Assembly: GCF_001562055.1 (NCBI RefSeq)
Contig: NZ_LLWE01000024.1
Location: 124,001 to 188,000, forward strand
From: Polycladidibacter stylochi
GTDB lineage: Bacteria > Pseudomonadota > Alphaproteobacteria > Rhizobiales > Stappiaceae
Direction of reading: 5' to 3'
DNA: 64,000 nucleotides
The notes under the pieces are model-generated. The model saw only the letters and a program-made list of their open reading frames with translations, was not told the DNA's origin and searched no databases. Positions 1 through 64,000 of this stretch are shown in pieces (position 1 is the first letter of the stretch; each line of letters opens with the position of its first letter). Made by a program: the position numbers and the translations under genes.

Positions 1-16
1 AGGAAACGAGGTCCGC

Positions 17-2572
17 GTGAGCCACAGCGATCAGCCCCATGAAGCAGAAAACAGCAGTGCTTTCCTAGCGCAGGCACAAGTGCGCCTGAACAGAAAAATT
101 AAACAGGCGCAGCTTGCTGCTTTTACAGAGCAGCTGCTACCACTGTGCCTACCACCATTAATCGTGGTAGGCTTTTATGTAGCTTTTAGCTTTTTAGGCC
201 TTTGGAATTGGTTACCCTATTGGCTTTCTGCACTTAGCACCATTGCAATACTGGCAGTTTTTTTCGCATTCTGTCATCCATTTTTATCACTTAAATGGCC
301 AAGCAAAGCGCAAGCACGTCAGCGAATAGAAACCCATTCAAACCTGAAGCACACCCCGCTTCAGGCACTGAATGATCATCTGCCAAGCAATTTGTACGAC
401 CCGCAAGCCAAAGCACTTTGGCATGCACACAAGAAACGATTACAAAACCAAATCAATAACCTGACATTTGGCTCTCCCAACCCCAAAAGCTATCGCAAAG
501 ATCCGTTCGGCTTGCGTGTCGTAGCCCTTATGCTCCTTATCATCGGCTTTTCGCTCACAGATACCAACCGGTGGGGAACATTACTTGCACCCTTTAAGCT
601 GCCAGAGCAGGAAAAACAGGAGCCGCCGCGCATAGACGCGTGGATTTCTCCCCCAGCCTACACAGGTGAAGCGCCAATTATTTTAACAGGTGAAACTGCA
701 AGTTTTCGGGACCCCGCAGCACACATAAGAGTACCGGAACTCAGCTTGTTTGAAGTAAAAGTCTACTCGCAAGAGCAATACCAACTGGAATTTATTGCTA
801 GTAAAACAGGTAGCTCCACACCCTTACCACCAAAAAACGCCCCCGATACAAAGCAGAATAAGAACTGGTCAGTTCCCTTGAAAAGCAACGGAACTCTTAC
901 ATTAAGTCAAAACGGGCACCCAATTTATAGCTGGCTACTAGAGGTGAAAGAAGATTCTGCCCCAGAAATCTACCTGACAAAAACGCCAGAGCCTCAGCTC
1001 TCCGGCAGCTTAAAGCTAACCTATTTTATCAAAGACGACTACGCATTGGACGAGGCTAGCGTTGAGCTCGCCCTCTATGAGAAAGCAGCGGAAAAAAACC
1101 TGCTTACCTCGCAAAGCAATCAAAAGAAAAAGCCGATACCATTAGTATCAGCGCCGGCTTTTAATCTGTCACTTCCAACAGGCAATAACGATAATCACGA
1201 AGCATCGACACTAAAAGATATAACCGACCACCCTTGGTCTGGAAGTAAATTATGGATGCGCCTACGTGCCAAAGATACAGCTGGTAACGTTGGCTACTCA
1301 CCAATTTACACACTGACTTTACCGCAAAAAAAGTTCTCGCATCCCTTGGCCAAAGCGCTTATTTCGGAACGTAAGAAGCTGGCATTGAACCTACATAACT
1401 TAACATCCGTTATTCATACAATGGATGCTCTTTTATTGGCCCCCGACGTTTTTTTTAATGATTCCCGAAATTATCTACCCCTGCGCTTTGCTTACAAACA
1501 ATTAATTCTAGCTCAAAACGCGGATGACCTGCGGCAAGTAATTGATGATTACTGGCTACTCGCCAACCTTATCGAAGACGGTAACTTATCCGCTATCGAA
1601 CAAGCACTTAAAACTGCTCAAAAGGCGCTGGAGCAAGCTTTAGAGGAGGGCGCATCACCTGAAGAAATCTCCAAGCTGACGGACAACCTGCGTAAGGCCA
1701 TGGACGATTACATGAAAGCTCTGGCGCAAAAAATGCAAGATCATCCCAATTCGCCCGACCAACAGCAGCTTGAGAGCTTGGCTCAGCATTTGGATCCGCA
1801 AGATATGCAAAAAATGCTGGATCAAATTGAGCAGTTGGCACAAGCCGGCTCACATGAGGCCGCACGCGAACTGCTATCCCAAATGCAAGAAATGCTCAAC
1901 AATATGCAAAGGGCTGCCCCCCAACCGCTCACTGAAGAGCAAAAGAAGATGCTACAAGCGCTCAGTGAACTGGGAGATATGATTGGCGAGCAACAGCAGC
2001 TAATGGATCAAACCCATAAACTAGACCCTCAAAACGCAAATCCTGGCCAAAATCTGCCCGACTGGTTACGGCCAGATAAAGGTGCCAACCCCTCAACGAA
2101 AGATTTTCAGAACCTACAAGAGCACCAGCAAGCACTTTCCAGCACCTTAGAGCAGTTACTGGATAAACTCATAAATGGCGGGCTTACGAAACTGGATAAG
2201 CTTGAAGATGCGGCCAAATCCATGGGCAGAGCTACTCAGGCCCTCAAAAACAAACAGGCAGGCGAAGCAATACCCCACCAGTCGGACGCGCTGACAAACC
2301 TACAAGATATGGCCAAATCACTGGCGAATGAGCTTAGCAATCAATCCGTTGGTACAGGCCTATCACAAAACAACATTCTTTCACGTGACCCGTTAGGCCG
2401 CATGCAGCGCTTTATTGGCCCCGAATTTGGCGATCAGGTTGAAGTACCAAAAGTGATCGACACGCAACGTGCACGTAAAATTCTTGAGGAGTTACGCCGC
2501 CGCCTCTCCGAAACTGGACGCACGGAAGATGAATTAAAATATTTAGAGCGTCTAATGGATTTATATAATTAG
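17..2572 (+). CDS. TIGR02302 / DUF4175 family membrane protein
   Basis: Large inner-membrane protein of the TIGR02302 (DUF4175) family, which is largely restricted to Alphaproteobacteria and has no settled function. Two hydrophobic segments lie at about residues 43-90 and a third at 168-185; the middle 200-450 looks like a periplasmic beta-rich region, and residues 520-760 are glutamine-rich, predicted helical or coiled coil with many Q-Q and M-Q runs. The full length of 851 residues fits the family. Start is a GTG at 17 with GAGG five bases upstream; the frame stays open to the window edge, so a longer start cannot be fully excluded. Identification rests on overall architecture and remembered family features, not on a search. 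Confidence 0.85.
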   Translation: MSHSDQPHEAENSSAFLAQAQVRLNRKIKQAQLAAFTEQLLPLCLPPLIVVGFYVAFSFLGLWNWLPYWLSALSTIAILAVFFAFCHPFLSLKWPSKAQARQRIETHSNLKHTPLQALNDHLPSNLYDPQAKALWHAHKKRLQNQINNLTFGSPNPKSYRKDPFGLRVVALMLLIIGFSLTDTNRWGTLLAPFKLPEQEKQEPPRIDAWISPPAYTGEAPIILTGETASFRDPAAHIRVPELSLFEVKVYSQEQYQLEFIASKTGSSTPLPPKNAPDTKQNKNWSVPLKSNGTLTLSQNGHPIYSWLLEVKEDSAPEIYLTKTPEPQLSGSLKLTYFIKDDYALDEASVELALYEKAAEKNLLTSQSNQKKKPIPLVSAPAFNLSLPTGNNDNHEASTLKDITDHPWSGSKLWMRLRAKDTAGNVGYSPIYTLTLPQKKFSHPLAKALISERKKLALNLHNLTSVIHTMDALLLAPDVFFNDSRNYLPLRFAYKQLILAQNADDLRQVIDDYWLLANLIEDGNLSAIEQALKTAQKALEQALEEGASPEEISKLTDNLRKAMDDYMKALAQKMQDHPNSPDQQQLESLAQHLDPQDMQKMLDQIEQLAQAGSHEAARELLSQMQEMLNNMQRAAPQPLTEEQKKMLQALSELGDMIGEQQQLMDQTHKLDPQNANPGQNLPDWLRPDKGANPSTKDFQNLQEHQQALSSTLEQLLDKLINGGLTKLDKLEDAAKSMGRATQALKNKQAGEAIPHQSDALTNLQDMAKSLANELSNQSVGTGLSQNNILSRDPLGRMQRFIGPEFGDQVEVPKVIDTQRARKILEELRRRLSETGRTEDELKYLERLMDLYN

Positions 2573-2594
2573 CCTCTTGACGAAGAGGCTTCTT
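2571..2594 (+). terminator. Hairpin at the end of the TIGR02302 gene
   Basis: AGCCTCTT and AAGAGGCT form an 8-bp stem closed by a GACG loop, and the stop codon lies at the base of the stem. The tail is only weakly T-rich (TTCTTG). It sits between the convergent TIGR02302 and cpdR genes, so it is a likely intrinsic terminator for the upstream gene. Confidence 0.6.
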
Positions 2595-2660
2595 GCAACA
2601 TTTAGCTCCCATAAAAATGGCAGGCAAACTCACGCATGGCACAAGAAAGCCCCATGGTTG

Positions 2661-3059
2661 CTAGGCGTAAAAGCTACCCTCAGCACTGGGAACACTATCA
2701 GCCAGCGCGTTTTTAACGGCATTGCGAACTTCTAGTAGGGAAAACGGCTTGTTCAATACATCTTCCACACAGTTGCGAACATCTTCCGCGCCTTCACGCA
2801 AATCCGCATAACCTGTCATCAGCAATATCGGCAATTGTGGAAACATCGAGTTTGCCTGCTTTGCCAGCGCGATACCATCCATTTCCGGCATCATGATATC
2901 GGAAAGAAGAAGGTCAAACGCACCTTCTTCCTCACTTAAAGTCAGCGCGGCTTCACTACCATCTTCAACGGCAATCACGCGATGTCCGTCCAGTTCCAAA
3001 GCGCGTTTAACAAACGCTCTGACGGCATCATCGTCTTCACTTAGCAGTACTCGCGCCAT
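2661..3059 (-). CDS. cpdR: Single-domain response regulator CpdR
   Basis: Stand-alone receiver domain of 132 residues. In Caulobacter and rhizobia, unphosphorylated CpdR acts as an adaptor that localises and primes the ClpXP protease, and phosphorylation through the CckA-ChpT relay switches it off. Receiver residues are intact: acidic pocket D9-D11, phospho-acceptor D54, T82 and K104, with the family sequence MMPEMDGIALA after D54. There is no output domain. It is the last gene of a minus-strand unit, 17 bases after hpt. The protein ends in ...FYA rather than the double alanine I recall for Caulobacter CpdR, so its own turnover might differ; that last point is inference. Confidence 0.9.
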   Translation of the reverse strand: MARVLLSEDDDAVRAFVKRALELDGHRVIAVEDGSEAALTLSEEEGAFDLLLSDIMMPEMDGIALAKQANSMFPQLPILLMTGYADLREGAEDVRNCVEDVLNKPFSLLEVRNAVKNALADSVPSAEGSFYA

Positions 3060-3076
3060 AAAGCCGCTTCCTCTAG

Positions 3077-3622
3077 TTATTCATCACCTTCCTGTGGCAC
3101 GTAGCCAATGAAAGGTAATTGACGCCAAGCATGTCCCATATCCATGCCATAGCCAACCACAAACTTGTCAGGACAATCAAAGCCAATGTAATCCGATTTG
3201 ATTTCGGCAATACGGTTTTTTGGCTTATCAAGTAACGCTGCCACACGAACAGATTTAGCCCCCCGGCTAGCGATCATATTCTGGGCAAATAGCAGTGTCC
3301 TGCCAGATTCAAGAATGTCATCAACGAGAATTACATCGCGGCCCTCAACATTGCTCTCAATGTCACGTAGGACTTTAACCTCTCCCGAAGAGACTGTGCC
3401 CTTTCCATAACTGGAAAGGTGTAAAAATTCCATTTCCGGCGCGATATTAGATTTATGTAAGGCACGTGCTAAATCGGCTGCAAACATAAAGCTGCCCTTT
3501 AAAATAGCAACTACAAGAAGGTTATGCGGCTTGTCTGCAGCAATTTCTTCGGCAACTTCTTGAACACGCTGTGCTATTGTGTCTTCATCAAATAAAACAC
3601 GTATATCTGGTTTATCAGCCAT
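3077..3622 (-). CDS. hpt: Hypoxanthine phosphoribosyltransferase
   Basis: Purine salvage enzyme that joins hypoxanthine or guanine to PRPP giving IMP or GMP. The 181-residue length is normal. The PRPP-binding loop VILVDDILESGRTL spans residues 97-110, LKGSFMF at 41-47 is the N-terminal loop, and the DKPKNR region follows. The ATG start lies inside the end of the upstream zinc-ribbon gene (8-base overlap), which indicates translational coupling, and cpdR follows after 17 bases. The window also holds purH, so both salvage and de novo IMP synthesis are represented, although the two genes are far apart. Confidence 0.93.
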   Translation of the reverse strand: MADKPDIRVLFDEDTIAQRVQEVAEEIAADKPHNLLVVAILKGSFMFAADLARALHKSNIAPEMEFLHLSSYGKGTVSSGEVKVLRDIESNVEGRDVILVDDILESGRTLLFAQNMIASRGAKSVRVAALLDKPKNRIAEIKSDYIGFDCPDKFVVGYGMDMGHAWRQLPFIGYVPQEGDE

Positions 3623-4475
3623 CAGTTTTCGCTTTTTTTACATTGCGCGTTATGAAGCGCAGCTGGATATCGGCGGCCATATCCGATGGCTTGGCCAATC
3701 GGGTTCTAAAACGGGTACGTTGCCCAGGAGCCAACTGCTTGGCATGTGGAACAACAGACCAGGCCGTTAGTTCTCTTTGGTCTTGTGCACGCATGCTCAA
3801 CAGAATTGCTGGAACAGGTACAGGTTTTTCAGAGACATTCTCAATAGAGCCTTCAACAACAAGTACGGGCTGACCTCCATCATATTCACGGAAAGTCCGC
3901 AACCCGTCGAAGCTAAGCCCTCGTGTATTAACAGATATGCCCGCTAATTGGTAAAGGCTGGCTAAATCAGGGTAGGTTTTCACTACCGTGTTTTTATAGG
4001 CAACCAAAGCAAGACATAACCCTATGGAGCTAAGAAAAACCAAAACACCAAAAGCGCGCGCGGGGTATATAGCACCGGAAGCGGACGATGACTTGCTTTT
4101 TTTTCGCTGCGTGGGCTTCTTTTTCGAGCGTTTTGCACTCTTTTCTTGTGTTTTTTTCACTGAGCTAGCGCGTGTGCCTTCTTCACTTAAGCTTTGTCCG
4201 TCCTTATCCTCGCCTCGAGTGTCATTTTCAGTATAATCTGCCCTCTCGGATTTGGGCTCTTGCCCTAAATCAAGCGTGCGGTCATAGGGCTGCGACACAT
4301 CTTCGTAATGCTCGCTTTGATCACGCTCATCAGGTGTCTCCCCAACACCATCAGCAACAGGTACGGCATGCCAAATCTTTCCGCAACGGGCGCATTTTAC
4401 CTTACGCCCTCCTGCACCGATTTGTTCAGCACCAATACGATAGGATGTTTGACAACTCTCACAAGTTATCTTCAT
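3615..4475 (-). CDS. MJ0042-type zinc-ribbon protein with DUF3426 domain
   Basis: Membrane protein of 286 residues. An N-terminal MJ0042 zinc ribbon has C5, C8, C28 and C31. It is followed by a low-complexity acidic then lysine-rich linker (about 45-130), one transmembrane helix at about 140-162, and a C-terminal domain resembling DUF3426. Family function is unknown. In rhizobia a gene of this type lies next to ftsE, as here, though it is divergent from ftsE. I chose the ATG at 4475 (MKITC...), which has AGGG about ten bases upstream; an in-frame TTG two codons earlier is also open. It overlaps hpt by 8 bases and begins a three-gene unit with hpt and cpdR. Confidence 0.8.
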   Translation of the reverse strand: MKITCESCQTSYRIGAEQIGAGGRKVKCARCGKIWHAVPVADGVGETPDERDQSEHYEDVSQPYDRTLDLGQEPKSERADYTENDTRGEDKDGQSLSEEGTRASSVKKTQEKSAKRSKKKPTQRKKSKSSSASGAIYPARAFGVLVFLSSIGLCLALVAYKNTVVKTYPDLASLYQLAGISVNTRGLSFDGLRTFREYDGGQPVLVVEGSIENVSEKPVPVPAILLSMRAQDQRELTAWSVVPHAKQLAPGQRTRFRTRLAKPSDMAADIQLRFITRNVKKAKTDG

Positions 4476-4764
4476 GTGCAAAACGCCCTGATTTTATGTA
4501 GCTAAGCAACGAACTTTATTTCCAATTGCATGTTGCACCCCCGCAATGCAATAGGAACATAATGTCATCCTATGTTTAAGAGATCATCTACATTGGCTTG
4601 ACATTAAAAAAACGATAATTACACCTCTTCAACAAACAGGTGTTTCTAATCAGCAACTTTTGCTTTGTGAACAGTTAGCTTCAATTTAGCCTTAATAATC
4701 CGTTAATTCACGGCGGGTAGTTTTGCAAACATAAGAATATACATAAAGCTAAAGGAGCTTTGGA

Positions 4765-5424
4765 GTGATTCGCTTTGAAAATGTCGGGCTACGCTATGGA
4801 ATGGGGCCAGAAGTTCTTCGCGACCTTACATTCAACATTGAACCGCAATCATTTCAATTCTTAACAGGCCCATCTGGGGCTGGAAAAACGTCTTTACTAC
4901 AACTCCTGTTCATGTCCTTAAAACCAACTCGCGGTCAAATTACAATTTTTGGACAAGACACCAACCGAATCACAAAACCGCAATTGCCGGTCTTACGTAG
5001 AAAAATTGGTGTTGTATTCCAGGATTTTCGACTGCTCGACCATTTAACCACCTATGAAAATGTCGCACTACCTCACCGAGTTGCAGGCAAATCAGAATCC
5101 GAGTATCGCCCCGATGTAATTGATCTCCTGAAGTGGGTTGGGTTGGGTGAAAAGATGTTTGTCCTACCCCCAGTTTTATCGGGTGGAGAAAAACAGCGTG
5201 CGGCTATTGCCAGGGCATTAATCACACGCCCCCAGGTTTTGCTAGCTGACGAACCAACAGGTAACGTCGACGCGCCACTTGCACGCCGTTTACTACGCTT
5301 ATTTATGGAACTAAACCGCCTTGGCACCTCCGTGTTAATAGCAACACACGACCTAAACCTAATAGAGCAAGTCGAAGCGCAGCATTTTGTGCTGGATGGC
5401 GGAAGGTTAACCACATATGGCTGA
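4765..5424 (+). CDS. ftsE: Cell division ATP-binding protein FtsE
   Basis: ABC-type ATPase of the FtsEX complex, which at the divisome couples ATP hydrolysis to activation of periplasmic peptidoglycan hydrolases. All nucleotide motifs are intact: Walker A GPSGAGKTS near residue 37, signature LSGGEKQRA, Walker B VLLADEPTG and the switch histidine in ATHD. The 219-residue length is typical. Start is a GTG at 4765 with a strong AAAGGAG at 4751-4757. The end overlaps ftsX by 8 bases, so the two are translationally coupled. The 283 bases upstream are shared with the divergent zinc-ribbon gene and should hold both promoters. Confidence 0.95.
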   Translation: MIRFENVGLRYGMGPEVLRDLTFNIEPQSFQFLTGPSGAGKTSLLQLLFMSLKPTRGQITIFGQDTNRITKPQLPVLRRKIGVVFQDFRLLDHLTTYENVALPHRVAGKSESEYRPDVIDLLKWVGLGEKMFVLPPVLSGGEKQRAAIARALITRPQVLLADEPTGNVDAPLARRLLRLFMELNRLGTSVLIATHDLNLIEQVEAQHFVLDGGRLTTYG

Positions 5425-6640
5425 TCACAAAAACCGCAAAGAACCGCCATTATCAAACCAGCGGCGCAGCGCTCACCCCTCTAGGCAGGCCTCAGGAGCG
5501 CACCTGCAGCAAAAGGTTACGCACAAGCAGCCTCAGCCTCAAAAAGCTCAGCCGCATGCAACCAGAGGGCACGCCGCCCAACCGCGCGCGCCTAAAGGGC
5601 AAAGCGCAACGCCAAGTCGCCCCCAAAGGCCAGCAGCAACAAAAAAAACCATAGGAAGTAATAGCTTAAGCAATAAGCTGAAGTTGCCACCCAAAGCTCG
5701 AAATAAAATTAAAACGACCTTACAAAGAGGGCAGAGAGGTGAAGGCCAACCCTCACCAATCGTACCTTCTCAAGCAATTGCAGGGCGTGCTCTTATGCTC
5801 GTTGTAGCAATTATGAGCTTCTTGGCCTGTCTAACTGTTGGCTTTGTCAGCATAGTCAACGATGCTGCGAACGACTGGACGAGCGACTTGGTGCGCGAAG
5901 TGACAATTCAAATACGCCCTGCAGACGGGGTGAATATGATACAAGAAATTGATCGTACACTCGCCCTTGTTCAAGAATTTCCAGGTGTTGGAGGGGCAAG
6001 AGCCCTTTCAGATAAAGAAACACGCGACCTCTTGCAGCCCTGGCTTGGAGCCGGGTTAGAACTGGATGACTTACCAGTACCACGCCTAATATTGGTTGAA
6101 GTTGCCGATCCACTCAAGTTAGATTTACAAGAACTCAAAAAGACTGTCGAACACGATATCAAAGCCTCCAGCGTGGATGACCACCGTTTATGGACACGTC
6201 AACTTTCAGCCATGGCTAGCGGTACAGTGGTTGGCGGATTTATAATTCTAGCCTTGGTATTGTGCTCAATGGTCCTGTCAGTGGTGTTTGCCACACGCGC
6301 AGCCATGTCCGGCAATAAGGACGTTGTCGAGGTTCTCCACTTTGTAGGTGCCGAAGATAGCTTCATTGCCAATGAATTCCAAAGGCACTTCCTCATTCTC
6401 GGCCTGAAAGGTGGCTTGATCGGTGGCACATTCGCAACCCTTTGCTTTTTTGCGATCAGCCTGTTTGGCAACTCGGAAACGGGCAGTGTGGCCGCCAGCC
6501 AGCTACAAACATTGTTCGGAACAATATCAGTAAGCGCCGCCGGATATCTGGGCATACTGGCAATTATCTTTTTGGTTGCTATATTAACAGCACTAACAAG
6601 CCGGTTAGCCGTTCATGCCCATTTGGCAAATATGGAATAA
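5417..6640 (+). CDS. ftsX: Cell division protein FtsX
   Basis: Membrane partner of FtsE. Four transmembrane helices are visible at about residues 121-147, 268-298, 324-351 and 376-399, with the extracellular domain between the first two, as expected for FtsX. The protein is longer than E. coli FtsX because the first 115 residues form a basic tail rich in glutamine, proline, histidine and alanine before the first helix. Cytoplasmic basic N-terminal tails are known in alphaproteobacterial FtsX, but this one looks unusually long. The ATG start overlaps the ftsE stop. No strong terminator is visible before the next gene. Confidence 0.92.
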   Translation: MADHKNRKEPPLSNQRRSAHPSRQASGAHLQQKVTHKQPQPQKAQPHATRGHAAQPRAPKGQSATPSRPQRPAATKKTIGSNSLSNKLKLPPKARNKIKTTLQRGQRGEGQPSPIVPSQAIAGRALMLVVAIMSFLACLTVGFVSIVNDAANDWTSDLVREVTIQIRPADGVNMIQEIDRTLALVQEFPGVGGARALSDKETRDLLQPWLGAGLELDDLPVPRLILVEVADPLKLDLQELKKTVEHDIKASSVDDHRLWTRQLSAMASGTVVGGFIILALVLCSMVLSVVFATRAAMSGNKDVVEVLHFVGAEDSFIANEFQRHFLILGLKGGLIGGTFATLCFFAISLFGNSETGSVAASQLQTLFGTISVSAAGYLGILAIIFLVAILTALTSRLAVHAHLANME

Positions 6641-6766
6641 AGCATTCTGGCGTTTTCAAACAACTCGTGCCATAAAGAATATAATATCGCCATTATTGAT
6701 AATTAGGCATAGAATCCTATTAATTACCAAATCATCAGAACCCGTTTGTAAGGTTCAGGACTATTT

Positions 6767-7423
6767 ATGACCCCACCGTTTAATCATGCTGCCCCCACCA
6801 GCAAGACTAAAAGCAAGGCCCTGAATCGCCATCTTAAAAAACTAGTAAAACTACTATTATTTGTTTCTCTGTTATTATCCCTGCTTTTCCTGATAGGCTT
6901 CGGCCTATACATCCACCATATTGAAACCCAAGAAATATCGGAAATAAAAGCTGATGGCATCGTTGTACTTACCGGTGGCAAAGAAAGAATAGATCACTCA
7001 CTAAAGCTATTAGTAAAGGGAAGGGCACATCGCCTGCTGATTACTGGTGTACACCCCAGCACCAAAGCCAAGCAAATAGCAAAGCTTACCTCACAACATG
7101 TCGAGCTGTTCGATTGCTGCGTTGACTTAGACCGCAACGCACTCGATACATCAGGAAATGCAACTTCGACACTGAAATGGGTAAAAGATAATGGCTTTAA
7201 ATCACTAATTATTGTTACTAGTGCATACCATATGCCACGGGCATTGATTGAAATGAAAGCAATTATGCCGTATGTGACCTTCATTCCTAGCCCAGTTTAT
7301 CATAAGGATTTAAAACTGGAGCAGTGGTATATGGAAAAAACTACGCTAAACCTTCTTTTCCATGAATACACAAAGCTCATATTGGCGACGATTAAAGTTA
7401 AGACACAGGCCCTGCTGCGCTGA
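6767..7423 (+). CDS. YdcF/SanA-like DUF218 protein
   Basis: ElyC/SanA/YdcF family (DUF218) protein of 218 residues, probably anchored in the inner membrane with its domain in the periplasm. One hydrophobic helix lies at about residues 25-50 after a basic N-terminus. DUF218 motifs follow in order: DGIVVLTGGKERI near 64, RLLITGVHP near 87, and NTSGNA-like and SAYHMPRA segments near 127-165. Family members affect envelope integrity and peptidoglycan precursor handling, but the reaction is not established. The gene lies between ftsX and plsC, an order common in rhizobia, which supports a role in the envelope. Confidence 0.8.
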   Translation: MTPPFNHAAPTSKTKSKALNRHLKKLVKLLLFVSLLLSLLFLIGFGLYIHHIETQEISEIKADGIVVLTGGKERIDHSLKLLVKGRAHRLLITGVHPSTKAKQIAKLTSQHVELFDCCVDLDRNALDTSGNATSTLKWVKDNGFKSLIIVTSAYHMPRALIEMKAIMPYVTFIPSPVYHKDLKLEQWYMEKTTLNLLFHEYTKLILATIKVKTQALLR

Positions 7424-7484
7424 GCTTGTTAAGCTTTAAACACAGCGGCTTAAAGCCTCGTCCCATATAACAGGACATACCCGC

Positions 7485-8279
7485 ATGCTCTTTCTCCGCT
7501 CACTTGTCTTTAACCTGTTGTTTTACGTAGGCACTCTTGTAATTATGATCCTGCTGTCGCCCGTTTTCCTGTTGCCAAGAAAGTGGGCTTACAAAGTTGT
7601 TCCAACATGGTCTTACTTTAACTTTTTCTTGCTGCGCTACATTTGCAATGTGAACTCAGAGGTTAAGGGGTGGGAAAATATCCCAGAAGGTGGCTGTATC
7701 ATTGCCGCAAAGCACCAGTCCGCTTGGGAAACATTTGCGCTTTTTCCAGGCTTGAGTAACGCAACATTTATTCTAAAGGCAGAGCTAAGGAAAATCCCGC
7801 TTTTTGGCTGGTACATTTGGAAACTAAAACAAATTCCGGTCAATAGGGGCCGCAAAGGGGTCGCATTGGCACAAATGAGCCAGAAAGCCAAAGAGGCTAT
7901 AGCGGAAAGCCGTCAAATTATCATTTTTCCAGAAGGTACCCGCCGGCCAGCAGGAGCCGAACCAAAGTATAAATACGGCATTGTTCACCTATATAAAACA
8001 CTTAACTGCCCTGTTGTGCCCGTTGCTTTAAACTCGGGTGTCTATTGGCCACGCAGGCGTTTCTTCCGCCTACCGGGAACAATAACAGCCCAGATACTCC
8101 CTCCCATACAGCCTGGCCTTGAGCCTGAGGTATTCTTAAAGACCTTGACCGACAAAATTGAAACCGCCTCAAATACACTTTTTGACCAAGCGGCAGAAAA
8201 GACTCCTGATAATTTTATCGTTAAGGAAGCTCTTGCAAAACGCAAGTTGAATTCAGGAAATGGCGAAAACATAAATTAA
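7485..8279 (+). CDS. plsC: 1-acyl-sn-glycerol-3-phosphate acyltransferase
   Basis: Acyltransferase of phospholipid synthesis that adds the second acyl chain to lysophosphatidic acid at the inner membrane. An N-terminal hydrophobic helix spans about residues 9-30. Motif I is H77-QSAW-E82, that is HX4E instead of the textbook HX4D, and motif III is FPEGTRRP at 148-155. The substrate-positioning segment LRKIPLFGWY lies at 101-110. Length of 264 residues is normal. It follows the YdcF-like gene by 61 bases in the same direction and closes the ftsE-ftsX-ydcF-plsC series. The glutamate in motif I is a conservative change, and I expect the enzyme to be active. Confidence 0.9.
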   Translation: MLFLRSLVFNLLFYVGTLVIMILLSPVFLLPRKWAYKVVPTWSYFNFFLLRYICNVNSEVKGWENIPEGGCIIAAKHQSAWETFALFPGLSNATFILKAELRKIPLFGWYIWKLKQIPVNRGRKGVALAQMSQKAKEAIAESRQIIIFPEGTRRPAGAEPKYKYGIVHLYKTLNCPVVPVALNSGVYWPRRRFFRLPGTITAQILPPIQPGLEPEVFLKTLTDKIETASNTLFDQAAEKTPDNFIVKEALAKRKLNSGNGENIN

Positions 8280-8369
8280 TTCAAGCTTCAGGCAGGAAAA
8301 ATAACGTTTACTATTCTTTAATTATGGTTAATAATAATTAAGTGAACTTGTTTTGTTCCAAAAAGTGCC

Positions 8370-8397
8370 TTGATTCGAGTTCTCTTTTTGTTCTAAT
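8370..8397 (+). promoter_or_regulatory. Promoter with an embedded LexA (SOS) box
   Basis: GTTC-N7-GTTC occurs at 8379-8393 and is the consensus operator for LexA in Alphaproteobacteria. It sits between a -35-like TTGATT (8370-8375) and a -10-like TCTAAT (8392-8397, five of six bases matching) with a 16-base spacer, so bound LexA would block the promoter. A second, inverted pair GAAC-N7-GTTC lies just upstream at 8344-8358. A strong AGGAGGG ribosome site and ATG follow at 8422-8433. The box match is exact; actual LexA control is inferred. Confidence 0.75.
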
Positions 8398-8432
8398 CTC
8401 GATTCATACGCACGACGAAACAGGAGGGAACG

Positions 8433-8813
8433 ATGCAGCCTGTTGTGTTGGAGTTTGAGCCGATTGGGAATGCCGCCGTTCGTGTGGTTGAAGAGCTTGG
8501 TTTGGGCGAGCGCTTTCGCTACTGGCATGGCGAAAGCGGTAAAAAGTATTTGTTCACCCAGAGTGAACCTGAAGCCTTGGTTGATTGTCCATCAGCTGTG
8601 GTTCTTATTTGTTGCCCACAAGATGATTACCGCGTCGTATGGCTTGGCGAAAGCGCATCGGGCGACTTTCAAAACTGGAGCCCGACACCGGACGATCTTG
8701 ACCATGTGCGTTTGTATGCACACTTCCTTGCCGTTGATTCCAAATCCAGGCAAAAAGCACTCGATGATTTAACTGCAAAGCTGCATTGTAACGGTGACCA
8801 ACAAGCAGCCTAA
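8433..8813 (+). CDS. Small protein of unknown function, likely SOS-induced
   Basis: I do not recognise this 126-residue protein. It is soluble, mildly acidic, with no signal peptide or membrane helix. It has a W-H-G-E-S-G-K-K segment near residues 34-42, a CPSAVVLICC core at about 52-61 with three cysteines, and a helical C-terminus ending in a polar tail. Translation signals are strong (AGGAGGG seven bases before the ATG). The only promoter visible upstream carries an exact LexA box, which places the gene in the DNA-damage response. It stands alone between plsC and chaC, pointing the same way as plsC but separated by 153 bases. Function cannot be assigned. Confidence 0.75.
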   Translation: MQPVVLEFEPIGNAAVRVVEELGLGERFRYWHGESGKKYLFTQSEPEALVDCPSAVVLICCPQDDYRVVWLGESASGDFQNWSPTPDDLDHVRLYAHFLAVDSKSRQKALDDLTAKLHCNGDQQAA

Positions 8814-8842
8814 CACAACTCATTTGCTTATCGCTCAATTGT

Positions 8843-9367
8843 TTACCGGCGTAAATTATTGACGATCCAAGCGAGATCTTTATCGATAATACCCAACTCT
8901 TCCATGTGATTATAAGTATTAATCACGTACACATCGTTCTCACCTGACTGCCCCTTAGCTGCTTGTACAATCTCAAGCTGCTCTTCTAGGCTCAGTTTTT
9001 GCGCATATTGCTCATGGTCTTGATCGGCCACAAAGCTGAGGGCCTCAACTCTACGCGGACCATTTTGCGATATCTCGACCGGTGCTAGAATTTCCTTATA
9101 AACCATCGTTTGCTGTTCACGCGCACGCAGGTACGTAGTTGTCTTATCAACAAGCTCACTTCGCACACGAAAAGCCATACCTGCACAGTGCCCACCTTCA
9201 TCAAGTCCAAACACCAAGCCGGGTTTCTCCTGTGTGCCTCTATGGATCCAGGAATAAATGCAAAGCGATCGATGAAAACCAACAAGAGTGGCTGGTATGG
9301 CCTCTTCAAACTCAAATCCGGGTTGCCACATAAGCGATCCATATCCAAAAACCCATAAATCTGACAT
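8843..9367 (-). CDS. chaC: ChaC-type gamma-glutamylcyclotransferase
   Basis: Enzyme that cleaves glutathione to 5-oxoproline and Cys-Gly in the cytosol. The family signature VFGYGSLMW is at residues 6-14 and the catalytic glutamate lies in YLRARE (E84). The 174-residue length matches short ChaC enzymes. The start was set at the ATG at 9367; the frame is open for 34 more codons upstream, but those would overlap the start of the divergent DUF2125 gene and contain no family sequence, whereas the chosen start has AGGA about 12 bases upstream. The product should act on glutathione, which is abundant in these bacteria. Confidence 0.88.
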   Translation of the reverse strand: MSDLWVFGYGSLMWQPGFEFEEAIPATLVGFHRSLCIYSWIHRGTQEKPGLVFGLDEGGHCAGMAFRVRSELVDKTTTYLRAREQQTMVYKEILAPVEISQNGPRRVEALSFVADQDHEQYAQKLSLEEQLEIVQAAKGQSGENDVYVINTYNHMEELGIIDKDLAWIVNNLRR

Positions 9368-9460
9368 ATGCGTATAATTCCTGTAAAATAACTGTTGCCG
9401 ATCGCCTAACAGGATGCCAAAGCTCTTGCAACTTGATTTGTTAAAACGATTGGAGCACTC

Positions 9461-10480
9461 ATGGGGCATGTGAATACTACAGCCAAAAAGAGCACTAAAA
9501 AATATTACATTCTCGCTGGTATCATTGCATTTATTGCCTTTGCTTGGGCTATGGTCTGGGATTTTGGTCGTGGTGCGATACGCGACTTTTTACGCAATGG
9601 CATCGCAGTTGCTGCCCAGCAGGGCACCAACATTAACTGCGGCGCACAAGACATAAGTGGTTTTCCTTGGAAGTTTGAATTAAACTGCACGCCGCTAATT
9701 ATTGATAGTAAAGATATAAAGCTGGACTTATCGCAACTCACTGCAACCGCCTTAGCCTATAATCCCGGTCACATTATTGTTGCTTTACACTCACCATTTA
9801 GCACTTCAATTGCCCATGCGGGAACCACAATCACTGCAAACTGGCAAGAGGCACTAACCAGTGCACGTGCAACGACGGAAGGCATTACCCAGTTAGATAT
9901 TGATATTAATCGGCTGAAAGCCAAAATCACCACTTCAGACTTGCCAATTCACTTTTCTGTCGCTTCAGGCGAAGTCCATCTACGCGAAACAAAAAATGAG
10001 CAAGATCTGGAAGCCGCAATCGTTGCCAACGCAGCTCGGCTAGATGTATTGCCCTTTAACAGCCCTATGGACATAACATCACGTATTGTTCTTAAAAGTG
10101 GGGCAAACATCATTAAGAATAAGCCCTCTTCGCTAGAAGCACTATTACAACATGGTCCGCTAACATTCGTTATAAAGCAGCTCAACGCCAAAGTGGACGG
10201 AGTCTCGTTTAAAACCAGCACGGCACTCCGTCTAAACCCGAATGGCTACTTGGAAGGTGACTTGCCACTCACCGTGACAGGCGCACAAAACCTTTCAAAC
10301 CTGCTCGAACCCTTGTTTCCAAGTGGCTCATCATTACCAAGCACCATACAAGCAGCGGCCATGGCCATTGGCACGACTGATAGCAATGGGCAGGTAACAG
10401 CTAACCTGCCAATATCCTATAGAAAAAATCGCGTATATCTTGGTTTTATTGACCTTGGACCGCAACAAAAACTGCTCTAA
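9461..10480 (+). CDS. DUF2125 domain protein
   Basis: Alphaproteobacterial envelope protein of 339 residues. A single hydrophobic helix at about 15-36 follows a short lysine-rich tail, so it is likely anchored in the inner membrane with the rest in the periplasm. The remainder is beta-rich with repeated short strands and alternating polar and hydrophobic residues, consistent with DUF2125. Two cysteines (in NINCGAQ and ELNCTP) may form a disulfide. The family has no known function. Start ATG at 9461 has GGAG six bases upstream. It is transcribed divergently from chaC with 93 bases between the starts. Confidence 0.8.
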   Translation: MGHVNTTAKKSTKKYYILAGIIAFIAFAWAMVWDFGRGAIRDFLRNGIAVAAQQGTNINCGAQDISGFPWKFELNCTPLIIDSKDIKLDLSQLTATALAYNPGHIIVALHSPFSTSIAHAGTTITANWQEALTSARATTEGITQLDIDINRLKAKITTSDLPIHFSVASGEVHLRETKNEQDLEAAIVANAARLDVLPFNSPMDITSRIVLKSGANIIKNKPSSLEALLQHGPLTFVIKQLNAKVDGVSFKTSTALRLNPNGYLEGDLPLTVTGAQNLSNLLEPLFPSGSSLPSTIQAAAMAIGTTDSNGQVTANLPISYRKNRVYLGFIDLGPQQKLL

Positions 10481-10519
10481 CTGGGATCAAAGCTGACAGT
10501 TTTGGCAGTGCAATAAAAA

Positions 10520-10539
10520 GGGAGGGTATTAACCCTCCC
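10520..10539. terminator. Terminator hairpin between convergent genes
   Basis: GGGAGGGT and ACCCTCCC pair perfectly around an ATTA loop. On the minus strand the stem is followed by five T residues, which makes it a good intrinsic terminator for the acetyltransferase gene; on the plus strand the tail is merely AT-rich, so it may also serve the DUF2125 gene. Confidence 0.72.
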
Positions 10540-10572
10540 AGATAATTATTAGTTTCATCAATAAAACTAAAC

Positions 10573-11043
10573 TCAAAGACTCTCGAGCTTATCTGTATTA
10601 ATAAAATAGCTGGTTTTTTCGCCCGGCTCGCCGATACGCTCATAAAGGCCAGTCAACCCAACATCCACAACAGGCTTGGCAGGCACCATCCAGCGGATGT
10701 TTTCCCAATCACGCTTTTTACTAATTTCATCGAGCTGGCCAATCAAGGCACGGCCGATGCCTTTTCCCTGATACTCAGGCTTTACGTAAATATCCTCCAG
10801 CTGGCCAAAATTCAGGCCACTGGTCAAATCAGGCAAGTCATAAAAAGCTGCAAAACCGATAAGCTCACCATCGTCATAGGCTCCGAGCAGCTCAACTTGG
10901 TTGTTTTCAATCATAGCTTCGGCATACACTTCATCAGGGCGTCTTGGTGCCCCGCGCTTCACAGCCTGTGCGTTTTCTGCAATCAATAATGCCAGCTTAG
11001 GGGCATCATGAGGACCCAAAGGTCTGATCCTAAGATCAGTCAT
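10573..11043 (-). CDS. GNAT family N-acetyltransferase
   Basis: Acetyl-CoA-dependent acetyltransferase of about 156 residues. The acetyl-CoA pyrophosphate-binding motif A is clear: VKPEYQGKGIGRALI, with Q-G-K-G-I-G-R at about 92-98, preceded by the usual beta strands (ELIGFAAF). The substrate cannot be told from sequence. Starts at GTG 11058, ATG 11052 and ATG 11043 are all in frame; I give the last because the protein then begins MTDLRIRPL, typical of the fold, but none has an obvious ribosome site. It ends at a strong T-tailed hairpin and is convergent with DUF2125. Confidence 0.85.
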   Translation of the reverse strand: MTDLRIRPLGPHDAPKLALLIAENAQAVKRGAPRRPDEVYAEAMIENNQVELLGAYDDGELIGFAAFYDLPDLTSGLNFGQLEDIYVKPEYQGKGIGRALIGQLDEISKKRDWENIRWMVPAKPVVDVGLTGLYERIGEPGEKTSYFINTDKLESL

Positions 11044-11207
11044 AGCTTTCATTCCCACTCGGTCAAACTAGCCACACTTGGCTATGTAGAAAAACGAATT
11101 AAGGTAGAACTACCTTTATGTAATCTAAAAACAAACAGCAATATCGCGTCAACCTGTTATATACCAGTTCGCGTCATTGTACCGATTTATTTAGAAAGAA
11201 AAAAATA

Positions 11208-12113
11208 ATGCTGCCAATACAGCGACAAACCGCCACACTTATTGGCTTTTCAGCAATAGTCATGTGGTCACTGCTCACACCGCTTAGCGTCTATGCCGGA
11301 AGCTTACCCGCCTTTCAGCTCAATGCTATTTGCTTTGCCATCTCATCCATCATTGCCTTTGCAGGCTACGCAAGCAAACCGGGTTTTTCAAAAAGCCTGC
11401 GTCAACCTCCAAAAGTTTATGCTTTGGGAATATTTGCCATGTTTGCCTACCATGCGTTTTTATTCTTAGGCATCCGCAACGCACCGCCTATAGAGGCCAG
11501 CCTTCTCAACTATCAATGGCCCGTGCTTATTGTCGTATTTTCCGCAGCTTTGCCCGGTGAAAAATTGCGATATTTCCATATCCTCGGGGCATTGATGGGC
11601 TTACTTGGTGCGGCTATTCTCGTCACTGGTGGCACATCTTTTAGCATATCACCAGAGTATACATTCGGTTACGCCTCAGCAATTATGGCAGCACTGGTCT
11701 GGTCAAGCTATTCTGTCATCACTCGGTATTTTGGGCAAATTCCAACCCAGGTTGTTGCCGTGTTTTGCTTAACAACCTCACTTCTGTCACTTGTCTGCCA
11801 CCTCATTTGGGAAACAACCGTATGGCCCCAAAACCACAGTGAATGGGTTGCCGTATTTGCCATGGGAGTAATGCCACTAGGGCTATCTTTCTTCACATGG
11901 GATATCGGTATGAAGCATGGCGATATACAGCTGCTAGGGGCTTTAGCCTATACGGCGCCACTGCTTTCCACAGCACTCATGATAGCGCTGGGTTTTGCGA
12001 GCTTAACCTGGACCGTCGTTCTAGCCTGCCTGCTTATTGTTGGAGGCGCAGCCGTTGCCGCACAAGAGCTTGTAGGGTCCTTGCTAAAACGAGGTAAGCC
12101 TTCAGCATCCTAG
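11208..12113 (+). CDS. EamA/DMT family transporter
   Basis: Ten-helix drug/metabolite transporter of 301 residues, made of two EamA repeats (about 12-140 and 155-290). Repeat one contains NYQWPVLIVVFSA and repeat two the matching ALAYTAPLLSTALM segment, both typical of the superfamily. Such carriers export amino acids or other small metabolites; the substrate is not predictable. The ATG at 11208 follows an A-rich GAAAGAAAAAAAT leader with only a weak ribosome site. It is divergent from the acetyltransferase, with 164 bases between the chosen starts. Confidence 0.85.
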   Translation: MLPIQRQTATLIGFSAIVMWSLLTPLSVYAGSLPAFQLNAICFAISSIIAFAGYASKPGFSKSLRQPPKVYALGIFAMFAYHAFLFLGIRNAPPIEASLLNYQWPVLIVVFSAALPGEKLRYFHILGALMGLLGAAILVTGGTSFSISPEYTFGYASAIMAALVWSSYSVITRYFGQIPTQVVAVFCLTTSLLSLVCHLIWETTVWPQNHSEWVAVFAMGVMPLGLSFFTWDIGMKHGDIQLLGALAYTAPLLSTALMIALGFASLTWTVVLACLLIVGGAAVAAQELVGSLLKRGKPSAS

Positions 12114-12191
12114 CCCAATTGGGGAATGGTCATCACACGATCAAGTCTCTAGTTTCAGCTAAAGAAGCGAAATAAGGAGTGCTCAATCGTT

Positions 12192-13091
12192 ATGTGCAAA
12201 GCTAAGGCAATAAAAAACTTAAAGCCACGTCGTAGTGTGCTCTACATGCCAGGTTCTAATGCGCGCGCACTCGAAAAAGGGCGCAGCCTGCCTTGTGATG
12301 CTCTCATCTTGGATTTGGAAGATGCCGTCGCCCCGGAACAAAAACAAACAGCCCGTCAATTGGTTTGCCAAGCTGTTCAGGAAGGTGGCTATGGCTATAG
12401 AGAGGTTGTTATTCGAATCAACGGCTTTGATACAGAATGGGGCCTAGATGATTTAGAGGCCGCCACGAAAGCCAAACCACACGCGATTTTAATGCCGAAA
12501 GTAAGCAGTGCGAACGATCTTTGGAAAGTCGCCGAACTTATGGAAAAGCAGGGTGTTTCCGGTGAAATTGATCTTTGGATTATGATGGAAACACCCAAAG
12601 CAATTCTTGCCGCAAAAGAAATTGCTGAAACAATTCCGCATTTGCCCTGTAATGTGGGTGCCATAGTTATCGGCACTAACGACTTGGCAAAAGAAACCGG
12701 GGCAAAACTCGTTGAGGGCCGGCAAGCGTTCCTTCCTTGGCTGATGAGCTGTGTTGCAACAGCACGCGTTGCTAAAATCGATGTAATTGATGGCGTATAC
12801 AACGATTTTTCAAACTCGGAAGGTTTCTTAAAAGAAACCGAACAAGGGGCTTTACTCGGTATGAACGGTAAAACTCTAATACACCCCAAGCAAATTGCCG
12901 TCAGTAATGATGTCTTTTCACCCAACCAGGAAGAGGTGGAATGGGCAAAGAAAGTCATCGCCGCATTTAACGCCGAAGAGAATAAGGGAAAAGGTGCGCT
13001 ACAGGTAGAAGGCAAAATGGTCGAGCGGTTACATGCCGAACAAGGAGAAAAAGTTGTTGCAATGGCTGAGTGCTTGTTAGAACGTGGTTAG
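12192..13091 (+). CDS. HpcH/HpaI (CitE-like) CoA-ester lyase
   Basis: Member of the citrate lyase beta-chain/malyl-CoA lyase superfamily, 299 residues, forming a TIM barrel with a magnesium site. Recognisable elements are RRSVLYMPGSN at 13-23, DALILDLEDAVAP at 36-48, IMMETPKAIL near 129 and GTNDLAKE near 160. Enzymes of this type cleave or form malyl-, citramalyl- or methylmalyl-CoA esters; which one applies here is not clear. An AAGGAG ribosome site lies about 13 bases before the ATG. A DUF1737 gene follows after 59 bases in the same direction, a pairing I recall from other Hyphomicrobiales. Confidence 0.82.
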   Translation: MCKAKAIKNLKPRRSVLYMPGSNARALEKGRSLPCDALILDLEDAVAPEQKQTARQLVCQAVQEGGYGYREVVIRINGFDTEWGLDDLEAATKAKPHAILMPKVSSANDLWKVAELMEKQGVSGEIDLWIMMETPKAILAAKEIAETIPHLPCNVGAIVIGTNDLAKETGAKLVEGRQAFLPWLMSCVATARVAKIDVIDGVYNDFSNSEGFLKETEQGALLGMNGKTLIHPKQIAVSNDVFSPNQEEVEWAKKVIAAFNAEENKGKGALQVEGKMVERLHAEQGEKVVAMAECLLERG

Positions 13092-13150
13092 GCAATCGTG
13101 CTTTATGCTACAAAGCAAGCCCATTAACAAAACAACAACAAGCGAGAAAC

Positions 13151-13357
13151 ATGCGCCTTTATCGTCTGATAACTGAACCGGATACACCGGAGTTTTGCCA
13201 CAGAGTAACCCAAGCCCTTAATCGTGGTTGGGAGCTCCACGGCTCACCATCAACCACCTATGACGCCACCAAAGGCGTTACCATTTGTGCACAGGCTGTC
13301 ACCAAATACGTGCCTGACGAAGAATATACACGTGAAACAAAGCTTGGGGCCTACTGA
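13151..13357 (+). CDS. DUF1737 small protein
   Basis: Protein of 68 residues that matches the DUF1737 pattern: MRLYRLITEPDTPEFCHRV at the start and ALNRGWELHGSPSTTYD in the middle, a compact alpha-beta fold. Function unknown. The open frame extends 27 codons upstream into the end of the CoA-ester lyase gene, but the conserved sequence starts at the ATG at 13151, so I use that. Position directly after the lyase suggests co-transcription. Family members are common next to metabolic genes in Alphaproteobacteria, which does not fix a role. Confidence 0.8.
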   Translation: MRLYRLITEPDTPEFCHRVTQALNRGWELHGSPSTTYDATKGVTICAQAVTKYVPDEEYTRETKLGAY

Positions 13358-13364
13358 TTGTATC

Positions 13365-13384
13365 GAGGGGGAATAAGCCCCCTC
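13365..13384 (+). terminator. GC-rich hairpin after the DUF1737 gene
   Basis: GAGGGGG and CCCCCTC form a perfect 7-bp stem around AATAAG, eight bases after the DUF1737 stop codon. There is no T-tract behind it (AAAGTTAC), so it may work as a weak intrinsic terminator or protect the 3' end. The next 230 bases to the AEC gene are very AT-rich and hold no gene I can support. Confidence 0.55.
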
Positions 13385-13623
13385 AAAGTTACATCACCGC
13401 GCTGCACATACCCGACAAAATACGAATGGAATAAAAAATATGAACCACAACTCTGGGCAGATATAAAATATACCACACGCAAATATATTCATAATAAATA
13501 TATCCACTTTACTATTAGATGAGTGATATTTTACTTATGATTTACTTGATATATATTTAGTTGCGGCAAGCTTACCCATTCCACTTTCATTTTTTTTCGT
13601 GTAGAGCAATATAAAAACGAAGA

Positions 13624-14574
13624 GTGCCTACCGTGATAGATGCATTTATTAACGCCATAGCTCCAATTTTCAGTGTTGTTGTCATTGGCTATATTCTTGG
13701 TAAAAAGAAGATATTTGATGCCGAAGCAGTTAATACAATTAACCGCTTGGTATTCTATGCTTTGCTGCCGCCCTTCTTCTTAGGTTTGAGCGGGCAGGCC
13801 CCTTTCCATGACTTTGAGCCTCTTTATCTTCTGGCATATTTTTCTGTCAGCCTCTTGATAAATGCCAGCGTAGCCTTGGTCAGCTATAAGTTGTTCAAGC
13901 GTGATCTGCGTGAAAGTATTCTGCTTGGCTTCATGGCAGGCTTTGTCAATCATACCTTCTTTATTTTACCCGTTGCTAAGGTCATATACGGCGCGAATGC
14001 TATTCTACCTGTCACAGCGGTCATTGCTGTTGATATGATGATTATGTATGGCGCAACGGTTATTATAATGGATTGTGCGAGTAAAAGCAGCACCAGCGCA
14101 TCAAGAGCGGATAAAGTAAAGCATATCGCCAAAACCATTGGCACCAACCCACACTCGCTCAGCCTGATCGCTGGTCTTGTATTAAACATAGCCGGAGTAT
14201 CCTTTGACAATGGCCTAGGTGTTTTTACTGGATTTTTAGGTTCTGCAGCAGCTCCATGCTCTTTATTTGCGTTAGGGCTGTTTCTAAGCGGTCAAAAACT
14301 AACCGGTAATGTCGGGTTGGTCAGCTTCATCAGCACCATGAAACTGCTGGTCATGCCAATACTGGCACTAATTTCATTTACAATGGTATTCAAGTTGGCA
14401 CCGAACTGGGAAGGACCGGGCATGTTTGTCGCTGCAGGTCCTTGCGGCACATTACCATTTATCTTGGCTATTCAATATAAAGTGCGCGTAGATACCATCT
14501 CGCAGGTTTTGCTGATCACCACATTTGCCTGCAACATCACCCTATCGCTGGTTATACTTTTCCAAGCTATGTAA
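13624..14574 (+). CDS. AEC family auxin-efflux-like carrier
   Basis: Secondary transporter of 316 residues with about ten hydrophobic helices, beginning INAIAPIFSVVVIGYILGK, the characteristic N-terminus of the AEC (auxin efflux carrier/MdcF) family. In bacteria these carry small organic acids such as malate, malonate or lactate. Helix-breaking GLFLSGQKL near 218-226 and the C-terminal repeat fit the fold. Start is GTG at 13624 or GTG three codons later; the second has GAAG at a better distance. It converges with the ATP-grasp gene 20 bases beyond its stop. A second AEC carrier occurs at 52-53 kb. Confidence 0.87.
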   Translation: MPTVIDAFINAIAPIFSVVVIGYILGKKKIFDAEAVNTINRLVFYALLPPFFLGLSGQAPFHDFEPLYLLAYFSVSLLINASVALVSYKLFKRDLRESILLGFMAGFVNHTFFILPVAKVIYGANAILPVTAVIAVDMMIMYGATVIIMDCASKSSTSASRADKVKHIAKTIGTNPHSLSLIAGLVLNIAGVSFDNGLGVFTGFLGSAAAPCSLFALGLFLSGQKLTGNVGLVSFISTMKLLVMPILALISFTMVFKLAPNWEGPGMFVAAGPCGTLPFILAIQYKVRVDTISQVLLITTFACNITLSLVILFQAM

Positions 14575-14594
14575 GTGGCTTCTCAAACCACCAA

Positions 14595-15632
14595 TCACAC
14601 AATGAGTTTTAAAACCTCATCAAATACATCTATAACCCGCGCCTCATGTGCTTTGCTACTCGCCAAAAATCCGGCAAAACTCGGCCCGGCATTCACTTCC
14701 AAAATACATCCGCCACTTTCCGCTCTTATATCTTGTGCCAGTAAATCAATTCCAGCATAACGCAAACCGCTCGCCCGAACGGCATCAATAGCCATTTTTC
14801 GAAAATGCTGGCTCACAAGTGTACTCACATCAACGCAGCTCCCACCGCACGAGAGGTTGGCATTTGCCAGCAGGTCAATACAATCACCCTTTAAGGGCAC
14901 ATCTGTTAGACAGCGGCCACTGTTCGCAATGTGCTCCATTATCCGCGCATCATTAAAAGCAAGCTTCAGGCTTGGCTTCTCAATGAGTAATTGGCGCAAA
15001 TGCTTATCAATTAGTTCGGCGAATGTACTGTGACCATCGCCAAACACATGTAATGGCCGCCGCTCGATTGCAGCCATCACACGCTCCCCAACCACGACAA
15101 GACGATAATCAAGCCCTTCGATCTTTTCTTGTACCAAGGCACTGTCGTAACTGCGCAGCATACCTTGCAGCCTCGATAAAAGCTCTTCTTTGCTGCGTAC
15201 TTCATAAACATCTTTGCCTTGCGAACCATCATTCGGCTTCACAAAAACAGAAAAGCCAACACGGTCGGCAAAGCCAAGTGCAGCCTCTATACCATTTAAT
15301 GAATCGGCAAAGTGGGCATGAGAGCGCGCAAACCCAAGCAACGCTCCCTCATTATGCACAAGAATAGAACGGGGAACAGGTACGCCTTGGCTGGCAAGCA
15401 GCCCATTACAAAACTGCTTGTCATTGGCAACCAGTCCGGCTCCATAATCATTTACTGGATAAGCAGTCCCTTTAAAGGGCATTTTCGTGCCGCATGGCAA
15501 AACAAAGTAACCAACATACTGAAATTGCGTATCGAGAAAAAAACCGATACCGCGACGCTGGCATTGCGCCAACAATAACCGGTGGCTAGCGCTTAAACGC
15601 GAACTATCTTGTGCGCAGTCAAAAAATTCCAT
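14595..15632 (-). CDS. ATP-grasp ligase (glutathione/cyanophycin synthetase-like)
   Basis: ATP-grasp enzyme of 345 residues. The glycine-rich ATP loop VFVKPNDGSQGKDV is at about 129-142, the hinge follows at LVQEKIEG, and the metal-binding EVNAGPSFAGF is near 317. The middle portion, with AAIERRPLHVFGDGHST, resembles the C-terminal half of cyanophycin and gamma-glutamylcysteine/glutathione bifunctional synthetases. It should join a carboxylate to an amine using ATP; the substrates are unknown. The ATG lies 36 bases after lolA in the same direction with no strong ribosome site, so it may be the last gene of the aminotransferase-ftsK-lolA run. Confidence 0.72.
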   Translation of the reverse strand: MEFFDCAQDSSRLSASHRLLLAQCQRRGIGFFLDTQFQYVGYFVLPCGTKMPFKGTAYPVNDYGAGLVANDKQFCNGLLASQGVPVPRSILVHNEGALLGFARSHAHFADSLNGIEAALGFADRVGFSVFVKPNDGSQGKDVYEVRSKEELLSRLQGMLRSYDSALVQEKIEGLDYRLVVVGERVMAAIERRPLHVFGDGHSTFAELIDKHLRQLLIEKPSLKLAFNDARIMEHIANSGRCLTDVPLKGDCIDLLANANLSCGGSCVDVSTLVSQHFRKMAIDAVRASGLRYAGIDLLAQDIRAESGGCILEVNAGPSFAGFLASSKAHEARVIDVFDEVLKLIV

Positions 15633-15668
15633 TAGAGTATGCTTAGCTATATATGCCCTACAAAATCA

Positions 15669-16340
15669 CTAGTCGTTATGACGGTTTTGCCGCGCATTAG
15701 CCAAATAGTCGATTTTGAAAAGCTTCGGGTTGGTCGGGCCATTCTCAACTACGTTGTAAATAGCTACAGAAGTATCGTAGCCTTGGCTATCGCGTACAGT
15801 CCATTGTTTCAACCGGTAATCAGCACTATCAAACACAAGAGTTAAGCGGCCCGAATTAAACTTGGTCTTATCATCAATCACGACAGAAATTAAATCTGGT
15901 TCAATCTGGATCGATGTAACATTGGCATCACGCTGCAAGTCAATTTTATCAGAAAGCAAGAACCGTAGCGGGGTTTGTGAAAGCGGCCATAAATCCTGCG
16001 TCTGTAATTTCCGGTCTTTAACCGAAATCATTTCCCCATCGCCAATGATATCCAACGATGAAGGCTTATTGTAGTAAAACCGTACTTTACCAGGCCGGTG
16101 AATAAAGAACTTGCCTTCCACCCGGCCACCAGTAGGGCCAAACTGAATAAAGTCACCGTGCATTGTTTTAACCGAGTTGAAATAGCGGTTAATACTAGCC
16201 ACGACCTGCGCTTTACTAGCTGATTTCGCCAAGCTTGCAGTAGGCACACAAAAAAATGAAAAGGCTACAATTACGAGTGCTAGTAATTGCTTTATGCCAA
16301 TCCAATAAATGAGTTTGTTTCTCAAGCAACTTGTGCCCAT
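15669..16340 (-). CDS. lolA: LolA family outer-membrane lipoprotein carrier
   Basis: Periplasmic chaperone that carries lipoproteins from the inner-membrane LolCDE complex to the outer membrane. The first 38 residues are a signal sequence with a hydrophobic core at about 10-31 and a plausible cleavage after ASLA. The mature part has LolA features: INRYFNSVKTMHGDFIQ, GKFFIHRPGKVRFYY and paired beta strands ending in a hydrophobic C-terminus. I chose the ATG at 16340, which has AAGAGG five bases upstream, over the TTG at 16406. It follows ftsK by 116 bases, an order well conserved in Alphaproteobacteria. Confidence 0.88.
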   Translation of the reverse strand: MGTSCLRNKLIYWIGIKQLLALVIVAFSFFCVPTASLAKSASKAQVVASINRYFNSVKTMHGDFIQFGPTGGRVEGKFFIHRPGKVRFYYNKPSSLDIIGDGEMISVKDRKLQTQDLWPLSQTPLRFLLSDKIDLQRDANVTSIQIEPDLISVVIDDKTKFNSGRLTLVFDSADYRLKQWTVRDSQGYDTSVAIYNVVENGPTNPKLFKIDYLANARQNRHND

Positions 16341-16456
16341 ATTTGCCTCTTGTAATCCAGCAATTGCTGGCTTTGGTCTATCAAGATAAAACCGCCATTT
16401 TATCAATAATGTTCACTAGCGAAATGCCATGTCAACACTATGGCAACACCTTGTCT

Positions 16457-19400
16457 TTAAATCGAACCTTCATGATCGGGAAGAAGAATTTCGCGTTTCC
16501 CCGCATGGTTTGCAGGGCCAATAATGCCTTCTTCTTCCATTCGTTCAATTAGTGTAGCAGCGCGGTTATAACCAATCGATAACCGGCGCTGGATATAAGA
16601 AGTCGATGCCTTGCGATCCCGCGCGACTATAGCTACAGCTTGGTCAAACAAGTCATTGCTGGCATTGCCACTGCCCTTGCTAAGCGCATCATAACCGCCT
16701 TCACCTTCATCACCACCTTCAGTTACTTCTGCAAGATATTGCGGTGTACCTTGGGCTTTCAAATGCTGCACAACAGCCTCGACTTCATCATCAGAGACAA
16801 ACGGACCATGAACTCGCTTGGTCTTACCCCCACCAGCCATGTAAAGCATATCACCCATACCCAGCAGTTGCTCAGCGCCCATTTCACCAAGAATTGTACG
16901 GCTGTCGATTTTACTGGTCACTTGGAAGGAAATCCGTGTCGGGAAGTTTGCCTTAATCGTACCGGTAATCACGTCCACAGAAGGTCGCTGTGTCGCCATG
17001 ATGATATGAATCCCCGCAGCACGTGCCATTTGTGCCAGTCGCTGAATTGCCCCTTCAATGTCTTTACCGGCCACCATCATCAAGTCGGCCATTTCGTCAA
17101 CCACAACGACGATATACGGCATTTTTTCTAAGGGGAGCTCTTCTTCCTCAAAAATCGGCTCACCGGTATGCCGGTCAAAACCGGTTTGTACAGTACGGGT
17201 AAAGCGCTCGCCCTTTGTTTTGGCCTGCTCAACACGGGTGTTGAAGCCATCGATATTGCGAACGCCCATCTTAGACATCTTTTTGTAGCGGTCTTCCATC
17301 TCCCGCACAGTCCATTTCAACGCAACAACAGCTTTATTCGGGTCTGTCACCACTGGCGTTAATAGGTGCGGAATACCATCGTAAATGGATAGCTCAAGCA
17401 TCTTCGGGTCAATCATGATCAGCTTACACTGATCGGGAGAGAGGCGGAACAATAACGACAAGATCATCGTATTCACCGAAACCGATTTACCCGAACCGGT
17501 TGTACCAGCAACAAGCAAGTGCGGCATACGCGCCAAATCGGCAATCACCGGCTCACCATTAATGGTCTTACCCAGCGAAAGCGCCAACTTGCCTTTCGAT
17601 TGCTTAAAGTCGTTAGACTCCAACAATTCACGCAGGAACACCGTTTGGCGTTTGGCATTTGGCAGCTCAATACCAATAGCATTCTTGCCCGGAATAACAG
17701 CAACGCGTGCCGAAATTGCACTCATAGAACGGGCAATATCGTCCGCAAGACCAATCACCCGTGATGATTTAATACCAGGAGCTGGTTCCAACTCGTAAAG
17801 CGTAACAACAGGGCCGGGGCGAACAGCAATTATCTCGCCGCGCACTCCAAAATCTTCCAGCACCCCCTCCAGATTTCGGGCATTTTGCTCCAGAGCATCA
17901 CTGGTTAAACGAAAACGACCCGTATCCGTTGGACGTGCCAGCATACCAATGGGCGGGTATTCATACTCAGATGAAATTACAGCAAAGTTTCGTCGAGGCT
18001 GTCCATTGGCAGCTGGTTGATTTTCAGCGCGGCTCTCAACAGGGGCACGCGTGCCAACACCTCCACCAGCCTGCGTAGCCGTTTCAGGAACTTTGGAACC
18101 AGCTGGCACTTTTGGTGTTGCCTGTAAATGTGTGTTTACAGCTGCTTCACTTTGCGAAACTCCCTGTGGCTTGTTGCTATTGTGAACATCATTCGCCGGT
18201 CGTAAAGGCATTGCTTTTGTAGCAGCACCAAGGCTTGGGCGCGCCAGCTGTTGCTTTTGTAGCTCCAAATCATTTGCAGGGGCTGCCTCTGGCATTTTAC
18301 GAGAGAACAGGCCAAGTAGATTAAACCCACTGCGCGATTTGCGCGGTGGCTCTTCGTTTATTTGGTTCACCATTCTTTCTGGGGCAAAATCAAGCGCTTC
18401 ATCTTCTCCAGCAGCATCCTCTGGGCGCTGCGCTTCGTGTTCCCATTCTTCTTCCGGCTGCTCCTCTAAAGCATTACCTTCAAGCTCTGCAAATGCCTCT
18501 TGGCTGTCATGGTCAAAGGCCGCTTCAATTTCTTCAACCTCATCCTCATCATAAGCATTTTGCTCTTCAAGATAGGAATTATAATCCAACTGTGGAGCCA
18601 CCTCGGTGTTTGTATCCTCTAAAGTAAGAGCTTCATCACCGAGGGGAACATCCATTAGTTCAGTGGCCGCCAAATCTGTATCCTGAGCGATAACTGGGGC
18701 CATTGCATCACGCGCCGCCATTTCATAGTTCGGCTCATTGTCAGCTTCATCAGCTTCCTGCAACAGCTCATCAGCTGGCAAATCAACAGAAGCCTGTGGA
18801 ATCAGTTGTGTAAGATTTTCTTCATCATACTTTTGTGCAGCGCTAACGCTTTCATCTGGCGCAACGTGCTCTTTTACCGTCTCAACAATTTTCAGCTTGG
18901 GCGCAGTGACGGTAGAAGGCTCAACCTGCTTTTGCGCCTTCTCAGCTTCCATAACAGCAATAGCCTCACGGATAAACTTGGGCATCTCGACCTCATCAGA
19001 CAAGTTTTCCGTATCGTGAGGCTCCTCGTTCTCGGCTATCTCATTCGTTACAGTGTAAGGTAATTCAGCAGTAGGCACGTGATGGTCAACAATTGCTTTT
19101 ATCTGCTCCGAGCTATCATCGCCTTGCGCCAGATTTTCATCGCTATTTTGCGCAAAAGTAGCCTCTGGATCACGCGCATCAAGCGCACCTAGGCTATCAG
19201 CACGCTCACTATGATCGCGAACAAATGACGGTGTTACTGAAGGTCCCTCAATTTCGACACCGAAATCATTTTGGCCATAGTCAAGAGCCTCTTGCTCAAT
19301 AAGGCCATCATTTCTGGCAGCGTCATCTCTGTACGCATGATCATCATCGGCTTGAACAGTCCGCTCATACCCCCGGCCGTCATCAAGAGCTGCCACATCT

Positions 19401-20488
19401 AATGGTAACTCTTGCGCCATCTCATGCAATTCGTAGGGGTCATCCTTTTTAGGCTTGGCAAAGCGCTTTTCCACGTTTTGCTTGAACCGACCCAGTAGGC
19501 CCGGATTTACATCATTTTGCGCCGCAACGACCCTCGGGCTGTCATGCGAAAGCTCACCCATACCTGCGGCGTCATTTTCCCCACCTACCTGCTGATAATC
19601 ATCCTCGTATTCAGGCTCTTCAGGCAAATAAATCCGTGTTTTACGCTCACTTGCTGTTTCACTAGCGGCTGCATATTCTAACGGTTCATCTGCGAATTCA
19701 TCAATATTGGCATACTGCGGTTCCGCGGGTTTGCGTGCAAAAACACGCGCTAAATATGCACCAGCCATCAAGCGCCAATGCGTAAGCGCACCCATTGTTG
19801 CAGAAAGCCGGCTATCCTCATCTTCGTCTTCTTCTTCACCAGCAAGATAGCCGCTATCAGCACCGTACTCTCCATCCAGTGCATACGGATTTTCCAACTT
19901 CCCAAGCCAACCACAGCTATGAAGCAGCAACAAAGCCGCAGGCCCACCAAACATACCAATCAATAATATGTTTTGCATATTCTTGTGCAGGCTATCGGTA
20001 AATACAGTGGGTATAGAAACCACCCAATCACCAATGAAACCACCCAACCCGGTAGGTAATGGCCATTGCTCATTCGGCGGAATGAGCGCAATCAGCCCCG
20101 CTCCAAAAAGAATAGCCAACAACCAGCTCAAAACACGCCGCCTCGTCAGGCCGGTAAACCCTTTCCAAAACAAACGTGCGCCAACAATAAATGCAGGAAA
20201 CAATAGTACCAGTGCGCCCAACCCAAACGCTTGCATTAGTAAATCGGCAATAATTGCGCCGCTTGAACCAAGTGCGTTGGCAACAGGCGCGTCAGTTGCA
20301 TGTGATAAGCTAGGGTCCGTGACCGACCAAGTGCCCAGCGCAACACCAACACCGCCTGCAACAAGAATATAAACAACACCGATCAAAGAACGAATGTTAC
20401 GTTTCAGCAAGCGCCGTAAAGGGCTTTGCGTATCTTCAAGTGAAATCCGGTTGGAGCCATATGGCGGCATGGCAGAAGAGTGCTGCAT
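16457..20488 (-). CDS. ftsK: DNA translocase FtsK
   Basis: Septal DNA pump that clears and sorts chromosome ends at division and activates dimer resolution. Four transmembrane helices lie at about 33-190. A long acidic linker, rich in glutamate, aspartate and alanine, runs from about 195 to 850. The motor follows, with Walker A GTTGSGKS near 993 and Walker [10 protein letters not shown]. The C-terminal gamma winged helix (about 1275-1338, [13 protein letters not shown]) would read KOPS sequences. The total of 1343 residues is larger than I expect for rhizobial FtsK, through the linker. ATG at 20488 has GGAG six bases upstream and lies 3 bases after the aminotransferase gene. Confidence 0.96.
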
Positions 20489-20491
20489 CCT

Positions 20492-21715
20492 TTACTCCAT
20501 ACAAGTCAAAATCCGTTGAAAGGCTTCTCGGCTCACCTCAAGGTTTTCAACCAAGGCGATACGTACAAAATCGGCCCCCGGGTTTTGTCCGTCGGGCATG
20601 GCAGAGGCTAAATATTCACCCGGCACCACACGCAATCCTGCTTTTTCCCAAAACAGTTTTGCAGCCTTCACCCCACCGCCGAGTTGGTGCACATTAAGCC
20701 AGATAAAAAAACCGCCAGCACAGGTAATTGGGCCAAACACAGGCGCCAGCATCTCTTCTGCCAACGCATACTTTTCATTATATAAACGACGATTTTCGAT
20801 AACATGATTTTCATCGGCAAAAGCTCGACAGGCAACCGCTTGTACTGGAAGAGGAACTTGCGGTGCTGCCACATTTCGAAAGTCCGTAAAGAACGCGATA
20901 AAATCAGGATCTCCAGCGGCAAAACCGCAACGCAAACCCGGTAAGTTAGAGCGTTTGGAAAGTGAATTAAAAACCACTACGTTTGCAAAACCCTCTTGCA
21001 AACTATCAGCGGCCTCCAAGGCCCCAACCGGAGGCTCATCGCGGTATATTTCTGAATAACACTCATCAGCAAAAATAAAGAAATTATATTGCCGCGCCAA
21101 GCCAATTAATTCCCGCCAATAAGAAAGTGGCGCAACAGTACCCTGAGGGTTGGCAGGAGATGCAAAATAAAACGCAATTGTGCGTTCTAGCAGCTTGGGG
21201 TCAAGCTCAGCCAAAACGGGCAGGGTGCCATCTTCCTTTTCAGGCAATAACACCGCTTCAGCCCCGGCCATGTGCGCACCAGCCCCATAAGAGTGGTAAT
21301 AGGGGTTTGGTAAAATTACGCTTAGCTGTTCATCAGCGCTTTTTAACCCCTTTGCCAACCAGTAGTCTCTTGCAGCGGTACAAGCAAACACCAGTCCCTC
21401 GCGAGAGCCATTGAGCGGAATAACACTACGATCAGCATCGAATTCTTGTTGTAGATTAAAGCGCTTAACCAACCAGTTGCCAACAGAGGCACGAAACGCC
21501 TCACTGCCCTTCACTGGTGGATATTTGCGAAATAAATCAATATTTTGCGACAAGACCTCGCCAACAAAAGCCGGGGGTTCATGCTTTGGCTCACCAATAG
21601 TCAACGTAATTGGTGGCTTTCCGGGCTCGCTCTCCCCCAGCAAATCACGGAGGCGTTGAAAAGGGTTGCCACCACGAGGCGGTTTAGTTGCACAAATTCG
21701 ATCAGTCGCTGTCAC
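20492..21715 (-). CDS. Class I/II PLP aminotransferase (DapC-like)
   Basis: Fold-type I aminotransferase of 407 residues. SPANPQG at 186-192 binds the carboxylate, D217 in FADECY contacts the pyridine nitrogen, and K254 in NSLSKRSNLPG forms the Schiff base. In Alphaproteobacteria the gene immediately before ftsK is usually annotated as an N-succinyldiaminopimelate aminotransferase or a general aspartate-type enzyme, so a role in lysine and peptidoglycan precursor synthesis is plausible but not shown. Start is GTG at 21715 with AAGAGA upstream. Only 3 bases separate it from ftsK, so the genes are surely co-transcribed. Confidence 0.85.
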   Translation of the reverse strand: MTATDRICATKPPRGGNPFQRLRDLLGESEPGKPPITLTIGEPKHEPPAFVGEVLSQNIDLFRKYPPVKGSEAFRASVGNWLVKRFNLQQEFDADRSVIPLNGSREGLVFACTAARDYWLAKGLKSADEQLSVILPNPYYHSYGAGAHMAGAEAVLLPEKEDGTLPVLAELDPKLLERTIAFYFASPANPQGTVAPLSYWRELIGLARQYNFFIFADECYSEIYRDEPPVGALEAADSLQEGFANVVVFNSLSKRSNLPGLRCGFAAGDPDFIAFFTDFRNVAAPQVPLPVQAVACRAFADENHVIENRRLYNEKYALAEEMLAPVFGPITCAGGFFIWLNVHQLGGGVKAAKLFWEKAGLRVVPGEYLASAMPDGQNPGADFVRIALVENLEVSREAFQRILTCME

Positions 21716-22006
21716 TTAAATCTCTTGGTTCTTTACAATCTTGCTTACTGCGCCACACAATAACAGTGAGAGGTAAATCTCGTATTAACCATAAGCGCAA
21801 TCAACCAATAACAAACCAATATGGCACTAAAGTGGAACAACCCTGCCGCAACGAAGATCTCCATGCATACACTTAAACAGGCACTCAGATCAGCCAGCTA
21901 AGCAGATACGGCTAAAACCAAATCTCTGGCTCACATATTTTAGGCCTCAAGGCAAACCGCCAAGTTTCGACTTATCTATCTTCAATGACAAGCACAATTA
22001 GAGTGC

Positions 22007-22279
22007 TCAAAAGTCACTCGTAATTCCCTTAACTTCCCAGTCGTTATAGCGTGCAGGGTCCAACCCGCCACGACCATTTAGCTCTTTTTGCGCACCCTTT
22101 GTAATCGCGTCAATTTGTGTACGGCGTGCTTCGGCTTCTCTCAAAGCCCGTTGGGCGGGCGCTGGCAAGTCCTCAAAGCGCTTCTTCTCCGCAGCTTCCT
22201 CTTTCCCCGTACCAGAGGATGCAACCTCACGCGCAGCAAAATGATCTGAAATGTTTAATGATTGCTTTTGATCGCTCAC
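22007..22279 (-). CDS. Succinate dehydrogenase assembly factor 4 (DUF1674)
   Basis: Small protein of 90 residues with the DUF1674/SdhAF4 signature at its C-terminus: GRGGLDPARYNDWEVKG followed by a terminal D-F. Homologues in mitochondria and alphaproteobacteria bind the flavoprotein subunit of succinate dehydrogenase during assembly. The N-terminal 50 residues are charged and low in complexity. GTG start at 22279 has an excellent GGAGGAGGA site four bases upstream. It stands alone on the minus strand, and no sdh gene is in the window. The 291-base gap before the aminotransferase shows nothing I can name. Confidence 0.85.
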   Translation of the reverse strand: MSDQKQSLNISDHFAAREVASSGTGKEEAAEKKRFEDLPAPAQRALREAEARRTQIDAITKGAQKELNGRGGLDPARYNDWEVKGITSDF

Positions 22280-22391
22280 AACTATTCCTCCTCCTCACAT
22301 TACGTCCTGCATAAAACAGCGTATGATCTTCAAATGCAATTGGCACTTAAAAACCTTGCAATGCTGTAATTTAATGCCAAATAATCAATAA

Positions 22392-22412
22392 AGCACTCCC
22401 AATGCGAGTGCT
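22392..22412 (+). promoter_or_regulatory. CIRCE-like inverted repeat upstream of htpX
   Basis: AGCACTC and GAGTGCT are perfect inverted repeats with the same half-site sequence as the HrcA operator CIRCE (TTAGCACTC-N9-GAGTGCTAA). The spacer here is seven bases instead of nine and the outer TTA/TAA are only partly present. It lies 124 bases before htpX, a heat-shock gene, and also upstream of the divergent sdhAF4 gene. HrcA control is therefore possible but uncertain; a plain RNA hairpin is the alternative. Confidence 0.4.
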
Positions 22413-22535
22413 ATGCTGTTTAAGTTAAGCACTTCATTGATAAAATCAGGCTATTTTTACAGCTAACTTTTTTAAAAACACCAAGGGCACGAAGCTTTAA
22501 GGTAAAACACAATACGCGCCAGCGGAGTTAATACG

Positions 22536-23570
22536 ATGAATTATGTAAGAACCGGCATGTTGCTGGCTGCAATGACTGCCTTGTTTATGGGGCTTGGCTA
22601 CCTCATTGGTGGACAAAGTGGCATGCTTATCGCATTGTTAATTGCCGCTGCAATGAACATGTTCAGCTACTGGAACTCTGACAAAATGGTGCTCTCCATG
22701 CACGGCGCACAACAAGTGGGCCCGCAAGAAGCCCCAGAGCTTTACAACATGGTCGCCACTATGGCCCAGCGGGCACAATTACCCATGCCTAAGGTTTACA
22801 TCATTGATAATCCACAGCCAAACGCATTTGCTACGGGCCGCAACCCGGAAAATGCTGCGGTTGCTGCGACAACCGGCCTCTTAAACTCTCTCACCAGAGA
22901 AGAAGTCGCAGGCGTAATGGCTCACGAGCTGGCTCATGTGAAAAATCACGATACATTAATAATGACCATAACCGCCACTATTGCTGGCGCCATTTCCATG
23001 TTGGCCAACTTCGCTTTCTTTTTTGGCGGCAACCGCGATAATAACAACTCAATGGGGATTATTGGCACAATTGCCACCATGATTTTAGCTCCGATCGCCG
23101 CAAGCTTGGTACAGATGGCCATTTCCAGAACCCGCGAATACTCAGCGGACAAACTAGGAGCGCAAATTTGTGGCAACCCCATTTGGCTGGCTCAAGCACT
23201 CAACAAAATTGCGGGTGGTGCAGCACATATACCCAATCAAGCGGCAGAGGATAACCCGGCAACAGCGCATATGTTCATCATTAACCCTTTGTCAGGGCGA
23301 AATGCCGATAACTTGTTTTCTACCCACCCAGACACTGGCAATCGTATCGCCGCTCTTCAACAGCAAGCCGCAGAGCAGGGCATAAACCCAATGGGTTTCC
23401 ATGGCGCTACCCACCAAACACAATCTACTTCACATGCACAAGCCGAGGCAAAAGGGCCTTGGGGTAGCAGTACCACACATGAAGAGAGGCAAAACGACGA
23501 TATTGGACCATGGGGCGGACAAAGGCAAAACACCTCATCGGCAGACAAACCAAAAGGGCCTTGGGGCTAA
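22536..23570 (+). CDS. htpX: Heat-shock membrane protease HtpX
   Basis: Zinc metalloprotease of the inner membrane (M48) that degrades misfolded membrane proteins. The site HELAH is at 130-134 with the third ligand in REYSAD, and hydrophobic helices lie at about 8-44 and in the middle (about 147-200). Residues 1-290 match HtpX. The C-terminal 40 residues are an added tail in which GPWG occurs three times at 307, 324 and 341, exactly 17 residues apart. Similar tails are seen in HtpX of other alphaproteobacteria; their role is unknown. The ATG has CGGAG about nine bases upstream. A CIRCE-like repeat lies before it. Confidence 0.94.
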
Positions 23571-23609
23571 TTTGTGGAATTCTGCATCAAACCAAGCAAT
23601 CATTCGGTA

Positions 23610-23634
23610 GGGCTATGGGGATAATTCATAGCCC
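23610..23634 (+). terminator. Hairpin after htpX
   Basis: GGGCTATG and CATAGCCC pair perfectly with a nine-base loop, 40 bases beyond the htpX stop. No T-run follows, so termination efficiency is doubtful, but its place after the stop makes it the best candidate for the htpX transcript end. Confidence 0.45.
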
Positions 23635-23753
23635 CATGCCACAATCCCCCTTGAATTTCCTTATGTTTACTAACTAGAACAGCATTCAACCATGGCATCT
23701 TTGCCAATAAGCTATGCGGGCAGGCGCATGGCCTTACATAACTGGAAAAATTC

Positions 23754-25166
23754 ATGACCGCGCCCAAACGCTCCGCACAAAAAAGAAAAACAAACACCCC
23801 CCACAAGAAAGCGGAGCCAAAACAAACACCGCAATCATTACCCGGTTATTTTCCACGTAAAGTCGCAACCGATCTTTTGGGGAAAGTCCTAACCAAACGA
23901 ATGCCCCTAGATGGTGAACTGGACTTACAAAACGGCCATCCAGGCTATAAAAAACTTGAACCAGCAGACCGAGCTTTAGCCCGCGCCATTATTGGCACCG
24001 TTTTACGTCGCCGTGGGCAAATTCAAAACGTACTCGACACCATGCTAGAGCGGCCCATACCAGAAAAAACCGGCCGCGCACTCGATATTCTTCATATTGC
24101 CTGTGCCCAGATCCTCTTTATGGCAGTGGCCGACCACGCCGCAGTATCTTTGGCAGTGGAACTTGCAGGTGCTGACAGCAGAGCCCGCCCATACAAAGGG
24201 CTTATAAATGCAGTGCTGCGCCGTGTAACCCGTGAGGGGCAATCTATCGTTGAACAGCAAGATGAAACTGTCCTCAATGCACCGGAATGGATGTTTGCAC
24301 GCTGGACCAATGCCTACGGCCTTGAAAACGCAAAAGCCATCGCAACCGCTCACCTGAATGAGCCTTATCTGGATATTACGCTCAAAGCCGGACAGCCGGA
24401 ATTGTTGGACGAGCTGCAAAAAGAAATGAACTGCGAGCGTTCGCTAGGTAGCAGCTTGCGCATGCAGCCCAAAGGTGGTGTCGAGAAGTTACCTCGCTTT
24501 GACGATGGCATCTGGTGGGTACAAGACAGCGCAGCCGCTGTTCCTGCACGGTTACTAGGCAATATTGATGGTAAAAATGTCGCCGACTTATGCGCCGCAC
24601 CCGGTGGTAAAACCATGCAGCTTGCTTCAATGGGCGCAAATGTTACCGCCGTTGATATTTCCGCACGTAGGCTTCAGCGGCTGGAACAAAATTGCAAGCG
24701 AATGGACCTGTCAGTTGCCACAATAACTTGTGACTTGAAAGACTATCAACCAAATCAGAAATTTGACGCAATTTTGCTTGATGCCCCCTGTTCCGCAACG
24801 GGAACAATTCGCCGTCATCCGGATGTCGCATGGTTAAAGCGCGAAGCAGATGTGGAGAAGCTAGCTGAATTACAATACGAAATTCTAGAAAAAACCTCAA
24901 ATTGGCTCAGTCCGGGTGGTCTATTAGTCTATTGCACTTGCTCACTGGAACTTGAGGAAGGCGAATTACAAATTCAGCGCTTTCTCTTGGAAAACCCCCA
25001 ATTTTCGCGCGTACCAGTTACAACAGAAGAGTTAAATGGCTGCAGCGAGGCAATAACAGCGCAAGGAGATTTCCGTGCGTTACCTTGCCACAATAAAATG
25101 AAAGATCCTCATCTAAGTGGCTTAGACGGTTTTTATGCAGCCCGATTGCGCTTCACCCAGAACTAG
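23754..25166 (+). CDS. rsmB: 16S rRNA (cytosine-C5) methyltransferase RsmB family
   Basis: Transcript-modifying enzyme that methylates cytosine 967 (E. coli numbering) of 16S rRNA using SAM. Residues 1-60 are basic and disordered, followed by a NusB-like RNA-binding domain (about 60-190) and the methyltransferase. Motif I ADLCAAPGGKTMQL is near 280, and both catalytic cysteines are present, in DAPCSATGTIRRHPD and in YCTCSLELEEGE. The 470-residue length fits. It is followed in order by a heparinase-like gene and purH, an order I recall from other rhizobial genomes. The ATG at 23754 has no strong ribosome site. Confidence 0.92.
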   Translation: MTAPKRSAQKRKTNTPHKKAEPKQTPQSLPGYFPRKVATDLLGKVLTKRMPLDGELDLQNGHPGYKKLEPADRALARAIIGTVLRRRGQIQNVLDTMLERPIPEKTGRALDILHIACAQILFMAVADHAAVSLAVELAGADSRARPYKGLINAVLRRVTREGQSIVEQQDETVLNAPEWMFARWTNAYGLENAKAIATAHLNEPYLDITLKAGQPELLDELQKEMNCERSLGSSLRMQPKGGVEKLPRFDDGIWWVQDSAAAVPARLLGNIDGKNVADLCAAPGGKTMQLASMGANVTAVDISARRLQRLEQNCKRMDLSVATITCDLKDYQPNQKFDAILLDAPCSATGTIRRHPDVAWLKREADVEKLAELQYEILEKTSNWLSPGGLLVYCTCSLELEEGELQIQRFLLENPQFSRVPVTTEELNGCSEAITAQGDFRALPCHNKMKDPHLSGLDGFYAARLRFTQN

Positions 25167-25260
25167 CATAAATGGTTAAAAGATGATTAATGTCACTTAT
25201 TTGCTGGCAATGATAAATCAAGATTTGACTTTGAATTATAGTAGGTAACAAAGGATACAG

Positions 25261-26985
25261 GTGCCAATGGCTATCGGGTCAGTGTCAGAAAAGCTGCGCC
25301 TCATGCGCTTGTTGGCACGTAGCTACTCAAAATCTAGCCTAAAGTGGTTCTCAACAGGGCTACTTTCACGCAGGGCCATGGTCGGCCCCGCGCCTGCACG
25401 CCTGCTTATTGCGCCGCAAGATTTGCGGACAGCTGATGCCTTTAACGCTTCAGACATTTACGCGGGACGCTTTTTGTTTGCCGGCCAGCTGGTAGAAACT
25501 GAAAGCAAGTCGCCATTCACAATCAAATCCCCCGGCGATGATTGGTCACGCTCACTCCATGGTTTTTCATGGTTGCGTCACCTACGTGCCGCAGGCACAC
25601 ATGTTGCCCGTAAAAATGCCCGCGCTCTGGTGGAAGACTGGATAAAAGAGTGCGGTAATGGCCACACCATTGGCTGGAAGCAAGATGTCATTGCCCGCCG
25701 TGTCCTCAGTTGGCTTTCTCAATCCCCCATGTTGCTGGATGGTTGCGACGCCCAGTTCTATCGCCGGTTTATGCGCTCTATGTACCGGCAGGTACGCTAC
25801 TTACGCCGCTCGATGGCCTATGCGCCAGATGGAGTACCGCGCCTTACCATTGCGATGGCCATTGCCTGTGCCTACCTTTGCATGGAAGCCCAGAGCAAAT
25901 CATTAGCAAGAGCATTAAGCCAACTGGATGATGAATTAAAACGCCAGCTGCTGCCCGATGGTGGTCACATTTCCCGCAATCCATCTGCTCTGGTGGAAAT
26001 TCTGGTCGACCTATTGCCACTTCGTCAGGCAATTGTCATGCGCGGACAATCGCCAACCCCGGTGATGATGGAATCTATTGACCGCATGATGCCTATGCTG
26101 CGTTTTTTCCGCCACGGTGATGGCACATTCGCCCACTTTAATGGCATGGCATCAACCCAGGCCGATCTTGTCGCAACCATTTTGGCCTATGACGATGCCC
26201 GCGGAACAGCACCGGCAAGTGCACCATACTCCGGTTATCAACGCTTGAGTTGTAATGGTGCGCTCGCCCTTATCGATTGCGGTGCACCGCCCCCAATAGC
26301 ACATAGCAGCGCAGCACATGCCGGTTGTTTGGCCTTTGAATTTTCTTCAAGACGCAACCGTATTATCGTTAATTGCGGTGTTTCTGCGCGGCAAAAGTCT
26401 CAATGGCGTAACGTTGCTCGCTCTACCGCTGCCCACTCAACAGTTGGCATCAACGACACCTCTTCTTGTCATATATTAACGGGGTCTCGGTTTGAAAACC
26501 GCATTGGTACACCTGTATTGTCCGGCCCACGCGCAGTTGCGATCGAGCGCAATGATACCGAGCTATACGAGAAGCTATCAGCCAGTCATGATGGTTACTC
26601 GAAACGATTCCACCTGCTACACGAGCGCGAGCTAACCCTTTCTAAGGACGGAACAGTACTGGACGGCAGTGACCATTTCACATGGACACAGCAAAAGCGT
26701 GGCGCTTGCGAGTATGCGATTCGCTTCCATTTACATCCGCAAGTGAAATGCTCACCAGTACAATCCGGTCAGGCTATTATCTTGCAATGCGACGATGGCG
26801 AAGGCTGGGAGTTCTCGGCAGAAGGCCATAAGCTCTCGCTGGAAGAAAGTATCTACTTGTCCGATGCCTTTGGTCACCGGCGCACCAGTCAGATTGTCAT
26901 CGAAAGCCGTGTTACAGAGCACGATCGCATAAACTGGATGCTGCGCAAAACTTCCGAGGGTAAGGGGCGGAGAAAATCTTCATAG
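25261..26985 (+). CDS. Heparinase II/III family protein
   Basis: Polysaccharide lyase-like protein of 574 residues. The N-terminal part is helical (alpha toroid, about 40-300, with SMAYAPDGVPRLTIA) and the C-terminal part is beta-rich (about 320-560) with HAGCLAFEFSS and ARSTAAHSTVGIND, the heparinase II/III signature. No clear export signal is visible, which is unusual for a lyase and common to the copies encoded beside purH in rhizobia. The substrate is unknown. Start is GTG at 25261 or ATG at 25267, both served by AAAGGA. It is 94 bases after rsmB in the same direction. Confidence 0.8.
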   Translation: MPMAIGSVSEKLRLMRLLARSYSKSSLKWFSTGLLSRRAMVGPAPARLLIAPQDLRTADAFNASDIYAGRFLFAGQLVETESKSPFTIKSPGDDWSRSLHGFSWLRHLRAAGTHVARKNARALVEDWIKECGNGHTIGWKQDVIARRVLSWLSQSPMLLDGCDAQFYRRFMRSMYRQVRYLRRSMAYAPDGVPRLTIAMAIACAYLCMEAQSKSLARALSQLDDELKRQLLPDGGHISRNPSALVEILVDLLPLRQAIVMRGQSPTPVMMESIDRMMPMLRFFRHGDGTFAHFNGMASTQADLVATILAYDDARGTAPASAPYSGYQRLSCNGALALIDCGAPPPIAHSSAAHAGCLAFEFSSRRNRIIVNCGVSARQKSQWRNVARSTAAHSTVGINDTSSCHILTGSRFENRIGTPVLSGPRAVAIERNDTELYEKLSASHDGYSKRFHLLHERELTLSKDGTVLDGSDHFTWTQQKRGACEYAIRFHLHPQVKCSPVQSGQAIILQCDDGEGWEFSAEGHKLSLEESIYLSDAFGHRRTSQIVIESRVTEHDRINWMLRKTSEGKGRRKSS

Positions 26986-27138
26986 AGCGGAGAATATTTC
27001 GCAGTTTTCCGCCATTTTTCACAGTTTCAGTTTTATTTTGCCAAACTTCTAGAATCAGCTCAGCTTTGTCTTTTCAACAAAAGTTTTCCGTGTTAGAGGG
27101 CGCCATAACTCACCTTCAATCCCATAAGGATTTTAAAA

Positions 27139-28755
27139 ATGGCTGTGGTGTCTAAAGGCATTCCTGCACCTGATCTTGTTTCAGTTAAGCGTGCACTTCT
27201 ATCAGTTTCCGATAAAACCGGTCTCATTGACTTTGCAAAGGCATTAGCCGCACAAGGTGTTGAGTTGGTCTCCACCGGCGGAACACGCAAAGCACTGGCA
27301 GACGCGGGCCTCACAGTCAAAGATATTTCCGAAGTAACCGGCTTTCCCGAAATCATGGACGGCCGTGTTAAAACACTGCACCCTTCAGTACACGGCGGCT
27401 TACTTGCCATTCGTGATGATGCCGATCATCAAACAGCGATGACAGCTCATGGAATCACCGGCATTGATCTGCTCTGCGTGAACCTCTACCCATTTGAAGA
27501 AACCGTCGCAGCAGGTGCCGATTACGCCAACACAATCGAGAATATCGATATCGGCGGCCCGGCCATGACACGCGCCGCAGCTAAAAACCATGCCTATGTC
27601 ACCATGGTAAGCGACCCGCAAGACTACTCATCTGTTATTGAAGCCCTGCAAAATAATAATGGCCAGACCACGCTGGAACTGCGCAAAAAGCTTGCACAAA
27701 AAGCCTTTGCCCGTACAGCTGCTTACGATGCCGCCGTTTCCAACTGGATGGCAGCACAGCTAGGTGAAACAGCTCCCGATTACCGTGCTATTGCCGGTAA
27801 GCTTAACGAAGTAATGCGCTATGGCGAAAACCCGCACCAAGCAGCGGGCTTTTATGTCACTGGCGAGAACCGACCCGGCGTCGCCACCGCCAAACAGGTG
27901 CAGGGCAAAAAACTCTCCTACAACAACATCAATGATACCGATGCCGCCTTTGAGTTAGTAAGCGAATTCGACCCTACCAAAACCAGCGCTGTTGCCATCA
28001 TCAAACACGCCAACCCTTGCGGCGTTGCTGAGGGTACAAGCATTCTACAAGCCTATGAACGCGCACTGGCATGTGATCCGGTTTCTGCTTTTGGCGGTAT
28101 TGTTGCCCTTAACCAAAAGCTTGAGGCAGAAGCAGCAGCGGAAATAACCAAAATCTTTACTGAGGTAATTATCGCGCCAGATGCCAGTGAAGAAGCTATG
28201 CAGCTTGTCGCCAAGAAAAAGAACCTGCGTCTTCTACTCACCGGTGGCCTTGCCGATCCACGTGCCGAAGGCCTGTTCGTCAAAACCGTTTCTGGTGGCC
28301 TTCTCGTGCAAAACCGCGATAACGGCATGGTTGACGATCTCGATCTGAAAGTCGTCACCAAACGCGCGCCAACTGAGCAAGAGCTAATTGATTTGAAAAT
28401 GGCTTTCCGTGTCGCCAAACATGTGAAGTCCAACGCGATTGTCTATGTAAAAGATGGTGCAACCGTGGGCATTGGCGCTGGCCAAATGAGCCGCGTCGAC
28501 AGTGCGCGTATCGCTGCTCGTAAAGCACAGGACGCCGCCGAAGCCATGGGCTTGCAAGAACCACTCACCAAGGGTTGCGTGGTGGCATCTGATGCGTTCT
28601 TCCCGTTTGCCGATGGCCTGTTATCTGCCGCAGAGGCCGGCGCTACAGCGGTTATTCAGCCCGGCGGCTCCATGCGTGATGATGAAGTTATCAAAGCAGC
28701 AGACGAAGCAGGGCTCGCTATGGTCATGACAGGCATGCGCCACTTCCGCCATTAA
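27139..28755 (+). CDS. purH: Bifunctional AICAR transformylase / IMP cyclohydrolase
   Basis: Performs the last two steps of de novo purine synthesis: formylation of AICAR and ring closure to IMP. The N-terminal IMP cyclohydrolase domain (about 1-200) has [11 protein letters not shown] and VSTGGT, with GRVKTLHP near 76. The transformylase domain follows with KHANPCG and [16 protein letters not shown] near 436-452. The 538-residue length is normal. AAGGA lies eight or so bases before the ATG, and a strong terminator follows. The preceding 153 bases hold its probable promoter; no riboswitch-like structure was recognised. Confidence 0.96.
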
Positions 28756-28811
28756 CGGCACATGAAATCAAATAAAGTTCGTTTAGTTGCCCATTTGTAA
28801 TTAAACAGCAA

Positions 28812-28840
28812 AAAAGCCGCCGATAATCACGGCGGCTTTT
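28812..28840 (+). terminator. Strong intrinsic terminator of purH
   Basis: AAAAGCCGCCG and CGGCGGCTTTT pair perfectly over 11 bases around a seven-base loop, with T residues at the 3' side. It lies 56 bases past the purH stop. This is a textbook Rho-independent terminator. Confidence 0.9.
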
Positions 28841-28995
28841 ACTTTAACTATTAAATATAAGCTACGTTACGTAATATATAAAATCAGTCTATTCCTGTAT
28901 AGTCAGCTATAAATAAGGGAGCATATATAAAGTAATGGCAAAGGGTCACAATAACCCTATAACTTCACTATGTATAAAACGGTAGTAAAGCCCCA

Positions 28996-30531
28996 ATGCT
29001 TAAAACATTAGATGTTTCAACATCAAATAATAGTTACACTGACAAAAAAAACAATATAATAATATTTGGCTTATCTGCCAATTTCGGCCATATAATTTTC
29101 ATTTACTTCCTTCTGCAAATCATACTTAGAGTTGCCATAGGTAACTCTCTTGGCACGGATGAAGCAGAGCAAATCATTACCGCGCAAAGCTTCGAATGGG
29201 GTTATGGCTCGCAACCTCCATTGTATACATGGCTAGTAATTGGCGTGTTTCAGCTCTTCGGTCCCACGCTTTTCTCCCTCGCACTTCTAAAAAACGCCTT
29301 ACTGTGCTTGGGCTATTTCGGTATCTGGTCAGCAGCAAAAAAAATCGGCCCTCCACGTTTTGCAGTTTTGTGCACTCTATCTGTATTTTTCTTGCCGCAA
29401 ATATCTTGGGAAGCCCAACGCGCCCTAACCCATTCAGTCCTACTTTTCACCTGCGCCTCATGGACAATCTATGGCTTTATCAGCCTGCAAGAAAAGCCTG
29501 ATCTTCTCAAATCCATCGGCTTTGGCCTGTTAATTGCAGCTGGCCTTATTTCCAAATTCAATTATCTTTTTGTTTTTGCTGCCTTAATTTTCGCTCTAAG
29601 CTGTCACGCGCAAGGCCGCGCCTATCTTTTTTCAAAATACTTCTTCATCTCTATAGGTGTTGCTGCGCTATTACTCACGCAACCAATGCTATGGAACATA
29701 AATCACCTAGACCTTGCCGCATCTCGTGTTAATAAATTTGGAATGGAGGCCGGCTGGCAAACAGCATTTCAAGGACTATGGGCATTTGTCACGGCCTCGT
29801 TCAATTTCTGCGCTGTAGTATTCGCCCTTTATCTACCAGTGCTCTTCAAACCATTACAAAACAGTAGTATCGCAAGACAAAATGTTAACAAAGCTCATCT
29901 TGACTATCTAAAAACAGCCCTTTTCATTGGGCTAGTCATTGTTGCAATTACGATTGTTGCTTCTGGGACAACAAATGTTAAAGATCGTTGGTTGCAGCCC
30001 CTATTACTATTGGTTCCTATTGTTATTGTTGGCCACTTTTGGGCTAAACTTCATGATCGCCATATCAAATACTTGTATGTGAGCGTCGTTATTTGTGCCA
30101 TAGCAATCATTATATTTCTGCCATTAGCCCTTACCCATGGCACATTCAAAAAACCGAGTATACAGCGCTTTCCATCGCAAATAATTGCACTACAGCTTAA
30201 GCAGGAAGGTATCAAAACCGTTATCACCAACTCAAATGCTCTGGCAGGACAGCTCGCTTTCCATAACTCTGAGCTCACCGTTGTTACACTTGAATACTCA
30301 GTACTGGATGTACCCCATTCCAAACCGCTTGCAATAATCTGGACGGGACCTCAAACAGCACAAGTTCCACCAAACATAGCACAGCTATATCAACGGCTTT
30401 ATAATGAACCACTGAGGCCACAACAAAAGCCTACACACAACATTTTACCTTTAACGCAAACGCTTGCTTCTCGCATCAGCCAACAGCCGATTATACCGTT
30501 TCCTTACAATCAGCTGATTATTGAAAACTAG
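28996..30531 (+). CDS. Family-39 type membrane glycosyltransferase
   Basis: Membrane glycosyltransferase of the PMT_2/ArnT group, 511 residues with about ten helices. The first loop carries GTDEAEQI near 54, the acidic D-E motif that is essential in this fold, and the hydrophobic repeats LLFTCASW and GFGLLIAAGLISK match the middle region. Such enzymes move a sugar from a polyprenyl phosphate carrier onto lipid A, glycan or protein. The ATG at 28996 has no strong ribosome site. Base composition is more AT-rich than the purH gene before it. It ends four bases from the convergent nucleotidyltransferase gene. Confidence 0.8.
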   Translation: MLKTLDVSTSNNSYTDKKNNIIIFGLSANFGHIIFIYFLLQIILRVAIGNSLGTDEAEQIITAQSFEWGYGSQPPLYTWLVIGVFQLFGPTLFSLALLKNALLCLGYFGIWSAAKKIGPPRFAVLCTLSVFFLPQISWEAQRALTHSVLLFTCASWTIYGFISLQEKPDLLKSIGFGLLIAAGLISKFNYLFVFAALIFALSCHAQGRAYLFSKYFFISIGVAALLLTQPMLWNINHLDLAASRVNKFGMEAGWQTAFQGLWAFVTASFNFCAVVFALYLPVLFKPLQNSSIARQNVNKAHLDYLKTALFIGLVIVAITIVASGTTNVKDRWLQPLLLLVPIVIVGHFWAKLHDRHIKYLYVSVVICAIAIIIFLPLALTHGTFKKPSIQRFPSQIIALQLKQEGIKTVITNSNALAGQLAFHNSELTVVTLEYSVLDVPHSKPLAIIWTGPQTAQVPPNIAQLYQRLYNEPLRPQQKPTHNILPLTQTLASRISQQPIIPFPYNQLIIEN

Positions 30532-30534
30532 CGA

Positions 30535-31344
30535 TCAAGGCCAATCGCTTTTAACAATTTGCCGAAAGAGCATATCCGCCTCATCGCGTAGCCCCTGCGG
30601 CTTGGGGGGCGAGGCAATGGAATGCGCCAAAGCAAATTCATGTTCAATGAGCTGATCCAACGCTGGTATGGCGGCACCCACTGCCGCCTCGCCAAGCTGT
30701 GTCTTGATAGCAATCAGGTCTTCCACCGTTGCTAGCAACTCCTGCGACAAGTCAAGAGGCTTCACAAGCTCTTGCAGGTTCATAGGCGGTGTCGTACCCG
30801 GCAAAAGGCGCATCCAGCGCAAAGCCAGAGCAGGGCGTAATACATAAAAGTACTTTTTAAGATTAATCTCGTCTTTTCCATCAAGGTAGCGTTGCCGCTG
30901 TATCTCTCCCTGCTTTAAATAGTGGTAGATACACGCCTTGTTGTAGCTGGCTTGCTTTGCGATCGCCATCATTGACTCACATACATGCTCAAGCCAAATG
31001 TATTGGATAGGGCTGTGCAACCACTCTAGCAGCACAGGGTTAGACTTCAGCATTAAATTGAAGGATTTGCGCAAATCCCAGCCGCTTATATCAAGCTCGT
31101 CATCAATAGGCAGCTCGATGACATCGCGCTTGGCTTCAAGGCTTAAATACCAGTCCATCCTGTGAACATAAACAAATCGCACATCATAATCGCTGTCATT
31201 AGAAGGAAAGCCCCAAGCGCGGCTACCACTTTCTATGGCAAGAAGAATAGTCACATCGTGCTGGCGCTCAATCTCTGCCAGCGCTTCCATAATACGTCCA
31301 CGCATTTGAGGCGCGATACTGGGTACAAAAGGTTTTAAAGCCAT
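30535..31344 (-). CDS. YcgL-type predicted nucleotidyltransferase
   Basis: Member of the COG3541 nucleotidyltransferases (RlaP/YcgL type), 269 residues. The polymerase-beta-like active site is clear: ESGSRAWGFPSNDSDYDVRF at 38-57 gives the G-S motif and the paired aspartates of D-x-D. The C-terminal half is helical and family-specific (YLKQGEIQRQRYL, DELDISGWDLRKSFNL). Substrate unknown; relatives are found with DNA- and RNA-processing genes, but the neighbours here give no hint. Transcribed alone on the minus strand, convergent with the glycosyltransferase. Confidence 0.8.
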   Translation of the reverse strand: MALKPFVPSIAPQMRGRIMEALAEIERQHDVTILLAIESGSRAWGFPSNDSDYDVRFVYVHRMDWYLSLEAKRDVIELPIDDELDISGWDLRKSFNLMLKSNPVLLEWLHSPIQYIWLEHVCESMMAIAKQASYNKACIYHYLKQGEIQRQRYLDGKDEINLKKYFYVLRPALALRWMRLLPGTTPPMNLQELVKPLDLSQELLATVEDLIAIKTQLGEAAVGAAIPALDQLIEHEFALAHSIASPPKPQGLRDEADMLFRQIVKSDWP

Positions 31345-31489
31345 AACAATTCAGTCTCATTTTAAAACTGTAGAGTGTCCTGTTTCCCATTCACAGTCCA
31401 GTACCGCTTTTGCAAATCAAATCATAACAAGGCAAGCGTCCACAACCAGCTCATACTGCCAGTAATAAACGCTGCCCGAAACGGTAACC

Positions 31490-32224
31490 TTACAAAGTCA
31501 CAGCCACTTCGCTGCCCAACTCGGGAAAGCTGGCTTTAACTTGCGAGCCAACCGGATAATAAGTACAGCCCGAGAAAGAGCCTGTGGTAATAATTTGCCC
31601 AGCTTTAAAGCCCCCACAGTGTTCACCAATACCTTTCAAGGCATTTTTCAAAAGTGCCACCGGGTCTCCCAAGCCATTGCGGGCAGGACCATCAATAATG
31701 CTCTCGCCGTTGATATCCAGTTTCAATACCGCTTCACCCAGCTTGCTGCGGTCATACTTGGGTATTTCATCACCAATCACAAATCCTGCATTGCCCATGT
31801 TATCAGCAAGGTTAAGCGCACCTTTAGCTTTCGATGGCTCGGCGAGGCGATGGCGAACAAGCTCGATCACCATGTAAACTTTGCCAATCGCCTCCCACAA
31901 GGCATCATCGCTCAAAGGCAAGACTTTCAAGTCCTTAGTCAGCTCAAACGCCACTTCAATTTCAACACCATAAGCGATGCCTTTTCCTTCCGAAAAATCC
32001 GCACCACTACGGCAAATATCCCTGGTAAAAATAGGGGCAAATAGTGGTGTACCTTCACCATCCTTGGCTATTTTCCAAGCGCCAATAGCGCCGTACTCTT
32101 TGGCGCTCGTGCGCTGAACGGCAAGAGCATCTTCGTTACTAAGGATATGTGCAGGGTAATCCTCAGGGGCAATGCGCTTATCGGCATTACGAGCAGCCAT
32201 CAACTGTTGTGCTATCTCTTGCAT
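31490..32224 (-). CDS. 2-keto-4-pentenoate hydratase family protein
   Basis: MhpD/fumarylacetoacetase-fold hydratase or decarboxylase, 244 residues. The acidic metal ligands lie in YGVEIEVAFEL (about 84-94) and in VIELVRHRL near 117. These enzymes add water to 2-hydroxypenta-2,4-dienoate during meta-cleavage of aromatic compounds, but many genome copies have other substrates. No other aromatic-degradation gene is in the window, so the exact substrate is open. ATG at 32224 has GGAGAG upstream. The 145 bases after its stop, before the nucleotidyltransferase, show no gene. Confidence 0.82.
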   Translation of the reverse strand: MQEIAQQLMAARNADKRIAPEDYPAHILSNEDALAVQRTSAKEYGAIGAWKIAKDGEGTPLFAPIFTRDICRSGADFSEGKGIAYGVEIEVAFELTKDLKVLPLSDDALWEAIGKVYMVIELVRHRLAEPSKAKGALNLADNMGNAGFVIGDEIPKYDRSKLGEAVLKLDINGESIIDGPARNGLGDPVALLKNALKGIGEHCGGFKAGQIITTGSFSGCTYYPVGSQVKASFPELGSEVAVTL

Positions 32225-32473
32225 ATTCTCTCCATGCTTCGCAGCGAGTTTATTTTTAGTTATTTAAGTTGCGAAATATTTATGCCCAAAGGCATCATAG
32301 TTATGCGGCGCAATCCAATGAATTGCAAAAGCATTTGCAGCCTTCAACAGCCTACCATAGCTATCAATAGGGATTATACGCAGCAAAACAGGCACACCTT
32401 GACGGGCATGCCTGTAAAAAAGCTAGCTTGGGTACGCTTGAACGCGACAAGCACCGCAAGCACAAATCAATAA

Positions 32474-32995
32474 TTAAGCCTCAGCTTCCAACGCCACAGC
32501 AGCTGATTGAATGATCGCTGCATAGCGTACAGCAGTCTGGATCATTTCCGCGGTGACCCCTGCTTGTCGCAGCACAGCTTCGTGGCTGTCAATGCACATA
32601 CCACAGCCGTTAATAGCCGAAACCGCCAATGACCACAGTTCAAAATCGGCTTTATCAACGCCCGGCTTACCAATCACATTCATCCGCAATTTGGCAGGCA
32701 TAGTCTGGTACTGTTTGTTAGAAGATAAGTGAACAAAGCGATAGTACACATTGTTCATACCCATAATTACTGCAGCTGCTTTTGCCGCTGCCAGCGCTTC
32801 AGCCGAAAGGTGCGGCGCGGCTTCTGCCAGTAAAGCTTCTTTTACACTCTGGTTACGGCTGGCAATTCCACATGCAACCAAAAGCCCATACTTTTGTTGC
32901 TCAGTGAGGCTCTCGTCAGTCGCCAAGGAGCCAAGGTTGAGGCGAACATCTTTGGCGTAGTCGGGCACTGCGGATTTTAAACTATCAATAGACAT
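32474..32995 (-). CDS. ahpD: Alkyl hydroperoxidase AhpD
   Basis: Thiol peroxidase adaptor of 173 residues. The catalytic set is complete: E119, C131 and C134 in [10 protein letters not shown], and H138. In Mycobacterium, AhpD passes electrons from lipoamide to AhpC; the same pairing is expected here because ahpC lies directly upstream in the same direction, 193 bases away. A GC-rich hairpin sits between the two genes. Start ATG at 32995 follows GGAATTCAGGTC, with AGG as ribosome site. Expression is likely from the ahpC promoter, under OxyR. Confidence 0.93.
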
Positions 32996-33138
32996 GACCT
33001 GAATTCCTATTCTATGTGAGATAGAGAGGCGTCGGGGTCAGCCTTACCCATAGTTGCGCGCCAGACTATTAGGGCAATTGCTGATCAAAGAAGAAGAAAT
33101 ACATCAACACCATAATTAACAAAGGTGCCGGTGAATGC

Positions 33139-33156
33139 CCGGGGCCTACGCCCCGG
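33139..33156 (-). terminator. GC-rich hairpin between ahpC and ahpD
   Basis: CCGGGGC and GCCCCGG pair perfectly around CTAC, 33 bases downstream of the ahpC stop on the minus strand. No T-run follows. It may partly stop transcription or protect the ahpC message, which would give more AhpC than AhpD; this role is inference. Confidence 0.45.
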
Positions 33157-33188
33157 TACAAATATCGGTTGAATAAGCAAAAGGCTTA

Positions 33189-33740
33189 TTAGGCAGCCAG
33201 AGTTGCGCCGCCAACTTCACGGTTACATGGGCACAGCTCATCGGTTTGCAATGCATCCAGAACACGCAAAGTGTCTTTAGGGTTACGGCCAACATTCAAG
33301 TTGGTTGCATAAACGTGCTGGATTGTGTTCTCGTTATCGACAACAAATGTGTAGCGGTAAGGCACACCATCTGGCGAACGCACACCAAGGCCGTCAACCA
33401 AAGAACCATTCGTGTCGGCAAATGCCCAGATTGGCAACTTGTCAAGATCCGGGTGGTCACGGCGCCATGCCAGCTTACAAAATTCGTTGTCGGTAGAACC
33501 GCCAAGAACAACCGCATCACGATCTTCAAATTCTTGGGCTAAACGTGCAAACTCAGCAATTTCAGTTGGGCAAACAAAAGTGAAGTCTTTTGGGTAGAAG
33601 AAGATAACTTTCCACTTACCTTCAAAAGATTTTTCAGTGATTGGCTCAAATGCACTTTCACCGTTTTCTTCGTGATTATTAAAACCAGGCTTCACTCCAA
33701 CAACTTCAAATTCTGGAAGTTTTTCACCAATACCGAGCAT
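33189..33740 (-). CDS. ahpC: Alkyl hydroperoxide reductase / peroxiredoxin AhpC
   Basis: Peroxiredoxin of 183 residues that reduces hydrogen peroxide and organic hydroperoxides. The peroxidatic cysteine is C57 in FVCPTE, and the C-terminus carries C170 and C172 in LCPCNR. That two-cysteine tail is the mycobacterial AhpC pattern, which fits its ahpD partner. R121 in GVRSPDG and the FFYPKDF motif are conserved. I set the start at the ATG at 33740, with GGAGA just upstream; the frame is open 13 codons further. oxyR is divergent on the other side of a 248-base control region. Confidence 0.94.
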   Translation of the reverse strand: MLGIGEKLPEFEVVGVKPGFNNHEENGESAFEPITEKSFEGKWKVIFFYPKDFTFVCPTEIAEFARLAQEFEDRDAVVLGGSTDNEFCKLAWRRDHPDLDKLPIWAFADTNGSLVDGLGVRSPDGVPYRYTFVVDNENTIQHVYATNLNVGRNPKDTLRVLDALQTDELCPCNREVGGATLAA

Positions 33741-33988
33741 CTGTCTCTCCTGTTTAATCAAACCTGCGGTTTCCCGCATTTAATCTTAAAAACTGTTGTT
33801 GCTTGCGCTATTGCGCTGCAAGTGAGACTGTTATGCAGATCAAATAGCAATCGGTCAAAACGATAATAACGAACTAACCTATCGCTTTTTTTAATATTTA
33901 GTGTTATAAAGAAAATAGTCCAATAAAATCAATGGGCTTTAGAATTAGAACAGTTACAAATATTTCAGTGTGTCAAGCTGCCGCAGTC
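33741..33988. promoter_or_regulatory. ahpC/oxyR divergent control region
   Basis: Intergenic region between the divergently transcribed ahpC and oxyR genes. It should hold both promoters and an OxyR site. ATAG at 33844 and CTAT at 33879-33882 are the outer quarter-sites of an OxyR-like operator but the spacing is two bases too long and the inner quarter-sites are poor. I therefore claim only the region, not a defined site. Confidence 0.35.
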
Positions 33989-34906
33989 ATGTTACCAACA
34001 CTCAGACAACTACAATACTTCAAATCACTAGCAGAGTTTTTGTCTTTCTCCAAAGCGGCGGAGGCAAGCAATATAACCCAGTCCACACTCTCGGCATCGA
34101 TTCGCCAGCTTGAGGATATCTTGGGCTGTGAGCTGGTGGACCGCTCAGGACGTCAGCTGGTTCTCACCGAAGATGGTAAAAAGGTTTTAGAGCAAGCCTC
34201 AGCACTTTTGCGAGATGCGCAAGATCTGGTGCAAGGCGTTAAAAGCCGCCACTCACCGCTTACTGGCCGCTTTCGTCTGGGGGTTATACCCTCCATATCG
34301 CCTTTTTTGCTACCGCGCATGCTACCCGCACTACGGCAAAGATACCCTGATTTGCAATTGTACCTTAGAGAAGACCTCACCAGAAATTTAGTAGCAAGTT
34401 TGCGCGAGGGGCGCATAGATGCCGCCCTGATAGCCTTTCCATATAATACAGAGGGCTTTATTTCGGCAGAAATTGGCATGGATGAGTTTTATCTGGCTGT
34501 ACCGGATAACCACCCGCTAGCCGATTTAGATATGGTTGGCATTGATGCATTGGCAAGCGAGCGCTTATTGCTGCTGGAAGATGGCCATTGCCTGCGCAAT
34601 CATGTGCTCGCGGCAACCAGTGGGCGTATTGCCCCTCCGGATGAAGATATCAAAGCCACCTCGCTCACAACTCTTGTGCAAATGGTAGATAATCACCTCG
34701 GCATCACGCTGGTGCCTCAAATCGCAGTAGAGGCGAATGTCACATTTGGCACCAACCTCAAACTTATCAAGGTTGATGATGCCCGCGCTTCACGTAAACT
34801 AGGCCTCATTTGGCGACGAAAATCATCTTTTGAAGGCAATGCAAAACTTCTATGTGACGAAATGAACGCGTTGCTTAAAAATATGCGTGAACCAAACCGT
34901 AGTTAG
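33989..34906 (+). CDS. oxyR: OxyR-type LysR regulator with one redox cysteine
   Basis: LysR-family activator of peroxide defence, 305 residues. The N-terminal winged helix is clear (MLPTLRQLQYF, FSKAAEASNITQSTLSASI). The sensing region LLEDGHCLR matches E. coli OxyR, with C201 equal to C199. The second redox cysteine (C208 in E. coli) is replaced: nine residues after C201 there is T210. The only other cysteine is C47. A one-cysteine OxyR could respond by sulfenic acid or mixed disulfide instead of an internal bond. Start was set at the ATG at 33989, where family sequence begins. Divergent from ahpC, the expected target. Confidence 0.85.
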   Translation: MLPTLRQLQYFKSLAEFLSFSKAAEASNITQSTLSASIRQLEDILGCELVDRSGRQLVLTEDGKKVLEQASALLRDAQDLVQGVKSRHSPLTGRFRLGVIPSISPFLLPRMLPALRQRYPDLQLYLREDLTRNLVASLREGRIDAALIAFPYNTEGFISAEIGMDEFYLAVPDNHPLADLDMVGIDALASERLLLLEDGHCLRNHVLAATSGRIAPPDEDIKATSLTTLVQMVDNHLGITLVPQIAVEANVTFGTNLKLIKVDDARASRKLGLIWRRKSSFEGNAKLLCDEMNALLKNMREPNRS

Positions 34907-34967
34907 AATATAAAGTAATCCTCATCCAGCCATAGCTACAGGATCACCAAACACACATTGGAATTAT

Positions 34968-35627
34968 ATGCGCAAAGCTCTTCGCAACATTTTAATATTT
35001 ATTTTAGCAACACCGCTAATTCTGTGCGTTGCCTATAAGTTTATTCCCGCAAGCTCCACGCTGATGCTTTACCGCAGTCTCACAGGCACTCCCGTGTGGC
35101 GCACCTATGTCCCACTAGAGCAAATCTCGCCCAAACTAATTAAAGCTGTTATTGTTTCCGAGGATGCCAAATTCTGCCAACACAACGGTGTCGATTGGCC
35201 AGCGCTAGAAAAACAAATAAACCATGCACTGGCTGGGGAAAACGTCCGCGGTGCCAGCACTCTGTCCATGCAGTTGGCAAAAAACCTCTACCTTTGGAAT
35301 TCACGCAGCTACCTACGAAAAGGGCTCGAGGTCCCTCTAGCCTTAATGACAGACTTTGTATTGGGCAAGCGCCGCGTTTTAGAGCAGTATTTGAACGTGG
35401 CAGAATGGGGGCCGGGGGTGTATGGTGTTGAAGCTGCTGCACAAACTTACTTTGGGGTGCACGCAAACCAGCTAACCGGTTATCAGGCTTCTGTGCTGGC
35501 AACATCCCTACCCAATCCACTAGGGCGTAACTCCGCAAATCCTCACAGTAGACAAAAACGTTTGGCTACGATAAACCGCAATCGCGTGCATAAGGCTGGG
35601 GATGTTTTGAGCTGTTTACAGCCCTAA
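34968..35627 (+). CDS. mtgA: Monofunctional biosynthetic peptidoglycan transglycosylase
   Basis: Glycosyltransferase (GT51) that polymerises lipid II into glycan strands without a transpeptidase domain, 219 residues. One N-terminal membrane helix (about 5-25) is followed by the GT51 domain: catalytic E65 in SEDAKFCQHNGVDW, RGASTLSMQLAKNL and EQYLNVAEWGPGVYG with the second glutamate. The fold is complete and length typical. The rpmF gene follows after 153 bases; I recall this mtgA-rpmF neighbourhood from rhizobia. Confidence 0.93.
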   Translation: MRKALRNILIFILATPLILCVAYKFIPASSTLMLYRSLTGTPVWRTYVPLEQISPKLIKAVIVSEDAKFCQHNGVDWPALEKQINHALAGENVRGASTLSMQLAKNLYLWNSRSYLRKGLEVPLALMTDFVLGKRRVLEQYLNVAEWGPGVYGVEAAAQTYFGVHANQLTGYQASVLATSLPNPLGRNSANPHSRQKRLATINRNRVHKAGDVLSCLQP

Positions 35628-35780
35628 ACCATCATATCAAAATTATTTTTTGTTAAAGGCTGGCATATTCTGCAATTACCCTGTATAAACCGCGCCATTC
35701 TGATAGTTTGCGTGTGAAAGCACGCTGACTCCACGTGCGCATACCGTCGTACGTGAGTTTAGGCACAAGAGAGAGCTACG

Positions 35781-35963
35781 ATGGCAGTTCCAAAGAAAAA
35801 AGTATCGCGTATGAAACGCGGCTTTCGCCGTTCTGCGGACGCCCTTGGTCAGCCGGCATATGTGGAAGACAAGGATTCGGGCGAACTGCGTCGTCCGCAC
35901 CATGTTGACCTGAAAACCGGTATGTACCGTGGTCGTCAAATTCTTCAGGCTAAAGAAGACTAA
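35781..35963 (+). CDS. rpmF: 50S ribosomal protein bL32
   Basis: Ribosomal protein bL32 of 60 residues. It begins [20 protein letters not shown], the standard N-terminus, and lacks the four zinc cysteines, as expected for alphaproteobacterial L32. GAGAG lies about five bases before the ATG. It is followed by a good terminator. The 153 bases upstream include several short GC-rich inverted repeats, so it may have its own promoter rather than depend on mtgA. Confidence 0.97.
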
Positions 35964-35992
35964 GTCTGAAGCGCACAAGCGCGAATGAATTG

Positions 35993-36020
35993 GGCCGCTC
36001 CCGAAAGGAAGCGGCCTTTT
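35993..36020 (+). terminator. Intrinsic terminator of rpmF
   Basis: GGCCGCT and AGCGGCC pair over seven bases around CCC-GAAA-GGA, with CC-GAAA-GG as a small inner stem, and TTTT follows directly. It lies 30 bases after the rpmF stop and is a standard Rho-independent terminator. Confidence 0.88.
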
Positions 36021-36127
36021 CATTTTAAAAGCTTGCAGCAGCCATACCTTCACGCAGACACAAAAAAACATGCCCACTTGTCAGCAGGCATGCTATCTAT
36101 CTTATGCAATGAATTTTAAGCCGTTAG

Positions 36128-36856
36128 CTAGCCGTTTGCGATATACTGCGCACCATTCATTGTCATGACAGCACCAGTCATAAAGGCCGCCTCTTTAGAA
36201 GCCAGGTAAGTCACCAGACTGGCAATCTCTTCAGCTTTTCCCAAGCGGCCAACAGGTATCTGCCCAATAATGCTTTCCAGTACCTTTTCCGGTACCGCAG
36301 CAACCATATCGGTATTGATGTAACCGGGGCATATACAGTTCACGGTAATCCCCTTACGGGCATTTTCCTGTGCGAGCGCTTTTGTAAACCCAATAACACC
36401 TGCTTTCGCAGCCGAGTAGTTGGTTTGCCCGATTTGGCCCTTTTGCCCATTAATAGAAGAAATATTAATGATACGGCCCGAACCGCGCGCCCGCATGCTC
36501 TCAACAACTGGACGGGACATGGTAAACATAGAGTCCAGATTTGTGCGGATCACCTGCGACCACTGCTCATAATCCATTTTATGAAACCAGCCATCGCGGG
36601 TAATACCCGCATTATTCACCAGCACCTCAACAGCACCAAGCTCGGCTTCCACCGCCTGCACACCGGCAACACAAGCCTCAGGGTCACTTACATCCCATTT
36701 AAATGTCTTAATCGAAGTTTGATTGGTAAATTCCTCAGCCTTTTGGCTGTTTCCTGCATACGTAGCCGCAACGTCATAGCCCTTTTCCTTCAAGGCAATA
36801 GAAATTGCAGCCCCGATTCCCCGTGTTCCACCCGTGACAATCGCAGTATTACTCAT
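36128..36856 (-). CDS. phaB: Acetoacetyl-CoA reductase PhaB
   Basis: NADPH-dependent short-chain reductase that turns acetoacetyl-CoA into (R)-3-hydroxybutyryl-CoA for polyhydroxybutyrate. 242 residues with TGGTRGIG at 8-15 for the cofactor, NNAG at 81-84, catalytic S134, Y147 and K151. It follows phaA on the same strand after 161 bases, which contain a hairpin. The PHA synthase gene phaC is not in the window, so the pathway here is limited to the two steps before polymerisation and the regulator phaR. Confidence 0.94.
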   Translation of the reverse strand: MSNTAIVTGGTRGIGAAISIALKEKGYDVAATYAGNSQKAEEFTNQTSIKTFKWDVSDPEACVAGVQAVEAELGAVEVLVNNAGITRDGWFHKMDYEQWSQVIRTNLDSMFTMSRPVVESMRARGSGRIINISSINGQKGQIGQTNYSAAKAGVIGFTKALAQENARKGITVNCICPGYINTDMVAAVPEKVLESIIGQIPVGRLGKAEEIASLVTYLASKEAAFMTGAVMTMNGAQYIANG

Positions 36857-36912
36857 AAAACACCCCTGCTTTTTAAAATATTGGGATATAATTCACTCCT
36901 ATAGAAAATAAT

Positions 36913-36941
36913 AATGGCGAGGATATTACAACCTCGCCATT
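36913..36941 (-). terminator. Hairpin between phaA and phaB
   Basis: AATGGCGAGG and CCTCGCCATT form a perfect 10-bp stem around a nine-base loop. On the minus strand, the direction of phaA and phaB, it is followed by an AT-rich stretch with four T residues. It should stop some or all transcripts leaving phaA, so phaB probably has its own promoter or lower expression; the extent cannot be read from sequence. Confidence 0.65.
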
Positions 36942-37017
36942 CGTTATTATTTAAGCTTTATTACCTAACATTTTGTAGTACTAAAAATAATGTAGAAGAT
37001 TTAATTGGGTCTTAAGT

Positions 37018-38199
37018 CTAACGTTTAAGACACATAGCAACACCCATGCCACCACCGATGCAAAGTGTCGCTAAACCTTTTTTCGCCTGACGTCGTTTCA
37101 TCTCGTGCAACAAAGTCACTAAAACACGTGCCCCAGAAGCACCAATTGGGTGACCAAGCGCAATCGCACCGCCATTCACATTCACTTTTTCAGGATCAAG
37201 GCCAAGACCTTGGTTCACTGCAATTGCCTGTGCCGCAAAAGCCTCATTTGCTTCAACAAGGTCCAGCTCGTCAGCTGACCAGCCTGCCTTCTGCAAAGCT
37301 TTTTGCGAAGCAGGAATAGGACCGGTTCCCATGATAGCAGGGTCCACACCCGCTGTAGCCCAAGAGGCAATAGTCGCCAATGGCTCAAGGCCCCGCTTGT
37401 CAGCCTCTTGCCGCGACATCAGCACAATCGCTGCTGCACCATCGTTGATTCCAGATGCATTGGCAGCGGTAACAGAACCCTCTTTCGCAAAAGCAGGCCG
37501 AAGCTTCGCCATACTGTCCACTGTGGCACCATGACGAATATATTCATCATCTTCAACAACGCGCTCTTTACGTCGTTCCACAACCGTTACAGGGGTAATT
37601 TCATCCTTAAAACGACCAGCCTTTTGAGCAGCTTCCGCTTTGTTTTGTGAGGCAACAGCAAATTCGTCTTGCATCTCACGGCTAATCTGAAACTTTTCAG
37701 CAACATTTTCAGCTGTTTGCCCCATATGATACCCGTTAAAGGCATCCCATAGGCCATCTTTAATCATGGAATCGACCATCTTGTAGTCGCCCATTTTCAC
37801 ACCGGCGCGTAAATGCTGGCAGTGCACAGACAAAGACATGTTCTCTTGGCCACCAGCAACAATAATATCAGCATCGCCAGTTTGAATTTGCTGCATCCCC
37901 ATAGCAACAGTACGCAAACCAGAACCACAAACCTGGTTTATAAGCATGGCTGTCGAGCTATCGGCAAGCCCAGCATTTCTTGCAGCAATACGGGCAGGGT
38001 TTTGCCCTTGACCTGCGGTCAATACTTGACCAAAAATCACTTCATCCACATCATCCGCAGCAACGTTTGCTTGCTCAAGGGCAGATTTAATAACTGTAGT
38101 ACCAAGGTCATGTGCCGGTGTATTGGCAAACGAGCCATTAAAAGACCCGATTGGCGTACGTGTGGCACTTACAATAACAATTTCATTTGCTGAACTCAT
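37018..38199 (-). CDS. phaA: Acetyl-CoA acetyltransferase PhaA
   Basis: Biosynthetic thiolase that condenses two acetyl-CoA into acetoacetyl-CoA. 393 residues, the usual size. Nucleophilic C91 in NQVCGSGLR, then the histidine of [10 protein letters not shown] near 349 and the second cysteine in LCIGGGMG near 379. The start is the ATG at 38199 with GGGAG six bases upstream; the frame is open ten codons further but without family sequence. It is divergent from phaR, separated by 273 bases that should hold both promoters. PhaR may bind there. Confidence 0.95.
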
Positions 38200-38472
38200 G
38201 AATGGCTCCCTGCCAATTGGTGCGGACAAGCACTTAAATGCATGATTGTAAGATATAGGTAATGGTCCGCGCGTAACTTTACGTGTGAAAGACTATTCAC
38301 TTTTAGGCGCATATTGCCAGTTAAATATTCATTTTTCGCATACGACAATAGTCGGTTCATAAAACTTTCGCTATTGTGGGTTGCTAGCACTACAGCTTCT
38401 TCTAAGCTTGACAGTGCATACAAACAAAGCTTGGTATAACTTAGTGCAATGCTGCAAAAGAAGGTACAAACA

Positions 38473-39066
38473 ATGGTCGCCGAAAAAGAAGCTATCGTAA
38501 TTAAGAAATATGCCAACCGACGGCTTTATAATACCGGCACCAGTGCCTACGTGACCTTGGAAGACCTTGCACTTATGGTAAAGGCCGAAGAAGATTTTGT
38601 TGTTGTCGATGCCAAAACAGGCGAAGACCTCACCCGCACAGTGCTAACCCAGATAATTGTCGAGCAAGAAAGTAAAGGCCAAAACCTCTTGCCTGTTACC
38701 TTTTTGCGCCAGCTTATTCGTTTCTACGGCGATTCAATGCAAAATCTGGTGCCCAGTTATCTGGAATATTCCATGGCTTCGCTCACCAAGGAGCAAGAGC
38801 GCATGCGCGAACAAATATCGCATCAAATTGGCAGCTCGGCTTTTGAAATGATGGAAGACCACGTAAAACGCAATACCGAAATGTTTAACAAGGCCATGAA
38901 CATGTTTGTGCCGCTTTCTACAGAACAAGAAAGCAGCGAACCCAAAACTGCAGCACAGCCCACCAATACACAAAAGCAACCGCAATCTGGCGAGTTGGAC
39001 GAGCTCAAACAGCAACTAGCAAAAATGCAAAAGCAAATTAGCGATCTGGCCAATAAGGGCTCTTAA
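38473..39066 (+). CDS. phaR: Polyhydroxyalkanoate synthesis repressor PhaR
   Basis: DNA-binding regulator that represses phasin and other PHA genes and is released by binding to the polymer. 197 residues with the conserved N-terminus VIKKYANRRLYNTGTSAYVTLEDLA (DNA-binding domain) and the SNLVPSYLEYSM-like PHB-accumulation segment. The C-terminus is a polar helical tail ending DELKQQLAKMQKQI, likely coiled coil. Start chosen at the ATG at 38473 with GAAGG eight bases upstream; an ATG eight codons earlier has none. Divergent from phaA, which supports a role in regulating this locus. Confidence 0.92.
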   Translation: MVAEKEAIVIKKYANRRLYNTGTSAYVTLEDLALMVKAEEDFVVVDAKTGEDLTRTVLTQIIVEQESKGQNLLPVTFLRQLIRFYGDSMQNLVPSYLEYSMASLTKEQERMREQISHQIGSSAFEMMEDHVKRNTEMFNKAMNMFVPLSTEQESSEPKTAAQPTNTQKQPQSGELDELKQQLAKMQKQISDLANKGS

Positions 39067-39103
39067 AAGACAAGTCGTATTTTCTAGGCTATTAACGAGT
39101 AAA

Positions 39104-39140
39104 TAAAGCGTATCAACATAAAACCTGCAGATACGCTTTA
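39104..39140. terminator. Bidirectional terminator phaR / TadG-like gene
   Basis: TAAAGCGTATC and GATACGCTTTA form a perfect 11-bp stem with a 15-base loop in the gap between two convergent genes. Both outer ends are AT-rich and give short T-runs on either strand, so it can serve both transcripts. Confidence 0.7.
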
Positions 39141-39178
39141 ATTATATTAACCCAACAAAATACTAAAGAAAAACCAAA

Positions 39179-40624
39179 CTATTTTGCAATGACAATATTA
39201 TCAAATTTCTTAGCAAATTCTTGGAAGATTGAATTTAGCTTCCCACTTTTTGCAACCTTAAAGTACTCTTTACTTGTTACGCATTTACGTAAAATCTTAC
39301 CTGTTTGAGTGTTAGAAACATCTTGACCACTAGTCATAAAAACAGCTGCAATCACGACACCCTTTTTCTTTAATTCATTGCAGTATGCTAATGAATACTT
39401 GCTATTTAATGTCGAGTTGAACCTTTCATTTGAATCCCATTTATATTTACCATGACCATATTTTATATTTTCAAATCCGGTATTAAATTGGCCATCTGTC
39501 ATTAGTAAAAGAAATTTCTGATTTGATCCATCATCATACTTTTTAGCCTTGCTTTCTTTCCAAAAGTCATTCCACTCTGGCGAAAGTGCGTACATACCCC
39601 AAGAGATTGCAGCCATCCCGTTTGTTGTGCCTCTCGTTTTAAACTTCGATATAGCACCAATCAGCTTTGACTTATCATTAGTTAATGGGACAAGCGGTGA
39701 ATAATATGGGCAGTCATTCGTTCCTGCGTAAATCTTTAAAACCTTATTTTTCTTATCTTCACTCAACATATAATCGTCAGGTATATATGGTTGCCTTCTG
39801 AATTCATTACCCTTCTTTCTTATACGGTTTGTCATACAAAAGTGATTATTGTAAGGTTTTTTATTTACAGTACTATTTTCAAATCCGTTAAATACAGGGG
39901 TTTCAAATTTCACTTTTTTCTTTTTATTACCCCCCTTCTTTTCCACCTCTGTTTCTTCATAACTAATGTTTGTGTCATCAAGGTTTATTGCTGTACCTTC
40001 TGAGTAAGGAATTAGAGAAATCATTGCATTATACTTGGCTGTATCTTCAGTTGGAAAGAAGTAGTTAATAAATCCTTCTGATGCCGTTTTCAATTCCTTA
40101 AGTCGAGTACCGTAATTCATTGAATCTGTAAGGTCCAAAACCATGGCAATTTCGATTTCCTTAGTACCGTAACCCACCTCAGTAGAGCTACCAACATCTA
40201 AGTTCGAAAAGGAATCATCCTCACTCCAAACTTGAAGCAACCTAATGAAACTAGTCGGTACCTCAGCACTTGCCACAGCATTAATTCTGCTTGTTTTTTG
40301 ATTTATTGTTATATTACTTACATCAAATATTATTTTTACATCCGCATAAGATGCTCGCCGCATATTACTATTGAACAAACTCACCAACGTATCTTTGGCA
40401 TCATCTTCGCTAATCTTGGTTTTGGTAAGCTGGCTGGCAACGGCCAAAGCTGCATTATCAAGCGCACGGCTCATTGCCCTTTTAGTATTTATTGCCCGCC
40501 CAAAATCTATTGCAGCGCCTGCCAGTACAATCAGCACAACCATAAGCAATGCAGTAATAATAGCAATAACGCCCGAACGGTCAGCGCCAAACTTAAATAG
40601 CTTTTGGTGAATTCTTTCAAGCAT
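39179..40624 (-). CDS. TadG-like pilus assembly protein with VWA domain
   Basis: 481-residue protein with a TadE/TadG-type membrane anchor (about 18-42, IITALLMVVLIVLAGAAIDF) followed by a von Willebrand A domain. The MIDAS residues are D164-L-T-D-S168 and LLMTDG near 380. A lysine-rich insert (KKGGNKKKKVK) lies inside the VWA domain. In other bacteria such proteins belong to Flp/Tad pili, but no other tad gene is nearby. The body of the gene is far more AT-rich than its neighbours, while the anchor part is not, which suggests acquisition or recombination. Several adjacent cysteines might form disulfides outside the cell. Confidence 0.75.
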   Translation of the reverse strand: MLERIHQKLFKFGADRSGVIAIITALLMVVLIVLAGAAIDFGRAINTKRAMSRALDNAALAVASQLTKTKISEDDAKDTLVSLFNSNMRRASYADVKIIFDVSNITINQKTSRINAVASAEVPTSFIRLLQVWSEDDSFSNLDVGSSTEVGYGTKEIEIAMVLDLTDSMNYGTRLKELKTASEGFINYFFPTEDTAKYNAMISLIPYSEGTAINLDDTNISYEETEVEKKGGNKKKKVKFETPVFNGFENSTVNKKPYNNHFCMTNRIRKKGNEFRRQPYIPDDYMLSEDKKNKVLKIYAGTNDCPYYSPLVPLTNDKSKLIGAISKFKTRGTTNGMAAISWGMYALSPEWNDFWKESKAKKYDDGSNQKFLLLMTDGQFNTGFENIKYGHGKYKWDSNERFNSTLNSKYSLAYCNELKKKGVVIAAVFMTSGQDVSNTQTGKILRKCVTSKEYFKVAKSGKLNSIFQEFAKKFDNIVIAK

Positions 40625-40853
40625 AACAATAGCTTCCCATTAACTCATGCTTGTAATTAATAGCAATATTGTTATCAGTGGGCTTTGAATTTCCAATGAA
40701 TAAAATTACAGTTAAACTATTGGTTAATTTTAAATAAACCTGCTTATTTCCAGTAAAATATTTGTTCTGATTTTGCCAAATAGGTTGAAATAGCTTTTCA
40801 AAACGAGAAATTAACTTAGCTGCTTTCACTCAATCGCTTTTGCTGCATTGGCC

Positions 40854-41501
40854 CTAGCTTAGTAACTTCACACCGCCGCGCCGCAACTCAACAAGTCCTT
40901 TTCGCTGTAAATCCTTTAAAAGCCGTGTCACTACTTCTCTGGCCGTTCCAAGCTCAACAGCAAGTTGCTGGTGTGTTAACACAACCTCTTTTTCATCATT
41001 GGCCAAGTCACGCAGTTTTTGTAATAACCGCTGATCCATACGTTTAAACGCAACCTCTTCAATAATTAGCAGCAGCTCGGTAATGCGCTTGGCGTAGTCT
41101 TTAAAAACAAAAGATCGAAAAGCGGCTGAGCACCCCAACAGCATCTCAAAACATCCATGGGGTATAACAACACAGCGCACTTCACTCTCGGTTCTGGCTT
41201 CGGCGCTATATGTCTCTCCAGAAAGCAGGCAAGAAGTCGTTAAAATGCAGCTTTCTCCTTTGGCCAGACGGTACAAAACAATTTCCCGACCGCTTTCGGT
41301 TATTTGCTGCACGCGCACTCTTCCACTCAGTACCATCACCAAACCTGGCGGGGTATCTCCTGGCGAAAACACAGGTGCATCATATGGCAGCTCCATAAAT
41401 TGTGCTGCCTGCAAAAGCTGCTCTTTATCGGTTACGCTTAAACTATCCAAAACAGCAGCATCGTCCAGCCACATCGCGCCCCGATTATCCATCATAAACA
41501 T
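40854..41501 (-). CDS. Crp/Fnr family transcription regulator
   Basis: 215-residue regulator with a cyclic-nucleotide-type beta barrel (about 15-130) and a C-terminal helix-turn-helix (THQQLAVELGTAREVVTRLL, about 172-191). The family sequence GREIVLYRLAKGESCILTTSCLL in the barrel resembles regulators of the FNR/NnrR-like or yeaM-like groups. It has four cysteines, but not the spaced N-terminal set of an iron-sulfur FNR, so it is probably not an oxygen sensor of that type. Its target is unknown. It lies in the same direction as the TadG-like gene, 229 bases upstream. Confidence 0.85.
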   Translation of the reverse strand: MFMMDNRGAMWLDDAAVLDSLSVTDKEQLLQAAQFMELPYDAPVFSPGDTPPGLVMVLSGRVRVQQITESGREIVLYRLAKGESCILTTSCLLSGETYSAEARTESEVRCVVIPHGCFEMLLGCSAAFRSFVFKDYAKRITELLLIIEEVAFKRMDQRLLQKLRDLANDEKEVVLTHQQLAVELGTAREVVTRLLKDLQRKGLVELRRGGVKLLS

Positions 41502-41559
41502 CCGTACAAGGGTAGGGCGTAGCGTTAAATCAACTTACACCCGTCTAGGCTGATAAATA

Positions 41560-42447
41560 TTAAACAACAACAATTCCGGAATGCTTGGCATGGTTTTCCG
41601 GCTCCACGTGTATGCTCACACGCGCTCCCGGCATTTCCTTGGCAATACCGTCCTCAATACGATCACATATCACATGCGCATCCGCAACACTCATTTCACC
41701 GGGTACAACCAAATGGAAATCAACAAACGTCACATGTCCCGCATGGCGTGTGCGTAAATCATGCGCTTCTAGCGCGCCATCGCCATATTTGGAAATGAGT
41801 GATTTTAAAGCTTCCTGCTCTTCCTCTGGGGCGGCTTCATCCATTAAACCGGCAACAGAATCTTTCACAAGCTTCCACCCTGACCACAAAATGTTGATAG
41901 CGACCAGCGCTGCAATAGCCGGATCCAGCAGCGTCATACCGGTTAAGTACACGCCAATAAAGCCCAGTACCACGCCGACAGAGGTGTAAACATCAGTCAT
42001 GATATGCTTGCTGTCTGCCACCAGAGCAGGCGAGCGGTTCGCTCTCCCAACCCGCATCAAAGCCACAGCCCAAAGCCCGTTAATAAGCGAAGAGCCAAGG
42101 TTAAGCAGTATACCTCCAACAGAGTAGGAAAGCTCATAGGATTGTGTAAAGCCTTTATAGGCACGAAATAAAATAACAACTGCCGCCAAAACAATCATCA
42201 CCCCTTCAAAAACAGAGGCAAAATACTCCACCTTGTAGTGGCCATACTGGTGGTTTTGGTCCGCCGGTTTTTGCGACATATAAAGCGCACCAGCTGCAGC
42301 CAGTGCTGTCGCAATATTCACTGTGCTTTCCAAAGCGTCCGAATAAAACGCAATAGAGCCGGTATAAAGATAGGCAAGTGACTTAATGCTCAAAACAATT
42401 ATGCCAACAACAATACTGCCGAGCGCAAATTGCATGCTCTTGCTCAT
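41560..42447 (-). CDS. Cation diffusion facilitator family transporter
   Basis: Proton-coupled divalent metal exporter of 295 residues with six helices and a cytoplasmic C-terminal domain. Metal-site motifs are YSDALES in helix 2 and HQYGHYKVEYFAS in helix 3, plus LVADSKHIMTDVY in helix 5. The C-terminal domain has HDLRTRHAGHVTFVDFHLVVP, the histidine-containing dimer fold. I chose the ATG at 42447 with AGGTGG upstream. A perfect 16-base palindrome lies 41 bases before it, a possible operator for a metal-sensing regulator. The metal itself cannot be predicted (zinc, iron or manganese are all possible). Confidence 0.87.
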   Translation of the reverse strand: MSKSMQFALGSIVVGIIVLSIKSLAYLYTGSIAFYSDALESTVNIATALAAAGALYMSQKPADQNHQYGHYKVEYFASVFEGVMIVLAAVVILFRAYKGFTQSYELSYSVGGILLNLGSSLINGLWAVALMRVGRANRSPALVADSKHIMTDVYTSVGVVLGFIGVYLTGMTLLDPAIAALVAINILWSGWKLVKDSVAGLMDEAAPEEEQEALKSLISKYGDGALEAHDLRTRHAGHVTFVDFHLVVPGEMSVADAHVICDRIEDGIAKEMPGARVSIHVEPENHAKHSGIVVV

Positions 42448-42487
42448 AAAATCCACCTAATTCATAGAACCAACGGGCCGTGCCCCG

Positions 42488-42503
42488 TCAATAGCGCTAT
42501 TGA
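42488..42503. promoter_or_regulatory. Perfect 16-base palindrome upstream of the cation carrier gene
   Basis: TCAATAGCGCTATTGA is a perfect inverted repeat with no spacer, 41 bases before the carrier start. That size and symmetry suit a dimeric repressor. It lies in the presumed promoter region. The regulator is not known; no metalloregulator gene is adjacent. Confidence 0.5.
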
Positions 42504-42516
42504 TACCAGCTTGATA

Positions 42517-42538
42517 GCCCGCAATAACACAGGCGGGC
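42517..42538 (-). terminator. Hairpin downstream of ccmG
   Basis: GCCCGC and GCGGGC pair around a ten-base loop, about 120 bases beyond the ccmG stop on the minus strand. It lacks a T-run. It may end the ccmC-ccmD-ccmG transcript before the cation carrier gene, but the distance and lack of a tail make that uncertain. Confidence 0.35.
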
Positions 42539-42660
42539 CATTTATGTATGGTCGTGCTCATGTTGCACAGGCGCTTCAATCCTGCAAGCAATCATTCATT
42601 CAATTAATAATGGGCAAGCCTAGTACTTATATAAGCCCGCGTTGAAAATCGCAAAACCAA

Positions 42661-43281
42661 CTAGTTCGCGTTAATAATTTTTTCCAGTTCAGGTAGGAAA
42701 ACCTGAGAGTAGTTTGTTTTATTCAATGGTCCAACAAACTTATAGCGTATCATGCCAGCCCTATCGACAATAAAGGTTTCTGGCACACCATAAACACCCC
42801 AATCAATACCAACCCGGCCCTTATCAGCACCTATCAAATCATAGGGGTTCCCCATTTCTTGAAGGAACTGAACTGCCTTTGCCGGAGGGTCTTTATAGTT
42901 TAGCCCAGCAAGCTGTATGCGGTCATCCTTGCCTAGCTTTTTAATAAATGGGTGCTCTGCGCGACAAGGCCCACACCAGGAGGCAAAAACATTGACAACC
43001 GTTACCTTGCCAGCAAAATCATCGCTCGTAAAAGCAGGAACCTGTTTGCCATTTTTCATGGCTCCCACCAGCATTGGCAGCTGAAACTGCGGGGCTTCCT
43101 TGTTAATTAGGGCAGAAGGTAATTTTTGCGGGTCGTGACCGGAAACAAGCCAAAAGCCCATGAGCAAAGCCAAACCACTAAAAACAATGAGTGGTAGCAA
43201 AAAAAGCGGATTTTTACGAATGCTACGCTTTGTAGGCTCGTTTTCTAGCTCATGTGCGCTATTAGCATCATTTTCGGACAT
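42661..43281 (-). CDS. ccmG: Cytochrome c biogenesis thioredoxin CcmG/DsbE
   Basis: Membrane-anchored periplasmic thioredoxin that reduces the heme-binding cysteines of apocytochrome c. 206 residues: an N-terminal helix at about 22-45 (LFLLPLIVFSGLALLMGF) and a thioredoxin fold with active site WCGPC in FASWCGPCRAEH, and the cis-proline segment YGVPETFIVDRAG. ATG at 43281 has AAGAGAAC upstream. It is 21 bases after ccmD in the same direction, the third gene of the ccmC-ccmD-ccmG unit. Confidence 0.93.
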   Translation of the reverse strand: MSENDANSAHELENEPTKRSIRKNPLFLLPLIVFSGLALLMGFWLVSGHDPQKLPSALINKEAPQFQLPMLVGAMKNGKQVPAFTSDDFAGKVTVVNVFASWCGPCRAEHPFIKKLGKDDRIQLAGLNYKDPPAKAVQFLQEMGNPYDLIGADKGRVGIDWGVYGVPETFIVDRAGMIRYKFVGPLNKTNYSQVFLPELEKIINAN

Positions 43282-43302
43282 ATTGTTCTCTTGTTTTATC
43301 TT

Positions 43303-43491
43303 TTACCGGCGTGGTGCATTGGCAGAGCGGCGCTTAATACCGGCTTTTTCCAACTGTTCCAATTCATTATCAAGTTGTTTTTTGTCAGCCTTGATCCACC
43401 ACAACAACATAAGAATTACAAAGGCACTCACCGAGTAGGCTGCAATGATGTAACCTGCATGACGACCAAGGTCGAAACCTAAAAGCTCCAT
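43303..43491 (-). CDS. ccmD: Heme exporter protein CcmD
   Basis: Short membrane peptide of 62 residues with a single helix at about 14-33 (YIIAAYSVSAFVILMLLWW) and a basic cytoplasmic tail with a short coiled-coil. CcmD stabilises the CcmC-CcmE heme transfer complex. The protein is longer than the roughly 45-residue E. coli form. Its start codon overlaps the ccmC stop by one base, so the genes are translationally coupled. Confidence 0.88.
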   Translation of the reverse strand: MELLGFDLGRHAGYIIAAYSVSAFVILMLLWWIKADKKQLDNELEQLEKAGIKRRSANAPRR

Positions 43492-44258
43492 TAGTTCGCC
43501 TCCTGCACACCAGCAAGTTTATTCACAGCCGGGGCGGCACTTGCGCTACGCATACGCATCGCCCGTATTCTGCGCCGGTATATTTCATTACGCATAGCCA
43601 TAAAATGAAGCGTCATTAACAATAGCGTATAAGCAAGCGCCATCATCAGCAGTGGTACGAGTATCGATGTCGTAATTGCCGGGCCATCAGCCTTAAATAC
43701 GCTAGCCGGTTGATGCAGCGTATTCCACCAGTCAACCGAAAACTTGATAATCGGCAGGTTAATTGCCCCGACCAGGGTCAGCACTGCATTGGCTTTACCG
43801 GCTTTTATCGGGTCTTCCACCGTTTGCCAAAGCGCAATAATGCCAAGGTACATAATGAACAATATCAGTACAGATGTCAGCCGCGCATCCCACTCCCACC
43901 AAGTGCCCCACATGGGTTTACCCCAAACAGAACCCGTAAATAGTGCAAGAAAAGCAAAGGCAGCCCCAATAGGCGCAGCCGCTTTTGCCGAAACATCGGC
44001 CAATGGGTGCTTCCAAACCAAAGTACCAATAGAGGAGGCCGCCATCATGGAATAGCAGAACATGGCAAGCCATGCAGCCGGTACATGCACATACATTATG
44101 CGCACAGTATTACCCATTTGGTAGTCTTGTGGAGCAGTAAAGAACGCCATGTAGAGCCCGAGGGCAAAAGCTATCAGCGTAGCACCCACAAGCCATGGCA
44201 GAACACGCTGAACAAGGCTCAGGAAACGAGTTGGATTTGCAAGATCAAATAGTGTCAT
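43491..44258 (-). CDS. ccmC: Heme-handling protein CcmC
   Basis: Inner-membrane protein of 255 residues that loads heme on CcmE. Six hydrophobic helices and the tryptophan-rich heme-handling signature GTWWEWDARL are visible, with the two flanking heme-ligand histidines expected at the ends of helices (for example YVHVPAAW near 56). ATG at 44258 has no strong ribosome site. It heads the ccmC-ccmD-ccmG unit. The partner genes ccmA and ccmB lie 1.5 kb away across the ohrR/ohr insertion, and ccmE, ccmF and ccmH are not in this window. Confidence 0.93.
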   Translation of the reverse strand: MTLFDLANPTRFLSLVQRVLPWLVGATLIAFALGLYMAFFTAPQDYQMGNTVRIMYVHVPAAWLAMFCYSMMAASSIGTLVWKHPLADVSAKAAAPIGAAFAFLALFTGSVWGKPMWGTWWEWDARLTSVLILFIMYLGIIALWQTVEDPIKAGKANAVLTLVGAINLPIIKFSVDWWNTLHQPASVFKADGPAITTSILVPLLMMALAYTLLLMTLHFMAMRNEIYRRRIRAMRMRSASAAPAVNKLAGVQEAN

Positions 44259-44539
44259 AGAATCATTCTAATCTCTAGCTCGGGTCGCATCAATGCTTAC
44301 TTAGCTTGTTGATGCTGAACTGGCGTTGATTATCCGCAATGCTACGTGAAAAACTATACACCATGTCAAAACATCAAGTGTTTTTTCAGCTCTAGCCGGT
44401 TGTCAGGCACTAGCTAAAACTAAGCCGACATTTTAAGTATGCCTTATATCTATTATTAAGGCCATTTAACGGCAATGCTTCAAATATATATAACTCTAAT
44501 AATTTCTCCTAACAATTACAAGTAATTAGAAATTAGAAT

Positions 44540-45010
44540 TTACTTAGTTTGCAATTTTACTTTCAAATTGTCACGCAATTGTCGAATATCATCACCCAGT
44601 TGTTGCGCCGCTTTTTCGCTTAGGCCTGTTGTTTCAAAAACACACCCAACCATCTCGTCTATTTTGGGCAAAAGGGTGCGCCCTTTATCGCTCAACTCAA
44701 TGCGCACCAGTCTTTCGTCTTTTTCATCTCTACGCCTCACCACAATCTCCGCTTTTTCCAAGCGTTTTAGCAACGGTGTTAAGGTGCTGCTTTCCAGTTG
44801 CAGCTTATGGCCAATTTCACGAACCGTAATATTATCGCTCTCTCGCAAAACAACCAGCACCAAAAACTGCGGATATGTTAAACCAAGTGCATCCAAATGC
44901 GGTTTATAAACACGGTTCATCATGTGCGTTGCCGAGTACAGTGCAAAGCATAAATGCTCATGCAAACCCACTATTTTGGGCTCTTTAGCCACATCAAAGA
45001 TATCACTCAT
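44540..45010 (-). CDS. ohrR: Organic hydroperoxide sensor OhrR (MarR family)
   Basis: MarR-family repressor of 156 residues. The peroxide-sensing C21 sits in HEHLCFALYSATHMMNR, and a second cysteine C123 in EMVGCVFETTG matches the two-cysteine class (Xanthomonas OhrR C22 and C127). The winged helix is seen in TVREIGHKLQLESSTLTPLLKRL, with the wing RRRDEKDERLVR. Start ATG at 45010 has AAAGGAG six bases upstream; a further-upstream frame is not needed. ohr is divergent, 129 bases away, the standard arrangement in which oxidised OhrR releases the ohr promoter. Confidence 0.94.
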   Translation of the reverse strand: MSDIFDVAKEPKIVGLHEHLCFALYSATHMMNRVYKPHLDALGLTYPQFLVLVVLRESDNITVREIGHKLQLESSTLTPLLKRLEKAEIVVRRRDEKDERLVRIELSDKGRTLLPKIDEMVGCVFETTGLSEKAAQQLGDDIRQLRDNLKVKLQTK

Positions 45011-45139
45011 TCCTACTCCTTTAATCCAACTCCATAATAATTTGCGCACGACTAATTGTCTAGCGATTGACATTTTTTAATTACTGCACTACTCATTATC
45101 GCGCGATTTAATTTTCCCCAAAACCGAAAGGCTTCAATT
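45011..45139. promoter_or_regulatory. ohrR/ohr divergent promoter region
   Basis: The 129-base gap contains a full consensus -35, TTGACA, at 45067-45072 pointing toward ohr, and an AT-rich ATTACTGCACTACTCATTAT after it; the -10 is uncertain (TACTCA at 17 bases or CATTAT at 21). OhrR operators normally overlap this place, but I could not identify a convincing dyad, so only the region is claimed. Confidence 0.4.
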
Positions 45140-45562
45140 ATGTCTGTTCTCTATCAAACCTCAGCAAAAACAATTGGTGGCCGCGATGGCCGTGTTAAGA
45201 GCGACGATGGTGCGTTGGATGTTGCGCTCTCCATGCCAAAAGCACTTGGCGGCCAAGGGGGCACCGCAACAAATCCAGAGCAACTATTTGCAGCCGGTTA
45301 CGCAGCGTGTTTTTTAAGTGCAACAAAACTAATCGCCGGTAAGAGTGATTTATCACTACCAGATGATGCAAGTGTCGAGGCCACAGTCGGCATTGGCCCA
45401 AATGAGAGCGGCGGCTTTAAATTAGAAATTTCATTGGACGTCCATTTACCGGGGCTGGATAAAGACCTGGCACAAAAACTGGTGGATACGGCACATCAGG
45501 TTTGCCCGTATTCCAATGCCACCCGAGGTAATATTGACGTTAAAATCGCGGTGAATACCTAG
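45140..45562 (+). CDS. ohr: Organic hydroperoxide resistance protein Ohr
   Basis: OsmC-fold thiol peroxidase of 140 residues that reduces organic hydroperoxides with lipoyl groups. Catalytic C57 in GYAACFLSAT and C122 in HQVCPYSNATRGN, with the supporting R15 and E48 positions in the expected segments (GGRDG, NPEQLF). Length is normal. ATG at 45140 has GAAAGG upstream. It is divergent from ohrR and followed by a triple-hairpin repeat element. The pair lies between ccmC and ccmB. Confidence 0.95.
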   Translation: MSVLYQTSAKTIGGRDGRVKSDDGALDVALSMPKALGGQGGTATNPEQLFAAGYAACFLSATKLIAGKSDLSLPDDASVEATVGIGPNESGGFKLEISLDVHLPGLDKDLAQKLVDTAHQVCPYSNATRGNIDVKIAVNT

Positions 45563-45725
45563 AGCGTATCCCCGAAAAGTGCCTACCAGTTTTCGGGTAT
45601 GAAAACGCCTCAAAAATAATAGGTTAAAGCAGTTTGAATGTTTCCATGAAATGGCAAACTGCTTTCAACACCGCGGTAAACCCAAGAGTTGCAGGTGTTA
45701 TGCCCACCACTTGCAATTCTTGGGT
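45561..45725. repeat. Rhizobial-type intergenic palindromic element, three hairpins
   Basis: Three hairpins stand side by side. First: CCCGAAAA (45571-45578) with TTTTCGGG (45590-45597), a sequence typical of palindromic repeats between genes of Rhizobiales. Second: AAAGCAGTTTG (45626-45636) with CAAACTGCTTT (45655-45665). Third: an 18-bp arm at 45680-45697 with its partner at 45708-45725, two of its pairs G-T. The third ends one base past the ccmB stop codon and may act as terminator. No other copy was noticed in the window. Confidence 0.72.
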
Positions 45726-45726
45726 C

Positions 45727-46395
45727 CTAATCACCAGCATTGCGCAAGGCAGTCGCGGCTGCAAATGGGCCGATAACAAAAGACATTAAAGTAATCGCGC
45801 ACAAAAACAGCAGCGGCGCTTTAAAAGGTGCCACTTGCGAAACAGCAGCAGTTGCCGCACTAACCCCGAAAATCAAAGTCGGAATAGCAAGCGGTATCAC
45901 CAAGATAGAAAGCAAAACCCCGCCACGGCGTAGTGTAACAGTTACACCAGCTCCAATAGCACCAATTAATGTAAGGGCAGGGGTACCAATAAGTAGGGTC
46001 AGCGTTACCGCACCAATTGCCACCGGTTCCAAATTAACAAATAATGACAAAACTGGCGCAGCCACCACCAACGGCAAACCAGTTGCACACCAATGCGCGG
46101 CACATTTAATCAACACAACTAGCTCCATGGGCCGACCTGCCATCAGGTACAAATCCAAAGTGCCGTCTTCCCGGTCGGTTTGAAACAGTCTGTCCAGCCC
46201 TAAAAGCGTGGCAAGCAGTGCTCCGATCCATAAAACAGCCGCACCAATTCGCGCCAACATCTTTAAATCAGGCCCCACGCCAAACGGAAAAACGGTAACA
46301 ACAGCCAGAAAAAACAAAACCCCGATCAGTGCACCACCGCCAACACGCACACCAAGCTGGAACTCTTTCAAGAACAGGCTCTTCATCCAGGCCAT
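45727..46395 (-). CDS. ccmB: Heme exporter membrane subunit CcmB
   Basis: Six-helix membrane subunit of the CcmAB ABC complex, 222 residues. It releases holo-CcmE from CcmC-D after heme is loaded. The N-terminal LFLKEFQLGVRVGG and FQTDREDGTLDLYL segments are family signatures. Start lies 30 bases after ccmA on the same strand. A large hairpin begins one base past its stop, and the ohrR/ohr genes then separate it from ccmC. Confidence 0.92.
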   Translation of the reverse strand: MAWMKSLFLKEFQLGVRVGGGALIGVLFFLAVVTVFPFGVGPDLKMLARIGAAVLWIGALLATLLGLDRLFQTDREDGTLDLYLMAGRPMELVVLIKCAAHWCATGLPLVVAAPVLSLFVNLEPVAIGAVTLTLLIGTPALTLIGAIGAGVTVTLRRGGVLLSILVIPLAIPTLIFGVSAATAAVSQVAPFKAPLLFLCAITLMSFVIGPFAAATALRNAGD

Positions 46396-46424
46396 GTTAT
46401 TCTCCTAATTCCATTCATCCCGGC

Positions 46425-47147
46425 CTAATCCCAGTCTTCCCAATAGGATTGCGCAGTTGGCGCACCACTACTTTGCGCAGGTTTGCCGTCAGAACCGGTC
46501 GTGGTGTCGTCAATTTCGCCAAGGTTCAGCTCAATCATATTATCCAGCTGCAATGGCAGGTGAGTGGCCGCTACCACCATACCTCCATGCTTGATATGGC
46601 TATTAACAAGTGAAACCAAAGTCTCTTCACTGGCAGCATCAAGCGCAGAAGTCGGCTCATCCAGTAACCAAAGCGGCCGTGGTACCACCAGTAATCGCGC
46701 CAAGGAAAGCCGCCGCCGCTGCCCCGCGCTCAAATACGCCGCAGGCAAATGCGCAGTATGGCCAATACCCAGCGCATCAAGTGCACCCTCAACCTGCATT
46801 GGCAATGGTCCAGCTGGAACAGGGTACGCCACACCTTCGTAAAACGACCGCCAAAACTGTAAATTCTCAATAACCGTAAGTGCTGGCTTTAAGGCATCCA
46901 AATGGCCAAAATAGTGGGCGTGCTCCGCCACATTACGCTCGGCTACACCGCCATGTATCTCTATTTTACCGGAAGCAAGCGACACCAGCCCCGCCAATGT
47001 ACGCAATAAAGATGATTTTCCAACCCCGTTAGGCCCACGTATAATAAGGGCTTGGTGGCTTTCTAAAGAAAACGAGACATTCGACAAAACCCGCCGCCCG
47101 CCGCGCTCGCAACTGGCATTTTGGCAATCAAGCACCTGTTGCCCCAT
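46425..47147 (-). CDS. ccmA: Heme exporter ATPase CcmA
   Basis: ABC ATPase of cytochrome c maturation, 240 residues. Walker A RGPNGVGKSS, signature LSAGQRRRLSLA, Walker B LWLLDEPTSALD, then the switch histidine in AATHLPL are all present. The chosen start is the ATG at 47147 (MGQQVLDC) with GGAG five bases upstream; the frame is open 17 codons further. It is the first gene of the ccmA-ccmB unit and likely has its promoter in the 205 bases upstream, which also separates it from the cyclopropane synthase. Confidence 0.93.
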   Translation of the reverse strand: MGQQVLDCQNASCERGGRRVLSNVSFSLESHQALIIRGPNGVGKSSLLRTLAGLVSLASGKIEIHGGVAERNVAEHAHYFGHLDALKPALTVIENLQFWRSFYEGVAYPVPAGPLPMQVEGALDALGIGHTAHLPAAYLSAGQRRRLSLARLLVVPRPLWLLDEPTSALDAASEETLVSLVNSHIKHGGMVVAATHLPLQLDNMIELNLGEIDDTTTGSDGKPAQSSGAPTAQSYWEDWD

Positions 47148-47352
47148 TATCACTCCAACATTAAACCAAGCGCATAAACTCACAGGCCGAAACGACAAAG
47201 TTTCACCGTATATCTACTTGTCAATAATAGCTTGGAAAAGCAAGCGCTTTATCAATTCAAACCGCTTGCAATGTGGTTATCTTTACACTGAAGGCTTAAC
47301 AGCACGACACGCTCAAACTGCCATTAATTTTGAAAGTCCGGCCACTATCCGC

Positions 47353-48615
47353 TCATCCCGTTGCCGCACGAGGCTCTTCTTGCCCCACCATAACAGGAAA
47401 ACGCTGGTTCAACACACGCTCGTTTTCTTCAATAAACCCACGCGTAATCGGCACGCCATCTATCTTTTTGGACATGATAAGCTGGAACACCATGAGTTGC
47501 CCCAGTTTAAATCCAAGTTCGACGCTGGTTAAGTAAAGCTCCCACATCCGGCAAAAACGCTCATCGTAAAGCGCAGCAATTTGTGCCCTGTTCTGCTCAA
47601 AATTCCGCCGCCAATCACGCAAGGTGTAATGATAGTGCAACCGCAAAATCTCGTTATCACACACCCACAGCCCTTGGCGCTCGCTGGCACTAAACACCTC
47701 AGAAAGAGAGGGGCAATAACCACCTGGAAAAATGTATTTGTTCAAAAACGGGCCTGTAACTCCGGGGGGCGAATTGCGCCCAATACTATGAATAAGCGCA
47801 GAGCCATCTTCTTTGAGGCAATCCCGCACCTTGGCAAAGTAGGCTTCATAATTGCCAATCCCCACATGCTCCATCATGCCAACAGAAACAATGCGGTCAA
47901 ACTGCCCTTCAAATTCGTTGTAATCCAGACAAACAAAGTGAACCCGCCCTTCCAGACCAGCATCTTTCACCCGTTGCTTTGCAATCTTGATTTGCTCGGT
48001 AGAAACATTCAGCACTGTCACCTCACAGCCGCATTGCGCAATGCGAATAGCCAGCGAGCCCCAGCCACCACCGATTTCCAGCACTTTCATGCCTTCGCGT
48101 AGATTAAGCTTGGCAGCAATATGATTCAGCTTGGCATTTTGTGCGCTTACAAGGCTTTCATCAGCACTGCGATAATAACCACAACTGTAGTTCATTCCGG
48201 GGTCTAAAAACAGCCTGTAAAGCTCGCTAGAAAGGTCGTAGTGATGGCGTACCTGCGCCTTGTTCCGCCGCAAATCCAGCCGTTGCTTGCGCCGCGCATG
48301 CCCCTCTGTAAAGCCATGTATCAGCCGGTGGAGCGGGTGATTGGCAATCTTCCCCTCATTCACCATAATAACAGAAAGGCAGTCATATAAACTGGTGCCC
48401 GGCTCCATGGTAAGCTCGCCGTCCATATAGGCTTCAGCCATTTTTAGCTCGGGATCATACAAAATTTTGTAGGGAAGTAGCCTGCTGTTCATGCGCACCG
48501 CAGCTTTTAACCCTACATCTTCTCCGGCTATTGTATGGTGCCTGCCATCGGCATCAATTAGAGTAAAGTGTCCTTTGCTAATATAACGCTCAAGAACCCT
48601 GGTAAGTGCACGCAT
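47353..48615 (-). CDS. cfa: Cyclopropane-fatty-acyl-phospholipid synthase
   Basis: SAM-dependent enzyme that adds a methylene bridge to unsaturated fatty acids in membrane phospholipids, 420 residues. SAM-binding motif I is VLEIGGGWGSLAIRIA near 201; the family segments YDLSSELYRLFLDPGMNYSC and YIFPGGYCPSLSE are present, the latter near the active site. An N-terminal domain (about 1-130) is typical of the longer Cfa enzymes. ATG at 48615 has GGTGAGATGAATGC context with weak AGGTGAG. It lies upstream of ccmA on the same strand. Confidence 0.92.
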   Translation of the reverse strand: MRALTRVLERYISKGHFTLIDADGRHHTIAGEDVGLKAAVRMNSRLLPYKILYDPELKMAEAYMDGELTMEPGTSLYDCLSVIMVNEGKIANHPLHRLIHGFTEGHARRKQRLDLRRNKAQVRHHYDLSSELYRLFLDPGMNYSCGYYRSADESLVSAQNAKLNHIAAKLNLREGMKVLEIGGGWGSLAIRIAQCGCEVTVLNVSTEQIKIAKQRVKDAGLEGRVHFVCLDYNEFEGQFDRIVSVGMMEHVGIGNYEAYFAKVRDCLKEDGSALIHSIGRNSPPGVTGPFLNKYIFPGGYCPSLSEVFSASERQGLWVCDNEILRLHYHYTLRDWRRNFEQNRAQIAALYDERFCRMWELYLTSVELGFKLGQLMVFQLIMSKKIDGVPITRGFIEENERVLNQRFPVMVGQEEPRAATG

Positions 48616-49026
48616 TCATCTCACCTCTTTCACTGCATTCCATAACAACCTAGGCAAAACAAGGGTTTAGATATCTAAAAATAGAAACACACCAAGTATG
48701 CCCACAAGAATCACAAGTAATAAAATAATAAATAAACAATATTACTAATAATAACAGGAGTGGAATTTATTTCGCAACCCTGCGTAATAATTGCATAATT
48801 TCGTTATTAAACTAATTTGAATACCTAATAATAATAGCCATATATATTCATTAGGGAGAAATGCTAGTATTATAGCACGAAGGTTTCTAATCCCTCTCTG
48901 CTGTATCCATTAAATTTACAGCAAAATCACCATCTTTTGCTGGGTAAACAAAAGCCAGCCCTCTACCAACAAGCTCTAATGAGAAGTATAGCTATGCCAC
49001 CATCAAATTTGAGCTGAGGGGAAACA
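48616..49026. other. AT-rich gap between cfa and ispA
   Basis: 411 bases without a gene I can support, between the divergent cfa and ispA genes. The middle 48690-48880 is strongly AT-rich with many TAATA runs; it should contain both promoters. A GAGGGGA ribosome site for ispA lies just before its start. I saw no tRNA, riboswitch or clear repeat here, though a small RNA cannot be excluded. Confidence 0.6.
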
Positions 49027-49932
49027 ATGACGCCTGCTTTCAAGACAAGCCTAGCATCAACAGCAAGCTCCGTTGAAAAGCACATGGCGTTACTATTGCA
49101 AACCAAAGCCCAGCAAGAAAAGCACCCACTGCCAGACCATTTAAGCAAGGCCATGCAATACGCTGCGCTATCTGGTGGTAAGCGCTTGCGCCCACTATTG
49201 ATTTTAGAAACGGCAGCCCTTTTTAATCGCAAAGACGACGGCCTTCTCACCGCCGCTTGCGCTTTGGAATGCATCCACTGCTATTCATTGGTCCACGATG
49301 ATTTGCCTGCAATGGACGATGACGATTTACGCCGTGGTCGGCCCACAACCCACATTGCATTCGATGAAGCCACAGCCATACTGGCAGGCGATGCATTACT
49401 AACATTAGCGTTTGATTTAATCGCTAGGCAAGAAGTCCATCAAGACCCAGCCATACGGCTGCAGCTTTCGCAGCAGCTTGCCCAATCTTCGGGACGTTGT
49501 GGTATGGTCGGCGGCCAAATGCTGGACTTACTCTCAGAGCACCGCGAACGCAGCGAAACCGAAATCCGTCAGTTACAAGCCATGAAAACCGGTGAGCTTC
49601 TTCGCTATGCCTGTTATGCCGGTGCAACACTTGCCAATGCCAGCCCGGAACACATAAAAATAATGAACCGCTTTGGCGAAATTATCGGCCTTGCATTTCA
49701 ATTGGCAGATGATCTACTCGACGTCACCGCCACCGCCTCGCAAATAGGTAAAGCCACAGGCAAAGACGCCGACCGTGGCAAAGCCACACTTGTTGCCAAT
49801 ATGGGTATAGAAGCAACACAAAAAGAACTAGTGTCTCTTGTTAATGAAGCCGAGCAGCTTCTCTCGGTTTTTGGCGAAAAGGCGCATATTTTACAGCAAC
49901 TTGCCAAATATATTGCAATGAGAAACAAATAA
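49027..49932 (+). CDS. ispA: Polyprenyl (farnesyl/geranylgeranyl) diphosphate synthase
   Basis: Prenyl chain-elongation enzyme of 301 residues. The first aspartate motif is DDLPAMDDDDLRRGRP, the DDxxxxD form of bacterial farnesyl synthases; the second is DDLLD. GGKRLRP near 54 binds IPP. The length and YSLVHDDLPAM segment indicate farnesyl or geranylgeranyl diphosphate synthesis, used for quinones, hopanoids and undecaprenyl carriers; exact chain length is not certain. GAGGGGA precedes the ATG. It is convergent with the esterase gene, nine bases away. Confidence 0.92.
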   Translation: MTPAFKTSLASTASSVEKHMALLLQTKAQQEKHPLPDHLSKAMQYAALSGGKRLRPLLILETAALFNRKDDGLLTAACALECIHCYSLVHDDLPAMDDDDLRRGRPTTHIAFDEATAILAGDALLTLAFDLIARQEVHQDPAIRLQLSQQLAQSSGRCGMVGGQMLDLLSEHRERSETEIRQLQAMKTGELLRYACYAGATLANASPEHIKIMNRFGEIIGLAFQLADDLLDVTATASQIGKATGKDADRGKATLVANMGIEATQKELVSLVNEAEQLLSVFGEKAHILQQLAKYIAMRNK

Positions 49933-49941
49933 ACGCCAACT

Positions 49942-50628
49942 CTATTGCCAGGCCGCGTTCAATACCTGTTGTAAAAAACCTTGTGCCAGCCGCAAGCCCT
50001 CAAAGTCAATTTCGTGGCCACAGCCAGAAATACTATAGCTTTCAACCGGCACACGTAAACAATCAAGTGCCATCCGGCTCAATTCAAGGTTATGAGGCTC
50101 AACAACCGTATCCTCGCTTCCATGCACCAAAAGTACTTGCGGGCGTGACTTAACCTCATTTTGCTTTTGCGGCACATAAGCAAGCTTGCCGCTAAAGGCC
50201 ATGACACCCGCCAGTTGCGGCAGCTCAAACAAACCAGCCTGTAAAGCAACCATAGCCCCCTGCGAAAAACCCAATACAGCTGTTTTGCTAGCAGTCACAT
50301 CATAATCGGCTTGTAGTTTTGCAATTTCACGCGTCAAAAGCTTGGCAGCGCTTGCCACGCCATACTCGTACTCTTCCACGCTATGCGTATCCAAATCAAA
50401 CCATTGCCGACCTTCGGGCCAAACACGGCAAATTTGCGGCGCTTGCAAGCAGACAAATACGGTTTTAGGAAATTTGCGAGCTAATTGCTGCGCATGAATA
50501 AGCAAATCATTGGCGTCCGCTCCATAACCATGCAGCAACACCACAAGGCCAGTCGCACCATTTTTTCCTTTGTGCGCACCGGTTCCATAAACAATAAGAG
50601 CTTCGCTATTATGCATTTTTTCTCGCAT
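49942..50628 (-). CDS. Phospholipase/carboxylesterase family hydrolase
   Basis: Alpha/beta hydrolase of the carboxylesterase/phospholipase (LYPLA-like) family, 228 residues. The nucleophile serine is in GFSQGA, the acid in VHGSEDTVV and the histidine in GCGHEID. The oxyanion segment LLHGYGAD is near 31. These enzymes hydrolyse short acyl esters or lysophospholipids; the substrate is open. No signal sequence is seen, so it is probably cytosolic. It lies 11 bases after alkA in the same direction, suggesting a two-gene unit. Confidence 0.87.
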   Translation of the reverse strand: MREKMHNSEALIVYGTGAHKGKNGATGLVVLLHGYGADANDLLIHAQQLARKFPKTVFVCLQAPQICRVWPEGRQWFDLDTHSVEEYEYGVASAAKLLTREIAKLQADYDVTASKTAVLGFSQGAMVALQAGLFELPQLAGVMAFSGKLAYVPQKQNEVKSRPQVLLVHGSEDTVVEPHNLELSRMALDCLRVPVESYSISGCGHEIDFEGLRLAQGFLQQVLNAAWQ

Positions 50629-50639
50629 CTGCTCAAAAT

Positions 50640-51293
50640 CTAAATCGGCAGGGTTTCTTGCCCCTCACGCATCGCCTTGTAATAAGCCCAAAACAACCGC
50701 GCCGCTGTGCCCCTGTGAGGCGCCCACTTATGGGCAATTTCAGCGAGTTCTTTGCCTTTGGGCCGCGTTTCCATAGCAAAGGCCATACCTACAGCGTTTT
50801 GTAGAGCAACATCACCAATCGGAAAAACGTCCGGGTGCCCAGCACAAAACAATAAATACACATCAGCCGTCCAGGGCCCAATGCCCTTAATCTCTACCAA
50901 ACGCTTATGCGCTTCATCCCCTTGTAGCCTGCATAACTCTAACAAATCCAAACCATTGGTAATTTCTAGTGCAATTGTGCGCAAACACCGCATTTTCGCA
51001 TTGGAAAGGCCGGCACCGAGCAAAACATCATCATTGCATTCCAGTAGTTTTTCCGGTGTAAACGGCACCACTGCTGCCACCAAACGTTCCCAAATGGTAC
51101 TTGCCGCTTTTACTGAAAGTAGCTGCGCCACCACAATATTACTAAGGCCAGCAAAGTCGGCATTCCGTCGGCGTAGTGGCACCGTTTGTGCCTTTGCCAA
51201 AACAGCTTCCAACCGGCTGTCCCGCTTCAGTAACAATTGCAATTCACGCTCAAGGTCTTCCAAACAATCAATGGCCTGCACAACTTCCCCCAA
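50640..51293 (-). CDS. alkA: DNA-3-methyladenine glycosylase II (AlkA-like)
   Basis: Base-excision repair glycosylase of 217 residues that removes alkylated purines. The HhH-GPD core is clear: helix-hairpin-helix VEIKGIGPWTADVYLLF near 144-160 followed by the catalytic aspartate in FPIGDVAL. It lacks the N-terminal AlkA domain, so it resembles short bacterial relatives. No ribosome site is strong at the 51293 start. The esterase follows directly. A gluQ gene is divergent on the other side, 71 bases away. Confidence 0.88.
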   Translation of the reverse strand: MGEVVQAIDCLEDLERELQLLLKRDSRLEAVLAKAQTVPLRRRNADFAGLSNIVVAQLLSVKAASTIWERLVAAVVPFTPEKLLECNDDVLLGAGLSNAKMRCLRTIALEITNGLDLLELCRLQGDEAHKRLVEIKGIGPWTADVYLLFCAGHPDVFPIGDVALQNAVGMAFAMETRPKGKELAEIAHKWAPHRGTAARLFWAYYKAMREGQETLPI

Positions 51294-51364
51294 AACAGCT
51301 TGGTTTTTGTTAAAAGCTCAGGCACAAAAGCCATAGCAACACTTTTAAAAACGAACTGCGATTT

Positions 51365-52279
51365 ATGTCACAATTTCTGCTTCGCTTTGCCCCGTCTCCC
51401 AATGGCCTTCTACACAAGGGGCATGCTTATTCTGCCCTATTAAATGCGGCTTTGGCAAAAAAATACAACGCTGATCTGCTCATACGTATGGAAGATATCG
51501 ATACAATCCGCTGCACACAGGAGTTGAAGCAACAAACCCTGCAAGATTTAAAATGGCTGCAAATCCCGTACAAACAGCCTGTTCTTTGGCAGTCCTCCCG
51601 TTTTCACGCCTATAAAAATGCCCTAAATTACTTGGCGAAAATGGGGCTGGTTTATAAAGCCTACCTCACCCGTAAGCAGATAACCCAATTCATCAAGTCA
51701 CAAGAAGAGCAAGGAATAAGCTGGCCGAGCGATCCCGATGGAGCACCGCTATACCCTGGTGACGATGCAATACTAAGCAAATCCCAACTACAAAAACTGT
51801 CAGATGAAAAAGCCCCGTACGCACTACGTTTAAATATGCGCCGTGCCCGACAAATGCTAAATTCCCCCCTATATTGGCAGGAGCTTACGCCACCAAAAAC
51901 CAGTGTCGACCTTCCAGCATTTGAACAAGTAGACACGATCAAAACCGATCCATCCGCTTGGGGCGATATGGTGCTAGCGCGTAAAGATACCCCAACCAGT
52001 TATCACCTTTCGGTCGTGGTAGACGATGCAGCGCAAGGCATAACCCACGTGGTGCGTGGGCAAGACCTTTACCACGCCACCAGCATTCACCGCCTTTTGC
52101 AGCATTTGCTGCACTTACCCGCACCAATTTATCACCATCACCCGCTTATCAAAACCAGCGCAGGAGAAAAACTATCTAAATCCGCAGGGCACAAAAGTTT
52201 AAAAGAGCTGCGCGAGCAAGGCCTTACCCGTCAAGAACTCCTGCAATCCATGCCCAGCGCAATTACAAATAACTTATAA
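51365..52279 (+). CDS. gluQ: Glutamyl-Q tRNA(Asp) synthetase
   Basis: Short glutamyl-tRNA-synthetase-like enzyme of 304 residues that attaches glutamate to queuosine at position 34 of tRNA(Asp). The class I signatures are HKGH in RFAPSPNGLLHKGH (about 7-20) and KLSKS near 266. It lacks an anticodon-binding domain. The zinc-binding cysteines of the E. coli enzyme are missing: the matching segment reads VYKAYLTRKQI. Alphaproteobacterial homologues commonly lack them. ATG at 51365, no strong ribosome site. It overlaps the convergent AEC gene by 6 bases. Confidence 0.88.
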   Translation: MSQFLLRFAPSPNGLLHKGHAYSALLNAALAKKYNADLLIRMEDIDTIRCTQELKQQTLQDLKWLQIPYKQPVLWQSSRFHAYKNALNYLAKMGLVYKAYLTRKQITQFIKSQEEQGISWPSDPDGAPLYPGDDAILSKSQLQKLSDEKAPYALRLNMRRARQMLNSPLYWQELTPPKTSVDLPAFEQVDTIKTDPSAWGDMVLARKDTPTSYHLSVVVDDAAQGITHVVRGQDLYHATSIHRLLQHLLHLPAPIYHHHPLIKTSAGEKLSKSAGHKSLKELREQGLTRQELLQSMPSAITNNL

Positions 52280-53239
52280 GCCAAGCATGGCATGCAAAAA
52301 CACCAGCCAGCTACTTGCAGTAACAACGCTGATTAACGTTGTAATTGTTATCGTGTTGGTCGACATACCATGGCCGGTACCAAACTGATTGGCAAAAACA
52401 AAAGCCATAACGCCGGTAGGGCATGCGGCCGCCATTGTAAGTACTGCGGTATAAAGCGCTGGCAAGCCAACAACATAATACCCCATCACAAAAACTGTGG
52501 CAGGTAAAAGCGCTATTTTAAAGCAGCTTAACACCAAACCAATATTAATATTGCCCTTAATGCCATAGCTTACCATACCCATTCCTACTGCGATCAAGGC
52601 AACAGGTGAGGCTGTACGGCCTAAAGGCCCAATGATATTTTGGAAAACATTCGGCATGGTAAGCCCGCTGGCATTCCAAAGCGCACCGGCCACAATCGCA
52701 ACAACAATCGGGTTTCCGATCAACTTCTTAAGCACACCCAACATCAACTGCGGCAACGGGCGCGCCACCTGATACCCATCAACAACCACCGCCCGTTCCA
52801 TCACCAATACACTCACCACGGTAACACTGGGAATATGCATGGATATCATGAGAGAAAGCGGCACAAGCGCCTGCGTCCCATAAGCTGCCGTAATTAAAGG
52901 TATCCCAATTAAAGCGCTGTTAGAAAACCCCGCAGAAATTCCGGCAATAACACCGGCACGTGCCTCGCGCTTAAAACCAAATCGCACCACACTACCGGCA
53001 GAAAACATAATAAAAAACAGGCTCGGATAATAAACAAGCCAAATTGGCCAGGGCGAAACCCCCGAAAGCTCAGCCTTTGAAAGCGTCGTAAACAATAAAG
53101 CCGGCACGGCAACACTTGTAGCATACTGGCCTAAAGTTCTCCCGGCCTGCTCTGAAAAAATCCCGGTAATGGCAAGTAAATAACCAAGGCCGATAAGTGC
53201 AAATACCGGAAAAACAACTTCTGTGATGGTAACTAACAT
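52274..53239 (-). CDS. AEC family carrier, second copy
   Basis: Auxin-efflux-carrier family protein of 321 residues with about ten helices; the N-terminus VFPVFALIGLGYLLAITGIF is the family form. It is clearly related to the carrier at 13.6 kb in fold but diverged in sequence. Probable substrates are organic acids. Its 3' end overlaps gluQ by 6 bases, convergently. The start at 53239 follows GGAAAAAATAATGTT, with GGAAAA as weak ribosome site. A hybrid kinase gene is divergent, 140 bases away; whether it controls the carrier is unknown. Confidence 0.85.
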   Translation of the reverse strand: MLVTITEVVFPVFALIGLGYLLAITGIFSEQAGRTLGQYATSVAVPALLFTTLSKAELSGVSPWPIWLVYYPSLFFIMFSAGSVVRFGFKREARAGVIAGISAGFSNSALIGIPLITAAYGTQALVPLSLMISMHIPSVTVVSVLVMERAVVVDGYQVARPLPQLMLGVLKKLIGNPIVVAIVAGALWNASGLTMPNVFQNIIGPLGRTASPVALIAVGMGMVSYGIKGNINIGLVLSCFKIALLPATVFVMGYYVVGLPALYTAVLTMAAACPTGVMAFVFANQFGTGHGMSTNTITITTLISVVTASSWLVFLHAMLGL

Positions 53240-53379
53240 TATTTTTTCCTAAATTTGCTTAAACTGATTCATTTTCAGGGGATCACGAAGCTACAAGGGG
53301 CGACGGAACCTATACACTGTTCTAGATTAGTTCAATATGTAACACAGTAGCTGCACCAATACGGTTCAGGGAGTTTTTC

Positions 53380-54618
53380 ATGGGGTCAACCGACAGGCTA
53401 AAACAAATCGACATAGCCCAGTTGGCGCATGATTTAAAAACACCGCTATCGGCCATGCAAACAGCTGCTGAGCTTATCGCTGCCGAACCGCTTTCACCAA
53501 CTCAATTGCGATATCTGTCCATCCTGCAAACCGCCATTACAAACATGGACCAAACTACGCAGACATTGCTCAACGACGCTATTGAGGATTTCACAGCAAA
53601 CGAAACGAAGAACCACAACAGCGCACAGAAGTTGCAACAAGAGCAAAGGCAACTCTCAATAATAATGCAAGATTTACAAGCGCTCTATCAGCCCTTTGCG
53701 GCCGGTAAAGGCTTGCGTTTGTTCGCAGCCCCCTTTGCTCCCGAACAAGCACATGTGCTCTCGAAACTAAACGTGCCGTACTTACCGCTTATGCGCGCAT
53801 TATCAGCACTGATCTCCAATGCCATAAACTACACCGCTTTAGGCACGATCATTATATCCAGCGCCCTATCGGGCCAGAATGAAAGTCAGCTCAAAATCGC
53901 TGTCATGGATACCGGCAGTGGCATAGAACCGGATGCAATAGAGGGCTTGTTCAGTCCATACCAACGCGCAACCCAAGATACACAAACCAAAGGTAGTGGC
54001 CTTGGCCTTTTTGGTGCCCGCCAAATAGCAAAAGACTTGGGCGGCACAGTCGAGCTTCAATCCACCTCGCCCAAAGGATCCGTATTTACATTCCAAATTC
54101 CTATAGGCCCCGAAAGGACGCAGCAAAGCAATCTTGCACCATATGATGAAATGCCGCCCTCTCAAGCTTCTAAGGACTTTGCAGCCCCAAAGCTGACAGG
54201 CCAGGTATTGCTGGTAGACGATAATGCCCCGAGTCTAGAGCTCATCTCAGCCATGCTAACCTCGTTTGGCCTGACTGTTTTGCCAGCACAATCGGCGCAC
54301 CAAGCAATACAGCTCATGCAACACAACACACCAGATATTGCGATTATCGACTATACATTGCCAGATAGGAACGGCGTGGCACTCGCCAAAGAGTTAAGCC
54401 AGACGCATCACAGCAAACAGGCTCTTTTACCAAGCGACCAAGCAATTAATCGGCAATACGAACTTTCCGTTATTCTAATTTCGGCAGAAGCCAGCTTGCC
54501 GCAATCACAAGCAAGCTTCCAAGGCCCGTTCTTGCAAAAACCGCTCAAGCCGCAAAGCCTTTACAAAGCCGTTAAATCCTTGCTTAATCCAGTGCAATTA
54601 GAACCACTACTAGATTAA
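53380..54618 (+). CDS. Soluble hybrid histidine kinase
   Basis: 412-residue hybrid kinase with no membrane helix and almost no input domain. The phosphorylated histidine H17 sits in QLAHDLKTPLSAM at the very start; N-box N147 in SALISNAINYT; DTGSG at 177-181 and GSGLGL at 205-210 complete the ATPase domain. A receiver domain follows with D280, D281, phospho-acceptor D324 and K387. An insert of about 15 residues occurs between the receiver's D324 and its last helix. Start ATG at 53380 has AGGGAG upstream. Partner proteins are unknown; it may be recruited to a membrane or act with a separate sensor. Confidence 0.88.
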   Translation: MGSTDRLKQIDIAQLAHDLKTPLSAMQTAAELIAAEPLSPTQLRYLSILQTAITNMDQTTQTLLNDAIEDFTANETKNHNSAQKLQQEQRQLSIIMQDLQALYQPFAAGKGLRLFAAPFAPEQAHVLSKLNVPYLPLMRALSALISNAINYTALGTIIISSALSGQNESQLKIAVMDTGSGIEPDAIEGLFSPYQRATQDTQTKGSGLGLFGARQIAKDLGGTVELQSTSPKGSVFTFQIPIGPERTQQSNLAPYDEMPPSQASKDFAAPKLTGQVLLVDDNAPSLELISAMLTSFGLTVLPAQSAHQAIQLMQHNTPDIAIIDYTLPDRNGVALAKELSQTHHSKQALLPSDQAINRQYELSVILISAEASLPQSQASFQGPFLQKPLKPQSLYKAVKSLLNPVQLEPLLD

Positions 54619-54682
54619 CTATTGAACTTCATCGGCACCAAGACTATTTGCACTCTATCAGCATGCGGGAACACATAGCTTA

Positions 54683-55546
54683 ATGGCCAAAAATTCTATA
54701 ATTAAAAGCAGCCTAAAAAAAGCAGGACAAATTACTTCCGGTCTTTTGGGGTGGTGCAAACTTCATCCGTTTGCCGCAACCAGTGCACTTTTAGCCATAA
54801 TAGCCACGATTTTCATAGCTTTTCCCGGGCTTGATACAGCAATAACCGGGCTGTTTTACAACGGCTCCATTTTCCCTGTAGCCCATAGTTATCTGGGCAA
54901 TAAAATCCGCTTTTTGGCAGTTAATCTCATTCTATACGCCGCTATATTCTGCCTGCTACTATTGCTTTGGAAACTCGTCTTTCCAAGAACCCTCAAAAAA
55001 ATGGACCTCCGCGCACCCATTTTCCTACTAACAACCCTGGCACTGGGCCCGGGGCTGGTGGTCAATATTATACTGAAAGAATACTGGGGGCGCCCACGTC
55101 CAAGAAATACCGATATTTTTGGCGGTCAGCTTCCCTTTACAGGTATTTGGCCCCCAACTGACCTGTGTAACTCAAATTGCTCGTTTGTCTCGGGCGAGGG
55201 GTCAGCTTCATTCTGGCTACTGGCATTTACCCTCATCGTTCCCAAGGCCTACAAACTACCTACCGCTATTTTCACAGGCTCTTTGTGCTTGTTGTTTTCA
55301 CTCAATAGAATTGCTTTCGGCGGTCACTTCACCTCGGACACTTTGATGTCATGGGGGATCACAGCACTAATAATCATAGCTGTACATCATTATTTATATG
55401 TGGCACCGCCTGCCTGGGCCCGCCCCAAAACACTTAACAACTCGATGACACAAGCGGGCATATCTCTTAACACCAACGTGCGTAGTGCTCACCGCTCACT
55501 GCGCAAACGCTTTCACGACTTTATCGATATGTTCCGCCAGGTATAA
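54683..55546 (+). CDS. PAP2 superfamily membrane phosphatase
   Basis: Type 2 phosphatidic-acid-phosphatase family protein of 287 residues with six helices. Motifs: KEYWGRPRP (K-x6-R-P), FVSGEGSAS in place of the PSGH motif, and FGGHFTSD with the active-site histidine. The S-G-E-G-S form of motif two occurs in lipid-A phosphatase (LpxE-like) relatives. It should remove a phosphate from a lipid or lipid A at the outer face of the inner membrane. A basic cytosolic tail follows. It lies 64 bases after the hybrid kinase, same direction. Confidence 0.83.
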   Translation: MAKNSIIKSSLKKAGQITSGLLGWCKLHPFAATSALLAIIATIFIAFPGLDTAITGLFYNGSIFPVAHSYLGNKIRFLAVNLILYAAIFCLLLLLWKLVFPRTLKKMDLRAPIFLLTTLALGPGLVVNIILKEYWGRPRPRNTDIFGGQLPFTGIWPPTDLCNSNCSFVSGEGSASFWLLAFTLIVPKAYKLPTAIFTGSLCLLFSLNRIAFGGHFTSDTLMSWGITALIIIAVHHYLYVAPPAWARPKTLNNSMTQAGISLNTNVRSAHRSLRKRFHDFIDMFRQV

Positions 55547-55617
55547 GTGCAGGCTGTTGCCCATATGAGAGCAAGAAAACAGCGCTTATAAACACACCGG
55601 CAATTGGTTTATGCACG

Positions 55618-56103
55618 CTACCAACCCATTTCCGCTCGAATATCGGCTAGCAACTGCTTGGTGCCTTTATCAACCATAGCAAACACGGTTTCAAAGCCAT
55701 TATCACCGCCATAGTAGGGGTCTGGTACCTCTTTTTGATTGCCAAGCAAGACTTGTAGTTTCGCTTTTGCATCTGCAGGTTCGACTTTTTGCAAATTCTT
55801 CAAGTTCGATAAATCCATTGCGACCAATCGATCGAAAACCAAAAAGTCGTTGGACTGCACTTGCTGCGCCCGCTGCTGGCTTATGTCTGTTGCATATTTT
55901 GCAGCTACAGCAATCGAACGCGGGTCAGGCGGATTTCCCGCATGCCATGCTCCGGTGCCAGAAGAACCAATATGGAATCGATCACTCAATCCCGCTTGCT
56001 CGACATGATACCGAAAACGACCTTCCGCCAATGGCGAGCGACAAATATTCCCCAAACATACAAACATCACCCCATATGATTGCTGTTGCGCGCTTTCTGG
56101 CAT
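55618..56103 (-). CDS. Low-molecular-weight protein tyrosine phosphatase
   Basis: LMW-PTP of 161 residues. The phosphate loop is C16-LGNIC-R22 in VCLGNICRSPLAEG, and the general-acid aspartate is in VPDPYYGG near 126. The fold is complete. In bacteria these enzymes dephosphorylate tyrosine kinases of capsule or exopolysaccharide systems, or arsenate in a side reaction. No kinase is nearby, so its partner is unknown. ATG at 56103; it converges with the PAP2 gene. Confidence 0.9.
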   Translation of the reverse strand: MPESAQQQSYGVMFVCLGNICRSPLAEGRFRYHVEQAGLSDRFHIGSSGTGAWHAGNPPDPRSIAVAAKYATDISQQRAQQVQSNDFLVFDRLVAMDLSNLKNLQKVEPADAKAKLQVLLGNQKEVPDPYYGGDNGFETVFAMVDKGTKQLLADIRAEMGW

Positions 56104-56189
56104 TTTTTCGTCCTTTATTGAGCCGGTTTACACCGGTTTTGATCACATCTTGATACGCTTTTAAGCACCTGGGCCACCAAGCTGACCGG

Positions 56190-56414
56190 TTACCTTCTGA
56201 TCACAAATATAATATTCTTTTCAGTAGTTTGCTTATCAATAAGCTCGTATCCGTCTTGCTGGCACATATGCGGAATATCAATCTGGGTCATCGGATCACT
56301 CACTAAAACCTTGAGTAAATCACCCTTTTGCAAACGCGCCAATCGTTGACGCGTTTTCATCACTGGCAGCGGGCATTTCAAGCCTAATAAATCCAACTCA
56401 ATCAAGAATTTCAC
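56190..56414 (-). CDS. tusA: Sulfur carrier protein TusA family
   Basis: Small SirA/TusA-fold protein of 74 residues. The sulfur-carrying cysteine C14 lies in DLLGLKCPLPVMK, the family signature CPxP. In E. coli, TusA passes persulfide sulfur to the TusBCD-TusE relay for tRNA thiolation; other members serve different sulfur paths. The partners are not in the window. ATG at 56414 follows AAAGG(TG). It is 86 bases upstream of the tyrosine-phosphatase gene in the same direction. Confidence 0.88.
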   Translation of the reverse strand: MKFLIELDLLGLKCPLPVMKTRQRLARLQKGDLLKVLVSDPMTQIDIPHMCQQDGYELIDKQTTEKNIIFVIRR

Positions 56415-57127
<713 letters not shown>

Positions 57128-57144
57128 TAATGAGGGTAAGCAAA

Positions 57145-58464
57145 ATGAAATCTACACTTAAAAAGGCAGGTTTGGGCATGGCAGTGCTTGCTGTCTCATC
57201 CCTTCCGGCACTAGCTGAAGAAAAATATGCGCTTGCTGTCGATACCGCTTATATCTTCAACACCCTGCTATTCCTGATAGGTGGTTTCCTTGTTATGTGG
57301 ATGGCAGCAGGCTTCGCCATGCTGGAGGCAGGCCTTGTACGCACCAAAAACGTTTCCATGCAGTGCCTTAAAAACATTGCACTTTACTCCATTGCTGGCA
57401 TCATGTTCTGGGTAACAGGCTACAACCTGATGTATACTGGCGTTGATGGCGGCTACTTTGGCTCTTTCGGCACTTACAGCTTTGATCCGGTTGGCGGCAA
57501 CGCTTTGGAAACCGGTTACTCCACTGCTTCCGATTGGTTCTTCCAAATGGTGTTCTGTGCCACAACTGCCTCCATTGTTTCCGGCACCATGGCAGAGCGT
57601 GTAAAGCTTTGGGCTTTCCTCATCTTCACAGTCATTCTCACAGGTATTCTCTACCCGATCACCGGTTCTTGGGAGTGGGGTGCAGGCTGGCTTGACGAAA
57701 TGGGCTTCTCCGATTTTGCAGGTTCAACGCTCGTACACTCTGTAGGTGGCTGGGCAGCACTCGTAGGTGCTATTATCCTTGGTCCACGCTCCGGCAAATA
57801 CACCAAATCCGGTCAAGTCAACGTAATGCCGGGTTCTTCTATGCCATTGGCAACATTGGGTACATTCATTCTATGGCTCGGTTGGTTCGGCTTTAACGGT
57901 GCCTCCCAGCTTGCAATGGGCACCATTGGCGATGTCTCCGATATCTCCCGCATTTTTGCCAATACCAACATGGCAGCGGCTGCCGGTGTTGTCACCACCA
58001 TCTTGCTTACTCAAGTGCTCTACAAAAAAGTTGACGTCACAATGGCTCTAAACGGTGCCTTGGCTGGTTTGGTTGCCATTACAGCAGAACCGTTAACCCC
58101 AAGCGTACCGCAAGCGATGTTCATCGGTGCCGTAGGTGGTGCGCTGGTTGTCTTTGCAGTGCCAATGCTCGACAAGCTGAAAATTGACGACGTTGTCGGC
58201 GCTATCCCCGTTCACCTCTTGGCCGGTATTTGGGGAACACTGATTGTACCGCTCTCCAATAGTGAAGTTTCCTTCATGCCTCAGCTCATTGGTGTTGTTT
58301 CCATCGGTGCTTTCATCTCAATCAGCTCAGCAATTGTCTGGTTGGCCATTAAAGCAACGGTTGGCCTGCGTGTTACCCAAGAAGAAGAAGCTTTGGGTCT
58401 TGATAAAGTCGAAATCGGCGTCGAAGCTTACCCAGAATTTGGACAGGGTTCACAAAGACTTTAA
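57145..58464 (+). CDS. amtB: Ammonium transporter AmtB
   Basis: Ammonium channel of 439 residues with a signal sequence (residues 1-24, ending ALA) and about eleven helices. AMLEAGLVRTKN, LVHSVGGWAALVG with a pore histidine, and GFNGASQLAMG near 255 are family signatures. The start is the ATG at 57145, with GAGGG nine bases upstream; ATG at 57130 is also in frame. It sits 17 bases after glnK and is co-transcribed with it. A clear terminator follows. Pairs with GlnK, which blocks the channel when nitrogen is plentiful. Confidence 0.95.
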   Translation: MKSTLKKAGLGMAVLAVSSLPALAEEKYALAVDTAYIFNTLLFLIGGFLVMWMAAGFAMLEAGLVRTKNVSMQCLKNIALYSIAGIMFWVTGYNLMYTGVDGGYFGSFGTYSFDPVGGNALETGYSTASDWFFQMVFCATTASIVSGTMAERVKLWAFLIFTVILTGILYPITGSWEWGAGWLDEMGFSDFAGSTLVHSVGGWAALVGAIILGPRSGKYTKSGQVNVMPGSSMPLATLGTFILWLGWFGFNGASQLAMGTIGDVSDISRIFANTNMAAAAGVVTTILLTQVLYKKVDVTMALNGALAGLVAITAEPLTPSVPQAMFIGAVGGALVVFAVPMLDKLKIDDVVGAIPVHLLAGIWGTLIVPLSNSEVSFMPQLIGVVSIGAFISISSAIVWLAIKATVGLRVTQEEEALGLDKVEIGVEAYPEFGQGSQRL

Positions 58465-58498
58465 TTGCCAGTACCTTAACTGCGAATAGAAACACACG

Positions 58499-58523
58499 AA
58501 AGGCCGGCCTAAGCTGGCCTTTT
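58499..58523 (+). terminator. Intrinsic terminator of glnK-amtB
   Basis: AAAGGCCGGC and GCTGGCCTTT pair (one G-T) around a CTAA loop, followed by T-rich TTGTTTT. It lies 35 bases beyond amtB and is a typical Rho-independent terminator. Confidence 0.9.
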
Positions 58524-58637
58524 GTTTTACTTATTTTTAACTAGCAAAAAATAAGTAATCCCCCTGAAAGTTATATATTTATTTGATCCCCAAAAGAATT
58601 ACCTGTAATATTTCAGAATATTTGCTGGAGATTTGAT

Positions 58638-59297
58638 ATGTATAAAGATTTTCTAGAGCGGGTCTGCCAAAACTACGATGTTTTAGCCTTGGGTTCCATG
58701 GGCGTTATCTACAACTGTGCTGATGACCTGGAAGAAATTATCATTCCATTTCTAAAGGTAAACCAACCAGAGATAGATATAAATAATTTTTTAATTCAAT
58801 ACTTTAGAGCAAGTATAGGCGAAATAACCACCTCAGAACTGCTGGAAAATACCCAGCTATCTCCGCAAAATGTAGAAGCGTTTTTAAACCAGTATAAACT
58901 CAGCTGCGGCCTTCAAGAGCTGCTTGTAATAGCAGCCCAAAAATTTCAAATGATATGCTGCTTTGCCAATGATATAGAAGAATGGTCACAACAACGCGCC
59001 TTTTCTGAGCATTTAACTATACTAGACCATCGGCTCGTCAGCAGCACCTTGAAATATCGCAAACCGTCAGTCAACTTCTACGAGAAAGCTACTGAAATCA
59101 TTGACACTTCGCCCAATCGTATTTTGCTCGTTGATGATAGACCGGAAAACCTAGACTCTGCTCATCGCTTAGGGTTTGGCACTATTTGGCTTTCACCGAA
59201 TGCAGATACTGATGTTGCACATCCCAGAATTTCTTCTCTCCACGATTTGGTTGATTCTCTTTCTCTTTGCGAACGGCGTTTGGAGTTCAGCCATTAG
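58638..59297 (+). CDS. HAD-fold protein with a degenerate active site
   Basis: 219-residue HAD-superfamily-like protein. The catalytic aspartates of motif I (D-x-D) are absent: the segment reads LALGSMGVIYN where an active HAD would have FDLDGVIYN. The other motifs are partly kept: ANDIEEW for motif II, KYRKPS for the motif III lysine and ILLVDDRPENLDSA for motif IV. It is therefore probably not a phosphatase and may bind a ligand or partner. GGAG lies about nine bases before the ATG at 58638. Its composition is AT-rich. It follows the amtB terminator and is not part of that unit. Confidence 0.75.
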   Translation: MYKDFLERVCQNYDVLALGSMGVIYNCADDLEEIIIPFLKVNQPEIDINNFLIQYFRASIGEITTSELLENTQLSPQNVEAFLNQYKLSCGLQELLVIAAQKFQMICCFANDIEEWSQQRAFSEHLTILDHRLVSSTLKYRKPSVNFYEKATEIIDTSPNRILLVDDRPENLDSAHRLGFGTIWLSPNADTDVAHPRISSLHDLVDSLSLCERRLEFSH

Positions 59298-59314
59298 CGA
59301 TTTATTCGCCCAAT

Positions 59315-59333
59315 GTGACATTGTCACGGACAA
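59315..59333. promoter_or_regulatory. Overlapping inverted repeats before the DUF2892 gene
   Basis: GTGACA-T-TGTCAC at 59315-59327 and TTGTC-ACG-GACAA at 59321-59333 are two perfect inverted repeats that share bases. The second has the TTG-N7-CAA form known for Crp/Fnr-type and NnrR-type operators. They are 50 bases before the DUF2892 gene, in its likely promoter. The binding protein is not known. Confidence 0.4.
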
Positions 59334-59382
59334 ATCAGCATGCACATTATATTTAGAGCTAACTAATATAGGAGCTTTTAAA

Positions 59383-59589
59383 ATGACAAGTAATGTTGGC
59401 AATATTGATCGTGTTCTTCGCTTAATTCTTGGCCTCGTGCTTATTATTATGCCTTTCACTACATCCATGAGCATTTGGCAAAGCACTACATACACTTACC
59501 TTTCTGTGGCAATTGGCGTTGTATTAGTTGCTACAGCCGCTATGCGCTTTTGCTTGCTTTATCGTATTCTAGGTATTGGTGCGCGCTAG
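59383..59589 (+). CDS. DUF2892 membrane protein (YgaP-like)
   Basis: 68-residue membrane protein with two helices (about 12-32 and 39-58). It begins MTSNVGNIDRVLRLILGLVLI, the typical start of DUF2892 proteins, which also occur fused to rhodaneses as YgaP. The family is linked to sulfur or redox stress in some cases but has no agreed role. TAGGAG lies nine bases before the ATG. It ends before two back-to-back terminators that separate it from the convergent HAD gene. Confidence 0.85.
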   Translation: MTSNVGNIDRVLRLILGLVLIIMPFTTSMSIWQSTTYTYLSVAIGVVLVATAAMRFCLLYRILGIGAR

Positions 59590-59606
59590 CATTATACAAA
59601 AGCCCC

Positions 59607-59639
59607 TCCGGGTTTTCATATCCAGAAAACCCGGATTTA
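59607..59639 (+). terminator. Terminator of the DUF2892 gene
   Basis: TCCGGGTTTTC and GAAAACCCGGA form a perfect 11-bp stem around ATATCCA, followed by TTTAA. It is 17 bases past the DUF2892 stop, a clear intrinsic terminator. Confidence 0.82.
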
Positions 59640-59674
59640 AGCCGTATGCTGTCCTCCCCAAGGAGCATACGGCT
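59640..59674 (-). terminator. Terminator of the HAD gene (minus strand)
   Basis: AGCCGTATGCT and AGCATACGGCT form a perfect 11-bp stem with a 13-base loop. Read on the minus strand, it is followed by TTAAAT. It begins directly after the plus-strand terminator, so the two are back to back for two convergent genes. Confidence 0.72.
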
Positions 59675-59689
59675 AATTCCTGCGTATAC

Positions 59690-60307
59690 TTATGCCCCTT
59701 TCGCTGCAAGCAAAACGCGCAATTCAGCCAAAAACAAATCTATCGTTTTAAAGTGGATTGCATTCAATCCCGCCATTTGCGCGCCCTCAATATTTTCAAA
59801 GCGGTCATCTACAAACAGTGTTTCACCCGGCAAATAGCCGTATTTTGCGCAAATTCTCTCATAAACAACGGGGTTTGGCTTACGAGCGCTGAAATCACTT
59901 GTTGCATGGGCTTTAGATGTAAATATGGTTTGTAGCTCTGGCGCAATGTTAAATATTTCTGCTCCGAACAGGGCACCATTATTCGTTAACAATGCCAAGT
60001 CGTAGTGGGTTTTAAGCTCAGTCAAAAGTGCAAGCATACGCGGGCGCGGCAGTGTTACACGGCGGCGAATGTCTACCCATTGCTTTCGTGTGAGCTCAAA
60101 TCCCAGCAACCGGTTATACTGGCATAAATACTCTTCAGCACGACTTGGTGTTCCTGCTTCCGCAAGCTTTTCAGCAGAACCAGCAAACAAGCGCTGGTGA
60201 ACTTCTTGTGGAGCCAATCCAGTCATCTCCGCAAGAATTTCAAGCCTCTCATCCTCGCGAAAATCATAGAGAACTTCATCTAAATCAAAAACAATAAACT
60301 TGATCAA
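59690..60307 (-). CDS. HAD family hydrolase
   Basis: 205-residue HAD hydrolase with a complete site: D8 and D10 in FDLDEVLYD, motif II in LALLTNNG, the motif III lysine in ARKPNPVVY, and motif IV in LFVDDRFENIEG. The cap is helical. Substrates of this subfamily are mostly sugar or nucleotide phosphates and cannot be narrowed. In contrast to the HAD-like protein 2 kb before, all catalytic residues are intact. ATG at 60307 lies 7 bases after yigZ. It forms a minus-strand series with yigZ and dcd. Confidence 0.88.
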   Translation of the reverse strand: MIKFIVFDLDEVLYDFREDERLEILAEMTGLAPQEVHQRLFAGSAEKLAEAGTPSRAEEYLCQYNRLLGFELTRKQWVDIRRRVTLPRPRMLALLTELKTHYDLALLTNNGALFGAEIFNIAPELQTIFTSKAHATSDFSARKPNPVVYERICAKYGYLPGETLFVDDRFENIEGAQMAGLNAIHFKTIDLFLAELRVLLAAKGA

Positions 60308-60314
60308 ACCATGC

Positions 60315-60869
60315 TCACCAGTTCAGTTGCGCAACCACACTCTCAGGGCCACTTACGGTTATTTGAACGCCATCTTCGGTAAAATTACGTTCAACAACAT
60401 CCAGTTTTAAAAGCATAATCTCGCGTTCAAGCTCTGCGCTTTTTGCAAACCCTACCGCCATTTTCTTTGATACGATTTTGAACCAGGGCTGCAATTTAGC
60501 CTCACTAATAACTGCATTGGCAGCTCCAGAATAAGCGCGTGCCAACCCACCAGTGCCCAGCTTAATCCCGCCAAAATAACGCGTAACAATAACGCCGCAA
60601 TTAACTAATTGATGCCCAATGAGTGTCTTCAACATAGGCATACCAGAGGTTCCTGCAGGCTCACCATCATCTTTGGCACTCTCAATAATCCTGCCATCAG
60701 GCAAAATATAACGAAAAGCCGTCACATGGTGGTTGGCCTTGCGGTGCTCGGCTCGCAAAGCCTCCAGCCGCTCTTCAAAGCGTGAATAGGGCACGAGAAA
60801 CGCCATAAAGCGCGATTTCTTCTCCTCGGTTTCCGCATAAAATTCTTCACTCACCGTGTAAAGCGACAT
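60315..60869 (-). CDS. yigZ: YigZ/IMPACT family protein
   Basis: Protein of 184 residues in the YigZ/IMPACT family. Signature segments are KKSRFMAFLVPYS, HHVTAFRYI, DDGEPAGTSGMPMLKTL and VTRYFGGIKLGTGGLARAY, which form the conserved core. The eukaryotic relative IMPACT inhibits the kinase GCN2; in bacteria the role is unknown, with a suggested link to translation. I use the ATG at 60869; a TTG four codons earlier is also open. It overlaps or abuts the dcd end and precedes the HAD gene by 7 bases. Confidence 0.87.
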   Translation of the reverse strand: MSLYTVSEEFYAETEEKKSRFMAFLVPYSRFEERLEALRAEHRKANHHVTAFRYILPDGRIIESAKDDGEPAGTSGMPMLKTLIGHQLVNCGVIVTRYFGGIKLGTGGLARAYSGAANAVISEAKLQPWFKIVSKKMAVGFAKSAELEREIMLLKLDVVERNFTEDGVQITVSGPESVVAQLNW

Positions 60870-60870
60870 C

Positions 60871-61986
60871 TCATGCGTCAACCGGTTTAAAATGCTTGGA
60901 AAGTTTCAAAGCCTGCCCCTGATAATTCGAGCCAATGCCTTCACCATAAAGGGTTTTCGGCGGGTTCGTCATATGTTCATACACCAGCCGCCCAACAGTC
61001 TGCCCATGCTCAACAATAAACGGTACTTCATGAGAACGCACTTCCAAAACAGCCCGCGAACCTCCGCCGCCAATTTTATCATGACCAAAACCGGGATCAA
61101 AAAAGCCAGCATAATGTACCCGGAACTCGCCAACAAGTGGGTCAAAAGGCACCATTTCAGCGGCATATTCTGGGGGTACATGAACCGCTTCTTGCGAAAC
61201 CAGAATGTAAAATTCATTCGGGTCAAGAATTAGGCTCTCCTTGCCGCGATTAATAATTGGCTCCCAAAAGTCTAATGGATCCTGCGCCGCCTTGGCATCA
61301 ACATCAATAACGCCCGTATGCCGTTTTGCTCGATAGCCAATCAGGCTGCCTTTACCTGAACCTTTTAAATCTATCGATAAATGAACACCGCCACCGATAA
61401 CCTCATTACCACCACTGACAAGTTGACGATCATGATGAATATGCGTCAGCTTTTCATCCGAAATCAACGGATCACCCAACCGGAAACGAATTTGCGAGAG
61501 GCGCGATCCTTCGCGCACCAGCACTGGGAAGGTTCGTGGAGAGATTTCCGCATATAATGGCCCCGTATAACCGGACTCGACTCGGTCAAAAGCAGCACTG
61601 AAATCTGTGATCACACGGGTAAACACATCAATACGCCCAGTGGAGCTTTTCGGGTTCGTCGTTGCGCCCAAACCCTTTGGTAAATCAAGGCTTTCTTGCA
61701 GCTCGACAATATAAACGCAACCCGTTTCCAAAACAGCGCTTTTCGCTAAATCAATCTCGTGCAATATCAAATCGTCAAGACGCGTACTCACCTTGGTACC
61801 GGGGCCTGGCAAAAAGCTGGCACGAACTCTCCACGCTCTTTTCCCAAGGCGCAAATCAAGGCTCGCCGGCTGTATCTGGTCACTATCTGTTGGCTTTAAA
61901 GCAATTATCTGATTATTGGCAAACATTTCTCCAATGGCATTTGCTGGCAGGATACCACTTGTTGCCTTAGTCCATTGTGCACTCAT
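60871..61986 (-). CDS. dcd: Double-length 2'-deoxycytidine 5'-triphosphate deaminase
   Basis: dCTP deaminase of 371 residues, about twice the length of the E. coli enzyme, a form seen in Alphaproteobacteria. Two halves of trimeric dUTPase/dCTP-deaminase fold are apparent: TTNPKSSTGRIDVFTRVITD near 105-125 and HYAGFFDPGFGHDKIG near 283-300. It supplies dUTP as precursor of dTMP. The frame contains YTGPLYAEISPRTFPVLVREG typical of the family. ATG at 61986 is divergent from metZ, whose riboswitch lies in between. Confidence 0.88.
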   Translation of the reverse strand: MSAQWTKATSGILPANAIGEMFANNQIIALKPTDSDQIQPASLDLRLGKRAWRVRASFLPGPGTKVSTRLDDLILHEIDLAKSAVLETGCVYIVELQESLDLPKGLGATTNPKSSTGRIDVFTRVITDFSAAFDRVESGYTGPLYAEISPRTFPVLVREGSRLSQIRFRLGDPLISDEKLTHIHHDRQLVSGGNEVIGGGVHLSIDLKGSGKGSLIGYRAKRHTGVIDVDAKAAQDPLDFWEPIINRGKESLILDPNEFYILVSQEAVHVPPEYAAEMVPFDPLVGEFRVHYAGFFDPGFGHDKIGGGGSRAVLEVRSHEVPFIVEHGQTVGRLVYEHMTNPPKTLYGEGIGSNYQGQALKLSKHFKPVDA

Positions 61987-62114
61987 TTACCAAAAACCCC
62001 GTTTGCCAATATGATAGAGATGAATAACTATTGAACTTTGATTAACTGAGAACGTAGTTTTAGCCAAGTGCAATATGTTTGACGACTGCGACAATTTGCA
62101 ATAAATGTACCTCA

Positions 62115-62173
62115 TTGTGGCGATTTGGTCGGCCGGCTTGCTGCCACATAAAAGAATTTGCTAAAGGGCCGGG
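62115..62173 (+). ncRNA. SAM-II riboswitch
   Basis: The leader of metZ shows the SAM-II pseudoknot: stem P1 with GTGGC (62117-62121) and GCCAC (62143-62147), conserved GATTTGG, loop bases CCGGC (62133-62137) that pair with GCCGG (62168-62172), and the conserved GCTAAA (62160-62165) before the latter. The SAM-II family is alphaproteobacterial and controls methionine genes, usually by hiding the ribosome site. It starts 120 bases before the metZ ATG. A short AACCT/AGGTT pair follows between it and the start codon. Confidence 0.9.
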
Positions 62174-62234
62174 TTTCTGCAAGTAACCTTGGTCCTTTTG
62201 TGAGGTTCTTCAATATTGTAACGCAGGAACCATA

Positions 62235-63416
62235 ATGACTAATAAAAACTGGAAACCAGCTACCAAACTTGTTCATGGTGGCACCACACGCTCTCCGTTT
62301 GGAGAAACGTCAGAAGCTTTATTCCTCACCCAAGGGTTTGTTTACGATAGCGCAGAAGCAGCTGAAGCACGCTTTTTAGGCGATAACAGCGGCTACATTT
62401 ACTCGCGCTACGCAAATCCAACGGTTTCCATGTTTGAACAACGAATGTGCGATCTGGAAAACGCTGAAGCAGCGCGGGCCACATCTTCCGGAATGGCTGC
62501 CGTAAATTCAGCAATTATGGCATGTGTAAAAGCAGGTGACCACTTCGTAGCACCTAAAGCGCTGTTTGGTTCTTGCCGCTATATCATAGAGAAAATCTTG
62601 CCACGCTATGGCGTAGAAACAACATTAATAGATGGTAGCAACATCGAAGAATGGAAAGCAGCCATCCGCCCAAATACAAAAGGTGCCTTCTTAGAAAGTC
62701 CGACCAACCCAACTCTTTCGGTTGTTGACATTCAAGCAGTCGCGGATTTAGTACACGAAGTAGGCGGCCGCCTCATCGTAGATAACGTATTCGCAACAGC
62801 CATTTGGCAATCCCCATTACAGTTGGGGGCCGACGTTGTCATCTATTCAGCCACAAAACACATAGACGGGCAGGGGCGCTGCTTGGGCGGTATCGTGCTC
62901 TCAGACGAAAAGTGGATCACAGAAGAGTTCCACGACATGTTCAAGCATACGGGTCCTTCCATGAGCCCCTTCAATGCTTGGGTGCTTTTAAAGGGGCTGG
63001 AAACACTGGACCTTCGCGTTAAACGCCAAAGTGAAACCGCTGCCAAGATAGCTGACCTCTTAAGTCAAAGCGAGAAGGTGAGCACTCTCATTTACCCTGG
63101 CCGCGAAGATCACCCACAAGCAGATATTGTGAAAAAACAAATGCGTGGTGGCTCAACCATGCTAGCTTTTGACATTGCAGGTGGTAAAGAAGCTGCTTTC
63201 AAGTTCTCAAATGCATTGGAAATTGTTAGCCTTTCCAATAACCTTGGGGATGCAAAAAGCTTAATAACCCACCCCGCGACCACCACCCACCAAAGTGTTG
63301 CAGAAGAAGCACGCTTGGAGCTTGGCATCAGCGATCATACACTACGTGTTTCTGTCGGCCTCGAAGATCAAGAGGACTTGCTTGAAGATTTCAGCAAAGC
63401 ATTAGCTGCAATCTAA
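62235..63416 (+). CDS. metZ: O-succinylhomoserine sulfhydrylase
   Basis: PLP enzyme of 393 residues that makes homocysteine directly from O-succinyl- or O-acetylhomoserine and sulfide. K208 in IYSATKHIDGQ binds PLP, and D183 in IVDNVF contacts the ring. The SGMAAVNSAI and FLESPTNPT segments are family signatures. The SAM-II riboswitch in its leader links it to methionine supply. CAGGAA lies about nine bases before the ATG. A long hairpin follows the gene. The divergent neighbour is dcd. Confidence 0.93.
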   Translation: MTNKNWKPATKLVHGGTTRSPFGETSEALFLTQGFVYDSAEAAEARFLGDNSGYIYSRYANPTVSMFEQRMCDLENAEAARATSSGMAAVNSAIMACVKAGDHFVAPKALFGSCRYIIEKILPRYGVETTLIDGSNIEEWKAAIRPNTKGAFLESPTNPTLSVVDIQAVADLVHEVGGRLIVDNVFATAIWQSPLQLGADVVIYSATKHIDGQGRCLGGIVLSDEKWITEEFHDMFKHTGPSMSPFNAWVLLKGLETLDLRVKRQSETAAKIADLLSQSEKVSTLIYPGREDHPQADIVKKQMRGGSTMLAFDIAGGKEAAFKFSNALEIVSLSNNLGDAKSLITHPATTTHQSVAEEARLELGISDHTLRVSVGLEDQEDLLEDFSKALAAI

Positions 63417-63429
63417 AAGACTGAGCTGT

Positions 63430-63475
63430 AGTCCATTCTTATTAAGGTGATCTTCACTTTATAAAAGAATGGACT
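63430..63475 (+). terminator. Long hairpin after metZ
   Basis: AGTCCATTCTT and AAGAATGGACT form an 11-bp stem, and an inner AAGGTGA/TCACTTT pair extends it. It lies 13 bases after the metZ stop. No T-run follows, so it could be a weak terminator or a processing site. Confidence 0.6.
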
Positions 63476-63555
63476 GCTGCAAATTTACCTAAAGTTATTT
63501 TAGGTCATATATAATCGTTGCTCTGGTGTTTAAATTGCGACCAGGGGACGAATTA

Positions 63556-64000
63556 ATGCTCAGCAATTCTTTGGTTTTAATTACAGCCCTCATTGTTTTC
63601 ATAGCTTTAATATCTAACAGGCTGCGCAATAATCAACGCTGGCAGGCCACTCTCACACCATTGGCATCCATTATCGGCAGTGGTTTTCTAGTCTCTGTAC
63701 CGATATTGGCATTCGAAATTGGTAACTGGGCCATCATCGGCATAATTATTCTCATAACAGGAGCTTACTTTATCGGCTCAGTTATCCGCTTTAATATCCG
63801 CTATGCAGAACCTCTATTTTCTCAACCAGACACCTTCAAAAAGCATAGCCTGACTCTCTCTTTAGAAAAAATCTCTCAATTATTACTCGCATTTGCCTAC
63901 TTTATTTCCATCGCCTACTATTTGGTACTGCTAGGAAATTTCCTTTTAAAAGGAATGGGTTTCGAAAATACGCTATATGCTAAAATTATTGCAAGTGCGC
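63556..64000 (+). CDS. Membrane protein of unknown function, cut by the window end
   Basis: The first 148 codons of a gene that runs out of the window. AGGGGA lies seven bases before the ATG. Hydrophobic segments lie at about residues 5-20, 41-60, 62-80 and 114-136. The amphipathic segment IGSVIRFNIRYAEPLF and the loop TFKKHSLTLSLEKIS connect them. I do not recognise the family. The rest is needed before any role can be suggested. Confidence 0.72.
   Translation, partial: MLSNSLVLITALIVFIALISNRLRNNQRWQATLTPLASIIGSGFLVSVPILAFEIGNWAIIGIIILITGAYFIGSVIRFNIRYAEPLFSQPDTFKKHSLTLSLEKISQLLLAFAYFISIAYYLVLLGNFLLKGMGFENTLYAKIIASA

Follow-up and report, generated by a model that had tools for sequence, protein, structure and literature searches.

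Does an exact LexA box in front of a small gene make that gene part of a DNA-damage response, and what would its protein do there? The question is raised by a 126-residue open reading frame in a 64,000-nt stretch of the Polycladidibacter stylochi genome (hereafter, the window). Most of what is known about the SOS response comes from E. coli and Caulobacter. A sequence-only reading of the window had drawn attention to the box and proposed a possible new SOS member, such as a small division inhibitor or a repair factor.

Promoter and gene arrangement

The open reading frame (8433..8813, plus strand) was preceded by a ribosome-binding site (AGGAGG, 8422..8427, plus strand) located five bases 5' of the ATG and, further upstream, by the LexA box GTTCTCTTTTTGTTC (GTTC-N7-GTTC, 8379..8393, plus strand). 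The box filled most of the 16-nt spacer between a predicted −35-like TTGATT (8370..8375, plus strand) and a predicted −10-like TCTAAT (8392..8397, plus strand), and its second GTTC shared two bases with the latter. The placement of the box in the spacer and over the −10, as claimed in the sequence-only reading, was thus confirmed in its coordinates and in the two-base overlap. The TTGATT/TCTAAT pair was not listed by a strict promoter scan because TCTAAT has no A at its second position.

The gene upstream (7485..8279, plus strand) encodes a PlsC-like acyltransferase (Pfam Acyltransferase), and the next gene downstream (8843..9469, minus strand) encodes a ChaC-like protein (Pfam ChaC) and is convergent; both are syntenic in related genomes. 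No second gene in the same direction lies between the 126-residue frame and the convergent gene, in line with the sequence-only reading. A gene for a DUF2125 protein follows at positions 9461-10480 of the window.

The LexA box in the source genome

The exact pattern GTTC-N7-GTTC occurred three times in the window against 1.05 expected (three or more in 9 of 100 shuffles) and 77 times in the genome against approximately 60 from the scaled shuffle rate of the window. It was not enriched genome-wide, and the reversed control pattern was commoner (231 sites). One site with identical flanks was dropped, and many of the 76 distinct sites that were analyzed lay within long open reading frames. Because the 77 exact sites are near the chance number, the single site in the window is weak evidence when taken alone.

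GTTC-N7-GTTC is given as the alphaproteobacterial LexA motif in passages of two papers (PMC12700426; PMC8565304). In the source genome, in which the search found one lexA, the exact box was located upstream of recA, lexA, uvrA, uvrB, dinB, and a second Y-family polymerase gene. As these genes are boxed and a lexA is present, GTTC-N7-GTTC is very probably the working LexA box in this genome. The 126-residue gene resembles the alphaproteobacterial LexA regulon, with its boxed recA, lexA, uvrA, uvrB, and dinB, in the box itself and in promoter logic.

Homologous loci and synteny

Searching with a single sequence recovered the gene from 31 of 61 genomes, its own included. A 14-row profile matched 218 of 397 genomes from the order, in 80 of 141 genera, with one copy per genome except for one genome with two, whereas in a sample of the class the family was found in only 7 of 385 genomes, again including its own. 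Because some ten candidates in each genome are scored in the searches of the order and the class, a genome with no match may still carry the gene. In a scan of named genomes, 29 loci were obtained, among them those of Pseudovibrio, Stappia, Prosthecomicrobium, Breoghania, Rhodobium, and Afifella. The aligned homologues were 14-44% identical to the window protein.

The conservation analysis used 93 loci, one per genome, which form a non-random set: 30 came from the single-sequence search, 14 from the profile search, and 49 were chosen from the listed matches with better scores, almost always one locus per genus, leaving out the weaker of the 218. Among the 93 loci, a PlsC gene was upstream in 50, a convergent ChaC gene was present in 64, a DUF2125 gene was downstream in 47, and a ribonucleotide reductase gene was upstream in 21 (including L218, L220, and L232; the upstream gene of L218 matched Pfam Ribonuc_red_lgC and TSCPD). 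At least one of these four syntenic landmarks was found in 78 of the 93 loci, all these counts being lower bounds with flanks of 1.5 kb. The synteny marks the homologues as orthologues.

Conservation of the box and variation of the promoter

In 78 of the 93 loci, representing 45 of 57 genera, an exact box lay within the interval from −300 to +10 relative to the domain start, and the boxed loci were spread across the tree. Mononucleotide shuffles of the upstream regions gave a box in 0.77 of 93 loci. The density near the domain start was 2.97 per kb (86 sites), as compared with 0.029 per kb (eight sites) in the remainder of the same loci. In the scan of named genomes, several of which are shared with the 93 loci, 26 of 29 loci carried the exact box. 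The commonest box letters in the homologous loci were GTTCTATTTTTGTTC. A box at the same place in 78 of 93 homologous loci is beyond chance, and homologues without the box, which the sequence-only reading had named as grounds for rejecting its proposal, were the minority. The exact box was absent in 15 of the 93 loci, some of which had one-mismatch forms (for example, ATTC-N7-GTTC in L016), and in the eight loci of a search for distant relatives (the source of L256-L260 and L263).

These counts also bear on the simplest alternative, in which the match to the box arose by chance or is neutral and an ordinary, constitutive gene follows it. The number of exact sites in the genome, about that expected, would allow this, but the retention of both box and position across the tree makes it very improbable. 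LexA control of the 126-residue gene is predicted with near certainty from the sequences compared here, which would place the gene in the LexA regulon of Alphaproteobacteria.

The box began exactly 17 nt 5' of the ATG in 29 of 77 loci, and TTGAC was present 12-22 bases before the box in 23 of those 29. Of all 77 related loci, 55 have TTG at a distance of 13-21 bases upstream of the box, and 32 have TTGAC. Because of the 17-nt spacing and the upstream TTGAC, this class suggests leaderless transcripts, in which the box would lie over the −10 and the start site and reach up to the ATG. In Pseudovibrio, by comparison, the −10 takes in the second half-site of the box, and the genus relatives have GTTCTATA or GTTCTAAA at the −10 position. 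As this arrangement differs from that of the 17-nt class, the box is constant while the promoter layout shifts.

An additional inverted GAAC-N7-GTTC noted upstream in the sequence-only reading is present (8344..8358, plus strand), but among 30 loci it was seen only in the window and in one sister genome (L010, as GATC-N7-GTTC). As it is not conserved, it was given no weight; it is probably non-functional or a half-site only.

The recA gene was used as a yardstick. An exact recA box was found in 10 of 14 genomes with a boxed family gene and in 4 of 13 with an unboxed one, in a set of 28 hand-picked genomes of which half were chosen for an unboxed family gene, so that the two genes cannot be ranked by these numbers. 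One of the 28 was dropped because its recA was cut, and G047, with only 271 bases before the motif, was counted as unboxed. In many of the genomes without an exact box at recA (among L264-L290), GTAC-N7-GTTC was observed approximately 290-300 nt before the recA Walker motif.

Protein sequence and predicted structure

The sequence-only reading could not assign the protein, and library searches led to the same outcome. The window protein had no Pfam match up to E 1 and only chance-level matches in NCBIfam and among PDB sequences, where SodC and an antibody, respectively, were rejected. Fourteen family members likewise gave only chance-level matches in Pfam and PHROG, and PDB sequence searches with the distant relatives L043 and L253 found nothing. 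In the 93 aligned sequences, D112 was invariant, and G33, S35, G36, Y39, G72, H97, and L113 were kept in at least 90%; G33, S35, G36, and Y39 are the residues of a hairpin (GxSGxxY).

AlphaFold2 predicted a compact alpha/beta domain for the window protein, in the order helix, strand-strand, helix, strand-strand, short helices, strand, and long helix. The two models agreed in topology, with a pLDDT of 83 when 14 sequences were used and 73 with 93, the deeper alignment giving the lower confidence. No membrane-like hydrophobic stretch was seen in the window protein by inspection. With a threshold of E 0.001, Foldseek returned no PDB match for either of the models and no viral-protein match for the first. 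The weak PDB matches included 2lwf (E 2.6) and 3oqg (E 0.93), which we take to be GIY-YIG structures; MutS ranked first and was rejected (TM of about 0.2 and rmsd of about 9).

Probable ancestry traced through bridging relatives

The family was connected to the GIY-YIG superfamily (PF01541; UvrC N-terminal domain, Cho, and Hpy188I-type enzymes) through ten bridging relatives (L043, L042, L253, L255, L256-L260, and L263), which were excluded from the family alignment; L042 and L043 came from the class search. Two members, L168 and L224, have a stop within the matched stretch and were left out of the residue counts, and 91 rows remained. Comparison by hhalign of the 91-row family with the bridge gave a probability of 98.4 (P 5.8e-15, 97 columns), a score that is partly selected, as the bridge proteins were picked by profiles holding family members. 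The bridge aligned to 31 GIY-YIG domains with a probability of 81 (P 1.2e-5). None of 60 column shuffles scored as high in either comparison.

The family has no direct significant profile or structure match to the superfamily: hhalign of the family against GIY-YIG gave a probability of 1, with 3 of 60 shuffles as high, and no GIY-YIG Pfam match relating them to Cho or UvrC was found in 14 family members up to E 5. The only PF01541 match of the source genome is at another locus than the 126-residue gene. In the bridge relatives, GIY- and YIG-like strands are seen, and several end in DLI..y.P..N. Nine bridge proteins were scanned against Pfam; GIY-YIG was the sole match of L253, L255, and L258, below its cut-off, and the other six had no match or chance matches only.

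By way of the bridges, the family resembles the superfamily in the register of the GIY strand, the YIG strand, and the last helix, and its predicted order of strands and helices would fit the GIY-YIG fold. It differs in an extra N-terminal GxSGxxY hairpin, and the window protein lacks both tyrosines, the arginine, and the glutamate. From these comparisons, the family likely descends from the GIY-YIG nuclease superfamily, and it is a probable derived relative of these nucleases rather than a member.

An origin from phages, plasmids, or defence systems was also considered and was rejected, since the phage, plasmid, viral-contig, PHROG, and PADLOC searches gave no meaningful match for the family. 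No tblastn match was found for the window protein in a phage collection, for the relative L028 in plasmids, for L043 and L253 in phages or plasmids, or for L043 in viral contigs. PHROG gave nothing below E 0.07 for 14 family members, and PADLOC gave no match for three. The bridge protein L258 matched the candidate-defence model PDC-S14 (E 0.0023). The one match of L043 in 200 genomes of the phylum lay within a 2514-aa frame and was dropped as unrelated. A distant relative from the class search (L040) matched Pfam Imm75, a putative immunity protein, below the cut-off (E 0.0019), a match that weighs against the GIY-YIG reading.

Active-site residues

In an alignment on L258, the GIY tyrosine, the YIG tyrosine, and the glutamate are replaced in the window protein by V57, W70, and L110, respectively, and the conserved arginine is missing (the arginine column is uncertain). 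By this alignment, it appears to lack the residues of an active GIY-YIG enzyme. Among the 91 members, the GIY tyrosine was kept in 15, the YIG tyrosine in 1, the glutamate in 22, and the arginine in 16 (with the same uncertainty of its column), and D112 was present in all 91. Tyrosine or phenylalanine was kept together with glutamate in 11 members, in which catalysis may persist.

Nine of these 11 members had no box, and 55 of the 60 members that lost both residues had one. In the tree, however, the catalytic state changes only twice and the box seven times, which leaves one or two independent pairs. Since the coincidence between the box and the lost residues goes back to one or two events, it was rejected as independent evidence.

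Proposed function and alternatives

We consider it fairly probable that this is a LexA-repressed SOS gene whose soluble product, of GIY-YIG derivation, most likely acts without cutting, and that, as part of the same reading, much of the order Hyphomicrobiales has this gene in its DNA-damage regulon. LexA bound to GTTC-N7-GTTC would cover the −10 and block transcription, and in many relatives it would probably also cover the start site up to the ATG. Following DNA damage, RecA-stimulated cleavage of LexA would release the promoter, as expected from established LexA biology. The product, judging from the profiles and the predicted model, would be a soluble domain of GIY-YIG descent in which an N-terminal beta-hairpin (GxSGxxY) was added before the strand-strand-helix-strand-helix core. 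It is held to be most likely non-cutting because the window protein, like most SOS-linked members examined, has neither the two signature tyrosines nor the metal-binding glutamate. During the SOS response, it may bind DNA that is branched or damaged, or else a protein of repair or replication; this is the least certain element, to which we give somewhat less than even weight when the rest is granted. A more specific version, in which a widespread, vertically inherited SOS effector with a retired GIY-YIG domain would steer excision repair, branched-DNA processing, or the replisome as a non-cutting binder, is offered tentatively; in this version, the domain would have retained its shape for binding DNA or a partner and acquired the hairpin, while most members lost the cutting site.

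The division inhibitors provide the other obvious comparison. SidA and DidA of Caulobacter and SulA of E. coli are small, SOS-linked, and lineage-restricted, and SidA and DidA are short membrane proteins. The window protein is alike in being small, SOS-linked, and lineage-restricted; it differs in having a GIY-YIG-like domain and no membrane-like stretch, and its searches against Pfam and NCBIfam gave no family match. It bears little resemblance to a small membrane division inhibitor, and a division inhibitor proposed from size alone was demoted to a rival after the links to GIY-YIG nucleases appeared. Of the earlier suggestion of a new SOS member, predicted membership in the LexA regulon is therefore supported, through the boxes of the homologous loci, while the division-inhibitor kind is not supported, given the predicted compact domain and its profile links; a repair factor is a possible reading of the product.

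A checkpoint protein that binds a protein target and so holds up division or replication would reach the outcome of SidA, DidA, or SulA with an unrelated build. It would fit the LexA box, the small size, and the fast drift of the sequence, and an ABC ATPase gene (Pfam ABC_tran), read as ftsE by inspection, lies upstream in the window; in the 21 loci noted above, however, a ribonucleotide reductase gene is upstream instead, and a structured domain with links to a nuclease superfamily is unlike the known inhibitors. We regard such a protein as unlikely. Slightly less likely still is an active SOS-repair nuclease similar to Cho, the SOS-induced GIY-YIG incision enzyme of E. coli, with an active site rearranged around the conserved H97 and D112. 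The ancestry, the retention of these two residues, and the 11 members with the tyrosine or phenylalanine and the glutamate would agree with a nuclease, and a Bacteroidetes GIY-YIG exonuclease with predicted LexA regulation is mentioned in a passage of PMC8565304. The substitutions at V57, W70, and L110 and the missing arginine (in its uncertain column) argue against cutting by the window protein, and D112 is present in all counted bridge proteins, including L258 with its intact-looking site, and is more likely structural.

If the preferred reading of a non-cutting GIY-YIG domain holds, this would be an example of a repair-nuclease fold that now serves as a binding factor controlled by LexA. 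The presence of a boxed gene in 45 of the 57 examined genera, and in none of the family libraries searched, suggests that the damage response of the order is in part undescribed. No description of the family was found in the literature searched, which left out most subscription papers, so that a prior mention is possible.

Other genes with an exact box

Several other exact boxes in the source genome were located near gene starts. Two overlapping boxes (three GTTC half-sites) lie directly before the second Y-family polymerase gene (Pfam IMS; L002:1501-1526, minus strand), and two overlapping boxes lie immediately 5' of a radical-SAM protein gene (L114:1274-1299), a possible further SOS gene. 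A box in reverse orientation (L120:1307-1321) is followed by a Nudix hydrolase gene whose ATG lies 17 nt from the start of the box, which is the spacing of the putative leaderless class of the family. Candidate SOS genes with an exact box upstream also included those for an exonuclease-III-like protein (Exo_endo_phos; L004), a helicase (AAA_30/UvrD_C_2; L091), and a small methyltransferase-like protein named by reading (L116). In the window, another GTTC-N7-GTTC (53319-53333) is located 61 nt before a 412-aa hybrid-sensor-kinase-like frame, which is divergent from a permease-like frame, both names being given by inspection.
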